A DNA stretch of 64,000 nucleotides from Verrucomicrobiota bacterium (GTDB lineage Bacteria; Verrucomicrobiota; Verrucomicrobiia; Chthoniobacterales; UBA10450), in the NCBI GenBank assembly GCA_003218375.1, contig QHNH01000017.1, positions 36,184 through 100,183 on the forward strand. The letters run 5' to 3'. Below are positions 1-64,000 of the stretch, one piece after another (position 1 is the first letter of the stretch; each line of letters begins with the position of its first letter). The translations under genes and the position numbers were made by a program. The notes under the pieces were generated by a model. The model was not told the origin of the DNA, did no database searches, and saw only the letters and a program-made list of their open reading frames with translations.

Positions 1-2
1 GG

Positions 3-308
3 GAAGCGGTCGGATTCGCCGTTTATTTTTACAATTTCTCCACCTGGCTGGGCCGGCCGGGCCTTTACCTGGAGGATCTGTTCGTTAGGCCAGCCTTGCG
101 TGGCAAAGGCTACGGCCGCGCGTTGCTCGAACGGCTGGCGCAAATCGCGAAAGACCGTGGATGCGGACGAATGGAATGGGCGGTGCTCGATTGGAACGAC
201 CCGGCAATCCAGTTCTATCGGAAGCTCGGCGCGGAACCGATGGAGGAGTGGACGGTCTTCCGGCTGACGGAGGATGGGATCGCGAAGCTGGCGGGCGCCA
301 CGCCGTAA
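3..308 (+). CDS. GNAT family N-acetyltransferase (5' truncated by window edge)
   Basis: The reading frame is open from the first bases of the window and stops at 306-308, so only the C-terminal ~100 residues are visible. They carry the GNAT acetyl-CoA pyrophosphate-binding signature (PALRGKGYGRALL, an R-x-x-G-x-G/A type loop after a beta-strand reading YLEDLFV) followed by the typical C-terminal pattern NDPAIQFYRKLGAEP. GNAT enzymes move an acetyl group from acetyl-CoA to an amine; the acceptor cannot be read from this fragment. A TTG at 96 could be taken as a start, but it would remove the strand and loop that bind CoA, so the true start lies upstream of the window. Confidence 0.85.
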   Translation, partial: EAVGFAVYFYNFSTWLGRPGLYLEDLFVRPALRGKGYGRALLERLAQIAKDRGCGRMEWAVLDWNDPAIQFYRKLGAEPMEEWTVFRLTEDGIAKLAGATP

Positions 309-386
309 TCGTGCTCGTACGCGTGATCGTGATCGAGAGAGGTAAGATCGATTACGATCACGATCACGAGCACGAGCACGAGCAGG
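309..386. repeat. Hexamer-array hairpin
   Basis: Directly after the GNAT stop codon, four 6-bp units (GTGCTC, GTACGC, GTGATC, GTGATC; 311-334) face six units of the complementary kind (ATTACG, ATCACG, ATCACG, AGCACG, AGCACG, AGCAGG; 351-386) across a short spacer. The arms can pair into a long imperfect hairpin between two convergent genes, so it could act as a two-way terminator. Its period is 6, not 7 as in the other arrays of this window. Confidence 0.8.
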
Positions 387-393
387 AAAAGAA

Positions 394-974
394 TTAAAGC
401 TTCGCGAAGGCGCGGACGGGGAAGGTGCCCATTCCTTTCACTTTTACCGGGACGGCAAAGAAGCGAGCGCCGCGATCAGGAACAGCGCCGAGCCCGCACA
501 TGTGCTCGACGACGGGGATGCCGGCGCCGAGCAAGGCGGAATGAACGGGGCGCGTTCCATCATCGGTCGAATCGATGTTGAACGAATCGATGCCGACGAG
601 GGTGACGCCGGCATCGACGAGAGAGTTCGCCAATTCGCCGGTGAGATGCGGGTGGCCCTCGAAATATTGATCGATGCGCCAGTGAGACTCGTTGCGCGCA
701 CGACGACGCAATCGAGATCGGCGAGCGCTTCAAGTTTCAGCTGCGAGAGATCGTCACCGTCGGCATAACGATGAAAAGGACTGTCGAGATAGGTGCCGGT
801 GTTCGCGACCATCTCGATCTTGCCGATCTGGAATTCGGTGCCGGCGGCATAACGTGCGCGTGACGCTTCACGGCTAAGGTAATCGCAAATGATCGGAGCG
901 GGCAGACCTTTGTAGGTGATCATGCCATCCTCGACGGTGTGGCTCAGGTCGATGAGCTGCGAGTTGGCGGACAT
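394..974 (-). pseudogene. Cyclase/kynurenine-formamidase-like gene with internal out-of-frame deletion
   Basis: The N-terminal part (ATG at 974, SQLIDLSHTVEDGM) and the C-terminal part (DQYFEGHPHLTGELA, GIDSFNIDSTDDG, VPVKVKGMGTFPVRAFA) both match the cyclase family (putative metal-dependent hydrolases related to KynB), but they lie in different frames. The break is near 690-710, where VVVRA in one frame is followed by ESHWRIDQYF in the other. Family members carry roughly 35 extra residues there, including the strand read as (V)LxHTGW, so a segment appears deleted and the frame lost. This makes a programmed frameshift unlikely and a decayed gene likely. The metal-site region reads ANTGTYLDSPFH. 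The gene is divergent from the GH15 gene, 53 bp apart. Confidence 0.75.
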
Positions 975-1027
975 GCGCGACACAGCCGAAGATGGCATCG
1001 CGAACCGATGAAACAAGAAGCTCCGAG

Positions 1028-2815
1028 ATGAAGATCGAAGATTACGCATTCCTGAGCGACACGCAGACGGGCGCGCTCGTCGGGCGCGATGGCTCGGTCG
1101 ATTGGCTTTGTTTCCCGCGCTTCGATTCGGGCGCGTGCTTTGCGGCGTTGCTGGGGGATCGAAAGAATGGCCGCTGGTTGTTTGCCCCGACGGAGGAGAT
1201 CACCGCGACGCGCCGCCGTTACCGTGACGGAACCCTCATCCTGGAAACAGAAATCGAAACGGCCAGCGGCGCGATTCGCCTGATCGATTTCATGCCGCCC
1301 CGCGGCGAAAACCCGGACATCGTCCGGATCGTCGAAGGGCTGCGCGGCAGCGTCGAGCTGAAGATGGAATTGATCATCCGGTTCGATTATGGCCGTATCG
1401 TCCCCTGGGTGCGCAAACGCAATGGCGACCTCGAAGCGATCGCAGGCCCGGACGGGCTTATTCTGCGCACACCCATCGAAACGCGCGGCGAAGATCTGAC
1501 CACGGTCGCCGAATTCACGGTGACGAAAGGCGACCGCGTGCCGTTTGTCCTGACCTGGTTTGCTTCGCACAAGGAACCGCCGCGCGAGGTCAACCCAGAC
1601 CACGCTCTGCGGGACACAAGCGCCTATTGGAAACAATGGTCGGAGAAATGCCAGCCGCACGGCGAATGGCACGAAGCGGTCGTTAGGTCGTTGATCACGC
1701 TGAAGGGGCTCACCTACGCGCCGACCGGCGGCATCGTCGCCGCCGTGACGACATCGTTGCCGGAGGAAATCGGCGGAGTGCGGAACTGGGATTATCGCTA
1801 TTGCTGGCTGCGCGATGCGACCTACACACTCTACGCGCTGATGAATGCCGGCTATCTCGAAGAATCGCGCGCCTGGCGCGAATGGCTTTTGCGTGCGGTC
1901 GCGGGAAGTGCGTCGCAATTACAGATCATGTATGGCGTCCACGGCGAGCGCCGGCTGAATGAAGAGGAAATTCCGTGGCTCGCTGGCTATGAGAACTCGA
2001 AGCCGGTGCGAATCGGCAACGCCGCGTCGAATCAATTTCAGCTCGATGTTTACGGCGAAGTGCTGGCCGCGATGTATGGAGCGCATCGCGCCGGGATCGA
2101 GAACAACGAGACGGAGTGGCAACTCCAGATCGAGTTGATGAAATTCCTGGAAACAAAATGGCGCGACCCGGACGAAGGAATTTGGGAAGTGCGCGGCGGG
2201 CCGCAGCAATTCACGCATTCCAAGATGATGGCGTGGCTGGCGTTCGATCGGGCGGTGAAGCTGGTAGAACATTGCAGTTGCGCGGCCGAGGAACACCTGG
2301 AGCGCTGGCAGAAAACGCGCGACGAGATCCACGCCCAGGTTTGCGAGGAGGGTTACAATGTGAAGAAGAAAGCGTTCACCCAATTCTACGGATCGGATGA
2401 ATTGGACGCGAGCCTGTTGACCATGCCGCTCACGGGATTTCTCGCGATCGATGACGAGCGCGTTGTGAACACCATCGAAGCGATTCAACGCGAGCTAATC
2501 TGGGACGGTTTCGTGCTGCGGTACCGGGCCGAGCGCAACGACGTGGATGGATTACCCGGCGGAGAAGGCGTGTTCCTCCCCTGTTCATTCTGGCTGGTCG
2601 ATTGCCTGCACCTGATGGGGCGAACGGACGAAGCGCGCGAACTATTCGAGCGGCTGCTCAAATTGCGGAACGACCTCGGCCTTCTCTCGGAGGAATACGA
2701 TCCGCGGGCGAAACGGCAGCTCGGCAATTTTCCGCAAGCCTTCACGCACGTCGCGTTGGTGAACACCGCGCGGATGCTGAGCGAAAGGAAGCGTGAGACA
2801 GCCCTAGATAATTAG
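1028..2815 (+). CDS. Glycoside hydrolase family 15 (glucoamylase/trehalase-like)
   Basis: This 595-residue protein has the GH15 layout: an N-terminal beta-sandwich starting with YAFLSDTQTGALVGRDGSVDWLCFPRFD, then an (alpha/alpha)6 barrel. Diagnostic stretches are RNWDYRYCWLRDATYTLYA (barrel entry, about residue 255), LPGGEGVFLPCSFWLVDCL (about 510) and the C-terminal LLSEEYDP...GNFPQAFTH that carries the expected catalytic-base Glu. Members hydrolyse alpha-glucosidic bonds (oligosaccharides, trehalose) with inversion. There is no signal peptide, so it is probably cytoplasmic and may act on storage glucan or trehalose. ATG 1028 was preferred to an upstream start at 992 because the conserved N-terminus begins there. 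Function is firm at family level; substrate is unknown. Confidence 0.93.
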   Translation: MKIEDYAFLSDTQTGALVGRDGSVDWLCFPRFDSGACFAALLGDRKNGRWLFAPTEEITATRRRYRDGTLILETEIETASGAIRLIDFMPPRGENPDIVRIVEGLRGSVELKMELIIRFDYGRIVPWVRKRNGDLEAIAGPDGLILRTPIETRGEDLTTVAEFTVTKGDRVPFVLTWFASHKEPPREVNPDHALRDTSAYWKQWSEKCQPHGEWHEAVVRSLITLKGLTYAPTGGIVAAVTTSLPEEIGGVRNWDYRYCWLRDATYTLYALMNAGYLEESRAWREWLLRAVAGSASQLQIMYGVHGERRLNEEEIPWLAGYENSKPVRIGNAASNQFQLDVYGEVLAAMYGAHRAGIENNETEWQLQIELMKFLETKWRDPDEGIWEVRGGPQQFTHSKMMAWLAFDRAVKLVEHCSCAAEEHLERWQKTRDEIHAQVCEEGYNVKKKAFTQFYGSDELDASLLTMPLTGFLAIDDERVVNTIEAIQRELIWDGFVLRYRAERNDVDGLPGGEGVFLPCSFWLVDCLHLMGRTDEARELFERLLKLRNDLGLLSEEYDPRAKRQLGNFPQAFTHVALVNTARMLSERKRETALDN

Positions 2816-2856
2816 TTCTTTACAGAAAAAGTCAGGTGCGTAAGAGTGGCGCCTTT

Positions 2857-5358
2857 ATGTTTCCTCCACGATATTTCCTGGCAGCACTCGGTATCCTCTT
2901 TTGCGGGGGGATTGCCCTGGCCCAGACGGTGGTGAATTCCACCTACATCGGCCCATCCTACGGGACTTATGGCGCCGCGAACAATTGGGCGCCCGCTGAG
3001 GTGCCGAACAATACGGGCGCCAGGAATTACAGCGTCACGATCCCTCCGACGACGACGCTGAGTCCAGCTAATCAAGCGCCCAACGTGAGCGTGCAGTCGG
3101 ACGCGACCGTGCCCGCCACATTTAACGCGGGCACACTCGCGGCATTTTCGGCCAACACCCTCAGAGGGCGTTACATCATCGGGAGTGGAGGCAGCCCGGC
3201 CACAGTTCAATTCAAGGGAGCGAATGTTGTGACGTTGAGCGGAGAGCTGAGTCTGTACGGCGCGTTTGCCAGAGTTGTCGATGAGGGGGGAAGCGACGCG
3301 TTGCGTAACCTCGCCCGGATCGAAAGCGACGCGCTCCTCACTTCAGATGGTCGCGATCTGGCGGTCGCCGCTCCATTCACGAACAACGGAACGCTCCATC
3401 TGGGCGGCAATAATGCCACCATCTTCACGGCGGCGAATTCGTTGACTAACTTCGATTTCGGAACGCGAACCCTAAGCGGTGGGAAGTTCATTCTGAATCA
3501 ATTCGGTTCGCCCGGGAATTTGCCCGTCGAACTGCGTTTCGGCGGGGCGGACATCGTGAATAACGGCAGTGCGATTGAGCTTGGCGGCGCTGCTTCGAGA
3601 ATCGCGGACCTGGCGGGCAACGATGGCCTGCGGAATCTCGCGCGAAATCTTCCGGGCGCATCGCTGACGCTGGCAGGACACGATTTTGCGACGGCGGGCC
3701 AGTTTGGGAATGAGGGTTTGTTGTCGCTCGCGCAATCCACCTTCATTGTTGCCGGTCCATTTACGAGCTTCGATCCCGCGACGCGGACGCTGACCAGCGG
3801 TGCCTATGAAATGAGTGGAGGAGCCAGCCTTAAATTCAGCGGCGCCGACATCGTGCATAACGGCGCCTCGATCTCCCTGTTTGGAGGAAGCATCACTGAC
3901 CTCACGGGAAACAACGGGCTGCGGAATTTCAGCGATAATCTGGCGGGCGCTGTCTTTGTTGTCGGTCAGGATGAAGAGGTCAAGGCACCCGGTGATTTCA
4001 CAAACGCGGGGAAGATCGAGACCACCGGTTATTACCTCGGCATTCCCGAGAATCCGCCGGCCGTTGGCAAATTCACTGTTCCACCGGGATTTTCTTATAC
4101 CCAAACTGCCGGGACAACCGTGAACAACGGCACCCTCACGGCCGATCGCGTCAATATTTTCGGAGGATCGCTCGGTTCAGACATCGGCACGATCAACGGC
4201 AATGTAACGGTGACAGATGCCACGGTTTTTCCAGGGATAAGGTCAGTTGTCAATGGAGACGTGACCCTGAACTCGGGCTCACATTATCACAGCACCATGG
4301 ATCGTTTTCGTCAGGTCGCGGGATGGCGCCAGATCGCCGGAAGAGTTGTCGTGGCGGGGACCTTGGAGTTCGAGATGACCGAGCAAGTTTTCCTCGGGAG
4401 TGCAGAGGTTTTTACGGTTCTCGAAAGCAATACGTCGATTACCGGCACGTTTGGGAATGCGCCCAACGGAACCAGAATCCTGACCAGTGATGGCCGCGGA
4501 TCGTTCGTGGTGGTTTACGAACCGAAGAGGGTAACACTCACACAATTCATGGCCGTCCCGCCGCCCGTTCAACTACTCAATATTTCCGCTCGCGCTTTTT
4601 TGTCCGCCTCGAACGATGACGCTTTTCACACTCGCAGTGTGCTCATCGGTGGATTCATTGTTTCCGGCACAGAACCAAAGACTGTGGCTTTGCGAGGAAT
4701 CGGTCCGTCGCTATCGAGATTTGGGCTCGCTTCCACCCTGGCCGATCCCGTTCTGGAGTTGCACGGCTCCGGCGTGGTCATCGCCACGAACGATAACTGG
4801 AAGGATGCGCAGCAAAACGCCATTGCCCAAAGCGGGCTCGCGCCCGGTGACGACCGCGAGGCGGCCATGATCGTCACCTTGGATCCCGGTTACTCGTATA
4901 CTGTTGTCCTCAAGGAAAAGAGCGGTTTGTCAGGATACGGACTGGTCGAGATTTACGATCTTTCGAGGAACAGCAGCTCCAAATTGGCGAATATCAGCGC
5001 GCGCGGCTTCACTGATGCGAGCACTCTCCTGATCGGCGGCGTCATCATCGGAGGCGACGGACAGGCGAACGATGAAGTGGTTGTCCGGGCGGTCGGTAGG
5101 ACTTTGAGAATCGGCGGCATCCTCAACGCAGTCGACGATCCGACTCTCGAGCTGCGCGATGCCAATGGCGGCCTGTTGGCCTTCAATGACGATTGGTCGA
5201 CGAACTACGAGCAAATTCCCGATGGCTTTAGACCCTCTGGGAGTACCGACTCGGCCCTGCGAGTGTCATTTCCTCGCGGAAACTACACTGCAATTGTTCG
5301 CGCCAAACCGAACGGCGGGGGGGTGGCGCTGGTTGAGTTTTATGATCTGCGGCGTTGA
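2857..5358 (+). CDS. Large secreted protein with two C-terminal NIS(A/T)R-type beta domains
   Basis: An 833-residue secreted protein starting with a signal peptide (FLAALGILFCGGIALAQ) at ATG 2857; a GTG at 2836 is possible. Residues ~20-560 are low-complexity, Gly/Asn/Thr-rich and repetitive (NNG.L, DLAGNDGLRNLARN, GADIVNNG), suggesting a beta-solenoid. The last ~260 residues are two copies of a domain that starts LLNISARAFLS / LANISARGFTD and contains VLIGGFIVSG, ALRGIGPSL, DPVLELH and NDNW. This tandem domain is, to my knowledge, frequent at the end of extracellular proteins of Verrucomicrobia, although I cannot name a database family. No catalytic motif is visible; an adhesin or surface role is a guess. 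It follows the GH15 gene by 41 bp. Confidence 0.8.
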   Translation: MFPPRYFLAALGILFCGGIALAQTVVNSTYIGPSYGTYGAANNWAPAEVPNNTGARNYSVTIPPTTTLSPANQAPNVSVQSDATVPATFNAGTLAAFSANTLRGRYIIGSGGSPATVQFKGANVVTLSGELSLYGAFARVVDEGGSDALRNLARIESDALLTSDGRDLAVAAPFTNNGTLHLGGNNATIFTAANSLTNFDFGTRTLSGGKFILNQFGSPGNLPVELRFGGADIVNNGSAIELGGAASRIADLAGNDGLRNLARNLPGASLTLAGHDFATAGQFGNEGLLSLAQSTFIVAGPFTSFDPATRTLTSGAYEMSGGASLKFSGADIVHNGASISLFGGSITDLTGNNGLRNFSDNLAGAVFVVGQDEEVKAPGDFTNAGKIETTGYYLGIPENPPAVGKFTVPPGFSYTQTAGTTVNNGTLTADRVNIFGGSLGSDIGTINGNVTVTDATVFPGIRSVVNGDVTLNSGSHYHSTMDRFRQVAGWRQIAGRVVVAGTLEFEMTEQVFLGSAEVFTVLESNTSITGTFGNAPNGTRILTSDGRGSFVVVYEPKRVTLTQFMAVPPPVQLLNISARAFLSASNDDAFHTRSVLIGGFIVSGTEPKTVALRGIGPSLSRFGLASTLADPVLELHGSGVVIATNDNWKDAQQNAIAQSGLAPGDDREAAMIVTLDPGYSYTVVLKEKSGLSGYGLVEIYDLSRNSSSKLANISARGFTDASTLLIGGVIIGGDGQANDEVVVRAVGRTLRIGGILNAVDDPTLELRDANGGLLAFNDDWSTNYEQIPDGFRPSGSTDSALRVSFPRGNYTAIVRAKPNGGGVALVEFYDLRR

Positions 5359-5381
5359 CCGCAGCTTGCCCGCTCGCGAGC

Positions 5382-6332
5382 TCAGACGCTCTGCACGAGG
5401 CGCTTGATGGCGTCTTCGCCGGTGACGATGCCGATGAGGTTTCGCTGTGAATCGATCACGGCGGCAAGACCGAGACGGGCGGCGCGGAGGCGTTGGATGA
5501 TTCGATAGGCCGGCTCGGCGTCGCGCGCGATGACGATCCGCCGCATGTAACGGGTGAGTGATTCGCGCCGTGTTTCCTCGAGCAGAATGTCGAGCGTGTT
5601 GACCAGGCCGATGGCGTCGCCGTCCGCGGAGATCACGGGCAGGCGATCGACGCTGTGGACCGCACTTAATCGTAAAGCTTCCTCGATTGAAGTGTCCGGC
5701 TGGATGCTGACGGCTTTCGCCAGCGGCACCATGACGTCGGACGCGCGGACGTTTCGGAAATCGACCACGTTGTGAATCATCGCGCGCTCGGTCGAGGTGA
5801 GTGAGCCTTCACGCTCGCTCTGGACTGCGATCTGTTTCAATTCCTCACGCGCGATAAAGATCCGGCCCGGCTCGGCTGCGCGCCGCTGAAAAAGGAGGCG
5901 CCCGGCGCGTTCGCCGATTTCGAGGATGGGCCAGAGCAGGATCGAGAACCATTCCAGGACGCCGCCCAGCGCCGCTAACGCACGGAACGGGAACCGGCGG
6001 AAAAGTGATTTCGGTAGAACGCTGAGAACGAAGAGATAAATCGGAAGAGCAATCAGGATCGCGAGGGCGAAACCGAGCGTTCCAAATCGAACGACGAGCA
6101 ATTTCGTGAGGATGAGCAAGCCGAGGATGTTGGCGAAGTTCGTGACGAGCAGGACCGTGATGAGCAGGCGCTCCGGTCGTTTCGTGAGACGATCCAGGCG
6201 CAGGGCGGCGGGTTTGCCCTGTTTCACCTGGTGGCGGAGACGGACCGGATCGACCGAGAGCAAGCCGGCTTCGATGCCCGCGAAGAAAAACGAGATGGTC
6301 CAGAGCAAAAGAATGGCGAGACCGTAGATCAT
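5382..6332 (-). CDS. CNNM-type membrane protein with CBS pair (short hemolysin-family protein)
   Basis: A 316-residue protein with an N-terminal CNNM transmembrane domain (about four hydrophobic segments in residues 1-140; SFFFAGIEAGLLSVDP is the usual first-helix signature) and then a CBS-domain pair (residues ~185-312; DVMVPLAKAVSI, LPVISADGDAIGLVNTLDIL, AAVIDSQRNLIGIVTGEDAI). This family (CorB/YtfL/TlyC-like) includes Mg2+ transporters. The usual C-terminal CorC_HlyC domain is absent; the protein ends after the second CBS. Its start overlaps the stop of the longer paralogue by 4 bp, so the two are translationally coupled and may form a heteromer. Confidence 0.9.
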   Translation of the reverse strand: MIYGLAILLLWTISFFFAGIEAGLLSVDPVRLRHQVKQGKPAALRLDRLTKRPERLLITVLLVTNFANILGLLILTKLLVVRFGTLGFALAILIALPIYLFVLSVLPKSLFRRFPFRALAALGGVLEWFSILLWPILEIGERAGRLLFQRRAAEPGRIFIAREELKQIAVQSEREGSLTSTERAMIHNVVDFRNVRASDVMVPLAKAVSIQPDTSIEEALRLSAVHSVDRLPVISADGDAIGLVNTLDILLEETRRESLTRYMRRIVIARDAEPAYRIIQRLRAARLGLAAVIDSQRNLIGIVTGEDAIKRLVQSV

Positions 6333-7648
6333 GGCGCGGTCGCTGCGCTGCCTTCCTCGTCGGGATCGAGGCAGGCGGTTTTTTCCAGCAGGATTTCTTC
6401 GATCCGCTTGCGGCCCGCGCGGCGGATGGTCACGGCGAGGCGCGGCATCTCGAAACGGGTCCCGGACGGTGGCAGGTAGCCGAGCCGGTTGAAGACGAAA
6501 CCGCCGATGGTATCGAGGCCGTCGGCTTCCAGCTCGAACCCGAGATGTTCGCTCAAGTCGTCGAGCCGGGCGTTGCCGCTCACGAGAAAGCGGCCGTCCT
6601 CGAGCGGCTCGATGTAAAGATCGGCGTCGCCCAGCGGGGCGGCGTCGCTGATGATTTCTTCGGTGATGTCGTTGAGCGTGATGATCCCTTCGGTGCCGCC
6701 GAATTCATCCACCACGATGGCGAGTCCCTGGGCGTGAGTGAGAAAACTCCGGAGCAGATCAATCGCTTTCATCGTTTCCGCGACATAGGACGGCGCGCCC
6801 ATTAGCTCGGTGTAATGCTCCACCGGATCGACCAGGAATAATTTCACGTCGAGGACGCCGACGATCTGGTCCGGCGTGTCGGCGTAGACGGGGACACGAT
6901 GATGGCGGCGTTGTCTGAGCTGCGCGATCGCTTCTTCGTTCGTGAGGTCGTCGGGCAGCGCGAAGGTATCCACCCGCGGCGTCATGCAATCCTTCGCGGT
7001 CTTGTCGCCGAGCTTGATGATTTCCTGGATCATCTCGCCCTCGGCCTCCTGGAGCGTGCCTTGCTCCTCGCCGATTTCGACGAGGGTCTCGAGTTCTTCG
7101 TCGCTGAGCTGTTTTCGTTTTCGCAAATGGAGCGGCGTCAGCCGTTCGACGATCGCCGTGCTCGCCCGCTCGAGCAGGCGTCCCACGCGATCGAGCAGCG
7201 GCATCGTGGCCTTGAGCGTGAAAACGCCGAGCGCCGAGAGACGGTAAGGCACGGAAAGCGCGAGAAGTTTCGGAATCAAATCGCAAAGCAGAACGACAAT
7301 CGCGAAGATAACCGTGGCCGCGACCCAGGCCGGCACGCGCGCGGCCAGCGGTGCTTCCCAGATCAGGAAGAGACAGAGGACGACGATCGGCACGTTCGCG
7401 AAAACGTCGCCGAGCAGGAGAACGTTCAGAACGCGGCGCGGGTTCTGGCGAAAGACGCTGATGAATTCCTTGAGCGATGGATGTTTCTCCTCGAGCCGGC
7501 GGAGTTGATGGGACTTGAGCGAGAAGAGCGCGGTCTCGAGCCCGGAAAAAAGCGCCGACCAGAAGACGAGGATAGCGATGAGAAAAAGAAAAACGGTGAG
7601 GGCCAGCGGCGTCATGGTCGGCTGCGGCGGCGGAGGCGGAGCGACCAT
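6329..7648 (-). CDS. CNNM/CBS/CorC membrane protein (full-length hemolysin family)
   Basis: A 439-residue protein: CNNM transmembrane domain (residues ~10-190, signature LFSGLETALFSLKSHQL), acidic linker helix (LSDEELETLVEIGEEQG), CBS pair (MTPRVDTFALPDDL; HHRVPVYADTPDQIVGVLDVK; LAIVVDEFGGTEGIITLNDI) and a C-terminal CorC_HlyC domain (LVSGNARLDDLSEHLG, DTIGGFVFNRLGYLPP). The family is linked to Mg2+/Co2+ efflux or homeostasis in bacteria. ATG 7648 gives a proline-rich head; ATG 7615 (MTPLALTVFLFL) is an equally possible start just before the first membrane helix. It is the first gene of a two-gene unit with the shorter paralogue downstream. Confidence 0.9.
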   Translation of the reverse strand: MVAPPPPPQPTMTPLALTVFLFLIAILVFWSALFSGLETALFSLKSHQLRRLEEKHPSLKEFISVFRQNPRRVLNVLLLGDVFANVPIVVLCLFLIWEAPLAARVPAWVAATVIFAIVVLLCDLIPKLLALSVPYRLSALGVFTLKATMPLLDRVGRLLERASTAIVERLTPLHLRKRKQLSDEELETLVEIGEEQGTLQEAEGEMIQEIIKLGDKTAKDCMTPRVDTFALPDDLTNEEAIAQLRQRRHHRVPVYADTPDQIVGVLDVKLFLVDPVEHYTELMGAPSYVAETMKAIDLLRSFLTHAQGLAIVVDEFGGTEGIITLNDITEEIISDAAPLGDADLYIEPLEDGRFLVSGNARLDDLSEHLGFELEADGLDTIGGFVFNRLGYLPPSGTRFEMPRLAVTIRRAGRKRIEEILLEKTACLDPDEEGSAATAP

Positions 7649-7713
7649 TCCTCGCGAAGACTGAAGCGTCGTCGTTTGCCCATCATCGCAGGCGCCGTCA
7701 AGTTAAGGCCTTC

Positions 7714-8262
7714 ATGAGCAAAGGCGAGAGGATTTCGCGATTCGTTGAATCGCTAACAGTAGACGAACTCGGCAGGGCGGGGGACGGCATCGCGGCGCAC
7801 CCGTATTACCGCGCCTTTTTCCGGTGCTGGAATGAGCAGCGTTACTATGAAGCGCACGATGTCCTGGAACAGGTTTGGCTCGGCAAGACTATCACGCCGG
7901 AGGACGCCCAGTATTTCAAAGGGCTAATCCAGGCGGCGGGCGCGTTTGTCCATCTGCAGAAAAATTTTGAGCTCCCGACCCATCCGAAGCATGGAAAGCG
8001 GCTCGCGCCGGCGGTGCGGTTGTTCCGGCTCGCGGAAAAAAATCTGGCGCCATTCGGCCCGCGGCGGCACGACCTTGATGTCGCAAAGTTTCGCGAGATG
8101 CTGGCGGGAGCCGCTTCGCTATGCGAAGCGCGAGGGCGACAACCGATGCCTTCCCCCATTCCCACGCCACCCACAGGGCGGGGGCTACAGAAGAAGGGAA
8201 CCTCGTCGTCTACCAAAAGATCAGCTTGCAGCCGGCGAGCACGAGCACGGTCGCGAGAATGA
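7714..8262 (+). CDS. DUF309 domain protein
   Basis: Residues 25-135 match DUF309: NEQRYYEAHDVLEQVWLG, YFKGLIQAAGAFVHLQK and the charged third helix. The fold is a small helical bundle; no biochemical role is established. The conserved part ends near nucleotide 8120. The last ~45 residues (RQPMPSPIPTPPTGRG onward, Arg/Ser-rich) look like translated intergenic DNA and overlap the convergent TauE gene by 53 bp, so the natural C-terminus has probably been lost or extended. Divergent from the CNNM operon, 65 bp away. Confidence 0.75.
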   Translation: MSKGERISRFVESLTVDELGRAGDGIAAHPYYRAFFRCWNEQRYYEAHDVLEQVWLGKTITPEDAQYFKGLIQAAGAFVHLQKNFELPTHPKHGKRLAPAVRLFRLAEKNLAPFGPRRHDLDVAKFREMLAGAASLCEARGRQPMPSPIPTPPTGRGLQKKGTSSSTKRSACSRRARARSRE

Positions 8263-8950
8263 TCGAGATGGTGCGGACCGGGAACCGCCGGCTCCCGAGA
8301 TGCGAGCCCGCCGTGCCGGCGATGACGGCTGCCACCGCCAGGATCCAGGCGAACTTCGGAATCGGCCGTCCGCCCGAAATGAGTCCGGTCAGGCCGGCGA
8401 TGGAATTCACGAGGATGAACAACGCGGAGACCGCCGCCGCGCCGCGGATCGAGGCCCAATGGCAGAACAGCAATAGCGGTGTGAGAAAAATTCCGCCTCC
8501 AGTTCCTGTCAGCCCTGAGAGAAATCCGATTCCCGCGCCGATGGGAATGGCCGCTGGAATTGCCGGCGCCGCGATGTCCGTCGGATCGCCATGGCGGAAA
8601 AATAACCGTGCGGCCGAGAAGAGCAGCACCACGCCGATTACGATTTTGAAGATCGCGGCCGGCACTGGCAAATAACCGCCGAGATACGCGGCCGGCACCG
8701 CGAGCAGCGCGAATGGCCAGAAAAGGCGCCACGAAAAATATCCGGCTCGCCAGAATTGAAACGAGCCGATCGCGGCCACGAGAATGTTGAGGACGAGCGC
8801 GGTCGGGCGGATAAACGTCGCCGATAATCCGCAGAGCGTCATTATCGCGATGTAGCCCGAGGCGCCGGCATGGCCGACGGATGAATAGAGGAACGCAACG
8901 ATGGTGATCCCGGCGAGGAGAAGAATGAATTGCGTGGAATCGAGAGCCAT
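8210..8950 (-). CDS. Sulfite exporter TauE/SafE family permease
   Basis: A 246-residue integral membrane protein with about eight hydrophobic segments. It has both TauE/SafE half-signatures: SSVGHAGASGYIAIMTL in the first half and GAGIGFLSGLTGTGGGIFL in the second. Members move small anions, often sulfur oxyanions or organosulfonates, across the inner membrane; the substrate here is unknown. No sulfur-oxidation gene is adjacent. The start (ATG 8950) lies six bases before a heptamer array shared with the divergent DUF255 gene, so both promoters must lie in or near that array. Confidence 0.9.
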   Translation of the reverse strand: MALDSTQFILLLAGITIVAFLYSSVGHAGASGYIAIMTLCGLSATFIRPTALVLNILVAAIGSFQFWRAGYFSWRLFWPFALLAVPAAYLGGYLPVPAAIFKIVIGVVLLFSAARLFFRHGDPTDIAAPAIPAAIPIGAGIGFLSGLTGTGGGIFLTPLLLFCHWASIRGAAAVSALFILVNSIAGLTGLISGGRPIPKFAWILAVAAVIAGTAGSHLGSRRFPVRTISIILATVLVLAGCKLIFW

Positions 8951-8955
8951 CGGGC

Positions 8956-8989
8956 GAAGTAGAAAGTAGGAAGTAGAAAGTAGGAAACA
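8956..8989. repeat. Single-arm heptamer array (GAAAGTA type)
   Basis: Period-7 array: a partial unit GAAGTA, then GAAAGTA, GGAAGTA, GAAAGTA and GGAAACA. It fills most of the 53-bp gap between two divergent starts. I find no facing inverted arm within a few hundred bases, so this is a lone arm of the same class as the paired arrays elsewhere in the window. Confidence 0.8.
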
Positions 8990-9003
8990 AGACGATAGGG
9001 TGA

Positions 9004-11151
9004 ATGATGAGCAACCGGCTCACGCAGGAAAAATCTCCGTACCTTCTCCAGCACGCGGATAACCCGGTCGATTGGTTCGCCTGGGGCGAAGAGGCGTTCG
9101 CGAAAGCGCGCAGCGAGAACAAACCGATCTTTCTCTCGATCGGGTATTCGACCTGCCATTGGTGCCACGTCATGGCGCACGAATCGTTCGAGAGCGCTGA
9201 AGTCGCGGCGGTGATGAACCGCGAGTTCGTGAACATCAAGGTCGATCGGGAGGAGCGCCCGGACGTGGATCGCGTTTACATGACTTTCGTCCAGGCGACC
9301 ACGGGCGGCGGCGGCTGGCCGATGAGCGTCTGGCTCACGCCGGAGCTGAAGCCGTTTGTCGGCGGCACCTATTTTCCGCCGGAAGATCGCTGGGGCCAGC
9401 CGGGATTTACCAAGGTCCTCGGACGAATCGCGACCGCGTGGAAACAGAACCGCGAAAAAATTTCCGAGCAGGGAACCCAAATCATCGCCGCGTTGGAACA
9501 AAACGCTGGAGCCGCGATCGCCGATCCCGGCCAACGGCTCGGCGCCAAAACGCTCGACACTGCTTACCAGCAAATCGCCCGCAGCTACGACGCGCACGAA
9601 GGCGGGTTTGGGGTCGCGCCAAAATTTCCGCGGCCGGTGACGCTGAATTTTCTCGCGCGAATTCACGCGCGCAAACCGAAGTCCGATGGCGGCAAGCATG
9701 CCCTGGAGATGGATCTTTTCACTCTTCGAAAAATGGCCGCCGGTGGAATGCACGATCATCTCGGCGGCGGGTTCCATCGCTATTCGGTCGACGCTTACTG
9801 GCACGTCCCGCATTTCGAAAAAATGCTTTACGACCAGGCCCAGCTCGCTGTCGCCTATCTCGAGGCGTTTCAGATCACCCGGGACCCGCTCTTCGAAGCG
9901 GTCGGTCGCGATACGCTCGATTACGTTCGCCGCGACATGACCGCGAAAGCTGGCGGTTTTTTCTCCGCCGAAGATGCCGACAGTGTTGTACCCGACAATC
10001 CCGCGAAAAAAGCCGAAGGCGCGTTTTACGCATGGGACAAAAAGGAGATCGACGCTGCGCTCGGTCCGCCCGCCGACGTTTTCAATTTTCACTATGCCGT
10101 CAAAGCCGAGGGAAACGTCCCGGCCGGCGGCGATCCGCACGGCGAATTTACCGGCAAGAACATCCTGATCGAGTTGGGGAACGTCACGGCGACGGCGAAA
10201 CATTTCGCGAAGGACGAAACCGAAGTCCGCGACATTCTGGCGAAGGCGCGTCAGATATTATTCGAGATCCGCGCGAAACGACCGCGCCCGCATCTGGACG
10301 ACAAAATCATCACGGCCTGGAACGGTCTCATGATTTCGGCGTTTGCCCGCGCTGCCCAGGTTCTCGACGATCCAGTTTATCTCGAAGCGGCGACCCGTGC
10401 CGCGATTTTTCTGAGTAAGGAGTTGTATGACGCGTCGCGGAAAGTTCTGTTCCGAAATTATCGGGAAGGCCGAAGCGCCGTGGAGGGTTTCGCGGACGAC
10501 CACGCGTTTTACATCCAGGGCTTGCTTGATCTTTACGAAGCGTCGTTCGATCTCGGCTGGCTGCGTTTTGCAATCGAGCTTCAGGAAATCCAGGATCGAT
10601 TGTTTTTTGATAACGAACGCGGAGGATACTTCAGCGGCGCCGGGAACGATCCGAGCATTCTGCTCCGGCTAAAGGACGACAACGACAGCGCGGAGCCGGC
10701 GGCCAGCTCGGTCAGTGCGCTGAATCTTCTTCGTCTGGCCCAAATCCGGAATGACGGCCAGTTCTACGAACGCGCGGAGAAAACGATTGATGCTTTTGCT
10801 CCGCAAATCGGACATTTTGCGAGCGCGATGCCGCAAATGCTGGTGGCGCTGGATCTCACGCTCAGTGAGCCGCGGCAGATCGTGATTGCCGGCGATCGTG
10901 ATTCCGCGGAGACGCGCGCTCTCGTCGCTGAAGCGCATCGTCATTTCGTTCCGAATAAAGTACTGTTGCTGGCAGATGGCGGGGGCGGGCAGCGCTATCT
11001 CGAGGAGAAGCTCGAAGCGTTGCGCGGGATGAAGCCGGTGGGCGGAAAGTCGGCGGCTTACGTCTGCGAGAACTTCACCTGCAAAGCGCCGGTGACGGAC
11101 CCGAAGGCGCTGGGCGCATTACTTGGAGCCGGCACGCCCTCGTGCTGGTAG
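9004..11151 (+). CDS. DUF255 thioredoxin-like protein (YyaL/spermatogenesis-associated 20 family)
   Basis: A 715-residue protein with the full family architecture: an N-terminal thioredoxin-like domain (residues 1-165) with [19 protein letters not shown] and the CxxC motif in [15 protein letters not shown], then an (alpha/alpha)6 toroid related to N-acylglucosamine 2-epimerases/glycosidases ([64 protein letters not shown]). Family members are widespread and conserved, but the reaction is not established. There is no signal peptide, so it should be cytoplasmic. Two ATG codons are in tandem at 9004 and 9007. Confidence 0.92.
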
Positions 11152-11206
11152 GGGAGGAGCGTCGATTTCTCTCAACGGCCTGAGGGCAGGCCGTCTCCAA
11201 ATCCGA

Positions 11207-11494
11207 TCAGACGCCCTCGACCAGGACCATGTTGGTCTTCGCGGTCCGGTGCCGCATTTTGCGGGGCTCGCGGTATTCCTCGCAAGTCAGCCATTCCTTC
11301 GCCTGATCCCTCGAGGGAAACTCGAGAATGACGATCCGTTTCGGCTGCCAATCGCCTTCGAGCACCTCGGTCTTGCCGCCGCGGACGATGTATCTGCCGC
11401 CGTGCGCGTGCACGGTCGCGGCGGCGTGCTTTTTGTATTCCTCGTAGCCGACCGGGTCCTGGACGTCGATCTCCACGATCACATACGCGCTCAT
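11207..11494 (-). CDS. DUF1330 family protein
   Basis: A 95-residue dimeric alpha-beta barrel type protein. The pattern AYVIVEIDVQDPVGYEEY, GGRYIVRGGKTEVLEGDW, RIVILEFPSRDQAKEWL is characteristic of DUF1330. No enzymatic role is established for most members. Its ATG overlaps the TGA of the upstream PHP gene by 4 bp, so the two form a coupled operon. The gene ends against a small palindrome (11175-11197, GGCCTGAGGGCAGGCC core) between it and the convergent DUF255 gene. Confidence 0.85.
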   Translation of the reverse strand: MSAYVIVEIDVQDPVGYEEYKKHAAATVHAHGGRYIVRGGKTEVLEGDWQPKRIVILEFPSRDQAKEWLTCEEYREPRKMRHRTAKTNMVLVEGV

Positions 11495-12222
11495 GTCTCC
11501 TGCGAACCTCCGTTCAAAGTCGGTTTGGCCTGCGGCAGTTTTTTCCGGCGCCGCAGCCGCATCCAGTTGTTCCAGGTTTTCCGGACACTATCGCGCGGGG
11601 TGAGGTAATTCTGGTTGAGCTCGTTGCTTTTCACGAGCTGGGCGATGATGCCGCGCACCGAGAGATCGTCGGTATTCAAAATGGTGTGCGCGGTGCCGAT
11701 GGCCTCGGCGTGGTGGGCGTCGCTTGCCGCAGTCATGGGGAGGCCGCGCATCTGGGCGTATTTGAAGGCGTAACGGTTGTAGCGGCGCAGGGTGGTGGCG
11801 GCGTTGAAAACTTCGAGCGCGTCGATCGGCAGCGTTTCCAGGACCGGAAAACGGATTCCGGCGCGGAAGAGATCGTAGGGATGCGGGGGAATAGCGAGCC
11901 CGCCGCGTTCGTGAATGAGTTCGCAAACCTCCCGGGCCGGTTTGCCTTTCAAATAGGGGAGCGTGGCCCCGATGCAGAGCAGGTGGCCGTCGGCGGTGGT
12001 GACTTCGACGCCGGGGATGATAAGGAAATCGTCGACCGGCTGGCCATCCTCGCGCATCAATCCTTTTTCCAGGAGATAAGTGATCGCGTCACAGGTGTTG
12101 TGATCGGTAATGGCGAATCCATGCAGGCCTTTCTCGCGCGCGGCTGCGATGTTCTCTTCCGGGCTGGACACGCCATCGCCCGAGAAAAAAGTATGGGTGT
12201 GCAGGTCGATGTTGAAGGCCAT
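11491..12222 (-). CDS. PHP-domain phosphoesterase
   Basis: A 243-residue protein with all four PHP metal-binding motifs: IDLHTHTFFSGDG (residues 5-17), ITDHNTCDA, IIPGVEVTT with PPHPYD, and AASDAHHAEAIGTAH. PHP enzymes are trinuclear-metal phosphoesterases; stand-alone proteins of this size include nucleoside 3',5'-bisphosphate phosphatases and histidinol phosphatases. The C-terminal ~30 residues are basic (RLRRRKKLPQAKP), which could favour nucleic-acid substrates; that is inference. It is coupled to the DUF1330 gene downstream. Confidence 0.88.
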   Translation of the reverse strand: MAFNIDLHTHTFFSGDGVSSPEENIAAAREKGLHGFAITDHNTCDAITYLLEKGLMREDGQPVDDFLIIPGVEVTTADGHLLCIGATLPYLKGKPAREVCELIHERGGLAIPPHPYDLFRAGIRFPVLETLPIDALEVFNAATTLRRYNRYAFKYAQMRGLPMTAASDAHHAEAIGTAHTILNTDDLSVRGIIAQLVKSNELNQNYLTPRDSVRKTWNNWMRLRRRKKLPQAKPTLNGGSQET

Positions 12223-12251
12223 CGCCGGGAGGCTAGTTTGGGCAGCGCGAA

Positions 12252-12815
12252 ATGCAAAGCGTCGGTTTCAAGGAATGGGCTCTGGTCTGCGAGGCGCTGG
12301 GCCGGGGCGAACAGACGTGTTTGCTGCGTAAAGGCGGCATCGCCGAGGGGCGGGAAGGGTTCGGTTTCCGCCATTCGGAGTTCTTTCTTTTCCCGACGTT
12401 CTTTCACGAGCAAATCGCGAAGGTGCGAACGCCGGGCGCGCGAATTCCCGCCGCGTTTGAGGGTGAGATCGAGATCCGGTTATTCGCGAAGCTCGAAGCG
12501 CAACGCGAAATCACCTCGTGGCCGATGGCCGCGGCTCTGGAGCCATTTCATATTCTGGCGGAGCCGGTGGTTCGGGAGCGCTTCGAATACAAGGGAGCCG
12601 GTCTGCACGTGGCGCTCGTCCGCGTGTTTCGGCTGGAGCCGACCTGGAGGTTGACGGACAAGCCGGCCTACGGCGGCTGCCGATCGTGGGTGGAACTGCC
12701 GGAGTGTCCGGCGCGCACCGTACTCCAGCCGGTGTTGACGGATGACGAGCACGAGGCGAGGGCGAAACAGATTCGTGCTGCCTGCCATTGCAGTCGCGCG
12801 ATGGCGAGGAGCTGA
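12252..12815 (+). CDS. DUF1802 family protein
   Basis: A 187-residue protein that matches DUF1802 throughout: FKEWALVCEALGRGEQTCLLRKGGI, FLFPTFFHEQ, ITSWPMAAALEPFHILAEP, SWVELPECPARTVLQPVL. The family is of unknown function and is common in Verrucomicrobia, Planctomycetes and cyanobacteria. The gene is divergent from the PHP gene (29 bp apart). The last ~15 residues (KQIRAACHCSRAMARS) look less conserved. Confidence 0.82.
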   Translation: MQSVGFKEWALVCEALGRGEQTCLLRKGGIAEGREGFGFRHSEFFLFPTFFHEQIAKVRTPGARIPAAFEGEIEIRLFAKLEAQREITSWPMAAALEPFHILAEPVVRERFEYKGAGLHVALVRVFRLEPTWRLTDKPAYGGCRSWVELPECPARTVLQPVLTDDEHEARAKQIRAACHCSRAMARS

Positions 12816-12919
12816 TTGTCCTTGCCAACAGCGCCGGGCAGGCGTTAGACGTGGTTTCCCGACAACGGGCCCGGTTAAAGGCCCATGCCCAAAACCCAAA
12901 ACCCCTGGAGAAACAACCC

Positions 12920-13285
12920 GTGAAACTCATCACCCGTTCCACCATCGCATTCCTATTCCTCGCCGCCCTGACCGTGCCCGCTCTGGCACAGAACCTCGCC
13001 GTCCGCATCGGACCGCCACCTGCGCCGAATTGCTTCCCGATTACGATCAAGAATCTGCGGACCACACCGCTCTTGTGTAAGTCGGCGATCATGCTGGTCT
13101 TCGACCAGAGTAATTGCCATGCGGTTTGCAAGTTCGGCATGAACCTCAACCAGAACCTTGGGCCGTGCCAATCGTTCACCTTCAAAATGTGCTGCCAAAA
13201 TCCACCGCTGCCTTCGAAGTACATTGTCTACGTGCGTGTGACCCACGCAGTCGGCACTAACGAGGAGTGGTTCTTCCGACCCTGA
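12920..13285 (+). CDS. Small secreted cysteine-rich protein of unknown function
   Basis: A 121-residue protein. GTG 12920 is chosen because GGAG sits 9 bp upstream and a clean signal peptide follows at once (LITRSTIAFLFLAALTVPALAQ). The mature part (~100 residues) has seven cysteines (NCFPITIK, LLCKSA, NCHAVCKFG, GPCQSF, MCCQNP), so disulfide bonding outside the cytoplasm is likely. I do not recognise the family. It lies between DUF1802 and the convergent ABC exporter. Confidence 0.65.
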   Translation: MKLITRSTIAFLFLAALTVPALAQNLAVRIGPPPAPNCFPITIKNLRTTPLLCKSAIMLVFDQSNCHAVCKFGMNLNQNLGPCQSFTFKMCCQNPPLPSKYIVYVRVTHAVGTNEEWFFRP

Positions 13286-13336
13286 AGGGAATCGTCGTTC
13301 TCAATGTGACCGGGATCACTGATCCCGGCGACGGCA

Positions 13337-15217
13337 TCATCCAACCGCTTCCACAAGGAAGGGTGTCTCGGCCGACGGCAAGGTTTCGCCGCTGCGATTA
13401 AATTGCATGTCGTAGAGCCGGCGATAATAAACGGATTTTTCCAACAGCTCGCGATGCGTGCCGATGTCCTTGATGTGCCCTTCATCCATCACCACGATCT
13501 GGTCCGCGGAAAGAATGGTGGAAAGCCGATGGGCGATCGCGATCACCGTGCGCCCCGCGGAAAGGGCCTCGAGCGCCATCTGGATTTGGTTTTCCGATTC
13601 CGAATCGAGCGCCGAGGTCGCTTCGTCGAGGAGCAGGATGGGCGCGTTCTTCAGGAGGGCGCGTGCGATCGCGAGGCGCTGCTGTTGCCCGCCGGAGAGC
13701 ATGCAGCCTTTGTCGCCGATGGTGGTTTCGTAGCCCTGCGGTTGCGCCATGATGAAGTCGTGCGCGAAGGCGGCCTGGGCGGCGGCGTAAACTTCCTCCG
13801 GAGTCGCGTCGAGCCGGCCGAACTGGATGTTTTTGAAGATGGTATCGTGAAACAAAAACGTTTCCTGGGTAACGAGGCCGATGTTCTGCCGCAGTGATTT
13901 TTGCGTGAGCGTCCGCAGATCGTGCCCGTCGATCCGGACAATCCCGCTGGTCGGATCGTAAAGGCGCAGGATTAACGATAGGATGGTGCTCTTGCCTGCG
14001 CCGCTGGCTCCCACAAGCGCATAGCTTCTCCCGGGCTCGATCCGCAGTTGCAGGTTCGTCACCGCGTTCGTGACCGTGTTCGCGTAGCGGAACGTCACGT
14101 CGTCGAACTCGATCAGCCCGGTGGATCGCGGCAGCGCCTTGGCGTCCGGCGCATCCTTCACACTCGGTTCGGAATCCAGGATCGCGAAAATTTCCGTGGT
14201 CGCCTGGATCGATTGCTGCATCACGACATGGATTCGACTCAGGGTTTTGATCGGCTCGTAGAGAAGGATGATGCCGCCGTTGAGCGCGATGAAACGCGCG
14301 GCGCTCAGGTTCGACATGTAAATGTAAACCAGCGCCAGGGCCACACCGGCGGCCGCGATCAATTCGACCAGCGGTCCCGTCGCCTCCATGGAAGTGATCA
14401 CCCGCATCATGTTGTCGAACTGCAGTTTGTTGCTGTGCCGGAACGAATCTTCCTGGTGCTTCTCGCGCGCGAAAGATTTGATCACCCGGATGCCGGCAAA
14501 AGTTTCCTGCATCGTGGCCACCATCTGACCGATGTCTTCGTTTTGGTGATAGACCGCTTTCCGGGCGCGCTTGCCGTAATACATGATCGGAAACAGACAG
14601 GCCGGGAACAGCACCATCGTCACGACGGTGAATTTCCAATCCATGTAAAGGAGCACGCTGACTCCCATGAGGATGGTGATCGGTTGCTTGAACAGGTCGC
14701 TGCTCACGGTGGTGAGCGCCATCTGCATGCCGCGGGTGTCGTTGGTGATGCGCGACATGAGAAAGCCCGAGCGCATCTTGTTAAAGAAGTCCATCGAATG
14801 GCGGACCATCTTGCTGAACAGCTGGTCGCGGACATCGGTGGCGACGCGATTGCTCACCCACTGCATATAGTAAGCGCCGCCGTAGGCGCAGAGGCTTCGT
14901 GCCGCCATGATGACCGGAATCCAAAGGCAAGTCAGGATAATGGCGTTGAGTTTCGGCCCGGCATTCATGAGCGCCGGATTTTGAGCGAATTGCTGCGGAG
15001 TCGCGCCGCCGCCGTGAAAGACCGCGCCCATGACGTTGGCCAGGACCAGCGGCATGCAGCCGGTGATTGCGCCGAACCCGAACCCGAAGATCAACCCCAG
15101 GATGAAGCGCCACTTATACGGCTTGACGTAGGAGAAGAGCCGCTTGTACGGACCCATGCTCCTGCGAAGGGTTTGCAGGAAAGAAACTTTCTGAGGTGCG
15201 GCTTGCGGTTCGCTCAT
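13337..15217 (-). CDS. ABC exporter, MsbA-like (fused membrane and ATPase domains)
   Basis: A 626-residue half-transporter: six membrane helices (residues ~35-360, with ANVMGAVF, KMVRHSMDFFNKMRSG, TNDTRGMQ) and a C-terminal nucleotide-binding domain with Walker A GASGAGKST, Q-loop GLVTQETFLF, signature LSGGQQQRLAIARALL, Walker B ILLLDEATSALD and H-loop AIAHRLST. By homology with MsbA it flips lipid-linked saccharides or lipid A across the inner membrane. ATG 15217 overlaps the stop of the upstream GT9 gene by 4 bp, so export and glycan assembly are coupled. A long upstream in-frame extension was rejected because it is the antisense shadow of that gene. Confidence 0.92.
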   Translation of the reverse strand: MSEPQAAPQKVSFLQTLRRSMGPYKRLFSYVKPYKWRFILGLIFGFGFGAITGCMPLVLANVMGAVFHGGGATPQQFAQNPALMNAGPKLNAIILTCLWIPVIMAARSLCAYGGAYYMQWVSNRVATDVRDQLFSKMVRHSMDFFNKMRSGFLMSRITNDTRGMQMALTTVSSDLFKQPITILMGVSVLLYMDWKFTVVTMVLFPACLFPIMYYGKRARKAVYHQNEDIGQMVATMQETFAGIRVIKSFAREKHQEDSFRHSNKLQFDNMMRVITSMEATGPLVELIAAAGVALALVYIYMSNLSAARFIALNGGIILLYEPIKTLSRIHVVMQQSIQATTEIFAILDSEPSVKDAPDAKALPRSTGLIEFDDVTFRYANTVTNAVTNLQLRIEPGRSYALVGASGAGKSTILSLILRLYDPTSGIVRIDGHDLRTLTQKSLRQNIGLVTQETFLFHDTIFKNIQFGRLDATPEEVYAAAQAAFAHDFIMAQPQGYETTIGDKGCMLSGGQQQRLAIARALLKNAPILLLDEATSALDSESENQIQMALEALSAGRTVIAIAHRLSTILSADQIVVMDEGHIKDIGTHRELLEKSVYYRRLYDMQFNRSGETLPSAETPFLVEAVG

Positions 15218-16233
15218 AGGGCACGCGCCGCCGGAACCGACAGCAGCGCTTCCATAGCATCGATCACCGCTTTCGTCGAGATTTGGTTCATCGCCACGGC
15301 CCGTTGTTTGGGTTTGAATTCTGTCACCGGTCCCTCGTTTCCGCCCAGCAAAACAATCGCGGATTCTGAGCGCGGATGCCAGTGGAACGGGTTGGTCGGC
15401 CCGAACAGGACCACCTGCGGAGTGTCCCAGGCGGCGGCGAAATGCATCGGGGCGGAATCGACGGTGACGAGGAGGCGCGCCCTGCGAACCAGGGCCGCCA
15501 GGGTAAGCAGATTGGTTTTTCCAGAGAGATCGATCGGCGCTGATTTTGTCGCGGCCTTGATCGCGGCGATTTGCGCCTGCTCGACGGGCGAGCGGCCGCC
15601 CGTGAGCACGCAGGTCATTCCCGTTTGCTTCGCGCAATGGAGGATGACCTCGGCCCAGCGGCTTGCCTCCCAGAATTTCTCGGCCCGGGCCGAGCCTGCA
15701 TGAAAGCAGACAAAGTCCTCACCGACATTCGCAGCGCGCAACAGCTCGTTCGCTTTCGCCGTTGTCTCGTCCGGCAAATGGAGCCGGATAGCGCGCGAGG
15801 CGTTCTCGATCCCGAGCGGTTTCAACAAGGCAAGGTGGTAATCAACGGTGTGCAAGTTACCCACCGGCGCCTGCACGAACTCGTTGTAGCTGCGCGCGCG
15901 CAATTTCGTCCGCAGATTCGGATGGTCCGCGGTGATTCGCTTCCGAGCCCCGGAAAGAAAGGTGAGGAACGCCGACCGATCGTTGCGGGTGAAGTCGAGG
16001 CAGTAATCGAATTTCCCGAGCGATAACGCGATCCAATCGAGAGCGTCGTCGGTTTTTCCCCGGACTTCGAAAATCTTGTCGATGCCGGTAATGGCCGGCA
16101 GCAGCTCCTTCACGGTGGCGGAAACGACGAGAGAAATGGAAGCTTCCGGGAATTTTTCGCGGAGCGCGGCGATCGTTGGAGTGGTGAGGATTAGATCCCC
16201 GATCCGCTTGAGCTGGATGAGAAGAATATTCAC
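15214..16233 (-). CDS. Glycosyltransferase family 9 (heptosyltransferase-like)
   Basis: A 339-residue GT-B enzyme of the ADP-heptose:LPS heptosyltransferase type. It starts with NILLIQLKRIGDLILTTPT, has CFHAGSARAEKFWEASRWAEV at the inter-domain region and TVDSAPMHFAAAWDTPQVVLFGPTNPFHW (read in shorter pieces) at the donor site. It probably adds a heptose or similar sugar to the lipopolysaccharide inner core. GTG 16233 is chosen because the family begins there; the upstream in-frame extension translates a heptamer repeat. It is followed by, and coupled to, the MsbA-like exporter. Confidence 0.88.
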   Translation of the reverse strand: MNILLIQLKRIGDLILTTPTIAALREKFPEASISLVVSATVKELLPAITGIDKIFEVRGKTDDALDWIALSLGKFDYCLDFTRNDRSAFLTFLSGARKRITADHPNLRTKLRARSYNEFVQAPVGNLHTVDYHLALLKPLGIENASRAIRLHLPDETTAKANELLRAANVGEDFVCFHAGSARAEKFWEASRWAEVILHCAKQTGMTCVLTGGRSPVEQAQIAAIKAATKSAPIDLSGKTNLLTLAALVRRARLLVTVDSAPMHFAAAWDTPQVVLFGPTNPFHWHPRSESAIVLLGGNEGPVTEFKPKQRAVAMNQISTKAVIDAMEALLSVPAARAL

Positions 16234-16250
16234 CGAGGGAAAAAAGAAAA

Positions 16251-16350
16251 CGTCGAACGCCCAACGTCCAACGCCCAATCTCGAATGACGAAGCCTCCGG
16301 AAAATCCTTCTGGCATTTGACGTTGGGCGTTGGGCGTTGGGCGTTCGGCG
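16251..16350. repeat. Paired inverted heptamer arrays (CGCCCAA type)
   Basis: Left arm 16251-16278: CGTCGAA, CGCCCAA, CGTCCAA, CGCCCAA. Right arm 16323-16350 is the reverse complement: read on the minus strand it is CGCCGAA followed by three CGCCCAA. Both arms have four 7-bp units and both place the deviating CGnCGAA unit at the outer end. The spacer is 44 bp. The element lies just upstream of the GT9 start. Confidence 0.9.
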
Positions 16351-16390
16351 TTTCTGGATATCCACGCTCTCACGCCTGACTGCTCGCGCA

Positions 16391-17596
16391 TCATTTCATC
16401 TTCATCGCCTTCTCATAAGCGATGAGCAGTCTGGTCCGGAAATGGTCCCAGGTGAAATTGTCCACCACCCGCTGGCGCGCGGCTTCGCTCATTCGCTCGA
16501 CCGTTTCCGGATGCCGATACAGTTCCAGGATCGCCGCCGCCAACTCGCCCACGTTCCCCGGCTGAATAATGATTCCTTCCACGCCGTTGTTCACCACGTC
16601 GCCCGCTTCCCGGGTCGTGATTTGCGGCAGCCCGCAGGCGGCGGCTTCATACACCACCTTGGCGCTCCCTTCGCATTGTGACGGGAACACGTGCACCGTT
16701 CCCTGGCTCAAATAATTCTCCACGTCGCGCTTGAACCCGACGACCTTGATGTTGTCGCGCCAATATTTCTTCAGGTGCGGTTTGGCTTCGTCGTGCACGG
16801 AACCCACCAGCCAAAGCTCTGCGTCCTTCAGGTCCAACCGGTGCCACGCCTCCAGCAAATGATGGATTCCTTTCCGCTCGATGAGCGCGCCTGAAAAAAC
16901 CGCCCGGAAAATCGGCGGGCGCGGCCCCGGCTTGAATCGCTCCACGTCCACGCCTCGGGGCAGGTAATAAAGTTTATCCTCCGGAAAACCCTGGATCCGG
17001 AAAGTGTCCGCGGCCTTTTGGGAAAGGACAAAGAGCAGGTCGGCCAGATCGTACTCTTCGATGAAGCGTTCCCGGGTCTGGAGCAGATTCTCTTTCCAAT
17101 TCCGCGGCGTTTCTGACGGTGCGGCCGGCAGGCGCTCGCCGACTTTTCCCCGGTCGCGGTGCCAGGTGGGAATCTCGACGATCGACGGGATGCCCATCTT
17201 TTTCGCGACCCGCAACGATTGGAGGCAATCGCCCGACCAACTGTGGAAAAGATCGTAGCGTCCCGTGGCCAGATGACGCGACGCTACCCAGTCGAGGTAC
17301 TTCTTTTTCGCGCCGTAATAGTAGGGCCGATCGAGAAACGAAATCAGCCGGACCGGATGCCAGCGGAGCGAGTAGATGAGCCGCGCCGGGATTTCGCTCT
17401 GCCGGTTATCGTAGGCAATGGCGCGGCCGAGAAAACCGCCGCGATGCGACGCGCGCAGGGTCTCGAACGCGTCCGTGTCCAACCCGGAGCCGCCGATGCG
17501 CGCAAAAATCGAGTAGAGCAAATGCTTCGGCAGCACGCGGTGCTCCCGAGGGGCCGGATGCAAAACAGGAGGGGCGTTTAGAGTTTCACCCACCAT
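16391..17596 (-). CDS. Glycosyltransferase family 4
   Basis: A 401-residue GT-B glycosyltransferase. The C-terminal half is typical of GT4: YYLPRGVDVERFKPG, AVFSGALIERKGIHHLLEAW, AELWLVGSVHDE, NYLSQGTVHVFPSQCEGSAKVVYEAAACGLPQI with the donor-binding E-x7-E type motif, and IIIQPGNVGELAAAI. The N-terminal acceptor half is less conserved (YDLFHSWSGDCLQS). The sugar and acceptor cannot be read from sequence, but the neighbours (GT9, MsbA-like exporter, a second GT4) suggest lipopolysaccharide core or O-chain synthesis. It heads a three-gene minus-strand unit. Confidence 0.9.
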   Translation of the reverse strand: MVGETLNAPPVLHPAPREHRVLPKHLLYSIFARIGGSGLDTDAFETLRASHRGGFLGRAIAYDNRQSEIPARLIYSLRWHPVRLISFLDRPYYYGAKKKYLDWVASRHLATGRYDLFHSWSGDCLQSLRVAKKMGIPSIVEIPTWHRDRGKVGERLPAAPSETPRNWKENLLQTRERFIEEYDLADLLFVLSQKAADTFRIQGFPEDKLYYLPRGVDVERFKPGPRPPIFRAVFSGALIERKGIHHLLEAWHRLDLKDAELWLVGSVHDEAKPHLKKYWRDNIKVVGFKRDVENYLSQGTVHVFPSQCEGSAKVVYEAAACGLPQITTREAGDVVNNGVEGIIIQPGNVGELAAAILELYRHPETVERMSEAARQRVVDNFTWDHFRTRLLIAYEKAMKMK

Positions 17597-17653
17597 CGGC
17601 TAACAAGTATTGTGGCGTTCGCAGCCAAGTAAAGCGTCCATGTCGTCCCGCAA

Positions 17654-18763
17654 ATGCAACTTACCATAGGAATCGTTCGGCGCGGTTTTTCTTCCGGCGG
17701 GGGGGCGGAAGCATACCTGAAGCGGCTGGCGGCGGCGGTCGCCGAAACGGGACATCAGGTTTCGCTTTTCACCGCGGCGGAATGGCCGGCTGAGGAATGG
17801 AATTTCGGGCCGATCGTGCGCCTGCGGTCGACGAGTGCGGTCGGGTTCGCCGATGAGCTGGAAAAAGTATCGCGCGCGAACTGCGATGTTTTATTGAGCC
17901 TCGAGCGAGTCTGGCGCTGCGATGTTTATCGGGCCGGAGACGGCGTCCATCGCGCCTGGCTCGAAAGGCGCAGCCAAATCGCGGGACCGTTGCAGAAGCT
18001 CAGCCGGCTGTTCAATCGCAAGCATTCTGCCACGCTGTCCCTCGAAGAATCGCTCTTCGCGAAAGCCGGCGCCGGGCGGGTCATCGCGAACTCGCGCATG
18101 GTGAAGGAGGAAATTGTCCGCATCTATGGATATCCCGCGGACAAGATCGATGTCGTCTACAACGGTCTTCCGCTCGAAACCATGCAACGCGACGAACTGG
18201 ATCGGGCGAAAACGCGGGAAACGTTCGGACTCAGCCACGACGACGTCGTGGTTCTTTTTGCGGGCTCCGGTTGGGAACGCAAAGGGCTGCGCTTCGCCAT
18301 CGACGCGATGGAACGCCAGGACGCGCGAATGAAATTCCTGGTCGCCGGTCGGGGCGAGCCGCGAAAATTTTCCTCGGCGCGTGTCCAGTTCCTCGGCGTC
18401 GTTCGAGAAATGCCTTCGCTTTACCACGCGGCCGACATCTTTCTGCTCCCGACGGTTTACGATCCATTCTCAAACGCATGCCTCGAAGCGCTCGCCGCGG
18501 GCCGGCCCGTGATCACGACCCGCGCCAACGGTTTTTCCGAGATCATCGAAAACGGCCGGCACGGCACGATCGTCGACGATGCGCGCGACATCGAGGCGCT
18601 CGGCGCCGCACTCCAGCTCTGGTCCGACCCTGCTCGGCGCGCGCAGGCTCGGCTCGACAATCTCGCGCTGGCCGCGCGGTTCGATATTTCCGCTAATGTC
18701 GCCCAGACGTTACAGATCCTCACTCAGATCGCCGCGAGGGCCGCGCGTAATATAGACTTGTAG
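17654..18763 (+). CDS. Glycosyltransferase family 4, WaaG/RfaG-like
   Basis: A 369-residue GT4 enzyme. The N-terminal half has GIVRRGFSSGGGAEAYLKRL and LLSLERVWRCDVYRAGDG followed by HRAWLERR, a stretch that resembles LPS core glucosyltransferase WaaG closely. The C-terminal half has VVYNGLPLE, VVLFAGSGWERKGLRFAIDA, LVAGRGEPRKFSS, DIFLLPTVYDPFSNACLEAL and GFSEIIENGRHG. It likely adds the first outer-core hexose. It is divergent from the other GT4 gene (57 bp apart). Its stop codon (18761-18763) lies inside a composite palindrome. Confidence 0.9.
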   Translation: MQLTIGIVRRGFSSGGGAEAYLKRLAAAVAETGHQVSLFTAAEWPAEEWNFGPIVRLRSTSAVGFADELEKVSRANCDVLLSLERVWRCDVYRAGDGVHRAWLERRSQIAGPLQKLSRLFNRKHSATLSLEESLFAKAGAGRVIANSRMVKEEIVRIYGYPADKIDVVYNGLPLETMQRDELDRAKTRETFGLSHDDVVVLFAGSGWERKGLRFAIDAMERQDARMKFLVAGRGEPRKFSSARVQFLGVVREMPSLYHAADIFLLPTVYDPFSNACLEALAAGRPVITTRANGFSEIIENGRHGTIVDDARDIEALGAALQLWSDPARRAQARLDNLALAARFDISANVAQTLQILTQIAARAARNIDL

Positions 18764-18850
18764 TCTGTCCGTCGAGCGGAGTTGAACTCCGCGTTTCTGC
18801 GGAGCGGACAGTATGTCCGCGTGACGGGACAGACTAAAAGTCTGTGTTAC
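18747..18850. repeat. Composite palindrome, (G)RC-mini-hairpin family, copy 1
   Basis: Outer arms GTAATATAGACTTGTAGTCT... and, inverted, GTAACACAGACTTTTAGTCT... enclose two small hairpins (GCGGAGTTGAACTCCGC and GCGGACAGTATGTCCGC). Each arm itself contains a mini-hairpin AGACTTnTAGTCT. It covers the GT4 stop codon and the gap to the convergent STAS gene. Related copies are at 21503, 27258, 44354 and 45345. Confidence 0.85.
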
Positions 18851-18851
18851 G

Positions 18852-19172
18852 TCAGATCGCCGCCAAGGCCGCGTCGACGTGAGGGAAAATAATGAACACC
18901 TGGTCGAGCCGTGCGATTTCGAAAATAGGTCGCACGTTTTCCTGCAATCCTGCCAGGATAAATTTCCCGCCGTAGGCCTCGACGTTCTGCATCCCTTCGA
19001 TCAGGACCGCAAGCCCTGAACTGTCGATGTAAGTGACTGCCGACATATCGACCACCAGCCGCTGCGGCTTTTGTTCGATCATCGCTCCCAACGCCGCGGC
19101 TATCCGCGGCGACACGTGCAAGTCTATTTCGCCTTCCAGCGGCAAGACATTTGGAGCGTCGGGCAAAGTCAT
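18852..19172 (-). CDS. STAS-domain anti-sigma factor antagonist
   Basis: A 106-residue single STAS domain: PLEGEIDLHVSPRIAAAL, QRLVVDMSAVTYIDSSGLAVL with the conserved phosphorylatable Ser in the DSSGL motif (residue ~52), and GGKFILAGLQENVRPIFEIARLD (read in parts). Proteins of this type bind an anti-sigma kinase and are switched off by Ser phosphorylation, releasing or trapping a sigma factor. The partner kinase is not in the neighbourhood. Confidence 0.92.
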   Translation of the reverse strand: MTLPDAPNVLPLEGEIDLHVSPRIAAALGAMIEQKPQRLVVDMSAVTYIDSSGLAVLIEGMQNVEAYGGKFILAGLQENVRPIFEIARLDQVFIIFPHVDAALAAI

Positions 19173-19219
19173 ACGATTAAGGTTCGAAAGACGTTCTTCT
19201 ACCGGCCGTGAGCAATCGA

Positions 19220-19906
19220 TTACCAGCCGAGTTTTCGTTTCACTTCGTCCACATTCGCCAGATCCTCAAAGAGAAAGTCGGGTTCGCATTCCGCCAGCCG
19301 CTCCCGGGACCAGGAACCGGTCGCGACCGCGATTGTCCGGGCGCCGAAGGCCTTTCCGCAGTTGATATCGTGACCGGTATCGCCAACGACATCCACTTGC
19401 TCCGGGTGAAATTGAAAGCCGGCATGCGTCGCCGCGCGATCGACCGCGCAAGGGCCGAGCGCATTGCGATCGTGGTGATCGTCGGCAAAAGCCCCGAATG
19501 GAAAGAAATGCCAGAGATCATAATATCCAAGTTTCAATCGCGCCCCGCGCTCGAGATTTCCTGTAAGCAGTCCGAGGGTCTTATTCCGCTGCCGCGCCAG
19601 ATCTTCGAGCAATTCGCGCACACCGGGCAGGACGCGCCCATTGCGCTTCGGCAATTCCTCCGGCAGCAGCGCGACGTAGCGATCGAGAAATGAATCCACG
19701 TTTTCCGGCGTCAATTGTTTGCCGTATTTTTCCAGAATTTGGCGCGCGATCGACGTATCGGTACGGCCTGCGATCTCGACTCCGCTCAAATCTCCCTCGC
19801 CGCCGAACCACTCGATCGTGGCGCGAATAAGCGCATGTTGTCCGGCCGCGCCCGTATTCACGAGGGTCATATCAATATCCCAAAGAATTAGCCGCCGCTC
19901 TTCCAT
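19220..19906 (-). CDS. HAD-superfamily hydrolase (phosphatase)
   Basis: A 228-residue HAD phosphatase with motif I LWDIDMTLVNTG (nucleophile Asp and acid-base Asp), cap domain, motif II LGLLTGNLERGA, a conserved Lys region, and motif IV VVGDTGHDINCGKAFGAR. Layout resembles phosphoglycolate phosphatases; the substrate is unproven. ATG 19906 is preferred because the 15 residues before it (LRQAQHDRE...) are a translation of the repeat at 19926-20034. Confidence 0.88.
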   Translation of the reverse strand: MEERRLILWDIDMTLVNTGAAGQHALIRATIEWFGGEGDLSGVEIAGRTDTSIARQILEKYGKQLTPENVDSFLDRYVALLPEELPKRNGRVLPGVRELLEDLARQRNKTLGLLTGNLERGARLKLGYYDLWHFFPFGAFADDHHDRNALGPCAVDRAATHAGFQFHPEQVDVVGDTGHDINCGKAFGARTIAVATGSWSRERLAECEPDFLFEDLANVDEVKRKLGW

Positions 19907-19925
19907 AAACGCAGCGCACCTTTCC

Positions 19926-20034
19926 CTGTCATGCTGAGCTTGTCGAAGCATCTCTAAATTTTCTGCCGATCATGCCCCGCTGCCGGAAAATTTAGAGATT
20001 CTTCGCCTCCGCTTCGCTCCGCTCAGAATGACAG
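19926..20034. repeat. Long inverted repeat (CTGTCATnCTGAGC ends)
   Basis: CTGTCATGCTGAGC...GAAGCATCTCTAAATTTTC on the left pairs with GAAAATTTAGAGATTCTTC...GCTCAGAATGACAG on the right across a ~20-bp centre. It occupies the gap between the HAD gene and asnS (divergent) and can form a long imperfect hairpin. Repeats with these CTGTCATTCTGAGC ends are, to my knowledge, common in several environmental phyla. Confidence 0.85.
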
Positions 20035-20095
20035 TTAGAAGAAGCGCGACTCGGCTTTTGCTTGTCGAAGTCGCATCGCCCGCCAAAGTTCCGGC

Positions 20096-21484
20096 ATGTC
20101 AGGACCGATCTCCGTCAAAGCTGCACTCGCGAGTACCGCGCCGATTTCTGGCATGCAGGTCCAAGGCTGGGTCCGCACCCGGCGCGACTCGAAGGATTTT
20201 TCGTTCATCGAGCTCAACGACGGCTCGTGCCTGCGCAGCCTCCAAATCATCGCGAAGAGCACGCTGCCGAATTATGCGGACGTGCAGCGGCTTCAGACCG
20301 GCGCGTCCATCGCTGTGCGCGGCGACCTCGTCGCGTCGCAGGGGAAAGGCCAGGCGTGGGAAGTCGTCGCGAACGAAATCGAGATCGTAGGTCCGTCGGA
20401 CGACACCTATCCGCTCCAGAAAAAAGGGCACACGCCGGAATTCCTCCGCGAGATCGCGCATTTGCGGCCGCGGTCGAATCTGTTCGGCGCCGTATTCCGC
20501 GTCCGCAGCCGGCTCGCGTTCGCCATTCATCAATTTTTCCAGGAGCGCGGCTTTGTTTACGTCCACACGCCGATCATCACGGGGAGCGATTGCGAAGGTG
20601 CGGGCGAACTGTTCCGCGTGACGTCGCTCGACCTCAAGCAGCCGCCTCGGCGCGCCGACGGTTCCATCGATTATGCGCAGGATTTTTTTGCGCGCTCGAC
20701 CTACCTCACCGTGAGCGGGCAACTGGAAGGTGAAGCGTTCGCCTGCGCGCTCTCGAAAATTTACACCTTCGGCCCAACCTTCCGCGCTGAGAATTCGAAC
20801 ACGTCCCGGCACGCAAACGAATTCTGGATGATCGAGCCGGAGATGGCGTTCACGAATCTGAACGGCAACATGGATCTCGCCGAGGAGACCGTGAAATATC
20901 TTATTCGCGATATCAAAACGAATTGCGCGGAGGACCTCGGCTTGTTCTCGAAGTTCGTGGACAAAGAACTAAGCGCGCGGCTCGACTTCGTGATCGACCG
21001 GCCGTTCCAACGGATCACTTATACGGAAGCCGTCGAGCTTTTGAAAAGGAGCGGTGAGAAATTCGAATTTCCGGTCGCCTACGGCGCGAACCTGCAATCG
21101 GAGCACGAACGGTGGCTGACCGAGAAACATTTCAAATGTCCGGTGACCGTTTTCAATTACCCGCAGGAGATCAAGCCGTTCTACATGCGGTTGAATGATG
21201 ACGGGAAGACCGTGACCGCGATGGATGTCCTGGTTCCCGGAATCGGCGAGATCGTCGGCGGCAGCCAGCGCGAAGAGCGGCTGGAAGTGCTCGAAGAAAA
21301 CATGCGCCGGCACCAGATGGATCCGGCCGATTACAAATGGTACCTCGATCTGCGCCGTTACGGCACCGTCCCGCATTCCGGTTTCGGCCTCGGGTTCGAG
21401 CGCATGCTCATGTTCGTCACCGGCGTCTCGAACATCCGTGATGTGATTCCGTTCGCGCGCACGCCGGGCAGCGCGGAGTTTTAG
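20096..21484 (+). CDS. asnS: Asparaginyl-tRNA synthetase
   Basis: A 462-residue class IIb synthetase: OB-fold anticodon-binding domain ([22 protein letters not shown], read in parts), then the catalytic domain with motif 1 near [20 protein letters not shown], motif 2 [19 protein letters not shown] and motif 3 [16 protein letters not shown]. The AsnRS-type residues around [11 protein letters not shown] distinguish it from AspRS. It charges tRNA-Asn directly, so GatCAB (gatB at 31194) is probably needed for Gln-tRNA rather than Asn-tRNA. Confidence 0.96.
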
Positions 21485-21502
21485 GGTGTGGAATGTCTGG
21501 CG

Positions 21503-21612
21503 ACGGAACATAGGCTTTCAGCCTGTGCGCCCAGCCGACATTCTGTCTGCTGCAACGAGAACAGCGGAGTAAAACTCCCGCTGGCCGCACAGGCTGAAAG
21601 CGTATGTTCCGT
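21503..21612. repeat. Composite palindrome, mini-hairpin family, copy 2
   Basis: Arms of 33 bp (ACGGAACATAGGCTTTCAGC... against its inverted copy) match at 31 of 33 positions by hand alignment. Each arm carries the mini-hairpin GGCTTTCAGCC or GCTTTCAGC; the middle has GACATTCTGTC and GCGGAGTAAAACTCCCGC. It lies 19 bp after the asnS stop. Confidence 0.9.
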
Positions 21613-21682
21613 GTGCGCTACATTTTCTTGTCGTCCCACGCGGGAACGTTCTAACTTCTGAATTCAACCACGAACAAAATCC

Positions 21683-23188
21683 ATGATCACTAACCATCGC
21701 CGAAGTCTTGTCTCAGCCATCGCTCTTGCCGCTGTCGTCACTCTAACGATAAATCAATCGCTCCGGGCCGCGGACGATCTTGGCCCGATCAAAGCCGAGA
21801 TCACGAAGCGCCACGATGAAGCGCTGAAGCGTCTTCAGGATTGGATCAAGCTGCCGTCGATCGCGGCGGAAAATCTTAACTCAGCGGAAGGCGCGGAATA
21901 CATGGCGACACTGGCGAAGGACGCCGGATTCCAGCAGGCGACGGTGATTCAGACGGAGGGGAAGCCAGGCGTCTTCGCGACGCTGGATGCGGGCGCGGCA
22001 AAAACGGTCGGGCTTTATTTCATGTATGACGTGAAACAGTTCGATCCGAAGGAATGGACGTCGCCTCCTCTCGATGCGGCGCTGATTGATAAGCCAGGAT
22101 TAGGAAAGGCAGTGGTCGGTCGCGGTGCCGTGAATCAAAAGGGGCCGGAGTCGGCGTTTCTCGCGGCGCTTCATGCGATCAAGGGCGCTGGGAAAAAGAT
22201 GCCGGTGAACCTGGTGATGGTGGCGGAGGGCGAGGAAGAAATTGGTTCGCCGCATATCGGGCAAATCGTGCACAAGTCGGAAGTGCAGGCGGCGCTCGCG
22301 AAAACCGTGGGCGTCTTCATGCCATCCTCGATGCAGGATCTCGATGGCATCGTCACGGTGAGTCTCGGCGCGAAAGGCGTGGTCGAGCTGGAGTTGGTTT
22401 CGACCGGCGAGAAATGGGGGCGCGGGCCGGGGAAGGACATTCATTCGTCACTGAAAGCGATGGTCGATAATCCGGCCTGGCACTTGGTCAAGGCGCTCAA
22501 CACGCTCGTCTCGGAGGATGGCAACGAAATCGCGATCGATAATTATCCGAAGCCGCGTCCAATCAGCGATGAGGAAAAGAAGATGATCGCGGACGGCGCG
22601 AAGATTCGCAGCGAAGCGCAGGCGAAGAAGCAGATGAGCGTGCAGCGTTGGATCAACGATCTGCCGTGGGAGCAGGCGAATATTCGTCTGGAATCGCAGC
22701 CGACCGCGAACATCGAAGGGCTCGTTGGCGGTTACACCGGTCCCGGAGGGAAAACGGTGCTGCCGCACAAGGCGGTGGCGAAAATGGATTTCCGATTGGT
22801 GCCCGATATGAAAGCGGCGGACGTGGTGCCGGCCATCAAGGCGCATCTGGCCAAGCGCGGTTTCGGCGACATCGAAGTAAACATGAGCGGCGGTTATGAT
22901 CCCACGCAGAGCGCGGCGAGCGCGCCGTTAATTCAAGCACAGATCGCAGTGTTAAAACGCGCCGGCATCGAGCCGGTCATGTGGCCGCGTAACGCCGGCT
23001 CGTATCCGGGTTTCGTCTTCACCGGCGAGCCGTTAAAATTAGCCTCGGGCCATTTCGGTCTCGGTCACGGCAGCGGCGCGCATGCGCCGGATGAATATTA
23101 CGTGATCGAGTCGACGAACCCAAAGATTCAGGGCTACGACGGCGCCGCGATGTCGTTCGTGGAATATCTCTACGAGCTGGCGAAGTAG
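21683..23188 (+). CDS. M20-family metallopeptidase-like protein with altered metal ligands
   Basis: A 501-residue protein with a signal peptide (residues 1-30) and an M20 fold: dipeptidase-like regions TKRHDEALKRLQDWIKLPSI, VMVAEGEEEIGSPH, the dimerisation lid, FRLVPDMKAADVVPAI and C-terminal GLGHGSGAHAPDEYYVIES. In active M20 enzymes the first zinc ligand is His in (Y)xHxD and the bridging ligand is Asp in GRGxxDxKG. Here these stretches read YFMYDVKQFDPKEW and GRGAVNQKGPESA: Met114 replaces His and Asn151 replaces the bridging Asp, while the EGEEE motif and the last His remain. It may bind one metal, or be a non-hydrolytic binder. Confidence 0.85.
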   Translation: MITNHRRSLVSAIALAAVVTLTINQSLRAADDLGPIKAEITKRHDEALKRLQDWIKLPSIAAENLNSAEGAEYMATLAKDAGFQQATVIQTEGKPGVFATLDAGAAKTVGLYFMYDVKQFDPKEWTSPPLDAALIDKPGLGKAVVGRGAVNQKGPESAFLAALHAIKGAGKKMPVNLVMVAEGEEEIGSPHIGQIVHKSEVQAALAKTVGVFMPSSMQDLDGIVTVSLGAKGVVELELVSTGEKWGRGPGKDIHSSLKAMVDNPAWHLVKALNTLVSEDGNEIAIDNYPKPRPISDEEKKMIADGAKIRSEAQAKKQMSVQRWINDLPWEQANIRLESQPTANIEGLVGGYTGPGGKTVLPHKAVAKMDFRLVPDMKAADVVPAIKAHLAKRGFGDIEVNMSGGYDPTQSAASAPLIQAQIAVLKRAGIEPVMWPRNAGSYPGFVFTGEPLKLASGHFGLGHGSGAHAPDEYYVIESTNPKIQGYDGAAMSFVEYLYELAK

Positions 23189-23262
23189 CTGTAGCGGCGG
23201 TCTATGACCGCCGTTATCGACCAACGAAAACGCATGCGGCGGTCAATAGACCGCCGCTACAG
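23189..23262. repeat. Palindrome with paired CGGCGGTC mini-hairpins
   Basis: CTGTAGCGGCGGTC at the left end is the reverse complement of GACCGCCGCTACAG at the right end; each half also folds on itself (CGGCGGTCTATGACCGCCG; GCGGCGGTCAATAGACCGC). It starts at the base after the M20-like stop codon and ends 2 bp before the end of rpsA (convergent), so it may serve as a bidirectional terminator. Confidence 0.9.
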
Positions 23263-23264
23263 GT

Positions 23265-24947
23265 CTACTTCTTCTTGCCTTCGCCGGGCCGATAATCTTC
23301 CTCGGCGGCTTCGAATGCTTTCTCGAGGCCGACCATGTCTTCGCCCGGACGCAGGTTGTCGAACGCTTCGGATTCGCGCTTGAGCTCTTCCTCGGAATAA
23401 TTCGCGGCCTTGATCGAGAGACCGATCCGGCGCTCGACTTTGTCCACCTTGATGACGCGCGCTTCGACTTCCTGGCCGACCTTGAGCACGTCTTTCACTT
23501 TCGCGACGTGATCTTCGCTGAGCTGCGAAATGTGGACGAGCCCATCGATGTCGTCCTGCAATTGGACGAACGCACCGAAGCTCGCGAGCTTCGTCACCTT
23601 GCCGGTAACGAGATCGCCGATCTTGTATTTCGTGTCGATCTCTTTCCACGGATCGTCGCTCAGCTGTTTGATGCCGAGACTGATCCGCTGGTTTACCTTG
23701 TCGATGTCGATCACGACCGCTTCCACTTCGTCGTTCTTCTTAAAGACTTCGCTCGGATGATTGATCTTGCGGGTCCAGCTCAAATCGGAGACGTGGATCA
23801 TTCCGTCGATGCCGTCTTCGAGCTCCACGAACGCGCCATAGGCGGTCATGTTGCGGATCGCGCCCTTCACATGGCTGCCAATCGTGAACTTCTTCTCGAT
23901 CTCATCCCACGGATTCGGTTCGAGCTGGCGCAGGCCTAACGAAATCTTCTGCTCTTCCTTGTTCACACCGAGCACGACCGCTTCGACTTCCTGGCCTTGG
24001 GTGAGAATATCGGACGGCCGCATGATCCGTTTCGTCCAGGATAATTCGGAAACGTGAATGAGTCCCTCGACGCCTTCCTCCAACTCCACGAACGCGCCGT
24101 ACGGCACCAGGTTCGTGATCTTGCCTTTGACGTGCTGACCGGCCGGGAACCGCTCTTCGATTTGGTCCCACGGATTCTTCTGGGTCTGTTTCAGGCCTAA
24201 CGAGACCCGCTCTTTCTCTTTGTTAATGTCGAGCACGACCACTTCGAGCGGCTGGCCGACCTTGAGCAGCTCGCTCGGGTGTCCGAGCCGGCCCCAGGTC
24301 ATGTCGGTGATATGGAGCAAACCATCCATGCCATCGAGATCGATGAACGCGCCGAAATCGGTCAGGTTTTTCACGTTGCCCTGGACACGGTCGCCGACCT
24401 GGACGCTCTCGAGGAATTTCTGGCGCTTCTCGCTCCGTTCCTGCTCGATCAATTCGCGCCGGCTCAGGACGACGTTCTTCCGGTCGTCGTTGATCTTGAC
24501 GATCTTGAAATCGTAGGTGTTGCCGACGAACTGCTGCAAATCTTTCGGCGGGATGATGTCGATCTGGGACGCCGGCAAAAACGCTTCGACGCCGATGTTC
24601 ACCATGAGTCCGCCTTTGACGACGGACTTCACCTTGCCCTTGATCAACCCGTCGCCGGCGAAAACTTGCGCGATCTTGTTCCAATTCTGCCGGTAAGCCG
24701 CCTTCTCTTTCGAAAGCACGACCATGCCCTCGTCGTTTTCGAGACGCTCGAGGAGCACTTCCACTTCGTCGCCGACTTCCATCGATTCGATGTCCTCGAA
24801 CTCGGAGGAGGGAATGACTCCCTCCGATTTGTAGCCGATGTCGACCAGGACTTCGCGCGGGCGAATCTCGAGAACGCGTCCTTTGACGATGCTACCTTCT
24901 TTGAACTCGCGGTACGAGCTCGCAAGTAAATCCTGCATTTGCAACAT
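23265..24947 (-). CDS. rpsA: 30S ribosomal protein S1
   Basis: A 560-residue protein, the usual length for S1, with six consecutive S1 (OB) domains beginning EGSIVKGRVLEI, GDGLIKGKVKSV, VGDRVQGNVKNL, AGQHVKGKITNL, IGSHVKGAIRNM and IGDLVTGKVTKL. S1 binds mRNA leaders on the small subunit and is especially important where Shine-Dalgarno sequences are weak, as seems the case for most genes here. ATG 24947 gives MLQMQDLLASSYREF; ATG 24938 is also possible. The Glu/Asp-rich C-terminus (EAAEEDYRPGEGKKK) is typical. Confidence 0.95.
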   Translation of the reverse strand: MLQMQDLLASSYREFKEGSIVKGRVLEIRPREVLVDIGYKSEGVIPSSEFEDIESMEVGDEVEVLLERLENDEGMVVLSKEKAAYRQNWNKIAQVFAGDGLIKGKVKSVVKGGLMVNIGVEAFLPASQIDIIPPKDLQQFVGNTYDFKIVKINDDRKNVVLSRRELIEQERSEKRQKFLESVQVGDRVQGNVKNLTDFGAFIDLDGMDGLLHITDMTWGRLGHPSELLKVGQPLEVVVLDINKEKERVSLGLKQTQKNPWDQIEERFPAGQHVKGKITNLVPYGAFVELEEGVEGLIHVSELSWTKRIMRPSDILTQGQEVEAVVLGVNKEEQKISLGLRQLEPNPWDEIEKKFTIGSHVKGAIRNMTAYGAFVELEDGIDGMIHVSDLSWTRKINHPSEVFKKNDEVEAVVIDIDKVNQRISLGIKQLSDDPWKEIDTKYKIGDLVTGKVTKLASFGAFVQLQDDIDGLVHISQLSEDHVAKVKDVLKVGQEVEARVIKVDKVERRIGLSIKAANYSEEELKRESEAFDNLRPGEDMVGLEKAFEAAEEDYRPGEGKKK

Positions 24948-25316
24948 AAGGGTAAGTTTTCTCCTCGCGGCGCGGAGCCGCATTTCTGTCTCTCGCGCCG
25001 GCGCCTGTCGCCACGCGGTCCAGAAAGGGGGAGGAATACTAGCCCGAAGTTAGGCGCGGTCAACCGGGGAGGACGATAAGGAATCTGGGGAGCGCACGCG
25101 CCCTCGCGTGCTGGTTTCGGCGCCTCGCCGAAACAATCTTTCATCGCCGCGAATGAAGTTCGCGATGGCGAGGGCGCCATCGCCAGCACGCGAGGCGCGT
25201 GCGCTCCCCAGATCAACTTGCGGCCACCCTTCGAAACAAGAGCGCCTCCATCTTGAGCCTCACGAAAATCTCCGCATATTGATTAATCCGCCAAGCGTGT
25301 CCCTCGCTTTCTGGAA
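24948..25316. other. Intergenic region between rpsA and a thioredoxin-like gene
   Basis: This 369-bp gap separates two divergent genes. Apart from the composite palindrome at 25083-25213 I see no coding frame with family features. The rpsA promoter should lie in 24948-25080 and that of the thioredoxin gene in 25214-25316; I cannot name boxes with confidence. Confidence 0.6.
25083..25213. repeat. Cloverleaf repeat ATCTGGGGAGCGCACGCG, copy 1
   Basis: A 131-bp palindrome: outer stem ATCTGGGGAGCGCACGCGC.../...GCGCGTGCGCTCCCCAGAT with CGCGTGCT pairing AGCACGCG, and two inner hairpins, TTTCGGCG/CGCCGAAA and GCGATGGCG/CGCCATCGC. A second, nearly identical copy is at 28553-28682. Having two near-identical copies 3.3 kb apart implies recent spread. 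Confidence 0.93.
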
Positions 25317-25793
25317 ATGAAGAATCTTGTCCTAACTCTCGCCCTTTCCCTCGCCACATCTGTGTTCGCGGCGTCGCCGGCCGAGCAACAGCTTTCCGAG
25401 GCCATTAAAGCGCCGAATCTCAGCGTCGTCCATCTCTGGGCGCCGTGGTGCTCCAATTGCCAGGCGGAATTGAAAAGCGGCGGCTGGTTGAAAACGGTGA
25501 AGGCAAACCCGGAGGTGAAATTCTATTTCGTCTCGGTCTGGAACGGCGGCGACGACGGCAAAGCGATGCTCACTAAGTACGAGCTGGCGAATCAGCCCAA
25601 CGTCACGATCCTGGCTGATCCCAGTCCGCGGAACGGCGACGCGAAGATCAAACGTTTCCTCGATATGCCGTTGAGCTGGATCCCAACGACGTGGGTTTAC
25701 AAAGGGGGCGATCTTCGTTACGCGCTCAACTACGGCGAAATCCGGTTCGATGTTCTCCAGCAGTTTTTCGCCGACAGCAATTCAAAATGGTAA
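25317..25793 (+). CDS. Exported thioredoxin-fold protein
   Basis: A 158-residue protein with a signal peptide (NLVLTLALSLATSVFAA) and a thioredoxin fold: LSVVHLWAPWCSNCQAEL with a CSNC redox motif (residues ~45-48), YFVSVWNGGDDGKAML, and WIPTTWVYKGGD with a cis-Pro region. It probably acts in disulfide or cytochrome maturation redox chemistry outside the cytoplasm, or as a TlpA/ResA-like reductant. It precedes the cystathionine beta-synthase gene by 24 bp and may be co-transcribed. Confidence 0.85.
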   Translation: MKNLVLTLALSLATSVFAASPAEQQLSEAIKAPNLSVVHLWAPWCSNCQAELKSGGWLKTVKANPEVKFYFVSVWNGGDDGKAMLTKYELANQPNVTILADPSPRNGDAKIKRFLDMPLSWIPTTWVYKGGDLRYALNYGEIRFDVLQQFFADSNSKW

Positions 25794-25817
25794 CATAACG
25801 GCGAAGTTAATTTGCGC

Positions 25818-27221
25818 ATGATGCAGCTCTCTCACGCCGCCGCCGCCCACCAGAAACCGCCCTCCATTCTTTCGCTGATCGGGGACACGCCGCTCGTCGA
25901 AGTCACCCGGCTCGAGACCGGTCTCTGCCAGCTCTTCCTGAAACTCGAAAACTACAATCCCAGTGGATCGATCAAGGATCGCATTGCGCTCTCGATGATC
26001 GAAGCGGCTGAACGCGACGGGCGACTCGCGCCTGGCGGGACCATTATCGAGGCGACGGCGGGCAACACCGGTCTTGGTCTCGCGTTGATCGGTGGTGCCA
26101 AAGGTTACCGAACCATCCTCGTGATCCCCGACAAGATGTCGCAGGAAAAAATCGCGCACGTCCGCGCGCTCGGGGCCGAGGTGCGGCTCACGCGCTCCGA
26201 CGTCACGCGCGGACATCCTGAATATTACCAGGACATGGCGGCGCGGTTGGCCGCGGAAATTCCCGGCTCGTTTTATGTGAACCAGTTCGGCAATCCGGCG
26301 AACCCAATCGCGCACGAACGCGGGACCGGTCCCGAGATTTGGGAGCAGATGGGTCATCATCTCGACGCGGTGGTTTGTGGGGTAGGCTCCGGCGGCACGA
26401 TCACCGGCCTTTCGCGTTTCTTCAGCCGGGTGCAGCCCCATTTGGAAATGGTGCTGGCTGATCCGGCGGGCTCGATCCTGGTCGATTACGTGAAGACGGG
26501 AAACGTCGGCACCGCCGGGAGCTGGGCAGTCGAAGGGATTGGCGAGGATTTCGTCCCCGAAATTGCCGACCTGTCTCGCGTCGCCGAGGCTTATACGATC
26601 GACGACGCGGAAAGCTTTTCGACCACGCGCGAGCTCTTACGGCAGGAAGGAATTCTCGCTGGCTCATCCACCGGCACGCTTCTGGCCGGCGCGCTTCGTT
26701 ATTGCCGCGCCCAGACCGAGAAGAAGCGGGTCGTCACTTTCGTCGCCGATGACGGGAACAAATATCTGTCGAAGATGTACAACGATTTCTGGATGGCCGA
26801 GCAGGGGTTCACGGCCCGGCCCGCTCATGGCGACCTGAGCGATCTTATCAGCCATCGCTACGAAGCGGGCGAAGTCGTGACGGTCGGGCCTAACGACACG
26901 TTGCTCACCGCCGTAAAGCGGATGCGCGCCGCCGACGTTTCGCAAGTGCCGGTTGTGGACGAGAACGGGAAGGTCGTTGGACTTTTGGATGAATCCGACG
27001 TGCTGGTGAAAGTGCATCACGATCCGGAGCGTTTTAATCACGCGGTGCACACCGCCATGACCGATCGGCTCGAAACGCTCTCACCCGCGGCGAAAATGAA
27101 AGATTTACTCGAAGTCTTCGATCGCGGCCGGGTCGCGATCGTCATGGACAACGACAAGTTCCTCGGCCTCATCACGCGCAGCGATCTGCTTTCGTATCTC
27201 CGCCGTCAAATGCCCTCATGA
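25818..27221 (+). CDS. Cystathionine beta-synthase (PLP domain plus CBS pair)
   Basis: A 467-residue fold-type II PLP enzyme with a C-terminal CBS-domain pair. Visible motifs: IGDTPLVEVTRL, NYNPSGSIKDRIAL with the Schiff-base Lys at about residue 53, ATAGNTGLGLAL (phosphate loop region), GVGSGGTITGLSRFF, and GSSTGTLLAGAL. The CBS pair (residues ~340-465) has VSQVPVVDENGKVVGLLDESD and VAIVMDNDKFLGLITRSDLL. This architecture is that of cystathionine beta-synthase, condensing serine (or acetylserine) with homocysteine. With the next gene it forms a reverse trans-sulfuration pair. ATG 25818 and 25821 are tandem start options. Confidence 0.9.
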   Translation: MMQLSHAAAAHQKPPSILSLIGDTPLVEVTRLETGLCQLFLKLENYNPSGSIKDRIALSMIEAAERDGRLAPGGTIIEATAGNTGLGLALIGGAKGYRTILVIPDKMSQEKIAHVRALGAEVRLTRSDVTRGHPEYYQDMAARLAAEIPGSFYVNQFGNPANPIAHERGTGPEIWEQMGHHLDAVVCGVGSGGTITGLSRFFSRVQPHLEMVLADPAGSILVDYVKTGNVGTAGSWAVEGIGEDFVPEIADLSRVAEAYTIDDAESFSTTRELLRQEGILAGSSTGTLLAGALRYCRAQTEKKRVVTFVADDGNKYLSKMYNDFWMAEQGFTARPAHGDLSDLISHRYEAGEVVTVGPNDTLLTAVKRMRAADVSQVPVVDENGKVVGLLDESDVLVKVHHDPERFNHAVHTAMTDRLETLSPAAKMKDLLEVFDRGRVAIVMDNDKFLGLITRSDLLSYLRRQMPS

Positions 27222-27257
27222 AAATCTTGGTGGGCTATTGGATCCGGCCGAAGCGGC

Positions 27258-27373
27258 GGAACATAGACATCCTGTCTGTGCGCCCAACGGACCTATGGTC
27301 CGTTGCCAACCGATTCAGCGAAGACAACGGGTTTGGAAGCCCGTTGGGCGCACAGGCTAAAAGCCTATGTTCC
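27258..27373. repeat. Composite palindrome, mini-hairpin family, copy 3
   Basis: Left arm GGAACATAGACATCCTGTCT and inverted right arm GGAACATAGGCTTTTAGCCT differ only inside the mini-hairpin, where both keep self-complementarity (AGAC/GTCT, AGGC/GCCT). Both arms then read GTGCGCCCAACGG. The centre has two hairpins, ACGGACCTATGGTCCGT and ACGGGTTTGGAAGCCCGT. It occupies most of the gap between the two trans-sulfuration genes. Confidence 0.92.
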
Positions 27374-27393
27374 TGGCGGCGGCAAATGCCTTC

Positions 27394-28554
27394 ATGAAAA
27401 AACAACACGACATCGCGACGCGCGTCATTCACGCCGGCCAATCTCCTGATCCAACGACCGGCGCGATCATGATGCCGATCTACCAGACTTCGACCTACGT
27501 CCAGGAAAGTCCCGGCAAGCACAAAGGCTACGATTATTCCCGCTCGATCAACCCGACCCGGAGCGCTTACGAGCGTTGCGTCGCGAATCTCGAAAGCGGC
27601 ACCCGCGGCTGGGCGTTTGCGTCCGGCCTCGCGGCCATGGCCACCGCACTTGACGGGCTCGATAGTGGATCGCACGTCCTCGTCAGCGACGATCTCTACG
27701 GGGGCACTTACCGCCTTTTCGAAAGAGTGCGGCGCCGTTCGGCGAATCTCGATTTCACCTTCATCGACATGAGCGACGCGTCGAAAGTGGAAGCAGCGAT
27801 GCGGCCGAACACGCGGATGGTCTGGGTGGAGACGCCGAGCAATCCGCTCCTCAAGCTGATCGATCTCGCGGCCGTCGCGAAAATCGCCCGGGCGCACCAG
27901 GCGATCAGCGTTTCCGACAACACTTTCGCCAGCCCCTGGATGCAGCGCCCAATCGAGTTCGGGTTCGACATGGTGATCCATTCGGCGACGAAATATTTGA
28001 ACGGCCATTCCGACATGGTCGGCGGCGTGATCGTCGTCGGCGAGAACAAGGAGCTGGGCGATCAGATCGCATTTTTGCAGAACGCCGTCGGCGCGATTGC
28101 GGGACCGTTCGATAGTTTTCTGGCGCTGCGTGGATTGAAGACCCTTGCCCTCCGGATGGAGCGGCACTGCGAGAACGCGATGGAGATCGCGCGCTGGCTC
28201 GAGAAGGAGGCGAAAGTCGCGAAGATTTACTACCCCGGCCTCGAGCAGCATCCGCAGCATGAATTGGCGAAGAAACAGATGCGCGCGTTCGGCGGAATGG
28301 TCACCATTGTTTTGAAAACCGACCTGGCGGGCACGCGCCGGTTTCTCGAAAACACGCATCTGTTTTCTCTGGCGGAAAGTTTGGGCGGCGTCGAAAGCCT
28401 CATCAATCATCCTGCCATCATGACCCACGGCTCGATCCCGCCGGAGATGCTGGCGTCGCTCGGGATCACCGATTCACTCGTGCGACTGTCGGTCGGCGTG
28501 GAGAACATCGACGACCTGATCGAGGATCTGAGGACCGCGTTCGCGGCAATCTGA
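27394..28554 (+). CDS. Trans-sulfuration PLP enzyme (cystathionine gamma-synthase/gamma-lyase type)
   Basis: A 386-residue fold-type I PLP enzyme of the Cys/Met metabolism family: [18 protein letters not shown] at the N-terminus, [65 protein letters not shown], and [19 protein letters not shown] with the PLP Lys. The C-terminal [15 protein letters not shown] favours a gamma-lyase/gamma-synthase. Next to a cystathionine beta-synthase, gamma-lyase (cystathionine to cysteine) is the more likely role. ATG 27394 is preferred to 27367, whose leader is repeat-derived. Confidence 0.92.
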
Positions 28555-28682
28555 TCTGGGGAGCGCACGCGCCTCGCGTGCTCGTTTCGGCGCCCTCGCC
28601 GAAACATTCTTCCTCCGCCGAATAAAGTTCGCGATGGCGGGGCGCCATCGCCAGCACGCGAGGCGCGTGCGCTCCCCAGATC
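28553..28682. repeat. Cloverleaf repeat GATCTGGGGAGCGCACGC, copy 2
   Basis: A 130-bp palindrome nearly identical to 25083-25213: outer GATCTGGGGAGCGCACGC / GCGTGCGCTCCCCAGATC, inner TTTCGGCG...CGCCGAAA and GCGATGGCG...CGCCATCGC. It begins on the second base of the preceding gene's TGA stop codon (28552-28554). Confidence 0.93.
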
Positions 28683-28729
28683 AGCTGCTGCGTTGTTATT
28701 TGAATCGCCGCGAGCTAAGTGTTGCACAA

Positions 28730-29836
28730 ATGGGCAGCAGCTTCGGACAACTTTTCCGCATCACGACGTGGGGAGAATCCCACGGCGGCGGTGTCGGCGT
28801 CGTGATCGACGGTTGCCCGCCGCGAATAGAACTGAGCGAAGCAGACATCCAGCGCGAGCTCAATCGGCGCCGTCCCGGTCAGAGTGCCATCGTCACTCCG
28901 CGCGATGAAGCCGATCGCTGCCAGATTCTCTCCGGGGTTTTCGAAGGCCGCACTTTAGGAACGCCCATCTCCATCCTGGTGATGAACAAGGACGCGCGGC
29001 CCGAAGCCTACGCCGACATGAAATCGACCTATCGTCCCTCGCACGCCGATTTCACCTACGAAGCGAAGTACGGCATTCGAAACTGGCAGGGTGGCGGGCG
29101 CGCTTCCGCGCGGGAAACAATCGGGCGCGTCGCGGCCGGCGCTGTTGCGCAAAAAGTTCTGGCGAGGTTGTCTCCTGGATTCGAGGTGATGGCATACGTG
29201 ACTCACGTATATGACCTAGCTGCGGCGATTGATCCTGCTCTCGTGACCAGAGAAAAGGTCGAAGGGAATGCGATTCGTTGTCCCGACGAAAAGGCGGTGG
29301 AGAAGATGATCGCAGCCATCGAGGAAGCCCGCGCCGATGGGGACTCGTTAGGCGGCGTGATCGAATGCGTCGCTCGCGGCGTTCCTGCCGGGCTGGGCGA
29401 ACCGGTCTTCGACAAGTTGGAAGCCGATCTGGCGAAAGCGATGCTGAGTTTGCCGGCGTCGAAGGGTTTTGAAATCGGCTCTGGCTTTGCTTCCACCCGA
29501 ATGCGCGGATCGGAGCACAACGACGCCTTTGAAATCCGCGACGGAAAAGTAGGAACGGTGACTAACCGTTCCGGCGGCGTCCAGGGTGGCATCAGCAATG
29601 GCGAGAACATTCTTTTCCGGGTCGCTTTCAAACCGACTTCGACAATTGCCCGCGACCAGAAAACCGTGACGGCGTCCGGTGAAGAGACGACCCTGGCCGC
29701 GCGCGGCCGCCACGATCCGTGTGTTCTTCCACGCGCGGTGCCGATCGTGGAAGCCATGGCCGCGCTGGTGCTGTGCGATCACGCGCTGCGGCAGAAAGCG
29801 ATTTCGGATTTCGGATTGCGGATTTCGGATAGTTAA
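28730..29836 (+). CDS. aroC: Chorismate synthase
   Basis: A 368-residue enzyme of the last shikimate step (EPSP to chorismate, FMNH2-dependent). All three signatures are present: [17 protein letters not shown] near the start, [20 protein letters not shown] (read in parts), and [20 protein letters not shown] near the end. ATG 28730 is chosen because the family starts at [15 protein letters not shown]; the upstream in-frame extension is translated from the cloverleaf repeat. After QKA the natural C-terminus passes into a heptamer array that encodes [11 protein letters not shown]. Confidence 0.96.
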
Positions 29837-29890
29837 GACGGCGCGAATGTCCCTCTTCCTTTCCGCAATCCGCAGTCCGGTATCCGAAAT
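29801..29890. repeat. Paired inverted heptamer arrays (ATTTCGG type)
   Basis: Left arm 29801-29828: ATTTCGG, ATTTCGG, ATTGCGG, ATTTCGG. Right arm 29863-29890: CCGCAAT, CCGCAGT, CCGGTAT, CCGAAAT, the reverse complement. Four units per arm, spacer 34 bp. The left arm encodes the end of aroC and the right arm encodes part of the N-terminus of the cvpA-like protein. Confidence 0.93.
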
Positions 29891-30785
29891 TCAATCGTCC
29901 GCCAGCGGTTCAACACTTTGGCAGATTGTTTTTCTCTCCTTCGCGGCCGTTTTGCTTCTACTCGAGGTCGTTCGCGGATATCGGCTTGGTTTGCCGCGTC
30001 AGTTGATGCGCGGCGCAGCTATCATCGCTGCTTACGCGGCCGCCTATTTCGGCGGCCAGCTTCTGCTGCCGCTGCTTCAGCCGATCCTGAAGTGGCCCGA
30101 TTTCATCCTCACGATGATCGGCGGCGCGATCGTCGCTCTGGTGGTCTACGGTCTCATCGCCAGCCTCGGATCGATTCTCTTCAAGCGGACCGCCCAGCAC
30201 GGCTCAGCGCCGGTTCGTCTCGTTTACGGTCTTAGCGGTGCCGTGACCGGAATTGTGTTCGGCTTGTTTTTCATCTGGTTGATCCTGGTCGGCATTCGCA
30301 GCGTCGGTTCGATTGCCGACGCCCAGGTGCAAGCGCGTCCGCGAACCGACGCGGCACCGCCTTCGTCGCGTACTGACAGATCGCACGCCCTTGAGAATCT
30401 AGATGCCGAATCGCTGACCTCTTTCCTGGCGCGACTGAAGAACTCAGTCGAGCTGGGAAGCATCGGTGACCTGCTGAAGAAAACCGATGTTACTCCGCCA
30501 GCCGTATATCAAATCCTGAAAGATGTCGGCACTGTCTCCGCCAATCCCGAGAATGCGCGCCGCTTCCTGTCCTTCCCCGGCGCCGTCGAGCTGAGCGAGC
30601 ACCCGAAGATCGTCGCCCTGCGGAACGATCCCGAGATCGCCGAGCTGATCAGACAAGGCCGGATCCTGGAGTTACTCCAACATCCCCGCGTCCTCGCCGC
30701 CGCGAACGATCCCACGCTCGTCGAGCGGGTGAAGCAGTTCGATATCAAGAAGGCGCTGGAATTCGCGGCGAAAAAGGACAATTGA
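29847..30785 (+). CDS. CvpA-family-like membrane protein with helical C-terminal region
   Basis: A 312-residue protein. After a non-conserved N-terminus (SAIRSPVSEIQ, encoded by a repeat arm) come four hydrophobic segments (residues ~20-145) with the arrangement seen in CvpA/colicin V production proteins: GYRLGLPRQLMRGAAIIAAY, a DFILTMIGGAIVALVVYG segment and GLSGAVTGIVFGLFFIWLI. Residues 180-310 are soluble and helical (DVGTVSANPENARRFLSFPG, PKIVALRNDPEIAELIRQG). CvpA homologues affect envelope stress and purine-linked phenotypes; the exact role is unknown. Start at ATG 29847, 10 bp after aroC. Confidence 0.7.
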   Translation: MSLFLSAIRSPVSEIQSSASGSTLWQIVFLSFAAVLLLLEVVRGYRLGLPRQLMRGAAIIAAYAAAYFGGQLLLPLLQPILKWPDFILTMIGGAIVALVVYGLIASLGSILFKRTAQHGSAPVRLVYGLSGAVTGIVFGLFFIWLILVGIRSVGSIADAQVQARPRTDAAPPSSRTDRSHALENLDAESLTSFLARLKNSVELGSIGDLLKKTDVTPPAVYQILKDVGTVSANPENARRFLSFPGAVELSEHPKIVALRNDPEIAELIRQGRILELLQHPRVLAAANDPTLVERVKQFDIKKALEFAAKKDN

Positions 30786-31192
30786 AGATTTCAGATTTCA
30801 GATTTCAGATTGCGCTGTTATGAACCCCGAAGAACTAAAAGATCGGACGAAACAATTTGCTCTTCGCATTCTGAAACTGGTGGCTGCATTACCGAAGACA
30901 GTGGAAGGCCGCGCGATCGCGAACCAACTGGTTCGATGCGGAACTTCCGTAGCCGCGAATTATCGAGCGACGTGTCGGGCTAGGTCTAAAGCGGAGTTTA
31001 TTGCCAAGATTGGGGTTGTCTTGGAAGAGGCGGACGAGGCGTTGCTTTGGCTGGAACTCATCGGTGAAGCAAACCTACTGCCGGCGAAACGTGTCGACCC
31101 TATTCGTATCGAGGCCAACGAGCTGGTCGCGATCATGGCGGCGTCGCGTAAATCAGCTGCTTCCAATCTGAAATCTGCAATCTGAAATCTGC
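30784..31192. mobile_element. Four-helix-bundle gene flanked by inverted heptamer arrays (candidate mobile unit)
   Basis: Left arm 30784-30812 (GAAGATT then three TCAGATT units) and right arm 31164-31192 (four AATCTG[A/C] units) are reverse complements at 27 of 29 positions. They enclose one gene (30820-31185). The unit starts on the second base of the TGA of the cvpA-like gene (30783-30785) and ends 1 bp before the gatB ATG (31194), as if inserted exactly between two genes. No transposase is present and no target-site duplication is clear. Mobility is an inference; the architecture is directly visible. Confidence 0.7.
30820..31185 (+). CDS. Four-helix-bundle protein (S23 / 23S rRNA intervening-sequence protein family)
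   Basis: A 121-residue, highly helical protein of the S23/IVP family: LKDRTKQFALRILKLVAALP, AIANQLVRCGTSVAANYRAT (the R-x-G-x-S-x-x-x-N-Y signature) and KAEFIAKIGVVLEEADEALL with WLELIGEANLL. Relatives include ORFs carried inside 23S rRNA intervening sequences of Leptospira and Coxiella and the Avd accessory protein of diversity-generating retroelements; they form pentameric, basic-faced bundles and bind nucleic acid. No rRNA or reverse transcriptase is nearby. The last residues (SNLKSAI) and the stop codon are encoded by the right heptamer array, so the gene and repeat have co-evolved as one unit. Confidence 0.93.
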   Translation: MNPEELKDRTKQFALRILKLVAALPKTVEGRAIANQLVRCGTSVAANYRATCRARSKAEFIAKIGVVLEEADEALLWLELIGEANLLPAKRVDPIRIEANELVAIMAASRKSAASNLKSAI

Positions 31193-31193
31193 A

Positions 31194-32639
31194 ATGCTCA
31201 CCACGATCGGCCTCGAGGTTCATGTCCAGCTGCGGACGCGCTCGAAGATGTTCTGTGCTTGCCCCGTGGAATTTGGCGCGGCTCCGAATTCGCACACGTG
31301 TCCGACTTGCCTGGGTTTGCCGGGTGCGTTGCCGGTAGTGAATGCGGAGGCCGTACGTCTAACGATTCTGACCGGGCTGATGCTGGAGTGCGAAATCGCG
31401 TCGGAGTCGCATTTCGACCGGAAAAATTATTTTTATCCGGACATGCCGAAGAATTATCAGATCACACAATACGCGCGGCCATTCTGCATGAGGGGCTGGG
31501 TACCATTGCACGATCTCGCGTATCCGAAGGACGCGCAGAAAAATATCGAGAGCCCGGACAAGAAAGTCGAGCTCGTCCGGATCCATCTTGAGGAAGATGT
31601 GGCGCGCAGTTTCCATCTCGAGAACAGCACCGGAATCGATTTCAACCGCGCGGGCACGCCGCTGCTCGAGATCGTGACCGAGCCTGAAATCAATTCGCCA
31701 GAAGAAGCGTTCGCTTTTCTCACGGCGCTGAGACAAATCCTCCTCTACGGCGAGGTGAGCTACGCCGATATGGAGAAAGGGCAGCTGCGTTGCGACTGCA
31801 ATATTTCTCTGCGGCCGCAGGGGCAATCCGAGCTCGGGGCCAAGATCGAGATCAAGAACATGAATTCGGTCAGCGGGGTCCGACGCGCCCTCGCTTTTGA
31901 AGTGCGACGACAAATCGAAGCGCTCGAGCGCGGCGAAACACTTCAACAGGAAACGCGTGGCTGGGACGACAGCGCAGGCGAAACATTTCTGATGCGGACG
32001 AAAGAATTTGCGCACGATTACCGGTACTTCCCCGATCCCGATCTGCCGCCGATCCGGACGGAAGCGCTGGTGCGGGAGGCCCGTTCTCGATTGCCGGAAC
32101 TGCCCGGCGCGAAACGCGAACGTTTCGTGAAACAATACGGCGTGAGCGCCTACGATGCCGGCGTCCTGGCGAACGATCTCGAGCTGGCTGCATACTTCGA
32201 GGCCGCGGCGACGGGCGCGCGGCGACCGAAAAGCTTGGCGAACTGGACCCTGAACGATTTGCAAAGCGCGCTCGCAGATGCGGGGCGCTCGATTGCTGAT
32301 TGTCCGGTGTCGCCGGCGGCGCTGGATGAGCTAGTGAATCTGGTCGAGGCCGGAACGATCAGCGGCAAACAGGCGAAGGAAGTCTTCATGGAGATGTTCG
32401 CGAGTGGGAAAACGGCGTCGGCCATCGTGCAGGAGAAAGGGATCGAGCAGTTGAGCGATGCGACGGCGATCGAAGCGCTGTGCGACGAAGTCATCGCCGC
32501 GAATCCGAAGCCAGCGGCCGATTTCAGAGCCGGCCATACGGCTTCGCTGAATTTTCTGAAGGGACAAGTCATGAAGCTTTCGAAGGGAACGGCGAATCCG
32601 GCGTTGGTGGGTAAGATCTTGGAGCGGAAACTTAGGTAG
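31194..32639 (+). CDS. gatB: Asp/Glu-tRNA amidotransferase subunit B
   Basis: A 481-residue GatB: TIGLEVHVQLRTRSKMFC at the N-terminus, CPTCLGLPGALPVVN, HFDRKNYFYPDMPKNYQITQ, IHLEEDVARSFH, ADMEKGQLRCDCNISLR, KNMNSVSGVRRALAFE, and the C-terminal YqeY-like tail domain (SGKQAKEVFMEMFASGKTAS). It is the kinase/transamidase partner in GatCAB, converting misacylated Glu-tRNA(Gln) to Gln-tRNA(Gln). gatA and gatC are not in the window. Its ATG follows the heptamer unit by 1 bp, so its leader sequence is repeat DNA. Confidence 0.96.
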   Translation: MLTTIGLEVHVQLRTRSKMFCACPVEFGAAPNSHTCPTCLGLPGALPVVNAEAVRLTILTGLMLECEIASESHFDRKNYFYPDMPKNYQITQYARPFCMRGWVPLHDLAYPKDAQKNIESPDKKVELVRIHLEEDVARSFHLENSTGIDFNRAGTPLLEIVTEPEINSPEEAFAFLTALRQILLYGEVSYADMEKGQLRCDCNISLRPQGQSELGAKIEIKNMNSVSGVRRALAFEVRRQIEALERGETLQQETRGWDDSAGETFLMRTKEFAHDYRYFPDPDLPPIRTEALVREARSRLPELPGAKRERFVKQYGVSAYDAGVLANDLELAAYFEAAATGARRPKSLANWTLNDLQSALADAGRSIADCPVSPAALDELVNLVEAGTISGKQAKEVFMEMFASGKTASAIVQEKGIEQLSDATAIEALCDEVIAANPKPAADFRAGHTASLNFLKGQVMKLSKGTANPALVGKILERKLR

Positions 32640-32725
32640 TGACGTTTTTCCGAAACGTCCGACTTGTTTCCGGTCGCGCTCACCAGCAGAGAATAGTCGG
32701 ACGGCTCGGAAAGCCGTCCCTACCT
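32634..32725. repeat. Palindrome AGGTAGnGACG...CGTCC, covers gatB stop
   Basis: Left 30 bp (AGGTAGTGACGTTTTTCCGA...) and inverted right 30 bp (AGGTAGGGACGGCTTTCCGA...) are near copies. Each arm contains its own hairpin (GACGTTTTTCCGAAACGTC; GACGGCTTTCCGAGCCGTC) with the same loop core, TTTCCGA. The gatB stop codon (32637-32639) lies within it and the glycerate kinase ATG is 2 bp after it. Confidence 0.9.
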
Positions 32726-32726
32726 G

Positions 32727-33875
32727 ATGAAAATTCTTATCGCGCCCGATAAATTCAAAGGCTCGCTGAGCGCGCGCGACGTTGCGGAACACATCGCGAT
32801 CGGAATTCGCGATCGTTTGTCGAATGCGACCGTCAGAACTCTGCCGATGGCCGATGGCGGCGAGGGGACGGCGGAGGTGATTTGCGATGCGCGCGGCGGC
32901 GAATGGATCACGTGCGCGGCGCATGATGCGTTGGGCCGCGCGATCGATGCGCGTTACGTCTGGCTGCGCGAGAGCGCTACGGCAGTCATGGAGATGAGCG
33001 CAGCGGCGGGAATGTGGCGGATTGCGCCGGAAGAGCGCGATTTGCTGAGCGCAAATACTTACGGCGTCGGCGAGATGATGAAGCACGCGGCGGAGCGAGG
33101 GGCGAAGGAGATTTTGCTTGGACTCGGCGGCAGCGCGACGAACGATGGCGGACTCGGAATGGCGCGCGCGTTAGGGTTTCGATTTCTTGGGACCGAAGGC
33201 GAACTGGCGCGTCCAGGCGAGTTGGTTACCCTAACGGGGATTGTGTCCAACAATGCCGCTGGAAACTTGACCGCTTTAAGCGGTCAAGTTCGCGAAGCGC
33301 CCATTCTGGTCTATCCGAAAGTGATTGCGGCGGCGGACGTGAGGAATCCGCTGCTGGGGCGGCGCGGGGCGACGCGCACGTTTGGACCCCAAAAGGGTGG
33401 AACGCCCGAGCAACTGGAAATTCTCGAGAACGGTTTAGAGAGATTGGCCGATATTTCCACTCGCTATCTCGGCAGTGATTTTCGCGATACAGCGGGAGCC
33501 GGCGCCGCTGGTGGATTGGGATTCGGGCTGATGATCTTCTGCGGCGCCGAAGTGAAATCGGGTTTCGAAGTCGTCGCGGAATTTGTTGGGCTTCGGTCCG
33601 CGATTGAAGAAGCAGACGTGGTGATTACCGGTGAGGGCCGGCTGGATGAGCAAACTTTGGAGGGAAAGGCGCCCGCAGGTGTGGCGCGGCTGGCGCGGCA
33701 ATTGGGCAAACCTGTGTTCGCGATCGTTGGGAGCACCAATCAAGGGATAACCGGTGGCGCGCTTTTCGGCGCGGTCCTTGCCCTGGCCCGCGGCGAGATC
33801 ACCCCGGAACAATCGGTGGCCCGAGCAGCGACGCTGGTAGAGGAACGGGCGCGAGAATTGGCCGGGATGATGTAG
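32727..33875 (+). CDS. Glycerate kinase (GarK/GlxK family)
   Basis: A 382-residue protein that matches glycerate kinase type 1 along its length: MKILIAPDKFKGSLSARDVA, MADGGEGTAEVICDARGG, KEILLGLGGSATNDGGLG, GAGAAGGLGFGLMIFCGAEV, VVITGEGRLDEQTLEGKAP and VFAIVGSTNQG. It phosphorylates D-glycerate (giving 2-phosphoglycerate in this family), feeding glycolysis from glyoxylate, tartronate or serine catabolism. No neighbouring glyoxylate genes are visible. Confidence 0.95.
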   Translation: MKILIAPDKFKGSLSARDVAEHIAIGIRDRLSNATVRTLPMADGGEGTAEVICDARGGEWITCAAHDALGRAIDARYVWLRESATAVMEMSAAAGMWRIAPEERDLLSANTYGVGEMMKHAAERGAKEILLGLGGSATNDGGLGMARALGFRFLGTEGELARPGELVTLTGIVSNNAAGNLTALSGQVREAPILVYPKVIAAADVRNPLLGRRGATRTFGPQKGGTPEQLEILENGLERLADISTRYLGSDFRDTAGAGAAGGLGFGLMIFCGAEVKSGFEVVAEFVGLRSAIEEADVVITGEGRLDEQTLEGKAPAGVARLARQLGKPVFAIVGSTNQGITGGALFGAVLALARGEITPEQSVARAATLVEERARELAGMM

Positions 33876-33890
33876 AATAGGCTCCCGTCA

Positions 33891-36800
33891 ATGGAAGAGG
33901 AGCCGTCACCCGCCATCGCGCCATTCGTGTTTTCAGACCCAGCCGGCAAACGCTGGCCGCGGCTGCGCCTCGCCCTGCTCATCGGCGGCATCGCGATTTT
34001 TCTGGGCACGGTCCTTTTCGTCCAAACGCTTTTTGTCGCGCCCCAATTGAGACTGCCTTTTTCCCTGCGGCAGTTGAAGGGACAACTCAAGCATCTCCAG
34101 ACCGTGAACCCTGCCGGCCAGGTCGCGACCAACCTGGCGCTCTGGGAAAAGTTTGCCGCCACCAGGCTCGCCGCGAAAAAACCGAAGCCGCCCATCGCCC
34201 CGACCCCTCCGGCGCATCCGCGGAAAAAGCTGCCGAACAACGAAGTCCGGCTCGCCTTTTACGCCAATGGCGATCCCTACAGTTACACGTCGCTCGAGCA
34301 GCACGCCGCCCAGATCACGCACGTCTGTCCGGAATGGATGGCGATGACCAATGGCGCGGGCGATTTACAGATCGATGCCGATAGCCGGTTGCCGAAGCTC
34401 GCCGCGAGCAAAGGGATCGCGCTCATGCCGCTGCTCACGAACCTGGTCGGCGATACCTGGCAACCGGAAGCGGTCGAGAATCTCGCGCACAGTTCGCCGG
34501 AGCGACAGGACCGGTTTATCCAGAAAGTGCTCGCGATTTTGAACGACGCGAAAGCGGCCGGCGTAATCATCGATTGGGAGCAGGTCGATCCCGCTTACAA
34601 GAAGGACATCACTGCGTTCTTGGATCGTTTCACCGACGCGCTCCACTACGACGACAAGCAGCTCTGGCTCTGCGTCCAGCCGGGCCAGGACCTCGATTAC
34701 ATCGATTTCGATGAACTCTCCGACAACGTCGATCGCTTCGTGGCCATGCTGTTCGACGAGACTTCCGACATCGATCCGGCGGGGCCGCTTGGCTCGCGCC
34801 GCTGGTTTGAAGGCTGGCTCAGCGTGCTCATGGACGGCGCGGAGACGAACCAATGGATCATCGCGCTCGGCAGCTACGGCTACGATTGGACCAGCGGCGG
34901 GAAAAAAGCGGAGCTGATCAGTTTCCCGGAAGCGATGAGCCGGGCGAGCTACGCGGAAGTGGACAAGACGACGGTCGAAGCGCCGCACTACAATCCGTAT
35001 TTTTATTATGAGGACGCGGACAAGGACCATTCGGTCTGGTTCCTCGATGTGGTCACGTTCCTGAACCAGGTGCGACGGGTCCGCGAGGCGAAGGCGGGCG
35101 GCTTCGCGATTTACCGGCTCGGGACGGAAGACGTGGCCATCTGGGACGCGCTCGGAGTCGCCAACGATTTCAAGATGGATACGGCGACGCGGGCGCCGCT
35201 CGAAGTGCTAAAGGGAACGGACACGATCGCGGACGTCGGCGACGGCGAAATTGTTTCGGTCGATGAATCGACGGCGGACGGGTATCGGACGCTGGCCGTG
35301 GACAACGACGGTTATCTCACCGCGATCTATTCAAAGTTCCCGCAATTTCCGACCCTCTATCACCAGGGCGCCGGCGGGCCGCACCAGATCGCGCTCACCT
35401 TCGATGACGGGCCCGATCCGAAATGGACACCGAAGATCCTCGATATCCTGAAGGCGGAAAACGTGAAAGCCGCTTTCTTTCTCGTTGGGGCGCGGGCCGA
35501 GGAATATCCCAACCTCGTCCGGCGCATCGTCGCCGAAGGACACGAGATCGGGAACCACACCTACTACCATCCGAATCTCGCGCTCTGCTGGCCGGAGCAT
35601 ATCCGCGTGGAGCTGAACGCGACGCAGTTGTTGCTCGAAACAATCACAGGTCGCTCGACGACGTTGTTCCGCCCGCCCTACGCCGCTGACACGAGCCCGT
35701 CGAAAATTACCGAGCTGGTACCGCTGCAGCTCGCGCAGGATCTCGGCTATCTCGTCGTGCTCGAAAACATCGATCCCCAGGATTGGGCCCGGCCGGGCGC
35801 GGACGTGATCCTGCAGCGGGTGAAGCAGCAGCGGCGCGATGGCAGTATCATTTTGCTTCATGACGCGGGCGGCGATCGCGAGCAAACCGTTGAGGCGCTG
35901 CCGCGCATCCTCGATTATCTCAAGACGCGGGGCGATTCGGTAGTGCCGATCAGCGCGCTGCTCGGGACGACGCGCGATGCCTTAATGCCATCGACCGAAA
36001 CGCAGGGACGGTCGCTGAGCCATTTCGTTTCTGGCGTCGGGTTCCGGATTTTCCACGCGGCGGAAGAATTTCTCTGGGCCTTCATGATCGTGGCGACGGC
36101 GCTGGTTGTTTTGCGAACGCTGATCGTGATCTGGCTGGCGGCGCGTTTCCGGCGGAGCTGGCCCCGCGATTTCGAGGAGCCGATCAGCGTGATCGTCGCG
36201 GCGTTCAACGAAGAGAAAGTAATCGCGGAAACGTTGCGCAGTTTGCTGGCCACGGATTACGAGGGAGAAGTGGAAGTTATTGTGATCGATGACGGTTCGG
36301 CGGACCGGACCGCGGCGGAAGTCGAGGCGAACTCCGATCCGCGCGTGCGCCTATTGCGCCAGCCGAATCGCGGGAAAGCGCGCGCCTTGCAACGCGGACT
36401 CGCCACGATGCGCACCGGCATCGCCGTCTTTCTCGACGCGGACACGCACTGTCAGCGCGACACGCTTCGGCGTTTGGTCGAACCGTTTTCCGATGAAAGC
36501 ATCGGCGGCGTTTCCGGCCATGCGAAGGTGGGCAACCTGCGCACCTTCATCGCGCGCTGTCAGGCGCTCGAATACACCTGCGGTTTCAATCTCGATCGGC
36601 GCGCTTACACGCGCTGGAATTGCATGACGGTCGTGCCCGGCGCGATCAGCGCGATCCGGAAATCGGCGATCGACGATGCCGGCGGCCTGAGCCTCGAGAC
36701 GCTGGCCGAAGACACCGATCTTACGTTGACGCTCCACAAGCGCGGCCAGCGGATGGTTTATGTGCCGGAAGCAATCGCCTGGACGGAAGCGCCGGAAACG

Positions 36801-37244
36801 GTGAAGACGCTCGCGCGCCAAAGATTTCGCTGGGCTTACGGAACGTTGCAATGTCTCTGGAAACATCGCGACATGGTCTTCAACTGGAATTACCGCGCGC
36901 TCGGTTGGTTCAGTCTGCCCAGCGTCTGGTTTTTCCAGATCATCCTGGTCGCGATCACGCCGATGGTGGATTTGTTCTTGCTCGCGTCGCTGCCGTTCGG
37001 CGCCTGGAGCGCGGTGCTGCCGTTCGTGATCGTGTTCCTCAGCATGGATGTGCTCCTCGCGACCCTGGCGTGCATCATCGAACACGAATCGATTCTGGTG
37101 GCCTGGCGAATTCTGCCGATGCGATTGATCTACCGTCCGATGCTGAGCTACGTCATCTGGAAAGCGATCCTGCGCGCGGTGAAGGGAGCGTTGGTCGGAT
37201 GGGGGAAATTGGAACGGACGGCGAGCGTGCCCGCGCGGGCTTGA
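33891..37244 (+). CDS. Trifunctional membrane protein: GH18-like + NodB deacetylase + GT2 synthase
   Basis: A 1117-residue protein with three enzymatic domains. A membrane anchor (residues ~25-45) and Pro/Lys-rich linker precede a GH18-like domain (~118-440; AAGVIIDWEQVDP supplies the acidic residue, GSYGYDWTSGG and GGFAIYRLG follow). A NodB polysaccharide-deacetylase domain (~500-690) has IALTFDDGPDPKWT, GHEIGNHTYYHPN, TLFRPPYAAD, QDWARPGAD and IILLHDAGGDR. After a membrane helix (~725-750) a GT2 processive synthase (~763-1000) shows VIVAAFNEEK, VIDDGSADRT, FLDADTHCQ, LAEDTDLTL and RQRFRWAYG (QxxRW), then membrane helices. This order fits synthesis, deacetylation and trimming of an exported N-acetylglucosamine-type polysaccharide. 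It is 15 bp from glycerate kinase. Confidence 0.93.
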   Translation: MEEEPSPAIAPFVFSDPAGKRWPRLRLALLIGGIAIFLGTVLFVQTLFVAPQLRLPFSLRQLKGQLKHLQTVNPAGQVATNLALWEKFAATRLAAKKPKPPIAPTPPAHPRKKLPNNEVRLAFYANGDPYSYTSLEQHAAQITHVCPEWMAMTNGAGDLQIDADSRLPKLAASKGIALMPLLTNLVGDTWQPEAVENLAHSSPERQDRFIQKVLAILNDAKAAGVIIDWEQVDPAYKKDITAFLDRFTDALHYDDKQLWLCVQPGQDLDYIDFDELSDNVDRFVAMLFDETSDIDPAGPLGSRRWFEGWLSVLMDGAETNQWIIALGSYGYDWTSGGKKAELISFPEAMSRASYAEVDKTTVEAPHYNPYFYYEDADKDHSVWFLDVVTFLNQVRRVREAKAGGFAIYRLGTEDVAIWDALGVANDFKMDTATRAPLEVLKGTDTIADVGDGEIVSVDESTADGYRTLAVDNDGYLTAIYSKFPQFPTLYHQGAGGPHQIALTFDDGPDPKWTPKILDILKAENVKAAFFLVGARAEEYPNLVRRIVAEGHEIGNHTYYHPNLALCWPEHIRVELNATQLLLETITGRSTTLFRPPYAADTSPSKITELVPLQLAQDLGYLVVLENIDPQDWARPGADVILQRVKQQRRDGSIILLHDAGGDREQTVEALPRILDYLKTRGDSVVPISALLGTTRDALMPSTETQGRSLSHFVSGVGFRIFHAAEEFLWAFMIVATALVVLRTLIVIWLAARFRRSWPRDFEEPISVIVAAFNEEKVIAETLRSLLATDYEGEVEVIVIDDGSADRTAAEVEANSDPRVRLLRQPNRGKARALQRGLATMRTGIAVFLDADTHCQRDTLRRLVEPFSDESIGGVSGHAKVGNLRTFIARCQALEYTCGFNLDRRAYTRWNCMTVVPGAISAIRKSAIDDAGGLSLETLAEDTDLTLTLHKRGQRMVYVPEAIAWTEAPETVKTLARQRFRWAYGTLQCLWKHRDMVFNWNYRALGWFSLPSVWFFQIILVAITPMVDLFLLASLPFGAWSAVLPFVIVFLSMDVLLATLACIIEHESILVAWRILPMRLIYRPMLSYVIWKAILRAVKGALVGWGKLERTASVPARA

Positions 37245-37380
37245 AGAATGACGAATGACGAATGTCGAATGACGAAGGAAGTCCGAATGCTCAAATGACG
37301 AATCTGTGATCGCATCGCGCCTCGGAAATTTCGGATTTCGACATTCATTCGTCATTCTTCATTCGTCATTCGTCATTTTG
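37244..37380. repeat. Paired inverted heptamer arrays (ACGAATG type)
   Basis: Left arm 37244-37278: AAGAATG, ACGAATG, ACGAATG, TCGAATG, ACGAAGG. Right arm 37341-37378 read on the minus strand: AAAATG, ACGAATG, ACGAATG, AAGAATG, ACGAATG, AATGTCG. The left arm starts on the last base of the trifunctional gene's stop codon; the right arm lies inside the next gene and encodes its signal peptide. Confidence 0.93.
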
Positions 37381-38475
37381 GCCGTCAGCTGCCTCGCGAT
37401 CGTCGCGTGTCGCAAATCCCAACCGCAAAAATTACCAATCGATCCCAACGCGTCGGTGGAAGTTTTGCTGCCGGCCAACGGCTCCTACACCGGCGCATTC
37501 ATGGACTTCGGAGACGCGGAGGACGATGTGACTCTGGAGACGATTGAGGAATTCGAAAACATGGTGGGCAAACACCAGGCGATCATCGCTTCCTCCAGTT
37601 ACTGGGGAGAACAAAGTTTCCCGACTCGGAATCTAAATGTGATCTGGCGGCACGGCGCGATGCCGCTGGTGTTCTGGTCGCCCTGGGACCGGCCTTACAC
37701 CCAAAACCGCGGGCCGGATAAATTTAGTCTTAACGAAATTGTTGCCGGGAAGTGGGACGCTTACATTGACAAGTGGGGCGATTCCGCGCGCGAATTCGGC
37801 AAGCCGATGATCGTGGCCTTCGGAGTAGAGATGAATGGCGATTGGTTCCCGTGGTCGGGCTGGTTTTACGGCGGAGAAGAATGGGTCGGCGATGCGCCGG
37901 ATGTGTGGGAAGGGCCGGAGCGTTTCAAGAAAGCGTACCGTTACGTAGTCGATCGCGTCCGGGCGCGCGGAGCGGCCAACGTGAAATGGATGTTTCACAC
38001 GAACAATTATTCTTACCCACTCGACACCTGGAACTTCGCGCCCGCCTACTATCCCGGGTCCGATTACGTCGACTGGCTCGGCATGAGCGTTTACGGCCAG
38101 CAGTTCAAAGACGAACCCAATCCCGATATCCCTTCGCTCGTCGATTGGCCTTACAAGGAATTATGCGGATTGGATCCGCAAAAGCCGGTGATGATCGCGG
38201 AGTGGGCCACCGGTGATTTCCCATTTTCAGCCGATGAGAAAGGCATGCTCAAGCCGGCGTGGATCAAGCAAGCCCTCGATCTGTTTCGGACTCGTTATCC
38301 GCGCGTTAAAGCCGCGATCTACTGGCACGAACGCTGGCAAAATCCCGACCAGACCTATAGCAACCTGCGGGTAAATTCGTCGGTCGAATCGCTGAACGCC
38401 TATCGCGCCGGCGTGGCGCATCCCGATTGGCACGGGGAACTAATTCTGCGGCCGATGGAAAACAACAAACGATAA
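37306..38475 (+). CDS. Glycoside hydrolase family 26-like lipoprotein
   Basis: A 389-residue protein. GTG 37306 gives RHSFVILHSSFVILAVSC followed by LAIVAC with a lipobox-like Cys at residue 35; much of this hydrophobic leader is translated heptamer repeat. The mature part resembles GH26 (beta-mannanase clan A): GAFMDFGDAEDDV, MPLVFWSPWDRPY, VAFGVEMNGDWFPWSGW (acid/base Glu), YYPGSDYVDWLGMSVYGQ and PVMIAEWATGDFPF (nucleophile Glu), IYWHERWQNPD. Substrate may be mannan or another beta-linked glycan. Position after the polysaccharide synthase suggests surface glycan turnover, by inference only. Confidence 0.85.
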   Translation: MIASRLGNFGFRHSFVILHSSFVILAVSCLAIVACRKSQPQKLPIDPNASVEVLLPANGSYTGAFMDFGDAEDDVTLETIEEFENMVGKHQAIIASSSYWGEQSFPTRNLNVIWRHGAMPLVFWSPWDRPYTQNRGPDKFSLNEIVAGKWDAYIDKWGDSAREFGKPMIVAFGVEMNGDWFPWSGWFYGGEEWVGDAPDVWEGPERFKKAYRYVVDRVRARGAANVKWMFHTNNYSYPLDTWNFAPAYYPGSDYVDWLGMSVYGQQFKDEPNPDIPSLVDWPYKELCGLDPQKPVMIAEWATGDFPFSADEKGMLKPAWIKQALDLFRTRYPRVKAAIYWHERWQNPDQTYSNLRVNSSVESLNAYRAGVAHPDWHGELILRPMENNKR

Positions 38476-38535
38476 CGTCGCAGGCTCTCGGAGGGACGTG
38501 CTTCTGCACGTCCCATTCTCGTGGCGAAGGCGATG

Positions 38536-39390
38536 CTACTTCTGGGCCGGCAGGGCCTGCTGCCAATCGAGCACCAGCTTCCACGTCCCGCTCGCGTCGA
38601 TCTGCCAGATCTGAAGGAAATGTCCGGACCTGCCTGGTTGGGTCCGCTTGTCGGAGCAACTGCCGTAACTATAGGCGAGATCGCAGCTGCTGCTCATATC
38701 GGTTTTCATTATTTCCATTGTGACGCCGGCCTGCTCCGAGCCGAGCAGTTCTACTCCGGCCTTCTTGCCGACGGTTGGAAATGAGCCGTCGCGATAAAGT
38801 CGCACATCATCGCTGCCGAACTGTCGGAATGCTTTGGTGAAATCCAGTCCAGCCGTGGCGATGAACGCGCTCTGAGTTTGCTGCAACGATTCCAACGTTC
38901 CTTGCCCGCGATCCTTCGGTGTCACCAATTTCAAGGGAGGTTTGACGTCCGACTTGGTATCCTCAATCCCGCAATCGAGCGCGACCTTCCACGAGCCGTC
39001 CTTCTGTTTCTTCCAGACCGAAACGAAGTGCCCGAAGCCGGTGAACTTCTGGTCGCTCTTCTTCCCGCGCCACTTCGACGGGCCGGTGTCGAAGCCGAAA
39101 TCGCCGCTCCGGGCCATCACGGCGAAGGTCGGTTCCCAGACCAGATCGAGACCGGTTTCCTGGCGCTTGCTCCAGACTTCCTTCCCATTCACGGGCCCCG
39201 GCCGAAAGACGATCCCGTCATCGGCGAGAAAGGCCAGGAATGCCGCCCGGGTTCCTTGTTCCTGGCCGGTTTGGTAGAATTTCTTTTCCGCGTCGACCAT
39301 CGCACGCACTGAGTCTAACGCGGTTTCGGCACCGACCGTTTGAATCGCGAGGACAAGCCCCGCCAGGAAAAGAAATGAACGTGCCCGCAT
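38536..39390 (-). CDS. Exported SnoaL/DUF4440-like protein, duplicated domain
   Basis: A 284-residue protein with signal peptide (FLFLAGLVLAIQTVGA) after ATG 39390. The mature part holds two NTF2-like domains: residues ~22-145 (DSVRAMVDAEKKFYQTG, AAFLAFLADDGIVFRPGPVNG, FGHFVSVWKKQKDGSWKVAL) and ~160-284 (QSAFIATAGLDFTKAFRQFG, HFLQIWQIDASGTWKLVLDW). DUF4440 proteins are of mixed or unknown function. No active-site residues are identifiable. Divergent from the FHA-cyclase gene. Confidence 0.8.
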   Translation of the reverse strand: MRARSFLFLAGLVLAIQTVGAETALDSVRAMVDAEKKFYQTGQEQGTRAAFLAFLADDGIVFRPGPVNGKEVWSKRQETGLDLVWEPTFAVMARSGDFGFDTGPSKWRGKKSDQKFTGFGHFVSVWKKQKDGSWKVALDCGIEDTKSDVKPPLKLVTPKDRGQGTLESLQQTQSAFIATAGLDFTKAFRQFGSDDVRLYRDGSFPTVGKKAGVELLGSEQAGVTMEIMKTDMSSSCDLAYSYGSCSDKRTQPGRSGHFLQIWQIDASGTWKLVLDWQQALPAQK

Positions 39391-39476
39391 CAGCGAGTCT
39401 TCGCGCCACCCGGGCGCGTTGCCAAGGAACAAATGTAGAGGCTTTTCTTTTTCGCGGGTTTGAATAGAACGCGTTC

Positions 39477-40334
39477 ATGGATTTGGAAGAGGCCGGAGCC
39501 TGGCTCGAAGCGCCCGGGATGGAGAAGATCCCTCTGCGCGGCAACTGCTCGTTAGGCAGGTCGCCCAAGAGCGCGGTCGTCCTGGACTCGCCGAAGGCTT
39601 CGCGCCGCCACGCCATCATCAATCTGCAAAATGTGGGCGAGTTCTGGCTCATCGATCTCGGCAGCAGCAACGGGACTTTCCTGAACAAGCGCCGTGTCCA
39701 TCAACCGGTCCGGCTTTGCGACATGGACCAGATCACCGTGGGCGATTCGCCGTTTACCTTTCGCCAGCCGGAAGAAGTCACCAGCGAAATGCGCACCACC
39801 CTCGCGCAGCAAACCATTCGCGAGACGGCGAACATTCCCGTCTGGCTGCTCGTCGCCGATATCGAGAATTTCACGCCGCTTAGCCGGAGCATGGTGAGCG
39901 ACAAGCTGGCGTTGCTCGTGGGCAGCTGGGTCGCCGCCTGCAAGACAATCGTCGAGGAACATCACGGCGAGATCGACAAGTATCTTGGCGATGGGTTTCT
40001 CGCTTACTGGCATGACGACGAGAAAAGCGCGGAGAACGTCGCCGCCGGCCTAACGAAACTGAAACAGCTTCAGAAGGTCGAACCGCGTTTCCGGCTCGTG
40101 TTGCACTACGGCCTGGTCTCGAGTGGTGGGCTGCGGTCGATGGGTGAGGAGAGTCTTATCGGCAAGGAAGTCATCTTTGTCTTCCGGATGGAAAAACTGG
40201 CTGGCTCGTTAGGTATTCATCTCATGGCAAGTGCCGCCGCGCAGAAGAAGCTGGGTCCGGCCGTTCCATCCCAGCCAGCCGGCAGCCACCCGCTCAAAGG
40301 CTTCGAAGGCAGCTTCGAGTTCTTCAAGTGCTGA
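39477..40334 (+). CDS. FHA-domain class III adenylate/guanylate cyclase
   Basis: A 285-residue protein. Residues ~15-100 form an FHA domain (CSLGRSPKSAVVLD, SRRHAIINL, LIDLGSSNGTFLNKRRV), which binds phosphothreonine. Residues ~125-285 form a class III nucleotidyl cyclase: LVADIENFTPLSRSM with the first metal Asp, EIDKYLGDGFLAYW with the second, and HYGLVSSGGLRSMGEESLIG. The order FHA then cyclase suggests that cyclic-nucleotide production is recruited or gated by a phosphorylated partner; a Ser/Thr kinase is encoded 0.9 kb away. Base specificity (ATP or GTP) cannot be read safely. Confidence 0.9.
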   Translation: MDLEEAGAWLEAPGMEKIPLRGNCSLGRSPKSAVVLDSPKASRRHAIINLQNVGEFWLIDLGSSNGTFLNKRRVHQPVRLCDMDQITVGDSPFTFRQPEEVTSEMRTTLAQQTIRETANIPVWLLVADIENFTPLSRSMVSDKLALLVGSWVAACKTIVEEHHGEIDKYLGDGFLAYWHDDEKSAENVAAGLTKLKQLQKVEPRFRLVLHYGLVSSGGLRSMGEESLIGKEVIFVFRMEKLAGSLGIHLMASAAAQKKLGPAVPSQPAGSHPLKGFEGSFEFFKC

Positions 40335-40613
40335 ACTGCGCCGCCGATAGTAGGTTCGACTTTGTCGCGGTTAGCGCCAACGGCGCCCTTCAATTCAAGC
40401 CTGGGGCATCGCCCCAGGATTTTGATGGAAGAGTGAAGTAAGCGCTGAAAGCGCGTTTCAATATGCGGCGGGTGACACATGCCTCCCAGTAACTCTCGCC
40501 ATGAGTCGCGCCTTCAGCGCTGGCGCTCATAGGTTACGTTGAGCACCCTGGGGCGTCGCCCCAGGCTGAGTGTTGAACGCCGCGCCTTCAGCGCTAAAGG
40601 CCAGCGGCCAGTC
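40335..40613. repeat. Intergenic region of nested palindromes
   Basis: The 279-bp gap between convergent genes holds several self-complementary words: GCCTGGGGCATCGCCCCAGG, AGCGCTGAAAGCGC, CTTCAGCGCTGGCGCT, CCTGGGGCGTCGCCCCAGG and a repeated GCGCCTTCAGCGCT. The words CTGGGGCnTCGCCCCAG and GCGCTGAAGGCGC recur in inverted order, so the whole region can fold as a multi-stem structure. No coding frame is supported. Confidence 0.8.
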
Positions 40614-41207
40614 TTACTTCGCGCGGCGAAAGACCAGTCCGTTCGGATCGTTGATCCGCGTTAGCTGGTCGCCGTCCAATTTGTAAACCGACGTTTCCGC
40701 GATCGGCGAGCCAAAGCCTTCGATGACGGGATTAGGAACGGTCTTGGGCGACCAGTCGCTAAGCTGGCCTGGGCTCCATTGAATCGTGATGCTGGTGCCT
40801 TGTTCGGTGCAATCGATCGAGCTGTAGGTCCAACGGCGTTGCAGCTCATGGATCGAGCTGTAGAACGGTTTGTCGGGAGTCGAAGTGTTAGTGGTGTCCA
40901 GGGTCTTGGTTGCTTTGCCGTCCTTGATGATGAGCGTGAACGTTCGACTGATCGTTTGCTGATTTTCCGGATTGGTTTTTGACTGCGCGGCCAGCCAGGT
41001 GCCGTCGAACAACTTCTTCGGCTGGCGTGAGACGTTGGACTGCTGCTTCGGTTGTTGCGTGCGGCGCGGCTGGGATTGCGGCTGGCGCTGTTGATTGCGC
41101 GATGCCTGGTCGATGAAGGCGCGGACGACGGTATCGAGCTGGGCCGATGAGGTGACCGCGGTCGCAAGCAGGAAGGCGACGGGCAGAAGATACTTGGTAG
41201 GTTTCAT
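40614..41207 (-). CDS. Secreted protein of unknown function
   Basis: A 197-residue protein with signal peptide (YLLPVAFLLATAVTSSAQ), a Gln/Arg-rich linker (residues ~37-62; QQRQPQSQPRRTQQPKQQ) and a predicted beta-rich domain (FDGTWLAAQSKTNPEN, RTFTLIIKDGKATKTL, CTEQGTSITIQWSPGQLS). I do not recognise a family. It lies 9 bp downstream of the Ser/Thr kinase on the same strand, so it is probably its co-transcribed partner. Confidence 0.7.
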   Translation of the reverse strand: MKPTKYLLPVAFLLATAVTSSAQLDTVVRAFIDQASRNQQRQPQSQPRRTQQPKQQSNVSRQPKKLFDGTWLAAQSKTNPENQQTISRTFTLIIKDGKATKTLDTTNTSTPDKPFYSSIHELQRRWTYSSIDCTEQGTSITIQWSPGQLSDWSPKTVPNPVIEGFGSPIAETSVYKLDGDQLTRINDPNGLVFRRAK

Positions 41208-41216
41208 ATCATTTCG

Positions 41217-42557
41217 TTAACCTCCGGTGAAGTCATTCAACGGAACAACCGGTTGAGCGTTTGGTGCGTTCTGCGTGGTCGGCACAACGGGAAGATTGCT
41301 CGGTGCGACCGAGGACTGCGGCTTGGTGACGCTCTTAAACGGGTTCACGTCTTTTGCCTTGTCGGCCATACCGCTGGTGCGGTCCGTGGTCGATGCCGGT
41401 GCTTGCTGCGGAGCGGTCGTCGATGTCTGGGTCGTGACAGTCTTTGTGAGCGCCGGCTTATGAAACACAAAATACCAAAGGCCGATCGCGCCCAGGAAAA
41501 ACAGGAACAACGCGGCCGCGCCGCCAATAAGGAGGGCGATCCTGGCGGAGCTGGGCCCGGCTGGTTTCGGGAGAGGCGGGGCCGTTCCGGTCGCGGTCGC
41601 CGGGATTGGAACGCTTGCGGTGGCTATCGTCGGCGGCTGAATGGCGCGCTCGGCCCGGACCGTTTTCGGCGAAGCAATCTCCAGGCGTTGCGCGACCTCG
41701 ACAAAGGACTGCGGACGCCGCGCCGGATCCTTCGCGAGACACGCCGCGATCACTTTCTCCCAGGTCTCGTCCACTAGTTCGCCCTCGACCTCCAGCTCTT
41801 TGCGCCGCGCCGCCATGGTCGGCGGAATTTTTTCCCGGATCTGGCGATCGACGTTCCCGGACGAAAACGGCGGTTTGCTCGTAATCAGCTCGTACATCGT
41901 CGCGCCGAAGGAATAAACGTCATCGAGGGGGCTGCCGCGTTCGCCGTCGAGTTGCTGCGGGCTCATGAACACCAGGGTGCCGCTCCGGCCGCGCTCCATT
42001 GTCAGCATGCTCACCGAATCGCTTAAGCTGCGTGAGATTCCGAAATCCGAGACCTTCAGGTCGCCGCGCTGGTTCACCATCAGGTTCGCCGGCTTCAGGT
42101 CGCGATGAATAATGCGGGCGTGAGTATGCGCGTAGTCGAGCGCGTCACAGAGCTGGCTGGTCCAGTCCGCCAGCTCGTGCGGCTCGAAGACCTTGTGCGC
42201 TTTGTCCGCGCGCAAATTCGAAAGCGTATCGCCGTCGACGTATTCCATCGAGATGCAGCCCGACTGGTCGCTGTGCACGAAATCGTAGATGCGGACGATG
42301 TTTTTATGGGTCAGGTCGAGGCTGCGCCGCGTCTCGCGCTTCATGTCGCGGAGGACCGCGCGATCGTGCACGATCAGTTCCGGGAGGAATTTCAGGGCAA
42401 CGTTTCGCTCCAGCTCTTCATCGCGCGCCAGCCAGACAACACCCATGCCGCCGCGACCGAGGGTTTTGATCAACGTGTAGCGATTAAAGACCTTCTGCCC
42501 GCCACCAAAGTCGCGCATGGTCGCGTCCAAACCCGGGGCGGATGTGTCCCCACTCAT
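41217..42557 (-). CDS. Hanks-type Ser/Thr protein kinase with one membrane helix
   Basis: A 446-residue kinase. The catalytic domain (residues ~25-290) is complete: GRGGMGVVWLARD, VALKFLPE with the ATP Lys, IIHRDLKPANLMVNQRGDLK (read in parts), VSDFGISRS, GTLVFMSPQQLDGE and DDVYSFGATMYELITSKPPF. A Pro/Ala-rich linker leads to one membrane helix (~340-365) and a short Thr/Gln/Pro-rich outer segment without PASTA repeats. It likely phosphorylates Thr/Ser targets in response to an envelope cue. The FHA-cyclase nearby is a plausible phospho-partner. It is divergent from the retropepsin-like gene. Confidence 0.94.
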   Translation of the reverse strand: MSGDTSAPGLDATMRDFGGGQKVFNRYTLIKTLGRGGMGVVWLARDEELERNVALKFLPELIVHDRAVLRDMKRETRRSLDLTHKNIVRIYDFVHSDQSGCISMEYVDGDTLSNLRADKAHKVFEPHELADWTSQLCDALDYAHTHARIIHRDLKPANLMVNQRGDLKVSDFGISRSLSDSVSMLTMERGRSGTLVFMSPQQLDGERGSPLDDVYSFGATMYELITSKPPFSSGNVDRQIREKIPPTMAARRKELEVEGELVDETWEKVIAACLAKDPARRPQSFVEVAQRLEIASPKTVRAERAIQPPTIATASVPIPATATGTAPPLPKPAGPSSARIALLIGGAAALFLFFLGAIGLWYFVFHKPALTKTVTTQTSTTAPQQAPASTTDRTSGMADKAKDVNPFKSVTKPQSSVAPSNLPVVPTTQNAPNAQPVVPLNDFTGG

Positions 42558-42689
42558 GGCGCGATCCTAACTAGCAGGCGAAATTTGATAAAGCAAAAAA
42601 TCGGGCGCGAAGTCATGCAGCATGGACGGCTGGCGCCGGAAAGTTTGCCAGCTCAAGACAAAAGCGATGACTCACGGCGTTTCGTTACG

Positions 42690-43577
42690 ATGCCCAGACT
42701 GTTGAAACCGTTCCTGGCGATCGCGACGATTTTCTCCTGGGCGGTCTGGCAAGCCCCGCAACTTCACTCGGCCGATTCCGCGCCGAAATTGCCCATGGAA
42801 TTTCCGATGCAGGTCGGTGAGGGCATGCCCACCGTTGAAGTGATGGTGAACGGCCAGGGGCCATTCGTCTTTGGCTTCGACACCGGAGCGCAGGCCGGAC
42901 CGCAGATCGATGCGTCGCTGGTCGAAAAACTGAACTTGAAAGCCACCGGCGAAGTCCGGGCCATTGATCCCTCGGGCCGGAACCCGCAAGCGAGCGCCAC
43001 GGTTAAGCTCGATTCCCTGTCGATCGGTAGCCTGCGTTTTACCGAAGTCACCGCCGCTTCGCGTAACTACAAGAACTCGCCGCGGCCCTTGAAGGTGGAC
43101 GGCATCCTCGGTCTGAATCTGTTCGCTGACTATCTGGTTACCTTAGATTTTCCGGCAAAGAAGCTTCGCCTCGAGAAAGGCGAGCTACCCAAAGCCGACG
43201 GCGCGGAAATCCTCGACTACAAGAACGCCGCCGGCATCACCCAGGTGGAGCTAAGTGTCGGCGACAAGAAGATCAAAGCCCACCTCGATAGTGGGAACGC
43301 AATCGGCACCTTCGTTTTTCCCACGGCCTTCGTTGAAAAGTTATCGTTGGCTGGCGAGCCTCGCGTCGTCGGCCGCGCCCGAAGCGCCAGTGGCGAGATG
43401 GAGATCAAACAAGTCCAGTTGAAGGACGTAGTGAAGTTAGGTCGCCACGAATTCGCTGACGCCACCGTGACCTATCCCGCGCTCGGCGACATCGGCAACG
43501 TCGGCGTCAAGGTCCTCAGCCAATTCGTCATCACCTTCGACCAACAGAACGAGCGGGTCCGGCTAACGCGGCCGTAG
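42690..43577 (+). CDS. Exported retropepsin-like aspartic protease
   Basis: A 295-residue protein with signal peptide (LLKPFLAIATIFSWAVWQAP) and two pepsin-like half repeats: FVFGFDTGAQAGPQI (D-T-G) with GILGLNLFADYLVTLDF, and KAHLDSGNAIGTFVF (D-S-G) with VKVLSQFVITFDQ. Both Asp are present, so one chain could form a full active site. ATG 42690 is used; the longer upstream frame is the antisense shadow of the kinase. Targets are unknown. The stop codon (43575-43577) abuts a heptamer hairpin. Confidence 0.87.
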   Translation: MPRLLKPFLAIATIFSWAVWQAPQLHSADSAPKLPMEFPMQVGEGMPTVEVMVNGQGPFVFGFDTGAQAGPQIDASLVEKLNLKATGEVRAIDPSGRNPQASATVKLDSLSIGSLRFTEVTAASRNYKNSPRPLKVDGILGLNLFADYLVTLDFPAKKLRLEKGELPKADGAEILDYKNAAGITQVELSVGDKKIKAHLDSGNAIGTFVFPTAFVEKLSLAGEPRVVGRARSASGEMEIKQVQLKDVVKLGRHEFADATVTYPALGDIGNVGVKVLSQFVITFDQQNERVRLTRP

Positions 43578-44343
43578 AATATCGAAATTCGAAGCACGAA
43601 ATCCGAAACAAACTCGAATTTCGAAATTGGAATGACGGAAACGGGTTTTTCGAATTTCTGTCTTTGGAACATTCGGATCTTGTTTTGGGCTTCGAAATTC
43701 GGGCTTCGAAATTCCTTACTGCCCCGCCACGTAGACGGAATTCCTCATCGGGCGGATCATCCGACCAGAGCGCGAACACTCCGCCCGGATGCAGATGTGC
43801 CGCCAGCGCTTTTAGTCCATCCGCCTGATAGAACGCGGCATTGCCTGGATGCAGCAGGTTGCGCGGAGAGTGATCGATATCCAATAGCACCGCGTGAAAC
43901 TTTCTTCCCGGCTGCTCCGGATCGAATCCATCCGCCGACCGCGCCGTCTCGAAGAAGTCCGCTTGCACCATCCGGCAACGCGGATCGCCCGTGAGTCTCT
44001 TTCCCAGCGGAACCAATCTCCGCTCATGCCATTCGATCACCGGCTGCAACACATCGACGATCAGGAGCGACGCGACCTCACCATGCTCCAGCGCCGCCGC
44101 CGCCGTGTATCCCAGTCCGAGCCCGCCGACCACCACATCCCAGCGATCGCCTTTCAACTCGCCTAATCCCAAATGCGCCAGCGCCTCTTCCACTTCATGA
44201 AACAAACTCGACATCAGGAACGCCTCGCCCAGCTTTACCTCATAGACGTCGATCCCGCCTAACGACAGCATCCGCCGCCTGCGAAGTATTAGTTCTCCCA
44301 GCGTCGTCTCCTGATAATCCAGCTCTTCGAAGTCCTTGCTCAT
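43531..44343 (-). CDS. Spermidine-synthase-like methyltransferase-fold protein, C-terminus replaced by repeat
   Basis: Residues 1-210 match the spermidine synthase-like Rossmann fold: LGELILRRRR, VYEVKLGEAFLMSSLFHEVE, WDVVVGGLGLGYTAAAALEH (SAM/dcSAM loop), SLLIVDVLQPVIEWH, AVLLDIDHSPRNLLHPG and GVFALWSDDPPDEEF. After that, family members continue with a strand pair and a C-terminal segment; here the frame instead runs into the hairpin at 43578-43716 and is translated as NFEARISKPKTRSE... to a stop at 43531, overlapping the convergent protease gene by 47 bp. The repeat thus appears to have truncated the gene. It may still fold, but is probably impaired. ATG 44343 chosen. Confidence 0.75.
   Translation of the reverse strand: MSKDFEELDYQETTLGELILRRRRMLSLGGIDVYEVKLGEAFLMSSLFHEVEEALAHLGLGELKGDRWDVVVGGLGLGYTAAAALEHGEVASLLIVDVLQPVIEWHERRLVPLGKRLTGDPRCRMVQADFFETARSADGFDPEQPGRKFHAVLLDIDHSPRNLLHPGNAAFYQADGLKALAAHLHPGGVFALWSDDPPDEEFRLRGGAVRNFEARISKPKTRSECSKDRNSKNPFPSFQFRNSSLFRISCFEFRYSTAALAGPARSVGRR
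43578..43716. repeat. Long heptamer-based hairpin (CGAAATT/CGAAGC type)
   Basis: Left units AATATCG, AAATTCG, AAGCACG, AAATCCG (43578-43605), continuing as CTCGAAT, TTCGAAA, TTGGAAT; the right arm read on the minus strand gives GGAATTTCG, AAGCCCG, AATTTCG, AAGCCCA, AAACAAG. The two halves can be aligned over nearly the whole 139 bp with a one-unit offset. It begins at the base after one stop codon and runs into the convergent gene. Confidence 0.88.
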
Positions 44344-44353
44344 CGTATTGCAC

Positions 44354-44461
44354 CGTAGCACAGGCATCTTGCCTGTGGGGCCAACGGGCGTCTCGCCCGT
44401 TGATCTGTCCGGAGCGATTGCTCACGCCCGGCCTACCCACAGGCAAGATGCCTGTGCTACG
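44354..44461. repeat. Composite palindrome, mini-hairpin family, copy 4
   Basis: CGTAGCACAGGCATCTTGCC at the left and its reverse complement at the right end form the outer arms; each holds the mini-hairpin CAGGCATCTTGCCTG. An inner hairpin ACGGGCGTCTCGCCCGT follows. It fills the gap between the truncated methyltransferase-like gene and mtfA. Confidence 0.92.
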
Positions 44462-44463
44462 AC

Positions 44464-45243
44464 CTATTGCACTGCTTCCAATCGCGCGAGCGGGTCCTGA
44501 TGATAAAATTTCTTCAGCTCCGCGTAGAGCTCCGGATGTTTCTCCTTCAGGGCCTTTGGAGTTTCGAAGAATGCTTCCGTGATCACGGCAAAGAATTCGG
44601 CCGGATTAGTCGCGCCATACTGATCGATCAGCGTCTCCTGTCCGCGATCCGCCGCCTCGCCCAGGGCCTGGTATTCCTTCAAAAGAACCCGCGCCCACGA
44701 GCGGTAGTGCGAGCGCTTCTCCAGGAGAGGCGCTCCATCGAAGGTCCCGTCCTGCTGGTCAAGCTGATGCGCGAACTCATGGAGCGTGACGTTGTGACCA
44801 TCCTGGAAATCGCCCGAGTCCCGGCGCACATCGTCCCAGGAAAGAATGATCGCTCCCCGGAGCCACGCTTGGCCGAGCCGGCTTTGGTCGCCTTCGTGCA
44901 CCACGCCCGCCCGATCGACAAACTTCGACGGCGCCAGGTACGAGCTCGGGTAAACCAGAACGGAATGGAGCCCGGCATAATAATCATGCTCCCGATTGAG
45001 CAGAAGAATGCAGGCTTGCGCCGCGATCGTCACCCGGATCTCGTCGGTCATCTCCAGGCCACCGCAGCCTTCAAACTTTTTCTCCGCCAGGAAAACGCGA
45101 ATAAGCTTCCGCAATTCCGTTTGTTCGTCGTGGGAGAGCAGACGGTAGTAAGGCACCCGCTCACGCAGAATGCCGAGCCAGGCCGCCGGAAACGGCAGCT
45201 TGCCCAGTCTCTGCCTTCGCCATTTTCTCAGTGTCCCAAACAC
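44464..45243 (-). CDS. mtfA: MtfA-family zinc peptidase
   Basis: A 259-residue protein of the MtfA (YeeI) family: N-terminal PAAWLGILRERVPYYRLL, FLAEKKFEGCGGLEMTDE, VLVYPSSYLAP, and the gluzincin-type zinc site VTLHEFAHQLDQQDG (HExxH at residue ~150) with the downstream acidic helix FFAVITEAFFETPKAL supplying the third ligand. In E. coli MtfA binds the Mlc repressor and tunes glucose uptake; here no Mlc is seen, so the target is open. Confidence 0.93.
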   Translation of the reverse strand: MFGTLRKWRRQRLGKLPFPAAWLGILRERVPYYRLLSHDEQTELRKLIRVFLAEKKFEGCGGLEMTDEIRVTIAAQACILLLNREHDYYAGLHSVLVYPSSYLAPSKFVDRAGVVHEGDQSRLGQAWLRGAIILSWDDVRRDSGDFQDGHNVTLHEFAHQLDQQDGTFDGAPLLEKRSHYRSWARVLLKEYQALGEAADRGQETLIDQYGATNPAEFFAVITEAFFETPKALKEKHPELYAELKKFYHQDPLARLEAVQ

Positions 45244-45528
45244 GCCGCTACTGAAGGAGTCCGGCGCACCAAGTCAATGAGCCAGTGACTTGCGATTTGC
45301 CCTGTAGCCGCCTCGCTCTGTCGAGGCGGAGGGACGCCGCGGGCCGGAACATAGGCATGTTGCCTGTGCGGCCAGCGGATATTTTATCCGCTGTCTTTCT
45401 GCAGCAGAGTGCAACTCCGCTGGGCGCACAGACTGCAAGTCTATGTTCCGTCGGCATCGACCTTCGATTGCTGTTAGTTGCTCAAAGCGGAACATGCGCC
45501 GGAACAACCTGCCGGCCGCCCAACCCTT
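45244..45528. repeat. Repeat-filled intergenic region incl. composite palindrome copy 5
   Basis: 45303-45330 is a CCGCCTCGCTCTGTCGAGGCGG palindrome whose word recurs at 45804. 45345-45450 is the fifth mini-hairpin palindrome: outer GGAACATAGGCATGTTGCCT and inverted GGAACATAGACTTGCAGTCT, both followed by GTGCGnCCAGCGG, with inner hairpins AGCGGATATTTTATCCGCT and GCAGAGTGCAACTCCGC. 45503-45562 on the plus strand can be read as QPFYEKLGFEQATR, resembling the end of a GNAT protein, perhaps a relic. Confidence 0.8.
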
Positions 45529-45753
45529 CTACGAAAAGCTCGGATTCGAACAAGCGACGCGTTGCCGCGCCTCTTCAATGCCCACACCCTTGCTCGCGTC
45601 GAAGGAGCGGACCGCTTCATCAATCGCCGCGAGCATCTCCGGTGTTTCTTCCACTTCCAAGGCCGGATCGATCTCGATCAGGCGGCGGAGGACGGTCTGC
45701 CTTTCGCTCGCGTCGAGCCGGGGCAACTCCTCGAGGATTTCCCCTACGCTCAT
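45529..45753 (-). CDS. Putative antitoxin-like protein (orphan)
   Basis: A 74-residue protein: SVGEILEELPRLDASERQTV, LRRLIEIDPALEVEETPEML, AAIDEAVRSFDASKGVGIEE. The N-terminal pattern EILEELPRLxxxERQxxLRRL is typical of small addiction-module antitoxin-like proteins common in this type of genome. The expected toxin gene is not found next to it, and the C-terminus (ACSNPSFS) overlaps a GNAT-like relic on the other strand, so the C-terminus may be damaged. Function is tentative. Confidence 0.5.
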   Translation of the reverse strand: MSVGEILEELPRLDASERQTVLRRLIEIDPALEVEETPEMLAAIDEAVRSFDASKGVGIEEARQRVACSNPSFS

Positions 45754-45803
45754 AGGTTCAGATTACGACAGCCGGATTGCGTTCACGCAGATTCCTCAGG
45801 ACG

Positions 45804-45858
45804 CTGTAGCCGCCTCGCTCTGTCGAGAGCGTGGTATTACGCTCGCACTGCGACAGAG
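45804..45858. repeat. CTCGCTCTGTCGAG palindrome fragment
   Basis: TGTAGCCGCCTCGCTCTGTCGAGAGCG is followed by GCTCGCACTGCGACAGAG, an imperfect inverted pair. It repeats the word found at 45303-45330 and sits just upstream of the antitoxin-like gene. Confidence 0.65.
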
Positions 45859-45915
45859 TGCCGATGTCTTCAAAACTCTGTTTCGATGTTTGCCGGGATT
45901 GGTTTCGCGACTCGT

Positions 45916-46368
45916 TTATTTTGGCAAGTACAACGATGCGAAAACCGACAGCGCGAGCATGAAGACCCATGCGATGACCGTCGTGATAACAATCCTCAGA
46001 CCTCCCGCTTCCGTCATGTATCGCTCCCACCCCGGCAAATCGCGCTGATGCGCGAAGGCATCGTCCTCGATTCGCCTTAGATACACTGCGATTGTCCGGA
46101 TACGATCGAATAGTAAAAGGCAGCGAATGCCGCATACCAAGACCACGATCGGCCCGATCCACCAGATGGCGGCATTTTTTAGTTCATTCGGGTGAGTTAA
46201 TAGCCAAGCGTATACCGCGCCTGTTGCTGCGGCTCCCCAAAACTCAGTTCGGCGCATTTCGTCCAAAACGCGTAGAATTTCGTCACGGAGAGTCTTGTAT
46301 TGCTCAAGATGGGATAGTTGCGATGGGCTGGCCATAAGAATCGGGTCTGCCTTAGCTACCTTATCCAC
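45916..46368 (-). CDS. Small membrane protein of unknown function
   Basis: A 150-residue protein with a helical N-terminus (LEQYKTLRDEILRVLDEMRR) and three hydrophobic segments (about residues 43-58, 67-85 and 126-147; AAATGAVYAWLL, WWIGPIVVLVCGIRCLLLF, IVITTVIAWVFMLALSVF). No family recognised. It is preceded on the same strand by another small membrane protein (46401-46832), and the pair may act together. Confidence 0.65.
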   Translation of the reverse strand: MDKVAKADPILMASPSQLSHLEQYKTLRDEILRVLDEMRRTEFWGAAATGAVYAWLLTHPNELKNAAIWWIGPIVVLVCGIRCLLLFDRIRTIAVYLRRIEDDAFAHQRDLPGWERYMTEAGGLRIVITTVIAWVFMLALSVFASLYLPK

Positions 46369-46400
46369 TAGGAAGGATCATGCCGCACAGCCGTCTTGTT

Positions 46401-46832
46401 TTAATTAAGTTTCGAATGGAGCGCGCAGAAAAAGAAAATCAGAAATACGACAGCCCCAAAACCGAATAACCCTACCTGCGCTTTGAAGAACCACCATGTC
46501 CATTTGCCGTAGGCTTTGCTGTTTGAGCGCATTTCCTCTAGCTCGACGTCATCATGAGGACGTTTCCGAGTGCGAGCGATCTTGGCTGTCAGTCGGTAAT
46601 CCTCCAATCTTTTGAGGGCGACTAGCAAGCCGGCGAACAGAGAAAAGATGAAGCTCAGGGCATAAACGTAGAGTAAAGGCGCTTCGGGTGCTGCTGCTCT
46701 CAAGTGGTCTTCCCTAATCACCGTAACAGTTAGCGCTAGTGCTCCGCCAGCCATGCCGATGATCAGGTTTGACGTGTTGCCGAGCTGCTCTATTGAGCGA
46801 CCTTGCCATCTCTGGAACGCGTTATCGGGCAT
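46401..46832 (-). CDS. Small membrane protein of unknown function
   Basis: A 143-residue protein with about three membrane segments (residues ~20-40, 53-72 and 115-137: NLIIGMAGGALALTVTVI, YVYALSFIFSLFAGLLVAL, VGLFGFGAVVFLIFFF) and a charged cytoplasmic loop (RLTAKIARTRKRPHDDVELE). No family recognised. Same strand and 32 bp upstream of 45916-46368, so probably one transcription unit. Confidence 0.65.
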   Translation of the reverse strand: MPDNAFQRWQGRSIEQLGNTSNLIIGMAGGALALTVTVIREDHLRAAAPEAPLLYVYALSFIFSLFAGLLVALKRLEDYRLTAKIARTRKRPHDDVELEEMRSNSKAYGKWTWWFFKAQVGLFGFGAVVFLIFFFCALHSKLN

Positions 46833-47151
46833 ATGTTTTTTTCATCATATAACAAGAATGAACGAACTTCATATGGTGGTCGGTTGCGGAGGAACCCGTC
46901 TGGACGAGGCGGCCCTGGGCAATGGCGGCGAGGGATTCGGCATTCGGCATAAGGGGTTCGGCTTTCTTGGTTGCGCCGTCCTTTGCTCGAAGGTCCTTGG
47001 GGGATCTGGGGGTTGGGGCGGCTGGTTTTCCCTATCTCAGCCGGTTGGCGAGGGCCGCGTCAAGATTTTTTGTTCGCGATCCAGGTTTTCGTCGGCAACG
47101 CGCGACTGATTTGGCATTGCTCCAGGGGTCGGCGATGGTGAGCAAAGCGTC
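46833..47151. other. Intergenic region with degenerate heptamer array
   Basis: The 319-bp gap between divergent genes carries one degenerate period-7 arm at 46933-46967 (GGATTCG, GCATTCG, GCATAAG, GGGTTCG, GCTTTCT) without a clear partner. The rest has no supported gene; a minus-strand frame at 47037-47285 has no family features and overlaps the next gene. Confidence 0.55.
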
Positions 47152-47706
47152 ATGAAGTCGAAGAAAATGAAGGCATTTAAGAGGCTCGTCTGGGCAAAAG
47201 CGGATATTGCAGCCGCGCGAGACCTAACTGAAATTCTGTTAACAAACTTGAAGATTCTACACGAGAATTTGGCATACCGCGCCATTGAGACTGGAATCGT
47301 TGTTTCGTATGCGAGGCCATTCGGGGAGAACGATAACTTGGGTACACTCCCGAATGAGTTCCGGCAATTCGACGATGCGGGAGCCCAGATTGCCCACGAC
47401 GGTATTCTCCGAGCTCGAGATATCCAGGAAGCTCACAATAATCTTCGCGAGCGTGGCTCGTTGATTCAAGCGCCGTTCACCGCGGAGGAGGCCATCAATG
47501 TGGAGGTCGAGATAAAAGAGGATGGTAGAACGTTCTGGGAAGTTCGACCTCCGTCTCTAGCCGTGGGGCAAATTGAGCGAATGCTGAAATTGTTCCGCAT
47601 TCAGGAAGATCGGTTGGAGAAGGAAATACAGTCCTCATTTGCTCTTCTTTTACGAGAACATCCCAAGATGCCGGGTATATACAAACTGGGCGTCGATTTC
47701 CCGTAA
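47152..47706 (+). CDS. Hypothetical soluble protein, HEPN-like in general make-up
   Basis: A 184-residue mostly helical protein: AKADIAAARDLTEILLTNLK, ENLAYRAIETGIVVSYARPF, FDDAGAQIAHDGILRARDIQ, EAHNNLRERGSLIQ, ERMLKLFRIQEDRLEKEIQ. I do not recognise the family. The long helices with repeated charged pairs recall small RNA-binding or HEPN-type helical proteins, but no R-x4-6-H catalytic motif is evident. Codon and base composition look less GC-rich than the neighbours, which fits accessory DNA. ATG 47167 is an alternative start. Confidence 0.6.
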   Translation: MKSKKMKAFKRLVWAKADIAAARDLTEILLTNLKILHENLAYRAIETGIVVSYARPFGENDNLGTLPNEFRQFDDAGAQIAHDGILRARDIQEAHNNLRERGSLIQAPFTAEEAINVEVEIKEDGRTFWEVRPPSLAVGQIERMLKLFRIQEDRLEKEIQSSFALLLREHPKMPGIYKLGVDFP

Positions 47707-47997
47707 CATACAACCGCTAATCCATCAGGTGGGTCTGAGAGTGAGGCGAATGATTTTCGCCGGGGCTTTCGTTCTCAAGGGAAACCAGTTGCCGGCGCCG
47801 TTGGAGACGATGAGGTGGCGGTCGCCGCGCGTTATGGACTGGTGGCTTCCGAAAGGTATTTTTTCCAGCACTTCAGTTCTTTGATTGGTCAACTTTGTTT
47901 GGGCGTTTGTAAAAGCGAGATCGCAATTTTGACAGGATTAACGGGATTGAAATGGATTTAAGAACCGCAGCGCGCCGGAACGGTCGTCGCCCAAAGA
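47707..47997. other. Intergenic region, no gene seen
   Basis: This 291-bp stretch contains no supported frame. The stretch near 47932-47962 (GACAGGATTAACGGGATTG) resembles a short period repeat seen in planctomycete and verrucomicrobial intergenic DNA, but only about two units are visible. Confidence 0.5.
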
Positions 47998-49098
47998 CTA
48001 AAGGTGTTCCCATATCCAATGAATAATTTCTTTGATCTTATCCTCTATTAACTCTTCGACGGGACTGAACGGGGTACCATCGAAGTAGCGCGCAATGGTT
48101 CCAGGGCCATCGGGGCTTCCATGTCCCTCATCGATGGATTTGCGCCAGCGCTCTGCATGGGTCCGCCACTCCTCCTGGTCGACGAGCTTGGGCGCCGTGA
48201 ACCAGACGTTCCAGGAGAGCAGGTTGCCAGGCTGGAGTATGTTACCGGAAGCCAGGTTGAAAACATCCATGATCAGTTGGTTAAAGTGATCGACGAGATC
48301 GTTATTTGTCTTTTGGATTGGGCCGATCTCGACTTCCACATTTGCAACCGCCCAGGCTTCGTTGTGAATGGCAAAGTCAGGACTTTTAAATAGATCGGTT
48401 TGACCAGTCCGCACCGGAAAGATGGGTTGGTCGGGGTTCCCCGAGATATGGGTGGTGACCTTGATCGAGTTGGCTTTGTCCGAGGGGAAGGGCAGTTTGC
48501 TATTCTTGAAACTGTTCCACAAAATCTGAAAGATCGGATTTTCGTCTGCGAACGGACTAAACCAAATTTGACCCATCACGGTCATATCCGCTGCGACCTC
48601 CATGGTTGTCTCGTTAACCCAACCCCTTTGCCCGGTAACGGTGACTTCTACATTCAGGCAACCTATCTTGGGATGGCAAACACCCTGTTGGGGACAGATG
48701 ATGGAATAGACCCTTCCGGTATCGGTGTAACCGAGCCGGGAAATGTAGGGAGCGAACATCTGAAAGCACCTTCTGGGATCGGCCTGCCCTTTTTCGGTTT
48801 CCCAACTGAACTCAGGCCACTCCACGCCCTGCTGGCGTTGGAGTAAATCGATGTTGGCCATGTTATCCAACAGGGGCAGCGATGAAAGGTCTGGATTTGG
48901 ATAGGCAAAGGCGGGATTTGATTCGGCGAATCCGCCGAGCCATCCGGGTGGAACGAGGTCCAGGGGTTGATTTGGTTTCATAGAGTTTTTTTTGGTCGGA
49001 GTTGGTGAGGGAGGTGGCGCTGACACCGGTTCGATGACGAGAGTGGCAGGATCGCCGGAAACTGGCAAGTCTGGGCGTTTGGGGAACGCTTTAGACAA
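47998..49098 (-). CDS. Hypothetical protein, Pro-rich N-terminus
   Basis: A 366-residue protein with no recognised domain. The N-terminal 50 residues are Pro/Ser/Lys-rich (SAPPPSPTPTKKNS) and probably disordered; the rest looks like a soluble alpha/beta protein with many Trp (DQEEWRTHAERWRKSIDEGH, WVNETTMEVAADMTVMGQIW). Two cysteine-containing stretches (SIICPQQGVCHPKIGCLNVE) are a notable feature. No signal peptide. ATG 48981 (KPNQPLDLVPPGWLGG) is a possible shorter start. It is divergent from the ECF sigma gene. Confidence 0.6.
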   Translation of the reverse strand: MSKAFPKRPDLPVSGDPATLVIEPVSAPPPSPTPTKKNSMKPNQPLDLVPPGWLGGFAESNPAFAYPNPDLSSLPLLDNMANIDLLQRQQGVEWPEFSWETEKGQADPRRCFQMFAPYISRLGYTDTGRVYSIICPQQGVCHPKIGCLNVEVTVTGQRGWVNETTMEVAADMTVMGQIWFSPFADENPIFQILWNSFKNSKLPFPSDKANSIKVTTHISGNPDQPIFPVRTGQTDLFKSPDFAIHNEAWAVANVEVEIGPIQKTNNDLVDHFNQLIMDVFNLASGNILQPGNLLSWNVWFTAPKLVDQEEWRTHAERWRKSIDEGHGSPDGPGTIARYFDGTPFSPVEELIEDKIKEIIHWIWEHL

Positions 49099-49145
49099 AA
49101 TACGTGGTTGGCGGCGTTGGGTTATTAAAAGACCGTTAAGAGGTC

Positions 49146-49643
49146 ATGGAAGATGTCGTCACTCATGAAGAAAGGTGGAAAGTCTGTTTCGTGGAACTGG
49201 GGCCTGGGCTCGTCCTGTTTGCCCGCCAGTTTGTCCGCTCGATCGCAGACGCCGAGGACATCGTCCAGGAAGCGTTCGTCCGGTTCTGGCGCAAACAGCA
49301 TTCGATCGAGAATCGCGGACTGCTCTACGCCACGGTCCGCTCGGTCGCGCTCGATCTTCTCCGGCGTGATATCCGCCGGGCTCGCCGCGAGGCGGCGGCT
49401 TCGGCCGACATGGAGCAAACGGCCGAGCCGCAATTTGATTTCGACGATGGCGCGCAACGCGAGCTCGCTGCGGCCATCGATCTTTTGCCGGTGGAACAGC
49501 GCGAGGTGCTGGTCATGAAGATTTGGAACGAGCTGACTTTCGCGGAGATCGGCGAGGCGCTCGGGATCTCACAGAACACGGCGGCGTCGCGTTATCGCTA
49601 CGCGCTGGCGTCGTTGAAAAAGAACTTTGTCGCCCATGAATGA
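49146..49643 (+). CDS. ECF-type RNA polymerase sigma factor
   Basis: A 165-residue ECF sigma factor. Region 2: FARQFVRSIADAEDIVQEAF with RFWRK, LLYATVRSVALDLLRRDIRR. Region 4: AIDLLPVEQREVLVMKIWNE, LTFAEIGEALGISQNTAASR (helix-turn-helix), YRYALASLKK. It directs transcription of an envelope or stress regulon. It heads an operon: its stop overlaps the ATG of the next gene (membrane protein), the usual place for its anti-sigma factor. Confidence 0.94.
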   Translation: MEDVVTHEERWKVCFVELGPGLVLFARQFVRSIADAEDIVQEAFVRFWRKQHSIENRGLLYATVRSVALDLLRRDIRRARREAAASADMEQTAEPQFDFDDGAQRELAAAIDLLPVEQREVLVMKIWNELTFAEIGEALGISQNTAASRYRYALASLKKNFVAHE

Positions 49644-50151
49644 TTTTTCCGAACTGGAAGCCGAACTGAAGAAGCTGCGGCCGCGGCCTACGTCGCCGGA
49701 CCTGGCGGCGCGGATTGAAGTCAGTCTCGCGCAGGAAGCCGCCGGACGCGGGACTGCTACAGCCGGAGTTTTACCGAAGCAGCGGCGGTTTCGCCTGAAC
49801 TGGATCGCGCTAGGTCTCGGGCTCGCGGCGGCCGCGACGTTTCTTGTCCTGGCGCGGATGAATGTCGACCGGCCATCGAAATCGACGGGGCTCGCGTTGC
49901 TGACTCCGGCGCCGATCACGCCGGCCGCCAAAGAGGTCGCGGATACACTCGTTCCCTCGGCGATGACCCAGGTCGTTTACGACAGGAAAGATGAGGGTCT
50001 GCATTTCGCCGAGGGCACTGATGAACCGGTCCGCCGCCTTCGTTCCAAGAAGCGAGAGACGATGCAATGGAACAATCCAAAGACCGGCGCCTCGCTCCGA
50101 GTTTCCTATCCGACTGAAGAAGTAACTCTGGTTCCCGTATCGGGCCAGTAA
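49636..50151 (+). CDS. Single-pass membrane protein, putative anti-sigma factor
   Basis: A 171-residue protein starting at ATG 49636 inside the end of the sigma gene (8-bp overlap, translational coupling). It has a cytoplasmic N-terminus (NDFSELEAELKKLRPRPTSP, DLAARIEVSLAQEAAG), one membrane helix (~55-75; NWIALGLGLAAAATFLVLA) and an outer C-terminal part (QVVYDRKDEGLHFAEGTDEP, GASLRVSYPTEEVTLVPVS). No zinc-binding HxxxCxxC motif is visible. The role as anti-sigma factor is inferred from position and topology. Confidence 0.65.
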   Translation: MNDFSELEAELKKLRPRPTSPDLAARIEVSLAQEAAGRGTATAGVLPKQRRFRLNWIALGLGLAAAATFLVLARMNVDRPSKSTGLALLTPAPITPAAKEVADTLVPSAMTQVVYDRKDEGLHFAEGTDEPVRRLRSKKRETMQWNNPKTGASLRVSYPTEEVTLVPVSGQ

Positions 50152-50178
50152 CCAATCTACCTTAACCAAAACCAAACC

Positions 50179-51330
50179 ATGAAAACAAAAACGCTAGCTA
50201 TGATCGCAGCTCTCGGGCTGCTTCCTATCACGGGATTTAGTCAACCCAATCCGCCGAACCCGCCGAACCCACCAAACCAACCTATCCCGCCGATTCCGCC
50301 TTATAAGGATAAGGACAAAGATAAGGACAAAGGGCCGAAGGTGCCTGTGACCTTTCTCGGGGTCGAAACTTCAAGCGTCCCGCGCGTGGTCAGCGAGCAA
50401 CTGAACTTGCCAAAGGGCTTCGGGCTGGTGGTGGACTACGTGGTGCCGGATGGCCCGGCGGCCGCCGCGGGAGTGCAGCAGAACGACATCATCAAGATGT
50501 TCAACGACCAGATCCTGATGGAACCGGATCAACTGGCGAAGCTGGTTCGGAGTTACCCGGACGGGACAAGCGTTACCTTAACGATCCTGCGGAAGAACGC
50601 GGAAACGAAGGTCACGGTGAAGCTGGGCAAGAAGGAAGTCCGCCAGCGCGAGCATGACTTCGGCATGTTCAACATGGAAGACATGAACGAAAAGATGCAG
50701 GCGATGAACGAGAAAATGAAGGACTTCAAGTTCGATTTCAATAACTCGAACTTTGGTCCTGACATTCGTGAGACCGTGCGGAACGCGCAGCGTGAAGCCG
50801 TGCGGGCCAGCGCGGAAGCGCGCAGGGAAGCGCGGCGCGCGGCAGAGGAAGCGCGGCGTTCGGCGCGCGAGATGCGTCTCTTTAGCCGCGACAAAGGCGC
50901 GATGAAATCGACTACGATTGACCTCGGCAAAGCGACGATCGTTTTCACGGATGACAAGGGTGAAATGAAGATCGAAACGGTGGCCGGGAAGAAGATCCTG
51001 ACCGCGAAGGATCCGCAGGGCCGCTTGCTCTTCAGTGGACCGGTCGATAGCAAAGAGGAACTGGACAAGGTACCGGGAGATGTGCGCCAGCGTTACGACA
51101 AGCTCGAGCAGAAAGACCTTCAGGCCATCATTCCGAATCAGTTCGCAGATCGCGAGGACGCCGACGACCACGACAATGACAATGATAACGGCAATGAGAA
51201 TGACAACGACAACGATAACGACAATGGTAACGATGACAGCAGTGCCGATGTTTCCGGGGCCACGATGGAACAGGTGTCGTATCATTCCTGCCCGCGCGCC
51301 GTTCGGAATCTCAACATAGTTTTCATCTAG
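50179..51330 (+). CDS. Exported PDZ-domain protein with Asn/Asp repeat tail
   Basis: A 383-residue protein: signal peptide, a Pro/Asn-rich segment (PNPPNPPNPPNQPIPPIPP) and Asp/Lys repeats, a PDZ domain (residues ~55-140; GFGLVVDYVVPDGPAAAAGV, DIIKMFNDQILMEPDQLAKL), a long charged coiled coil (~150-235; NEKMQAMNEKMKDFKF, ASAEARREARRAAEEARRSA) and an Asn/Asp tract (about residues 330-355) encoded by a GAYAAY hexanucleotide-like repeat at 51168-51240. Downstream of the sigma/anti-sigma pair, it may sense envelope proteins. No protease domain is present. Downstream of the tract the C-terminal 29 residues look non-conserved; a replication slip could have changed the frame. Confidence 0.8.
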   Translation: MKTKTLAMIAALGLLPITGFSQPNPPNPPNPPNQPIPPIPPYKDKDKDKDKGPKVPVTFLGVETSSVPRVVSEQLNLPKGFGLVVDYVVPDGPAAAAGVQQNDIIKMFNDQILMEPDQLAKLVRSYPDGTSVTLTILRKNAETKVTVKLGKKEVRQREHDFGMFNMEDMNEKMQAMNEKMKDFKFDFNNSNFGPDIRETVRNAQREAVRASAEARREARRAAEEARRSAREMRLFSRDKGAMKSTTIDLGKATIVFTDDKGEMKIETVAGKKILTAKDPQGRLLFSGPVDSKEELDKVPGDVRQRYDKLEQKDLQAIIPNQFADREDADDHDNDNDNGNENDNDNDNDNGNDDSSADVSGATMEQVSYHSCPRAVRNLNIVFI

Positions 51331-51370
51331 CACTCTTGCAGTGGGTTTCTGTGAAACGCCGTCGATCTGG

Positions 51371-52489
51371 ATGAAAGGAACCGTTATAGTTCTAGGGGCG
51401 ACGTTAGTGGCTGCGGTGATCGCCTCGACAGAATCCCCAGCGCCCCAGAGCCCGGCAAAGTCTCAGGCCGAACCGGCTAACGAACTTCAGGGTTACTTTG
51501 ACTCGTTAGCCACCGACAACAAGCTTTCCGGCGTCCTCCTCGTCGCGAAGGATGGAATAACTGTCGCGAGTAAGGCCGCCGGCATCGCCAACAAGGCGAC
51601 CGGCGCCGCGATCGACCTGAACACGAAGTTCAACCTTGGGTCGATGAACAAGATGTTTACCGCGGTAGCTGTCGCGCAACTGGCCCAGGCCGGGAAACTT
51701 TCGTTCACCGATACCGTCGGGAAACATCTTCCCGATTATCCGAACAAGGAAGTAGTGGAGAAGGTGACGATCCATCAGCTGCTGACTCATACCTCGGGGA
51801 TGGGGATGTATTGGAACGAGAAGTTCATGGCGCAGCGCGAGAAGCTGACAACCGTGGCAGCGCACCTTCCGCTCTTTGTCACCGATCCACTTTCGTTTCC
51901 TCCCGGAGAGAAGTTCCAATACAGCAATTCAGGCTACATGGTCCTGGGCGCCATCATCGAGAAGGTCTCGGGCGAGGATTATTACAGCTACGTCGCCGAG
52001 CACATCTACAAACCAGCCGGGATGAGCGACACGGGCTTTTACGAACCGGGCAAGGACATTCCGAACCTGGCCATTGGTTATACCAAGATGGGACTAGATG
52101 GTAAGCCGCTGGAAGAAGTTCGCGATAACACGAGTACACGCGAGGTAAAAGGCGGGCCGGCTGGCGGTGGGTATTCGACCGCGGGGGATCTGGTTAAGTT
52201 TCACACGGCGCTGCGGAGCTACAAGCTGCTGAATGAGGAACACACCAAGCTTGTTACCACCGGCAAAGTAGATGCCGGCGGCCCCATCGGCCGATACGGT
52301 TACGGCTTTGGCGACAAGGTATTTGGCGGAAAACATATCGTCGGACATAACGGCGGCTCGGCCGGCATCGGCGCGAACTTCGAGATGTATCCGGAGCTGG
52401 GTTACACCGCGGTCCTCCTCATGAACTCGGACCCTCCCACGATGATGCCCGTCATCATGGGAATCCGGCAACGCCTTCCCGCGAAATAG
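51371..52489 (+). CDS. Exported serine hydrolase (class C beta-lactamase-like)
   Basis: A 372-residue protein with a signal peptide (GTVIVLGATLVAAVIA) and a penicillin-binding/beta-lactamase fold: KFNLGSMNKMFTAVAVAQLA with the SxxK nucleophile (S-M-N-K), TIHQLLTHTSGMGMYW, FQYSNSGYMVLGAIIEKVSG with the Y-S-N motif, and HIVGHNGGSAGIGANFEMYP as the KTG-equivalent. It could be a D-aminopeptidase, esterase or peptidoglycan enzyme; class C fold alone does not give substrate. ATG 51371 is preferred to a GTG at 51341. Convergent with 52511-54157. Confidence 0.9.
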   Translation: MKGTVIVLGATLVAAVIASTESPAPQSPAKSQAEPANELQGYFDSLATDNKLSGVLLVAKDGITVASKAAGIANKATGAAIDLNTKFNLGSMNKMFTAVAVAQLAQAGKLSFTDTVGKHLPDYPNKEVVEKVTIHQLLTHTSGMGMYWNEKFMAQREKLTTVAAHLPLFVTDPLSFPPGEKFQYSNSGYMVLGAIIEKVSGEDYYSYVAEHIYKPAGMSDTGFYEPGKDIPNLAIGYTKMGLDGKPLEEVRDNTSTREVKGGPAGGGYSTAGDLVKFHTALRSYKLLNEEHTKLVTTGKVDAGGPIGRYGYGFGDKVFGGKHIVGHNGGSAGIGANFEMYPELGYTAVLLMNSDPPTMMPVIMGIRQRLPAK

Positions 52490-52496
52490 ATTCAAG

Positions 52497-52568
52497 GAGT
52501 CCGCCGGGACTTAACCCGGCTTTCGGCAGCCCCTAACGGCTCGGGGCGACAGGCTGCCCGGCGGACTC
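52497..52568. repeat. Compact cloverleaf palindrome
   Basis: 72 bp: outer stem GAGTCCGCCGGG/CCCGGCGGACTC, inner words CCGGGACTTAACCCGG, GGCAGCC/GGCTGCC and GCCCC/GGGGC. It lies between convergent genes and encodes the last ~18 residues of the minus-strand gene, whose stop codon (TAA at 52511-52513) is within it. A bidirectional terminator role is plausible. Confidence 0.9.
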
Positions 52569-54157
52569 TCGCCAGAGCCGCGAATAAGGACATCGGCTGC
52601 GCTCCCGGCAAGGATGAGGAAAGAGAGCAGAAGCAGTTGCCATATCGGCAAGACAAATCGCGGGAGGAATTCAGTGAGCAGAGAGTTTGTCGCCGTAATC
52701 AGGAGTCCGACGGCCACCAGGGCGATCCCATAGGAAGGGATTGCCCTAACGTTCACTTTCTTTTTTCGTGCGATGACCAGGAGGATTAGTAGACTAAGGA
52801 ACCAGATGACAAACAGCTTGTTACAGGTCACGCCTCGCCAGAGATAGAAGTAGGAGTGCTGGGACGGAATCCGGCTTATCGCCTCCAGGCTTGCATCGCG
52901 GAATGTAACCAAACTCGCGCACGCGGGCATTGCGTCCTTGTGTTCAAAAAAGTATCCGGTGGTTTCGAAGAGATTGTCCACGATCTCGGTCGCCGGTGTT
53001 CTCAGCGCGGCAACGAAGTCTGTCCTGGCAGCGTCCAAGTGCTCAGGTATGGGCGGCAGGAGGAACGCATAGGCCATTTGGTTAAGCGCGACGTCGAACT
53101 TTTCCCAGGGGACAATGGTCTCGCCGGGAAAGAGCAGGGGAATAGCTCTTTGCGTGAAGCGCTCGGCATCTGGATCGGCGCTTTCTGCGTACATCTGTCC
53201 CATGAGAATCACGAGCTGGCGCGCCTCCTTTGAGGAAGCCCGGGCCGAAACCTTCTCCAAAAGAGCTGCCCGCGCCGGTGGCGGCAGCGGCTTCAAGAAC
53301 TGCAGTCGAAACAGAAACGTATATCCCATCCTGGAGTGGGGATGGAACCTCGTCTTTCGGGCCAGGTGATGAGTCAAAGAATGCGCGACGGCTATGCAGG
53401 CAATGCCGACTGATATCGCGATCAGCGATTGGCGGAAGCGCCTCGCCCCCAGCCGCTGCAGCCAGCGCTTTTGTCTATCGCCGGTGGCAAAGCGGCTCGA
53501 GATGCGGTTCTGCGCCCAGGAAAGAAGAAAGGTCGCTGGGAGCAGCAAAATGAGCAAGAGATTGACTTGCCGGGAAAGAAGGCAAAGCCAGAGACCGACC
53601 GTGAAGATATACCAGTCTATCCAGCGCGGATTGCCTCGGTGTTGAATCAGCCGCAACCCCTTTGCCACGACGAGAACGATGAGAATCAAGCTAAGGGTTT
53701 CCGACCCAACACAGTGGGCGAACGTGTAGAAAAGTGCGTTACTCGCCCAGACTAGTGACACGGCAAGGCGGACCCAAAAGGAGTTGCTGATCGCGAGGAT
53801 AAAATAAAACGATGCGCCGGCCAGCGCGAGGTGCTGGGCGACGATCAGCAGCCACACCCCGGTATCGCTGAGAGGGGATAAGCCAATCGCGACGTCAGCT
53901 ACTGGAATTCCGCGCCATCGCTCTAACTGTTCTCCGAGATAAAGCGGCACTTTCGCGGCATAGCTGTAGGCAGGAGCATGACCCCAAAAGGTCGTGACCA
54001 ATGGGTCTCGCGTGAGTTGGTTATACGCGTCCACATCGCGCCAGAGCGGCGGTATGGTCGCGATCATCCAGGCCGAGGGCGCGAAGAGACAAAGAAGAAG
54101 CGCGCAGCTCTGGAGTAAGCTGACAGCAGACCTGGAGGGTATCCTGGCCTCGGGCAT
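52511..54157 (-). CDS. Multi-pass membrane protein of unknown function
   Basis: A 548-residue protein with about ten hydrophobic segments (for example SLLQSCALLLCLFAPSAWMI, LSLILIVLVVAKGL, WYIFTVGLWLCLLSRQV, LLLILLLPATFLLSW, LFVIWFLSLLILLVIARKKK, LPIWQLLLLSFLILAGSAAD) and one large soluble loop (residues ~270-425). The layout resembles GT-C type glycosyltransferases or O-antigen-processing proteins, but I see no clear DxD-type motif in the first loop beyond WRDVDAYNQL. The last ~18 residues (PPGSLSPRAVRGCRKPG) are translated repeat. Confidence 0.7.
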   Translation of the reverse strand: MPEARIPSRSAVSLLQSCALLLCLFAPSAWMIATIPPLWRDVDAYNQLTRDPLVTTFWGHAPAYSYAAKVPLYLGEQLERWRGIPVADVAIGLSPLSDTGVWLLIVAQHLALAGASFYFILAISNSFWVRLAVSLVWASNALFYTFAHCVGSETLSLILIVLVVAKGLRLIQHRGNPRWIDWYIFTVGLWLCLLSRQVNLLLILLLPATFLLSWAQNRISSRFATGDRQKRWLQRLGARRFRQSLIAISVGIACIAVAHSLTHHLARKTRFHPHSRMGYTFLFRLQFLKPLPPPARAALLEKVSARASSKEARQLVILMGQMYAESADPDAERFTQRAIPLLFPGETIVPWEKFDVALNQMAYAFLLPPIPEHLDAARTDFVAALRTPATEIVDNLFETTGYFFEHKDAMPACASLVTFRDASLEAISRIPSQHSYFYLWRGVTCNKLFVIWFLSLLILLVIARKKKVNVRAIPSYGIALVAVGLLITATNSLLTEFLPRFVLPIWQLLLLSFLILAGSAADVLIRGSGESPPGSLSPRAVRGCRKPG

Positions 54158-54172
54158 TTGCGCCTGGCGCCG

Positions 54173-54763
54173 TTACCTTTTCATCGGTCCCAGCGGCAGC
54201 ACGACTTTCCCGAACAATTCGTTGAGCACCTGGGCGAGGCCGGCGTAAATGGCGGAGAAGCCGCAGAAAATTCCTTCGTAGCCGGTGAAATGTTTGAACC
54301 CGGCGCTGGCACCCGTGAAATCGCCGTAGGCGAGGAGGAAGAACAGGATCGTGAGCGTAGCGAAAACAATTTGGAGCGCCCGGTTCAGCCGCAACGTGCC
54401 GATAAACATGACGGCGGTGAACAGTCCCCACATCGCGAGATACGCCGCCATCGAGGTGTCGTTGGCCGGCGCGCCCCATCCGAGCTTCGCCAGGACGATC
54501 AAGGCCACGAGCGACCACCAAAAGAAACCGTAGGAAATGAAAGCAGTCGTGGCGAAAGTATTTCCTTTCTTCCATTCCATGATGCCGGCAATGATTTGCG
54601 CGGCGCCGCCATAGCAGAGACCCATCGCGAGGATCATGCTGTTGAGCTCGTAGAAACCGGCGTTGTGAAAGTTGAGTAGCACCGTGGTCATGCCAAAGCC
54701 GAGCAGGCCGAGCGGCGCCGGGTTACCGGTGTTGTCTTTGATTTGGGTGGTGGATTCGTTCAT
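54173..54763 (-). CDS. Acetate uptake transporter (GPR1/FUN34/YaaH, SatP family)
   Basis: A 196-residue protein with six membrane helices and the family signature [20 protein letters not shown] at the N-terminus; further conserved stretches are [40 protein letters not shown] and [20 protein letters not shown]. It moves acetate (and possibly succinate) with protons across the inner membrane. ATG 54763 is chosen; the longer upstream frame is antisense to the DUF885 gene. Divergent from DUF885, co-directional with the membrane protein downstream. Confidence 0.94.
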
Positions 54764-54884
54764 GTCCAAGGCTGCCGAAGTTTGACTAAACGGGAGGCGG
54801 CCTGTCAATAGCAACACTTGCGATAAAGGAAGCTGGTTGACGTGGCGGCGACAACGGGCAGGATGCCTGAGCTCCTTAACGCCA

Positions 54885-56717
54885 ATGAAAAAACTCGCTT
54901 CCATTATCGCCATTGCCTCCCTCGCGTTTCTCACTACCCAAGGTGCTCCAGAGACAACGCCCTCTCTTTCGCCGGCCGACCAGGCCGCCGACGAATCGAA
55001 GCGCGCGAATGAATTCCTCGACAAATGTTTCGACGAGTACGTCGCTACGCATCCGCAGATCGAAACGTCGCTCGGGATCAAGACCCACAACGACCAGTGG
55101 AACGACTTCTCCGACGAAGCCGCCAAGCGCGACCTCGAAATCGCGCAGAAAAATCTGGCAGAGTTAGAGCGCCAGTTCCCAAAAGAGAAGCTCGATAAGC
55201 AGGCGCAGCTCAGTTGCGACATCTATGAGTTCCAAGTCCAGCGGGACACAGAGGGCTTCAAATTCCGGTTGGACAATTATCCGGTAAACCAGATGGGCGG
55301 CGCCCACTCCGAGATCCCGACGTTCCTGATCAACATCCACAAGATCGATAACCAGAAAGATGCCCAGGCTTACATCGCGCGGCTGAATGGCATCACGAAG
55401 TTGTTCGATCAGCTGATTGTGAACTTGACGGAGCGCGAGGAGCACGGCGTGATCCCGCCGAAGTTCGTTTTCCCGCTCGTGCTCGAAGCCTGCCAGAAGG
55501 TGATCAAGGGTCAGCCGTTCGAGGAATCCGGACCGGCGAGTCCACTCCTGGAGGATTTCACGAAGAAGGTTGGCGCCTTGAAAGACGTCGATATGGCGGG
55601 GCGCGATCGAATGATCCTCGACGCGCGCAAAGCGATGATCGACTCGGTGAAGCCGGCCTACCTGAAGTTGATCGCGGCGTTGCAGGCCCAGGAGAAAAAA
55701 GCGAACGACGACGCCGGCGTCTGGAAATTTCCCGATGGCGCGGAGTTTTACGAATTCGCGCTGCGGCGGACGACGACCACGAACCTGACCGCGGACCAGA
55801 TCCACGAGACCGGGTTGAAAGAAGTCGCGCGCATCCATGGCGAGATGCGCAAGATCATGGAGAAAGTGAAGTTCAAGGGCGACCTGCAGGCGTTCTTCAA
55901 ATTCATGCGGGAAGATCCGCAGTTCTACCTACCGCAAACCGAGGAAGGCCAGCAGAAGTATCTCGCGATGGCCACCAAGATCGTCGACGACATGAAGAAA
56001 CGGCTCGACGAGCTCTTCCTCACCAAGCCGAAAGCGGACATCGTGGTGAAAGCGGTGGAGAAATTCCGGGAAAGCTCAGCCGGCAAAGCTTTCTACAACC
56101 AGCCCGCGCCGGACGGATCGCGCCCCGGAATGTTTTACGTGAACCTTTCGGACATGAAGAACAATCCGACTTACGAGTTGGAATCGCTCGCGCATCATGA
56201 AGGAATTCCCGGGCACCACATGCAGATCGCGATCGCGCAGGAACTGAAGGGCATTCCGAAATTCCGGAAGTTCGGCGGCCGGTTTACCGCTTACACCGAA
56301 GGATGGGGACTCTATAGCGAGCTAACGCCGAAAGAGATCGGGATGTATCAGGATCCGTATTCCGATTTCGGGCGGCTCTCGCTCGAGCTCTGGCGCGCGG
56401 GGCGGCTCGTGGTCGATACCGGCCTGCACTCGAAAAAATGGACGCGGCAACAGGCGATCGATTATTTGAAACAGAACACGCCGAATGCCGAAACCGATTG
56501 TATCGATTCGATCAATCGTTACATCGTCATGCCGAGCCAGGCCACGGCTTACAAGATCGGCATGCTCCGCATTCTCGATCTGCGGGAGAAAGCGAAGAAA
56601 CAGCTCGGGGCGAAATTCGATCTTCGGCAATTCCACGACGTAGTCCTGACCAACGGCCCGCTGCCGCTCGATATGCTCGAACAGCTCGTCGATGCCTGGG
56701 TAAAATCGAAAAGCTAG
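54885..56717 (+). CDS. Exported DUF885 metallopeptidase-like protein
   Basis: A 610-residue DUF885 protein with signal peptide ([18 protein letters not shown]). Conserved regions: [20 protein letters not shown] (N-terminal helix), [60 protein letters not shown] with the HExxxGHH-like zinc site (about residues 436-443), [17 protein letters not shown] (third ligand Glu), [23 protein letters not shown]885 members are predicted gluzincin-type carboxypeptidases outside the cytoplasm. A decayed copy of its last 40 codons lies downstream at 58218-58346. Confidence 0.93.
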
Positions 56718-56731
56718 TTCGCCGGGCGCGG

Positions 56732-57565
56732 CTAGAATCCTTTTCGGAACCAGCGGAGCGCTTCCTGAAACTGGGTCGGCCTCATTTCGTGCCCGCCCGG
56801 GTGGGTCGTGTGCCGGATATTCTCGAATCCCGTTCGTCGCATCGAATTTTCCACAGCGTTTTGCTGGTCGAGCGTGGCGATCGTGTCGTGCACTCCGCTG
56901 CTCAGGAAAATGGGCGTGCGGAGAAAATCGTGGCCCGGTTTGAATCGCCGGTAGCCTTGCGTGATTCTCTCCTCGTTCATCCCATTGAGAAAAATTCCCG
57001 CGACGCGATAACCACCCGCCGCGAGGAGCGGCGCAAGGTAGCTCGACCGTTTCGCGCCGCCGGATTGACCGGCGCAGACGATCGGCCATTTCTCCGAACC
57101 GGGGAAGCTCCGGTTCAACGCATCCAGCGCCGCCAGGGTATGTCCGGCGCGCCAGCCGGAGCTGTCCACGACGGGAGGTGGCTTCGGCCCATCGCCCGCA
57201 AGCAGGACCCAGCCTTCCGCAAGCGCAGTCACACGGTAGTGGACCATCAGGTCGTACCAACTCGGATATTGGTGATCGCTCGAAGAGAACACGATTAGAA
57301 CAGGCCATGTTTTCTTCGGATCAAACCCGCGCGGGACGGCCAGCGTGGCCATTGTGCAGGACGGCACGGCGTTGCCACCTTCCGTGAGATACGATTTCTC
57401 CAACTCACTCAAAGGCACGCTCACGCGTATCGTGGCGCCAGGGGTAAGAGGCACACCAGCAAAGCTCAAACCGGCGGAGAACGCGCTCGCCGAAAACGCG
57501 AGCCACGCCAGAGCGCAGAAGATCTTCGCCACCCGTGAGCGCAGATTTTTAGACGCGCGCGCCAC
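56732..57565 (-). CDS. Exported alpha/beta hydrolase
   Basis: A 277-residue protein with a signal peptide (AKIFCALAWLAFSASAFSA) and alpha/beta-hydrolase fold: KKTWPVLIVFSSSDHQYPSW, EGWVLLAGDGPKPPP, nucleophile elbow IVCAGQSGGAKRS (G-x-S-x-G), PIFLSSGVHDTIATLDQQ (acid Asp) and HPGGHEMRPTQF (catalytic His). The layout resembles exported PHB-depolymerase or phospholipase/carboxylesterase-type enzymes. Substrate unknown. It is convergent with DUF885 and divergent from the first secreted paralogue. Confidence 0.88.
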   Translation of the reverse strand: MARASKNLRSRVAKIFCALAWLAFSASAFSAGLSFAGVPLTPGATIRVSVPLSELEKSYLTEGGNAVPSCTMATLAVPRGFDPKKTWPVLIVFSSSDHQYPSWYDLMVHYRVTALAEGWVLLAGDGPKPPPVVDSSGWRAGHTLAALDALNRSFPGSEKWPIVCAGQSGGAKRSSYLAPLLAAGGYRVAGIFLNGMNEERITQGYRRFKPGHDFLRTPIFLSSGVHDTIATLDQQNAVENSMRRTGFENIRHTTHPGGHEMRPTQFQEALRWFRKGF

Positions 57566-57646
57566 CTAGGATGTTACCACAACCCGATCTGGAAACAGTG
57601 AGTTTTTGCTGGGCTTGAGCGCAGGTGGATGTTAAACTCTGAAGTC

Positions 57647-58186
57647 ATGAAGCACAGGACCCGTGGTATCGTGTTTTTGCTCATCGCTCTGGCGACGCCA
57701 GTCATTTACGGCGGCGAGCCCGATCGCGGGGTAGGTGGAGTGGACGTGATCGTGAAACAAAGGCCCAGCGACCGTGCGGTCACGGATGCCCGCGGCAACT
57801 TTGCCATTGAAGCTCTGGCCGCTGGCTCGTACACCTTGACGTTCCGCGCGCGAAAAGCGGGAGACCTCCACCACAGCACATCGAATAAGGTCATCGTTGC
57901 CGAGTTTTATTCGATCAAGATTGAAGGGACAAAACGTGCGGTGAATAAAAGTGGCCTAACGAGCGATGACCTTGTGGCCGGGGTCGATGTCGTTGTCGAT
58001 CTTGGACCGGGCGCGAGGATCCGCGGACAAGTCGCGGCGGGTGCCCTGAAGAACATGGTTTGGATACCGAAGGAAACCGGCAGCAATCTCCCGGGGCGTT
58101 GGGTGGAGGCAGGCTCGGTGGAAGCCATGGCCGCTGTTCATCACAATACCCAACAGATGCGCGCGGAGGAGCTGCAGAAACGATAG
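57647..58186 (+). CDS. Secreted paralogue 1 (carboxypeptidase-regulatory-like)
   Basis: A 179-residue protein with signal peptide (IVFLLIALATPVIYGG) and the pattern shared by all four paralogues of this cluster: a beta-sandwich word (DARGNFAIEALAAGSYTLTF), SNKVIVAEFYSIKIEGTKRA, a GARIRGQVAAG segment and the end KNMVWIPKETGSNLPGRWVE. It is the most divergent copy. The N-terminal fold resembles carboxypeptidase regulatory/SpaA-like domains; no enzyme motif. Function unknown; secreted or lipid-free periplasmic. ATG 57647 chosen over 57629. Confidence 0.7.
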   Translation: MKHRTRGIVFLLIALATPVIYGGEPDRGVGGVDVIVKQRPSDRAVTDARGNFAIEALAAGSYTLTFRARKAGDLHHSTSNKVIVAEFYSIKIEGTKRAVNKSGLTSDDLVAGVDVVVDLGPGARIRGQVAAGALKNMVWIPKETGSNLPGRWVEAGSVEAMAAVHHNTQQMRAEELQKR

Positions 58187-58217
58187 CGCGGGGCTGGGCA
58201 GAACAATCTCCAGAGAT

Positions 58218-58346
58218 AAGCAGCTCGGCGCGAACTGCGATCTCCGCGAGTTCCACGACGTGGTCCTGACCAACTGCCCGCTGCCGCTCGATATGCTCGG
58301 GCGGTTAGTGGAGGCGTGGATAAGCGCGAGCAAGTCCAGCGGATAA
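58218..58346 (+). pseudogene. Relic of the DUF885 C-terminus
   Basis: This 43-codon stretch reads [20 protein letters not shown] then PLPLDMLGRLVEAWISASKS and a stop, and mirrors the end of the DUF885 protein at 54885-56717 ([39 protein letters not shown]). It has no start codon and begins just after paralogue 1. It is a partial duplication that has diverged at about a third of its residues. Confidence 0.88.
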
Positions 58347-58393
58347 TAAATTAGACCTTGGCGGGTCGGCGCAGCTGCGATATGGTTTCTTCT

Positions 58394-58948
58394 ATGACAA
58401 TCATGACGCGCAGCGCGGTTTTTTTGATGGTTCTTTTGGCCGCAGGATTCGCCTCCGGCGCTCTGCCCAAGGTCAACGTGACCGTGGCGGATTCGAGCGG
58501 CAAGGCGGCCTATAGAGGTGTGACCGACGTGAAAGGAAGTTTCGCGACCGGCGCGCTCAAGCCCGGCAATTACGTGGTGCAGTTCAATTCCAGCAGTGCA
58601 CCGAAAGGCATCCACTACTCGGTAGTCATATCGGCGGGTAAGAAGAAAGTCGCCGCCAACGGGGTGGCGGCGGAGAAATTTGCCGCGGGTGGCGTCGCGA
58701 TGAAGATCGACGTGGGCGCAGGACTAAACATCAGTGGCCAGGTCGCAGCGGAAGACAAGAGCAGCGCGCCCATGGGCAGCAACGGCAAGCCGATGGTTTG
58801 GATTGCGAAAAAGCTGGGCAGCAACCTTGCCGCGCACTGGGCGGAGTCCGATTCAGCTGAGGCCAAGGAAGCGATGACGAGCACCTCGATGAGCCGGCAG
58901 GATTTGCAGAATCGGCAAAGCCAGGGCGTGACCATGCCGGGTAATTGA
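58394..58948 (+). CDS. Secreted paralogue 2
   Basis: A 184-residue protein with signal peptide (SAVFLMVLLAAGFASGA). It shares the cluster pattern with copies 3 and 4: VTVADSSGKAAYRGVTDVKG, SFATGALKPGNYVVQFNSSS, YSVVISAGKKKVAANGVAAE, FAAGGVAMKIDVGAGLNISG, MVWIAKKLGSNLAAHWAESD. In this copy the terminal GSNxPGRW word is changed to GSNLAAHW. Unknown function. ATG 58394 or 58403. Confidence 0.75.
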   Translation: MTIMTRSAVFLMVLLAAGFASGALPKVNVTVADSSGKAAYRGVTDVKGSFATGALKPGNYVVQFNSSSAPKGIHYSVVISAGKKKVAANGVAAEKFAAGGVAMKIDVGAGLNISGQVAAEDKSSAPMGSNGKPMVWIAKKLGSNLAAHWAESDSAEAKEAMTSTSMSRQDLQNRQSQGVTMPGN

Positions 58949-59002
58949 CGAAGCTTTACAATAACCTATGGCATGGGGTCCATGCGCGCTGAGAATCAAA
59001 AA

Positions 59003-59548
59003 ATGAAGAAGATCATTTCCACCGTTTTCGCCGGTTTGGTAGCTGCAGTGTCGGTTGCAGATGCGGGTACGCCCGCAATGAAGGTGACCGTTTCTGATGC
59101 CGGCGGCAGAGTTGCTTTCAAAGGCTCGACCAATGCCGACGGCACCTTCTCTACGGGAAGTCTTAACGCCGGTCGTTACGTCGTGCAGTTTAATGCGACG
59201 AATTCCGCGGTGAACGGCGATCAGTACGCACTCGTCATCTCCGCGGGCAAAAGGAAAGTTGTGGCTGACAGCGTTGCGGGAGAGAAATTCCTCGGCGGCG
59301 GCGTCGCGATGAGACTCGAAGTCGGCTCCGGTTTGAAAATATCCGGATTGGTCACGAGCGCGTTGAATGTGCGCGTTGACCCCAAGACCGGAAAGAGATT
59401 GGTTTGGCTCGCGCCCAGAATCGGCAGCAATATGCCGGGCCGTTGGGTCCCGGAAGATTCGGCCGAAATCGTTTCTTCCTTTAATTCCGGCGAGATCCGG
59501 CGCGAAGACGTTCGCAAATGGCAGGATCACGGCGATACGCCGCATTGA
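59003..59548 (+). CDS. Secreted paralogue 3
   Basis: A 181-residue protein with signal peptide (KIISTVFAGLVAAVSVADAG) and the cluster pattern: VTVSDAGGRVAFKGSTNADG, TFSTGSLNAGRYVVQFNATN, YALVISAGKRKVVADSVAGE, LGGGVAMRLEVGSGLKISGL, RLVWLAPRIGSNMPGRWVPE, IRREDVRKWQDHGDTPH. The last word (R)REDVxKxQD is shared with copy 4. ATG 59003 is chosen because the signal peptide begins there. Confidence 0.78.
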   Translation: MKKIISTVFAGLVAAVSVADAGTPAMKVTVSDAGGRVAFKGSTNADGTFSTGSLNAGRYVVQFNATNSAVNGDQYALVISAGKRKVVADSVAGEKFLGGGVAMRLEVGSGLKISGLVTSALNVRVDPKTGKRLVWLAPRIGSNMPGRWVPEDSAEIVSSFNSGEIRREDVRKWQDHGDTPH

Positions 59549-59574
59549 TCTTCGCCGGTGGGCTAACGAGCACT

Positions 59575-59690
59575 TGGCGGCGGAAGGGTTCGAACCCGCG
59601 TTATCGCATTGGTCCGCATGGCGATGGCCGACGGGCAAAGAATTCGCGCGCGGCGGTAAGTACATCGTCCAACTCGGCTCGACGAATTCG
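59575..59690. pseudogene. Decayed tRNA-Leu 3' end and secreted-paralogue fragment
   Basis: On the minus strand, 59577-59604 reads ACGCGGGTTCGAACCC then TTCCGCCGCCA: a T-arm plus acceptor 3' strand resembling the end of tRNA-Leu at 60396-60479. On the plus strand, 59655-59690 reads GKYIVQLGSTNS, close to PGNYVVQFHSTN of paralogue 4. Both are too short to function and suggest that this spacer is the remains of a duplication of the neighbouring tRNA and gene. Confidence 0.6.
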
Positions 59691-59783
59691 CGAGCTTCTC
59701 TCCCGCAACGTCTTTCACAAAATTTCAGAAAAATTCAGTCGCATCCTAAGGACTTTCAGACCGTTTTTTCGTAGGTTTTTCGC

Positions 59784-60350
59784 ATGAAAAACATACTCCG
59801 CTTCGTTCCGATCGCGTTCTTTTTTATCGCGATCTCCATAGTTTACGGCGCGGTTCCGGCGCTGAATGTGACCGTATCTGACGCTAGCGGCAAAGCCGCC
59901 TTTAGAGGCGCGACGAACGCCGACGGCACCTTCGCGACCACGAACCTCAAGCCCGGCAATTACGTCGTCCAGTTCCACTCGACGAATCCGGCCTTGAAAG
60001 GCAATCAGTACGCGCTGGTGATTTCCGCCGGCAAGAAAAAGGTGTCCGCTAATTCGGTCACGGGAGAGACGTTCGCTGCTGGCGGCGTAGCAATGAAGAT
60101 CGATGTCGGAGCCAGTGTGAAGATCACCGGGCAAGTCGCGGTGGAGTCGAAGGTCGCGATGAAGGACGGAAAGAAGATGGTTTGGATTCCGCAACGCATT
60201 GGCAGCAATCTGCCGGGCCGCTGGGTTCTAGCAGATTCTGCCGAAGCAATCGCGGCGCAAAACTCTGGCGAGCTCCGGAGGGAGGACGTAACCAAGTTGC
60301 AAGACCGCGGTCGTGGAGTGAATGAGGGCGAGATAATCCCTCATCCGTAA
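59784..60350 (+). CDS. Secreted paralogue 4
   Basis: A 188-residue protein with signal peptide (VPIAFFFIAISIVYGA) and the full cluster pattern: VTVSDASGKAAFRGATNADG, TFATTNLKPGNYVVQFHSTN, YALVISAGKKKVSANSVTGE, FAAGGVAMKIDVGASVKITG, MVWIPQRIGSNLPGRWVLAD and LRREDVTKLQDRGRGVNE. It is closest to paralogue 3. Function unknown. Confidence 0.78.
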   Translation: MKNILRFVPIAFFFIAISIVYGAVPALNVTVSDASGKAAFRGATNADGTFATTNLKPGNYVVQFHSTNPALKGNQYALVISAGKKKVSANSVTGETFAAGGVAMKIDVGASVKITGQVAVESKVAMKDGKKMVWIPQRIGSNLPGRWVLADSAEAIAAQNSGELRREDVTKLQDRGRGVNEGEIIPHP

Positions 60351-60395
60351 TTAGACCGGCAAAGAACTCGCGCCGTTTAGGCCGGAGTCTTTGTC

Positions 60396-60479
60396 TGCCG
60401 GCGGAGGGGATCGAACCCACACGATCTTGCGATCACTGGATTTTGAGTCCAGCGCGTCTGCCAGTTCCGCCACGCCGGC
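60396..60479 (-). tRNA. tRNA-Leu (anticodon CAA)
   Basis: The minus strand folds as a class II tRNA: acceptor GCCGGCG/CGCCGGC with discriminator A, D-arm TGGCGGAACTGGCAGACG, anticodon stem CTGGA/TCCAG with loop CTCAAAA (anticodon CAA, reading UUG), a short variable arm (TGATCGCAAGATCG) and T-arm GGGTTCGATCCC. The 3' CCA is not encoded. 84 nt. Located between secreted paralogue 4 and the alpha-2-macroglobulin gene. Confidence 0.96.
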
Positions 60480-60538
60480 TGGTGAAGGCTACCGTTTCGC
60501 ACTGGAAGCGGAGCGCGCAAGTGAAATCAGAGGCAGTC

Positions 60539-60600
60539 AAAGCGGCCTGAGGACAGGCCGCCTCCATTGGAGACGGCACGCCCCCGTGCCGTTCGAGCCA
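60539..60600. repeat. GGCCTGAGGACAGGCC palindrome pair
   Basis: Two mini-hairpins in a row: GCGGCCTGAGGACAGGCCGC and GGCACGCCCCCGTGCC. The same GGCCTGAGG(A/G)CAGGCC word occurs at 11177-11195 at the end of the DUF1330 gene. It forms the last part of the leader of the alpha-2-macroglobulin gene. Confidence 0.75.
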
Positions 60601-60654
60601 GCGCGAATTGAGTTGAAGTAACGACGGCCCGGCGTGCTACTCTCGCCGTCCAAG

Positions 60655-63600
60655 ATGATCCGATCATTTTGGTTTGCGCTGGTTTTCTGTTTCGCCGCTT
60701 CCGCTTTGGCCGAGGAACGCGCCGTTCAGCTTTTGCTGCCTTCGCGCCGGCTCGAACCGACGAGCACGTTCGAGCTTCGTTTCGCCAGCGAAATGGTTCC
60801 GGCCGATCAGATCGGAAAACCGGAGAAAATTTCACCGCTGGTTTTTACGCCGGCGGTGGAGGGCCAGTTCATCTGGCTCAGCACGCGCAGCGGAACGTTT
60901 GTGCCGAAAGGAATCCTGCCCCTCGGCACCAAGTATCAGATCACGTTGCGGGGCGGGTTGAAGGATGCGGCCGGCCGCGATGTAAAGTCGAACCTGCGCG
61001 AAGCGGTGGAGACGCCGCCATTGCGGGTCAAGGGCACGTCGGCGGATTTAGCACGCGGCAGCAACGATCCCGAGAACGCCTCGGCGACTCCGCGTTTCCT
61101 CGTCCTCTTCAATGCCAACGTTGACGCCGCCGCCTGCGCGAAATTTTTCCGATTCACCAACGGCGCGGGCGCGAAAGTCGACGCCCAGGTCGCGGCGGAC
61201 GACCCGGAAAATCCCGAGCTCTTTTTTCCAAGTTTCCTAAGCGACGATCGGAAGCTTTCGGCGTGGGGAGAAAAGCCGACGCCGGTCGAATCGGACGAGG
61301 AGACAACTGACAAAAGCGACAAGCCGCGGGCCGTCCGGAAAAATGTGCTATGGGTTGCGGCAGCGAAGCCTCTCCCGCCGGGAAAGGATTGGAAGCTTGT
61401 CATAGAAGCAGGTCTGCCCGCGGCGGAGTGGAAAGCGACGCTGCCCGCGCGCCAGGAAATCGTCATCGGTGTGGTGAAGCCGTTCGCGATCGCGAGCATC
61501 GCCGCGGAAAGCAACCGCGTCGCGGGCCGCCGGATTATCATTCAGTTTTCCAAACCGCTGTCTCAGGGAGTTTCTGCTGAGAACGTGACGCGCTGGATTT
61601 CGGTGGCGCCAGTTCCGGAGAAATTCAAAACGGAAGTCGAAGGCGATACCGTGACATTGAAAGGCGATTTCGCGCTGGGCCCGAAATATCGTGTGACGAC
61701 GAAGTCCGGATTGCCGGCGAAAGAACCGTTCAAGTTCGAACGTGCGCAGACGAACGACCTCGTCTTCACTCAAATCGCGCCCCGGCTTTACTTCGAAGAT
61801 TTCGCAACCCAGCAGCACCGCGCCGGAACGCGGCGGTTTCGCCTGCTGTCCGTGAACGTGCCGCGGATTCGGATCACCGCGCGCCTCTTCACCGGGGACA
61901 CGACGCCGGTCGCGATCAAGGCCTACGATAAATACGAGGAGTCCTCGGGCGATCGCGCGCCGGACGAGATGTATTCGCGGATCGATGTCGAGAAGCTGCC
62001 GGGACAGATGATCTGGGAGCGCGAGTTGAAGACGAGCGCCGGCGTCGATAAGCCGGAGACGCTGCCGCTGAGCTGGGACGAGATCCTGGGCGAACATAAA
62101 ACCGGGGCGGTGTTGCTCACCGCGGAATCGATCGATCCCGTCACGGTGGAAAAGAAACGCGTAGGCACGCAGGCAGTTGTCCAGTTAACCGACATCGGCT
62201 CGGTCTGGAAACGCGATGCCGGCGGAATCACGCTCCACCTTTTCTCGCTCATGACCGGTCAGGCGCTCGCCGGCGTCCAGCTTCGCCTGCTCGATACCGA
62301 ACGAAAGCAACTCGGCGAAGCGGTGACCGACGCCCAGGGCGGCGCACATCTTCCCTACGAGAGCGACTCGCGCTGGGTCTTCGCGCGACGCGAAGGCGAC
62401 GCCCACCTGATCTCGATCAACAGCGGCGAGGCTTCGGTGCCGCTTTACCGGCTCGGCGTGACGGACGATTACGGCGAAGAAGAAACCGAGGTCCGCTCGA
62501 TTTTCCTTTTCACGGAACGCGGCGTTTATAAACCCGGCGACGTCGTTCATCTCAAGGGAATCGCGCGGAACCTGAACGAAAATCAATCGACGCTGCCGGC
62601 CGGCAGAAAAGTCACGGTCAAAGTGAACGACGCGAAAGACCGCGAGATCTTTAACAAAGCCGTGACGCTTTCGGAATTCGCCTCGTTCGCGGAAGAGATC
62701 ACGATTCCGGCGGGCAGCCTCGGGAAATATCGCGTGGCCGTGACGGATGATGCGAAGGAGCATGCGCTCACGGGCAACTGCGATTTCCAGGTCCAGGAGT
62801 ATCGCCCGAACGCGTTCGAGATCACGATTCCCGCGCCGCCGGCAGCGCCCGGCCCGCTCGCGCTCGATCTGCCGGTGACCGCAAAATACTTCATGGGCAA
62901 ACCTCTCGTGAAAGCGAAGCTCACCTGGTCGCTGGTTGCGCGCGACGAGCCCTTCCGCCCAGAGGGACTGGCTGATTTCGCATTCTGCAACGCGATCGAG
63001 GATTTCCGCTTAAACAAAGCGCTCGATCGGATCTCGCAATTCAACGCCCAGGGCGAAGCGACCATCGACGCGGACGGATTCGCGAGGATCACCGCCCAGC
63101 TGCCGATCAACCCGAAGGCGCCGCAACCTCGGGCGACCAAGCTGCTTTGCGAAGTGACCGATCTCAGCCAGCAGACCGTTTCCGAGTCACGCTCGTTCGT
63201 CCAGCATGGCTCGAATTATTATTTCGGATTCCGTCGGCTCGATGGAGTCTTCAAGGAAGGAAATGCGTTGCCGATCGAGCTGATCGCGGTGGGCGCGGAT
63301 GGGAAGGTCCTGCCGTCCCCGGTCAAATCGAAAATTCGCCTGACCCGCATCACGTGGCAGACCAATCGTCTCGCGGCGGCCGGCGATACAACGGAGTTCG
63401 ACAGCAAAGCCGAGCTGCACGTGGAATGGGAACGCGAGCTGAACACGACGCCAGGCCTGGGGACCGATCGGAAACCGAACGTCGCCACGCTCAGCGACGC
63501 GGTCGCGGGAAAGCCCGGCCAGTATTTGCTCGAAGCGACGGGGAAAGATCCGCAGGGCCACGACATTCTGACTTCGGTAACCTTCGAAGTCGCGGGGGCG

Positions 63601-64000
63601 ACGGAGACGGTTTGGAATTATCGAAATCCGTACGCGGTCGATCTCGTGACGGACAAGGAAAGCTACGCGCCGGGGCAGACCGCGACGATCATGGTGAAAA
63701 CGCCGATCGCGGGCGACGCGCTCGTTACGATCGAGCGGGACCGGGTGCTGCGATCGTTCGTGACGCGGCTGAGCGGGAACGCGCCTTCCGTCCAGGTGCC
63801 GTTGACCGAAACCGACGCGCCGAACGTTTTCGTTTCGGTGATGTTGTTGCGCGGAGCGAACGAAAGCCCGCGCAAGATCAAGACGCCGGAATACCGGATC
63901 GGTTACTGCGAAGTGAAGGTGGCCCGGCCTAACGACAAGTTGGCCATCACCGTAAGACCAGGCCAGCCGACAGCGAAACCGGGCGACAAAGTCCAGCTCG
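60655..64000 (+). CDS. Bacterial alpha-2-macroglobulin (3' truncated by window edge)
   Basis: The frame is open from ATG 60655 to the last base (1115 residues). A signal peptide (SFWFALVFCFAASALA) is followed by consecutive beta-sandwich macroglobulin-like domains. Recognisable words: FELRFASEMVPADQIG (bacterial A2M N-terminus), RLYFEDFATQQHRAGTRRFR, FLFTERGVYKPGDVVHLKGI (about residue 621, typical of YfaS/YfhM A2M), YRPNAFEITIPAPP, SYAPGQTATIMVKTPIAGDA. Such proteins trap proteases in the periplasm and are often paired with PbpC; the thioester region and partner lie beyond the window. Confidence 0.93.
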   Translation, partial: MIRSFWFALVFCFAASALAEERAVQLLLPSRRLEPTSTFELRFASEMVPADQIGKPEKISPLVFTPAVEGQFIWLSTRSGTFVPKGILPLGTKYQITLRGGLKDAAGRDVKSNLREAVETPPLRVKGTSADLARGSNDPENASATPRFLVLFNANVDAAACAKFFRFTNGAGAKVDAQVAADDPENPELFFPSFLSDDRKLSAWGEKPTPVESDEETTDKSDKPRAVRKNVLWVAAAKPLPPGKDWKLVIEAGLPAAEWKATLPARQEIVIGVVKPFAIASIAAESNRVAGRRIIIQFSKPLSQGVSAENVTRWISVAPVPEKFKTEVEGDTVTLKGDFALGPKYRVTTKSGLPAKEPFKFERAQTNDLVFTQIAPRLYFEDFATQQHRAGTRRFRLLSVNVPRIRITARLFTGDTTPVAIKAYDKYEESSGDRAPDEMYSRIDVEKLPGQMIWERELKTSAGVDKPETLPLSWDEILGEHKTGAVLLTAESIDPVTVEKKRVGTQAVVQLTDIGSVWKRDAGGITLHLFSLMTGQALAGVQLRLLDTERKQLGEAVTDAQGGAHLPYESDSRWVFARREGDAHLISINSGEASVPLYRLGVTDDYGEEETEVRSIFLFTERGVYKPGDVVHLKGIARNLNENQSTLPAGRKVTVKVNDAKDREIFNKAVTLSEFASFAEEITIPAGSLGKYRVAVTDDAKEHALTGNCDFQVQEYRPNAFEITIPAPPAAPGPLALDLPVTAKYFMGKPLVKAKLTWSLVARDEPFRPEGLADFAFCNAIEDFRLNKALDRISQFNAQGEATIDADGFARITAQLPINPKAPQPRATKLLCEVTDLSQQTVSESRSFVQHGSNYYFGFRRLDGVFKEGNALPIELIAVGADGKVLPSPVKSKIRLTRITWQTNRLAAAGDTTEFDSKAELHVEWERELNTTPGLGTDRKPNVATLSDAVAGKPGQYLLEATGKDPQGHDILTSVTFEVAGATETVWNYRNPYAVDLVTDKESYAPGQTATIMVKTPIAGDALVTIERDRVLRSFVTRLSGNAPSVQVPLTETDAPNVFVSVMLLRGANESPRKIKTPEYRIGYCEVKVARPNDKLAITVRPGQPTAKPGDKVQL

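Follow-up and report, generated by a model that had tools for sequence, protein, structure and literature searches.

The GH26 locus and its leader

The window, that is, the whole stretch of 64,000 nucleotides that was analysed, lies on contig C47 of the 3.96 Mb draft genome of a soil bacterium (G000; the assembly is a MAG), whose closest named relatives are Spartobacteria/Chthoniobacterales MAGs, several of them carrying the label palsa isolates. The following features were located at the start of a GH26 gene and upstream of it.

33891-37244, plus strand: upstream gene of 1117 aa (GH18, polysaccharide deacetylase and family-2 glycosyltransferase), whose stop codon ends 2 bp 5' of the element
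37242-37276, no strand assigned: left heptamer arm, TGACGAA units (Tandem Repeats Finder)
37247-37377, no strand assigned: palindromic element AATGACGAA...TTCGTCATT (hairpin; alignment to other copies)
37277-37345, no strand assigned: core between the arms, which holds the GTG start and is inverted relative to the G005 and G004 elements (local alignment scores)
37306-37308, plus strand: predicted GTG start, the sole in-frame start codon 5' of the right arm
37306-37410, plus strand: lipoprotein-type leader, 34 residues and Cys35 (residues 1-24 from the element, 25-35 ancestral)
37342-37377, plus strand: right heptamer arm, read as HSFVILHSSFVI (repeat array and translation)
37408-37410, plus strand: lipobox Cys codon (AIVAC), aligned with the ortholog Cys
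37441-38475, plus strand: mature GH26-family glycoside hydrolase (PF02156; 2bv9 match)

The open reading frame from GTG 37306 to 38475 gave the translation VIASRLGNFGFRHSFVILHSSFVILAVSCLAIVACRKS. It matched PF02156 with 43.2 bits against a cut-off of 20.2 (E 4e-11), exceeding the gathering score, and comparison with endoglucanase H of known structure (2bv9, E 5e-22) aligned both catalytic Glu motifs, VEMNGDW and MIAEW. By gathering score and catalytic Glu pair the protein is a member of the GH26 family. Its leader, VIASRLGNFGFRHSFVILHSSFVILAVSCLAIVAC-RKS, is long (34 residues before the Cys), contains the right arm read in frame and has what would be expected of a Sec/SPII lipoprotein signal peptide, namely a positive n-region, an uncharged hydrophobic core and a lipobox Cys. 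No obvious Shine-Dalgarno sequence was found ahead of GTG 37306, and the same was true of several repeat-free orthologs.

An earlier note on this DNA had read the right heptamer arm as part of this leader, and our analysis agreed: the arm, translated in frame, makes up the n-region and the initial half of the hydrophobic core of a lipoprotein-type leader, and the GH26 gene that carries it is intact. The leader quoted there, RHSFVILHSSFVILAVSC, corresponds to codons 12-29 (37339-37392), and the Cys that aligns with the orthologs is Cys35 (37408-37410, AIVAC), not Cys29. The hydrophobic super-period HSSFVIx that was claimed is indeed read in frame with a period of 7, but the pure unit gives HSSFVIR, with an Arg at each seventh residue. 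Leu stands in place of this Arg in G000 through a CGT>CTT change at codon 37357-37359, which extends the uncharged run to 22 residues, and through TTG 37378 at the element boundary.

A dispersed family of heptamer-armed palindromes

Tandem Repeats Finder reported two arrays with a period of 7, TGACGAA in five copies at 37242-37276 and TCATTCG in 4.7 copies at 37345-37377. The arm 14-mer CATTCGTCATTCGT, searched with at most one mismatch, had six matches in the window against 0.10 expected, all of them within the two arms. The repeat had been described as an arm, and the array is real, but it is more than a simple array: together, the core and both arms make up a single palindrome of approximately 131 bp (37247-37377), with an RNA fold of -68.6 kcal/mol (z -7.0), which belongs to a dispersed family. 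Within G000 an exact 18-mer had 46 matches at about 25 places and a 14-mer 63 matches at about 35 places, while the reversed control had none. The genome contains about 30 near-complete copies, and the family consists of dispersed palindromes of about 95-150 bp. Copies within G000, and copies compared with those of G005, aligned over 120-145 bp at about 70-84% identity in either orientation, since the elements are palindromes. Of 83 genomes in the taxonomic family, 52 contain the 18-mer. In a sample of 117 genomes from the order, 15 had a longer two-armed pattern, and the reversed control gave no match. An extended, uninterrupted run of about 17 CATTCGT units was also seen at G005:C13:43763-43881 (L117), where one arm has probably been expanded by slippage.

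Elements were also located inside other genes. The LeuRS gene carries the whole element as an in-frame insert, YWMGG-ANDEARMTNDERMTKPESTGSSSFVIRHSSFQST-PGGVDLY, in three species, G000, G005 and G004 (L001 1501-1596, L126 and L233). The site is clean in G001, G002 and G006 and holds a short unrelated variant in G003, and the uninterrupted query was matched over its full length by G007. The element has inverted repeats, and no clear target-site duplication was found at LeuRS. The IspG gene contains the element in frame in G000 and G005 (L007, L114), so that, judged from the reading frames, the element is tolerated within translated proteins. These IspG loci hold further species-specific inserts built of other heptamer types, for example MKDEGGRMKENGDPATYSSLIPNPSSFS in G005.

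The leader of a BamE-domain lipoprotein (PF04355; L019/L123, minus strand), MSSFRLRHSFVIRHSSFVICLLALIFALAAC in G000 with a similar one in G005, also appears to be made from the element; G006 has a short relic, MSSFVIFLLAISLALASC, and G001-G003 have ordinary repeat-free leaders. Two further cases are less certain than that of the BamE family: a glucose/sorbosone-dehydrogenase-like secreted protein (L101) probably starts in an element, and the leader MTKRECSSFVIRHSSFRAASA of a GspG-like prepilin (L102, minus strand) is probably derived from one. At the prepilin site G005 has a different repeat.

GH26 orthologs with and without the element

The 60-odd GH26 orthologs have their lipobox Cys at a single aligned position, and the majority reach it through an ordinary repeat-free signal peptide of 15-26 residues, such as MKRCVSVVFLFAVAGMLFGC in G017. 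An element is read through into the same Cys in seven species of four genera, namely G000, G004 and G005 of one genus and G018, G012, G036 and G058 of three others; their start codons lie inside the element, and the frame runs via the arm into the shared lipobox. The most direct comparison is offered by the sister pair G058 and G059, whose flanks match closely and of which only G058 has the element, the leader of G059 being MLKVGRWTLGVCLAMMSILALTSC. The leader of G006 contains another heptamer, TTTCGTG.

Leader features (charge, uncharged run and hydropathy) were obtained by simple custom scoring. The uncharged run before the Cys was 12-22 residues in repeat-bearing and 12-20 in repeat-free leaders, the peak hydropathy was 2.0-3.6 and 2.0-3.2, respectively, and the n-region was net positive; on these scores the repeat leaders would lie within or close to the repeat-free range. 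Ordinary signal peptides at the same place in repeat-free orthologs, together with frames that run through the arm into the same Cys in the others, support the suggestion of the earlier note that an export signal may have arisen in part from repeat DNA or been lengthened by it.

In the GH26 tree, species with the repeat are interspersed with sister species that lack it, and within the genus the presence of the element is patchy for both GH26 and LeuRS. A single ancient insertion followed by simple vertical inheritance is thus unsupported, and the scatter calls for recurrent gain, precise loss or exchange. At L031/L032 and in the LeuRS inserts, element DNA has changed much less between species than the adjoining synonymous sites (dS about 0.3 in the LeuRS insert and more than 1 in GH26), a difference suggestive of exchange at a later stage, homogenisation or a constraint imposed by the palindrome. 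The GH26 leader compared between G005 and G004, a short and repeat-biased stretch, gave a dN of 0.27 and a dS of 0.41, which is not low.

The element as a candidate donor of the export signal

Since 7 is coprime to 3, the pure arm unit CATTCGT gives the same stop-free reading, HSSFVIR, in each of the three outward frames, while the opposite strand has a TGA every 21 bp. Consequently, an element tends to stop the reading frames that enter it and to leave open those that run out of it. When the outward frames of 43 elements were examined, 165 of 258 (64%) had a start inside and an open readout, 119 with ATG. An open frame across the arm occurs this often by chance and is weak evidence, and we rejected it as an argument for a genuine leader. 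In a simulation, element ends were fused to the final 10 residues of natural signal peptides, and 52% of the fusions had acceptable leader features; shuffled elements reached 19%, random DNA from the window 18% and reversed elements 2%. By this measure the element would make a good donor of signal peptides.

With a probability of roughly 0.78, we propose that an element of about 130 bp was inserted before the GH26 gene, replaced its start and n-region and donates a putative export signal. The insertion would have taken place between the glycosyltransferase gene and the GH26 gene and would have destroyed the start and n-region that the GH26 signal peptide originally had. The core of the element would then supply a start codon, its Arg and His residues would serve as the n-region, and the Phe-Val-Ile runs of the arm would form the first half of a hydrophobic core, fused in frame to the surviving second half of the old core and to the old lipobox. 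Observed directly are the presence of the element, the in-frame fusion, the homology of the lipobox, the empty sites in relatives and the signature of purifying selection in the enzyme gene. From the sequence one would further predict that translation begins at GTG 37306 and that the product is exported by Sec and lipidated.

The frequency of open outward frames raises the question of an annotation illusion, in which the stop-free arm merely extends the reading frame, the real start is TTG 37378 or GTG 37456, and the enzyme is cytoplasmic or poorly exported. A normal start 0-5 codons past the element is indeed seen in many other genes that adjoin one. However, every repeat-free ortholog of the family keeps a signal peptide and lipobox, and the lipobox Cys is retained in seven of seven repeat-bearing species. 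The only start between arm and lipobox in G000, TTG 37378, would leave 10 residues before the Cys with no positive charge, its equivalent in G004 is TTA, and further in-frame starts fall within the mature protein. A true start downstream of the arm was thus rejected for G004 and is unlikely elsewhere, and we consider this explanation improbable. The earlier note had named a true start after the repeat as the finding that would overturn its reading; in the ortholog comparison the repeat-bearing frames enter the same Cys, and a start after the repeat works poorly.

It is considerably less probable that the element broke the leader and that GH26 is a decaying, unexported pseudogene in the repeat-bearing species. 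Its patchy presence, the unusual length of the leader and the GTG start would fit such decay, but the dN/dS of the enzyme was 0.03-0.11, repeat-bearing pairs included, which indicates purifying selection; the catalytic motifs are intact, and the in-frame relation to the lipobox is maintained across seven species.

The core of the G000 element gave reverse-complement local scores of 77 and 62 with those of G005 and G004, compared with 26 and 28 when aligned without inversion and at most 28 for shuffles; G005 and G004 share one orientation. Through the inverted core the start reads ATG CGA TCA in G004 and G005 and GTG ATC GCA in G000, so that an in-frame start exists in both orientations. This could be taken to mean that the palindrome is an invertible switch, whose flipping alters the start and n-region and hence GH26 translation. 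Among seven ortholog element pairs of G000 and G005, however, only the GH26 pair was inverted, four had kept their orientation and two were ambiguous; no recombinase was identified, and replication template switching between the inverted repeats, or an assembly error, could also give an inversion. We regard a switch as very unlikely, on a par with a decaying gene. Because orientation was kept in four of the other pairs and ambiguous in two, the simplest reading is that at GH26 a short segment between inverted repeats was inverted and became fixed. Fast inversion of element cores in general was rejected, a clear inversion being found in the GH26 copy only.

Slippage expansion of heptamers within an ordinary signal peptide, with no insertion of an element, can be dismissed as barely credible and is largely contradicted already. 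The number of units does differ among species, and the window contains period-7 arrays built of other units. Against slippage, however, the core and its two arms belong to a single palindrome, alignable over 120-145 bp with many unlinked copies, and at LeuRS there are sites in relatives that lack the whole element.

IVP genes between heptamer arms

At the GH26 locus of G058 the arms enclose a four-helix-bundle gene (PF05635, TIGR02436; 23S_rRNA_IVP). Eleven of the 13 IVP-type genes of G000 lie between inverted repeats, many with a period of 7 bp and with a unit that differs per locus, whereas 2 of 300 random window placements gave a match at the same E-value cut-off. One such gene was seen in the window itself at 30783-31196 (ATG 30820), where it fills the gap from the upstream stop to the next start at 31194 and lies between inverted heptamer arms built of a different unit, AGATTTC and GAAATCT. 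On this arrangement, the short palindromes may have arisen from IVP-carrying elements by deletion. A wider proposal, which we put forward tentatively and would sooner bet against than on, is that an undescribed mobile class exists which includes the heptamer-armed palindromes as its short forms, with a long form that carries a 23S_rRNA_IVP gene, locus-variable arms of 7-bp period, an invertible core and an outward strand that, as a donor of signal peptides, would repeatedly rewrite the N-termini of exported proteins.

Comparison with known systems

The before-and-after species pairs provide a sequence-level example of a bacterial export signal that appears to have been rebuilt from mobile-type repeat DNA, and the ease of such rebuilding would be explained by a stop-free arm that encodes the same Arg-containing hydrophobic peptide in each frame. 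Protein-coding palindromic elements are thereby extended to a new family in Verrucomicrobiota, in which the consequences for LeuRS, IspG and lipoproteins are testable. Annotators should be aware that N-terminal leaders of the RHSSFVI type in this group could be genuine or artefacts. A limited literature search on Verrucomicrobia heptamer repeats, repeat-derived signal peptides and IVP elements outside rRNA returned no match, which leaves novelty unproven.

Several described repeats share part of this picture. With 23S rRNA intervening sequences that contain an S23/IVP open reading frame (e.g. in Coxiella, PMC4990558) our elements have in common an IVP gene between inverted repeats, but here it lies between protein genes, outside rRNA, and the arms are often locus-specific heptamers. 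The TAACTGA repeats of Beggiatoaceae and cyanobacteria (PMC4679880) are likewise heptamer arrays found a few bases 5' of start codons; they are, however, direct repeats of one heptamer and proposed translational sites, whereas the arrays described here are inverted arms of a dispersed palindrome. Repeats of the MITE, REPIN and ERIC types (PMC10969869, PMC3116915) are also short, non-autonomous, imperfect palindromes, mostly intergenic; the present family differs from them in its heptamer-built arms and its entry into coding sequence, with no clear target-site duplication at LeuRS.

A parallel in kind is found in the Rickettsia palindromic elements (Ogata et al. 2000, 2002, as reviewed in PMC10969869), which are tolerated as in-frame inserts in unrelated protein genes. 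Like them, the elements described here are dispersed imperfect palindromes of about 100-150 bp that lie in frame inside unrelated proteins (LeuRS, IspG) at sites that are empty in relatives. They differ in their host, which belongs to another phylum (Chthoniobacterales), and in their period-7 arms, and we set them beside the Rickettsia elements by description, claiming no membership in a named family. They differ further in the candidate export signal at GH26 and at the BamE-like gene, where the element is not an internal insert, in the inversion of the core and in the arms around a 23S_rRNA_IVP gene. In kind, then, the family behaves like the Rickettsia elements, with a new predicted outcome, the donation of an export signal.
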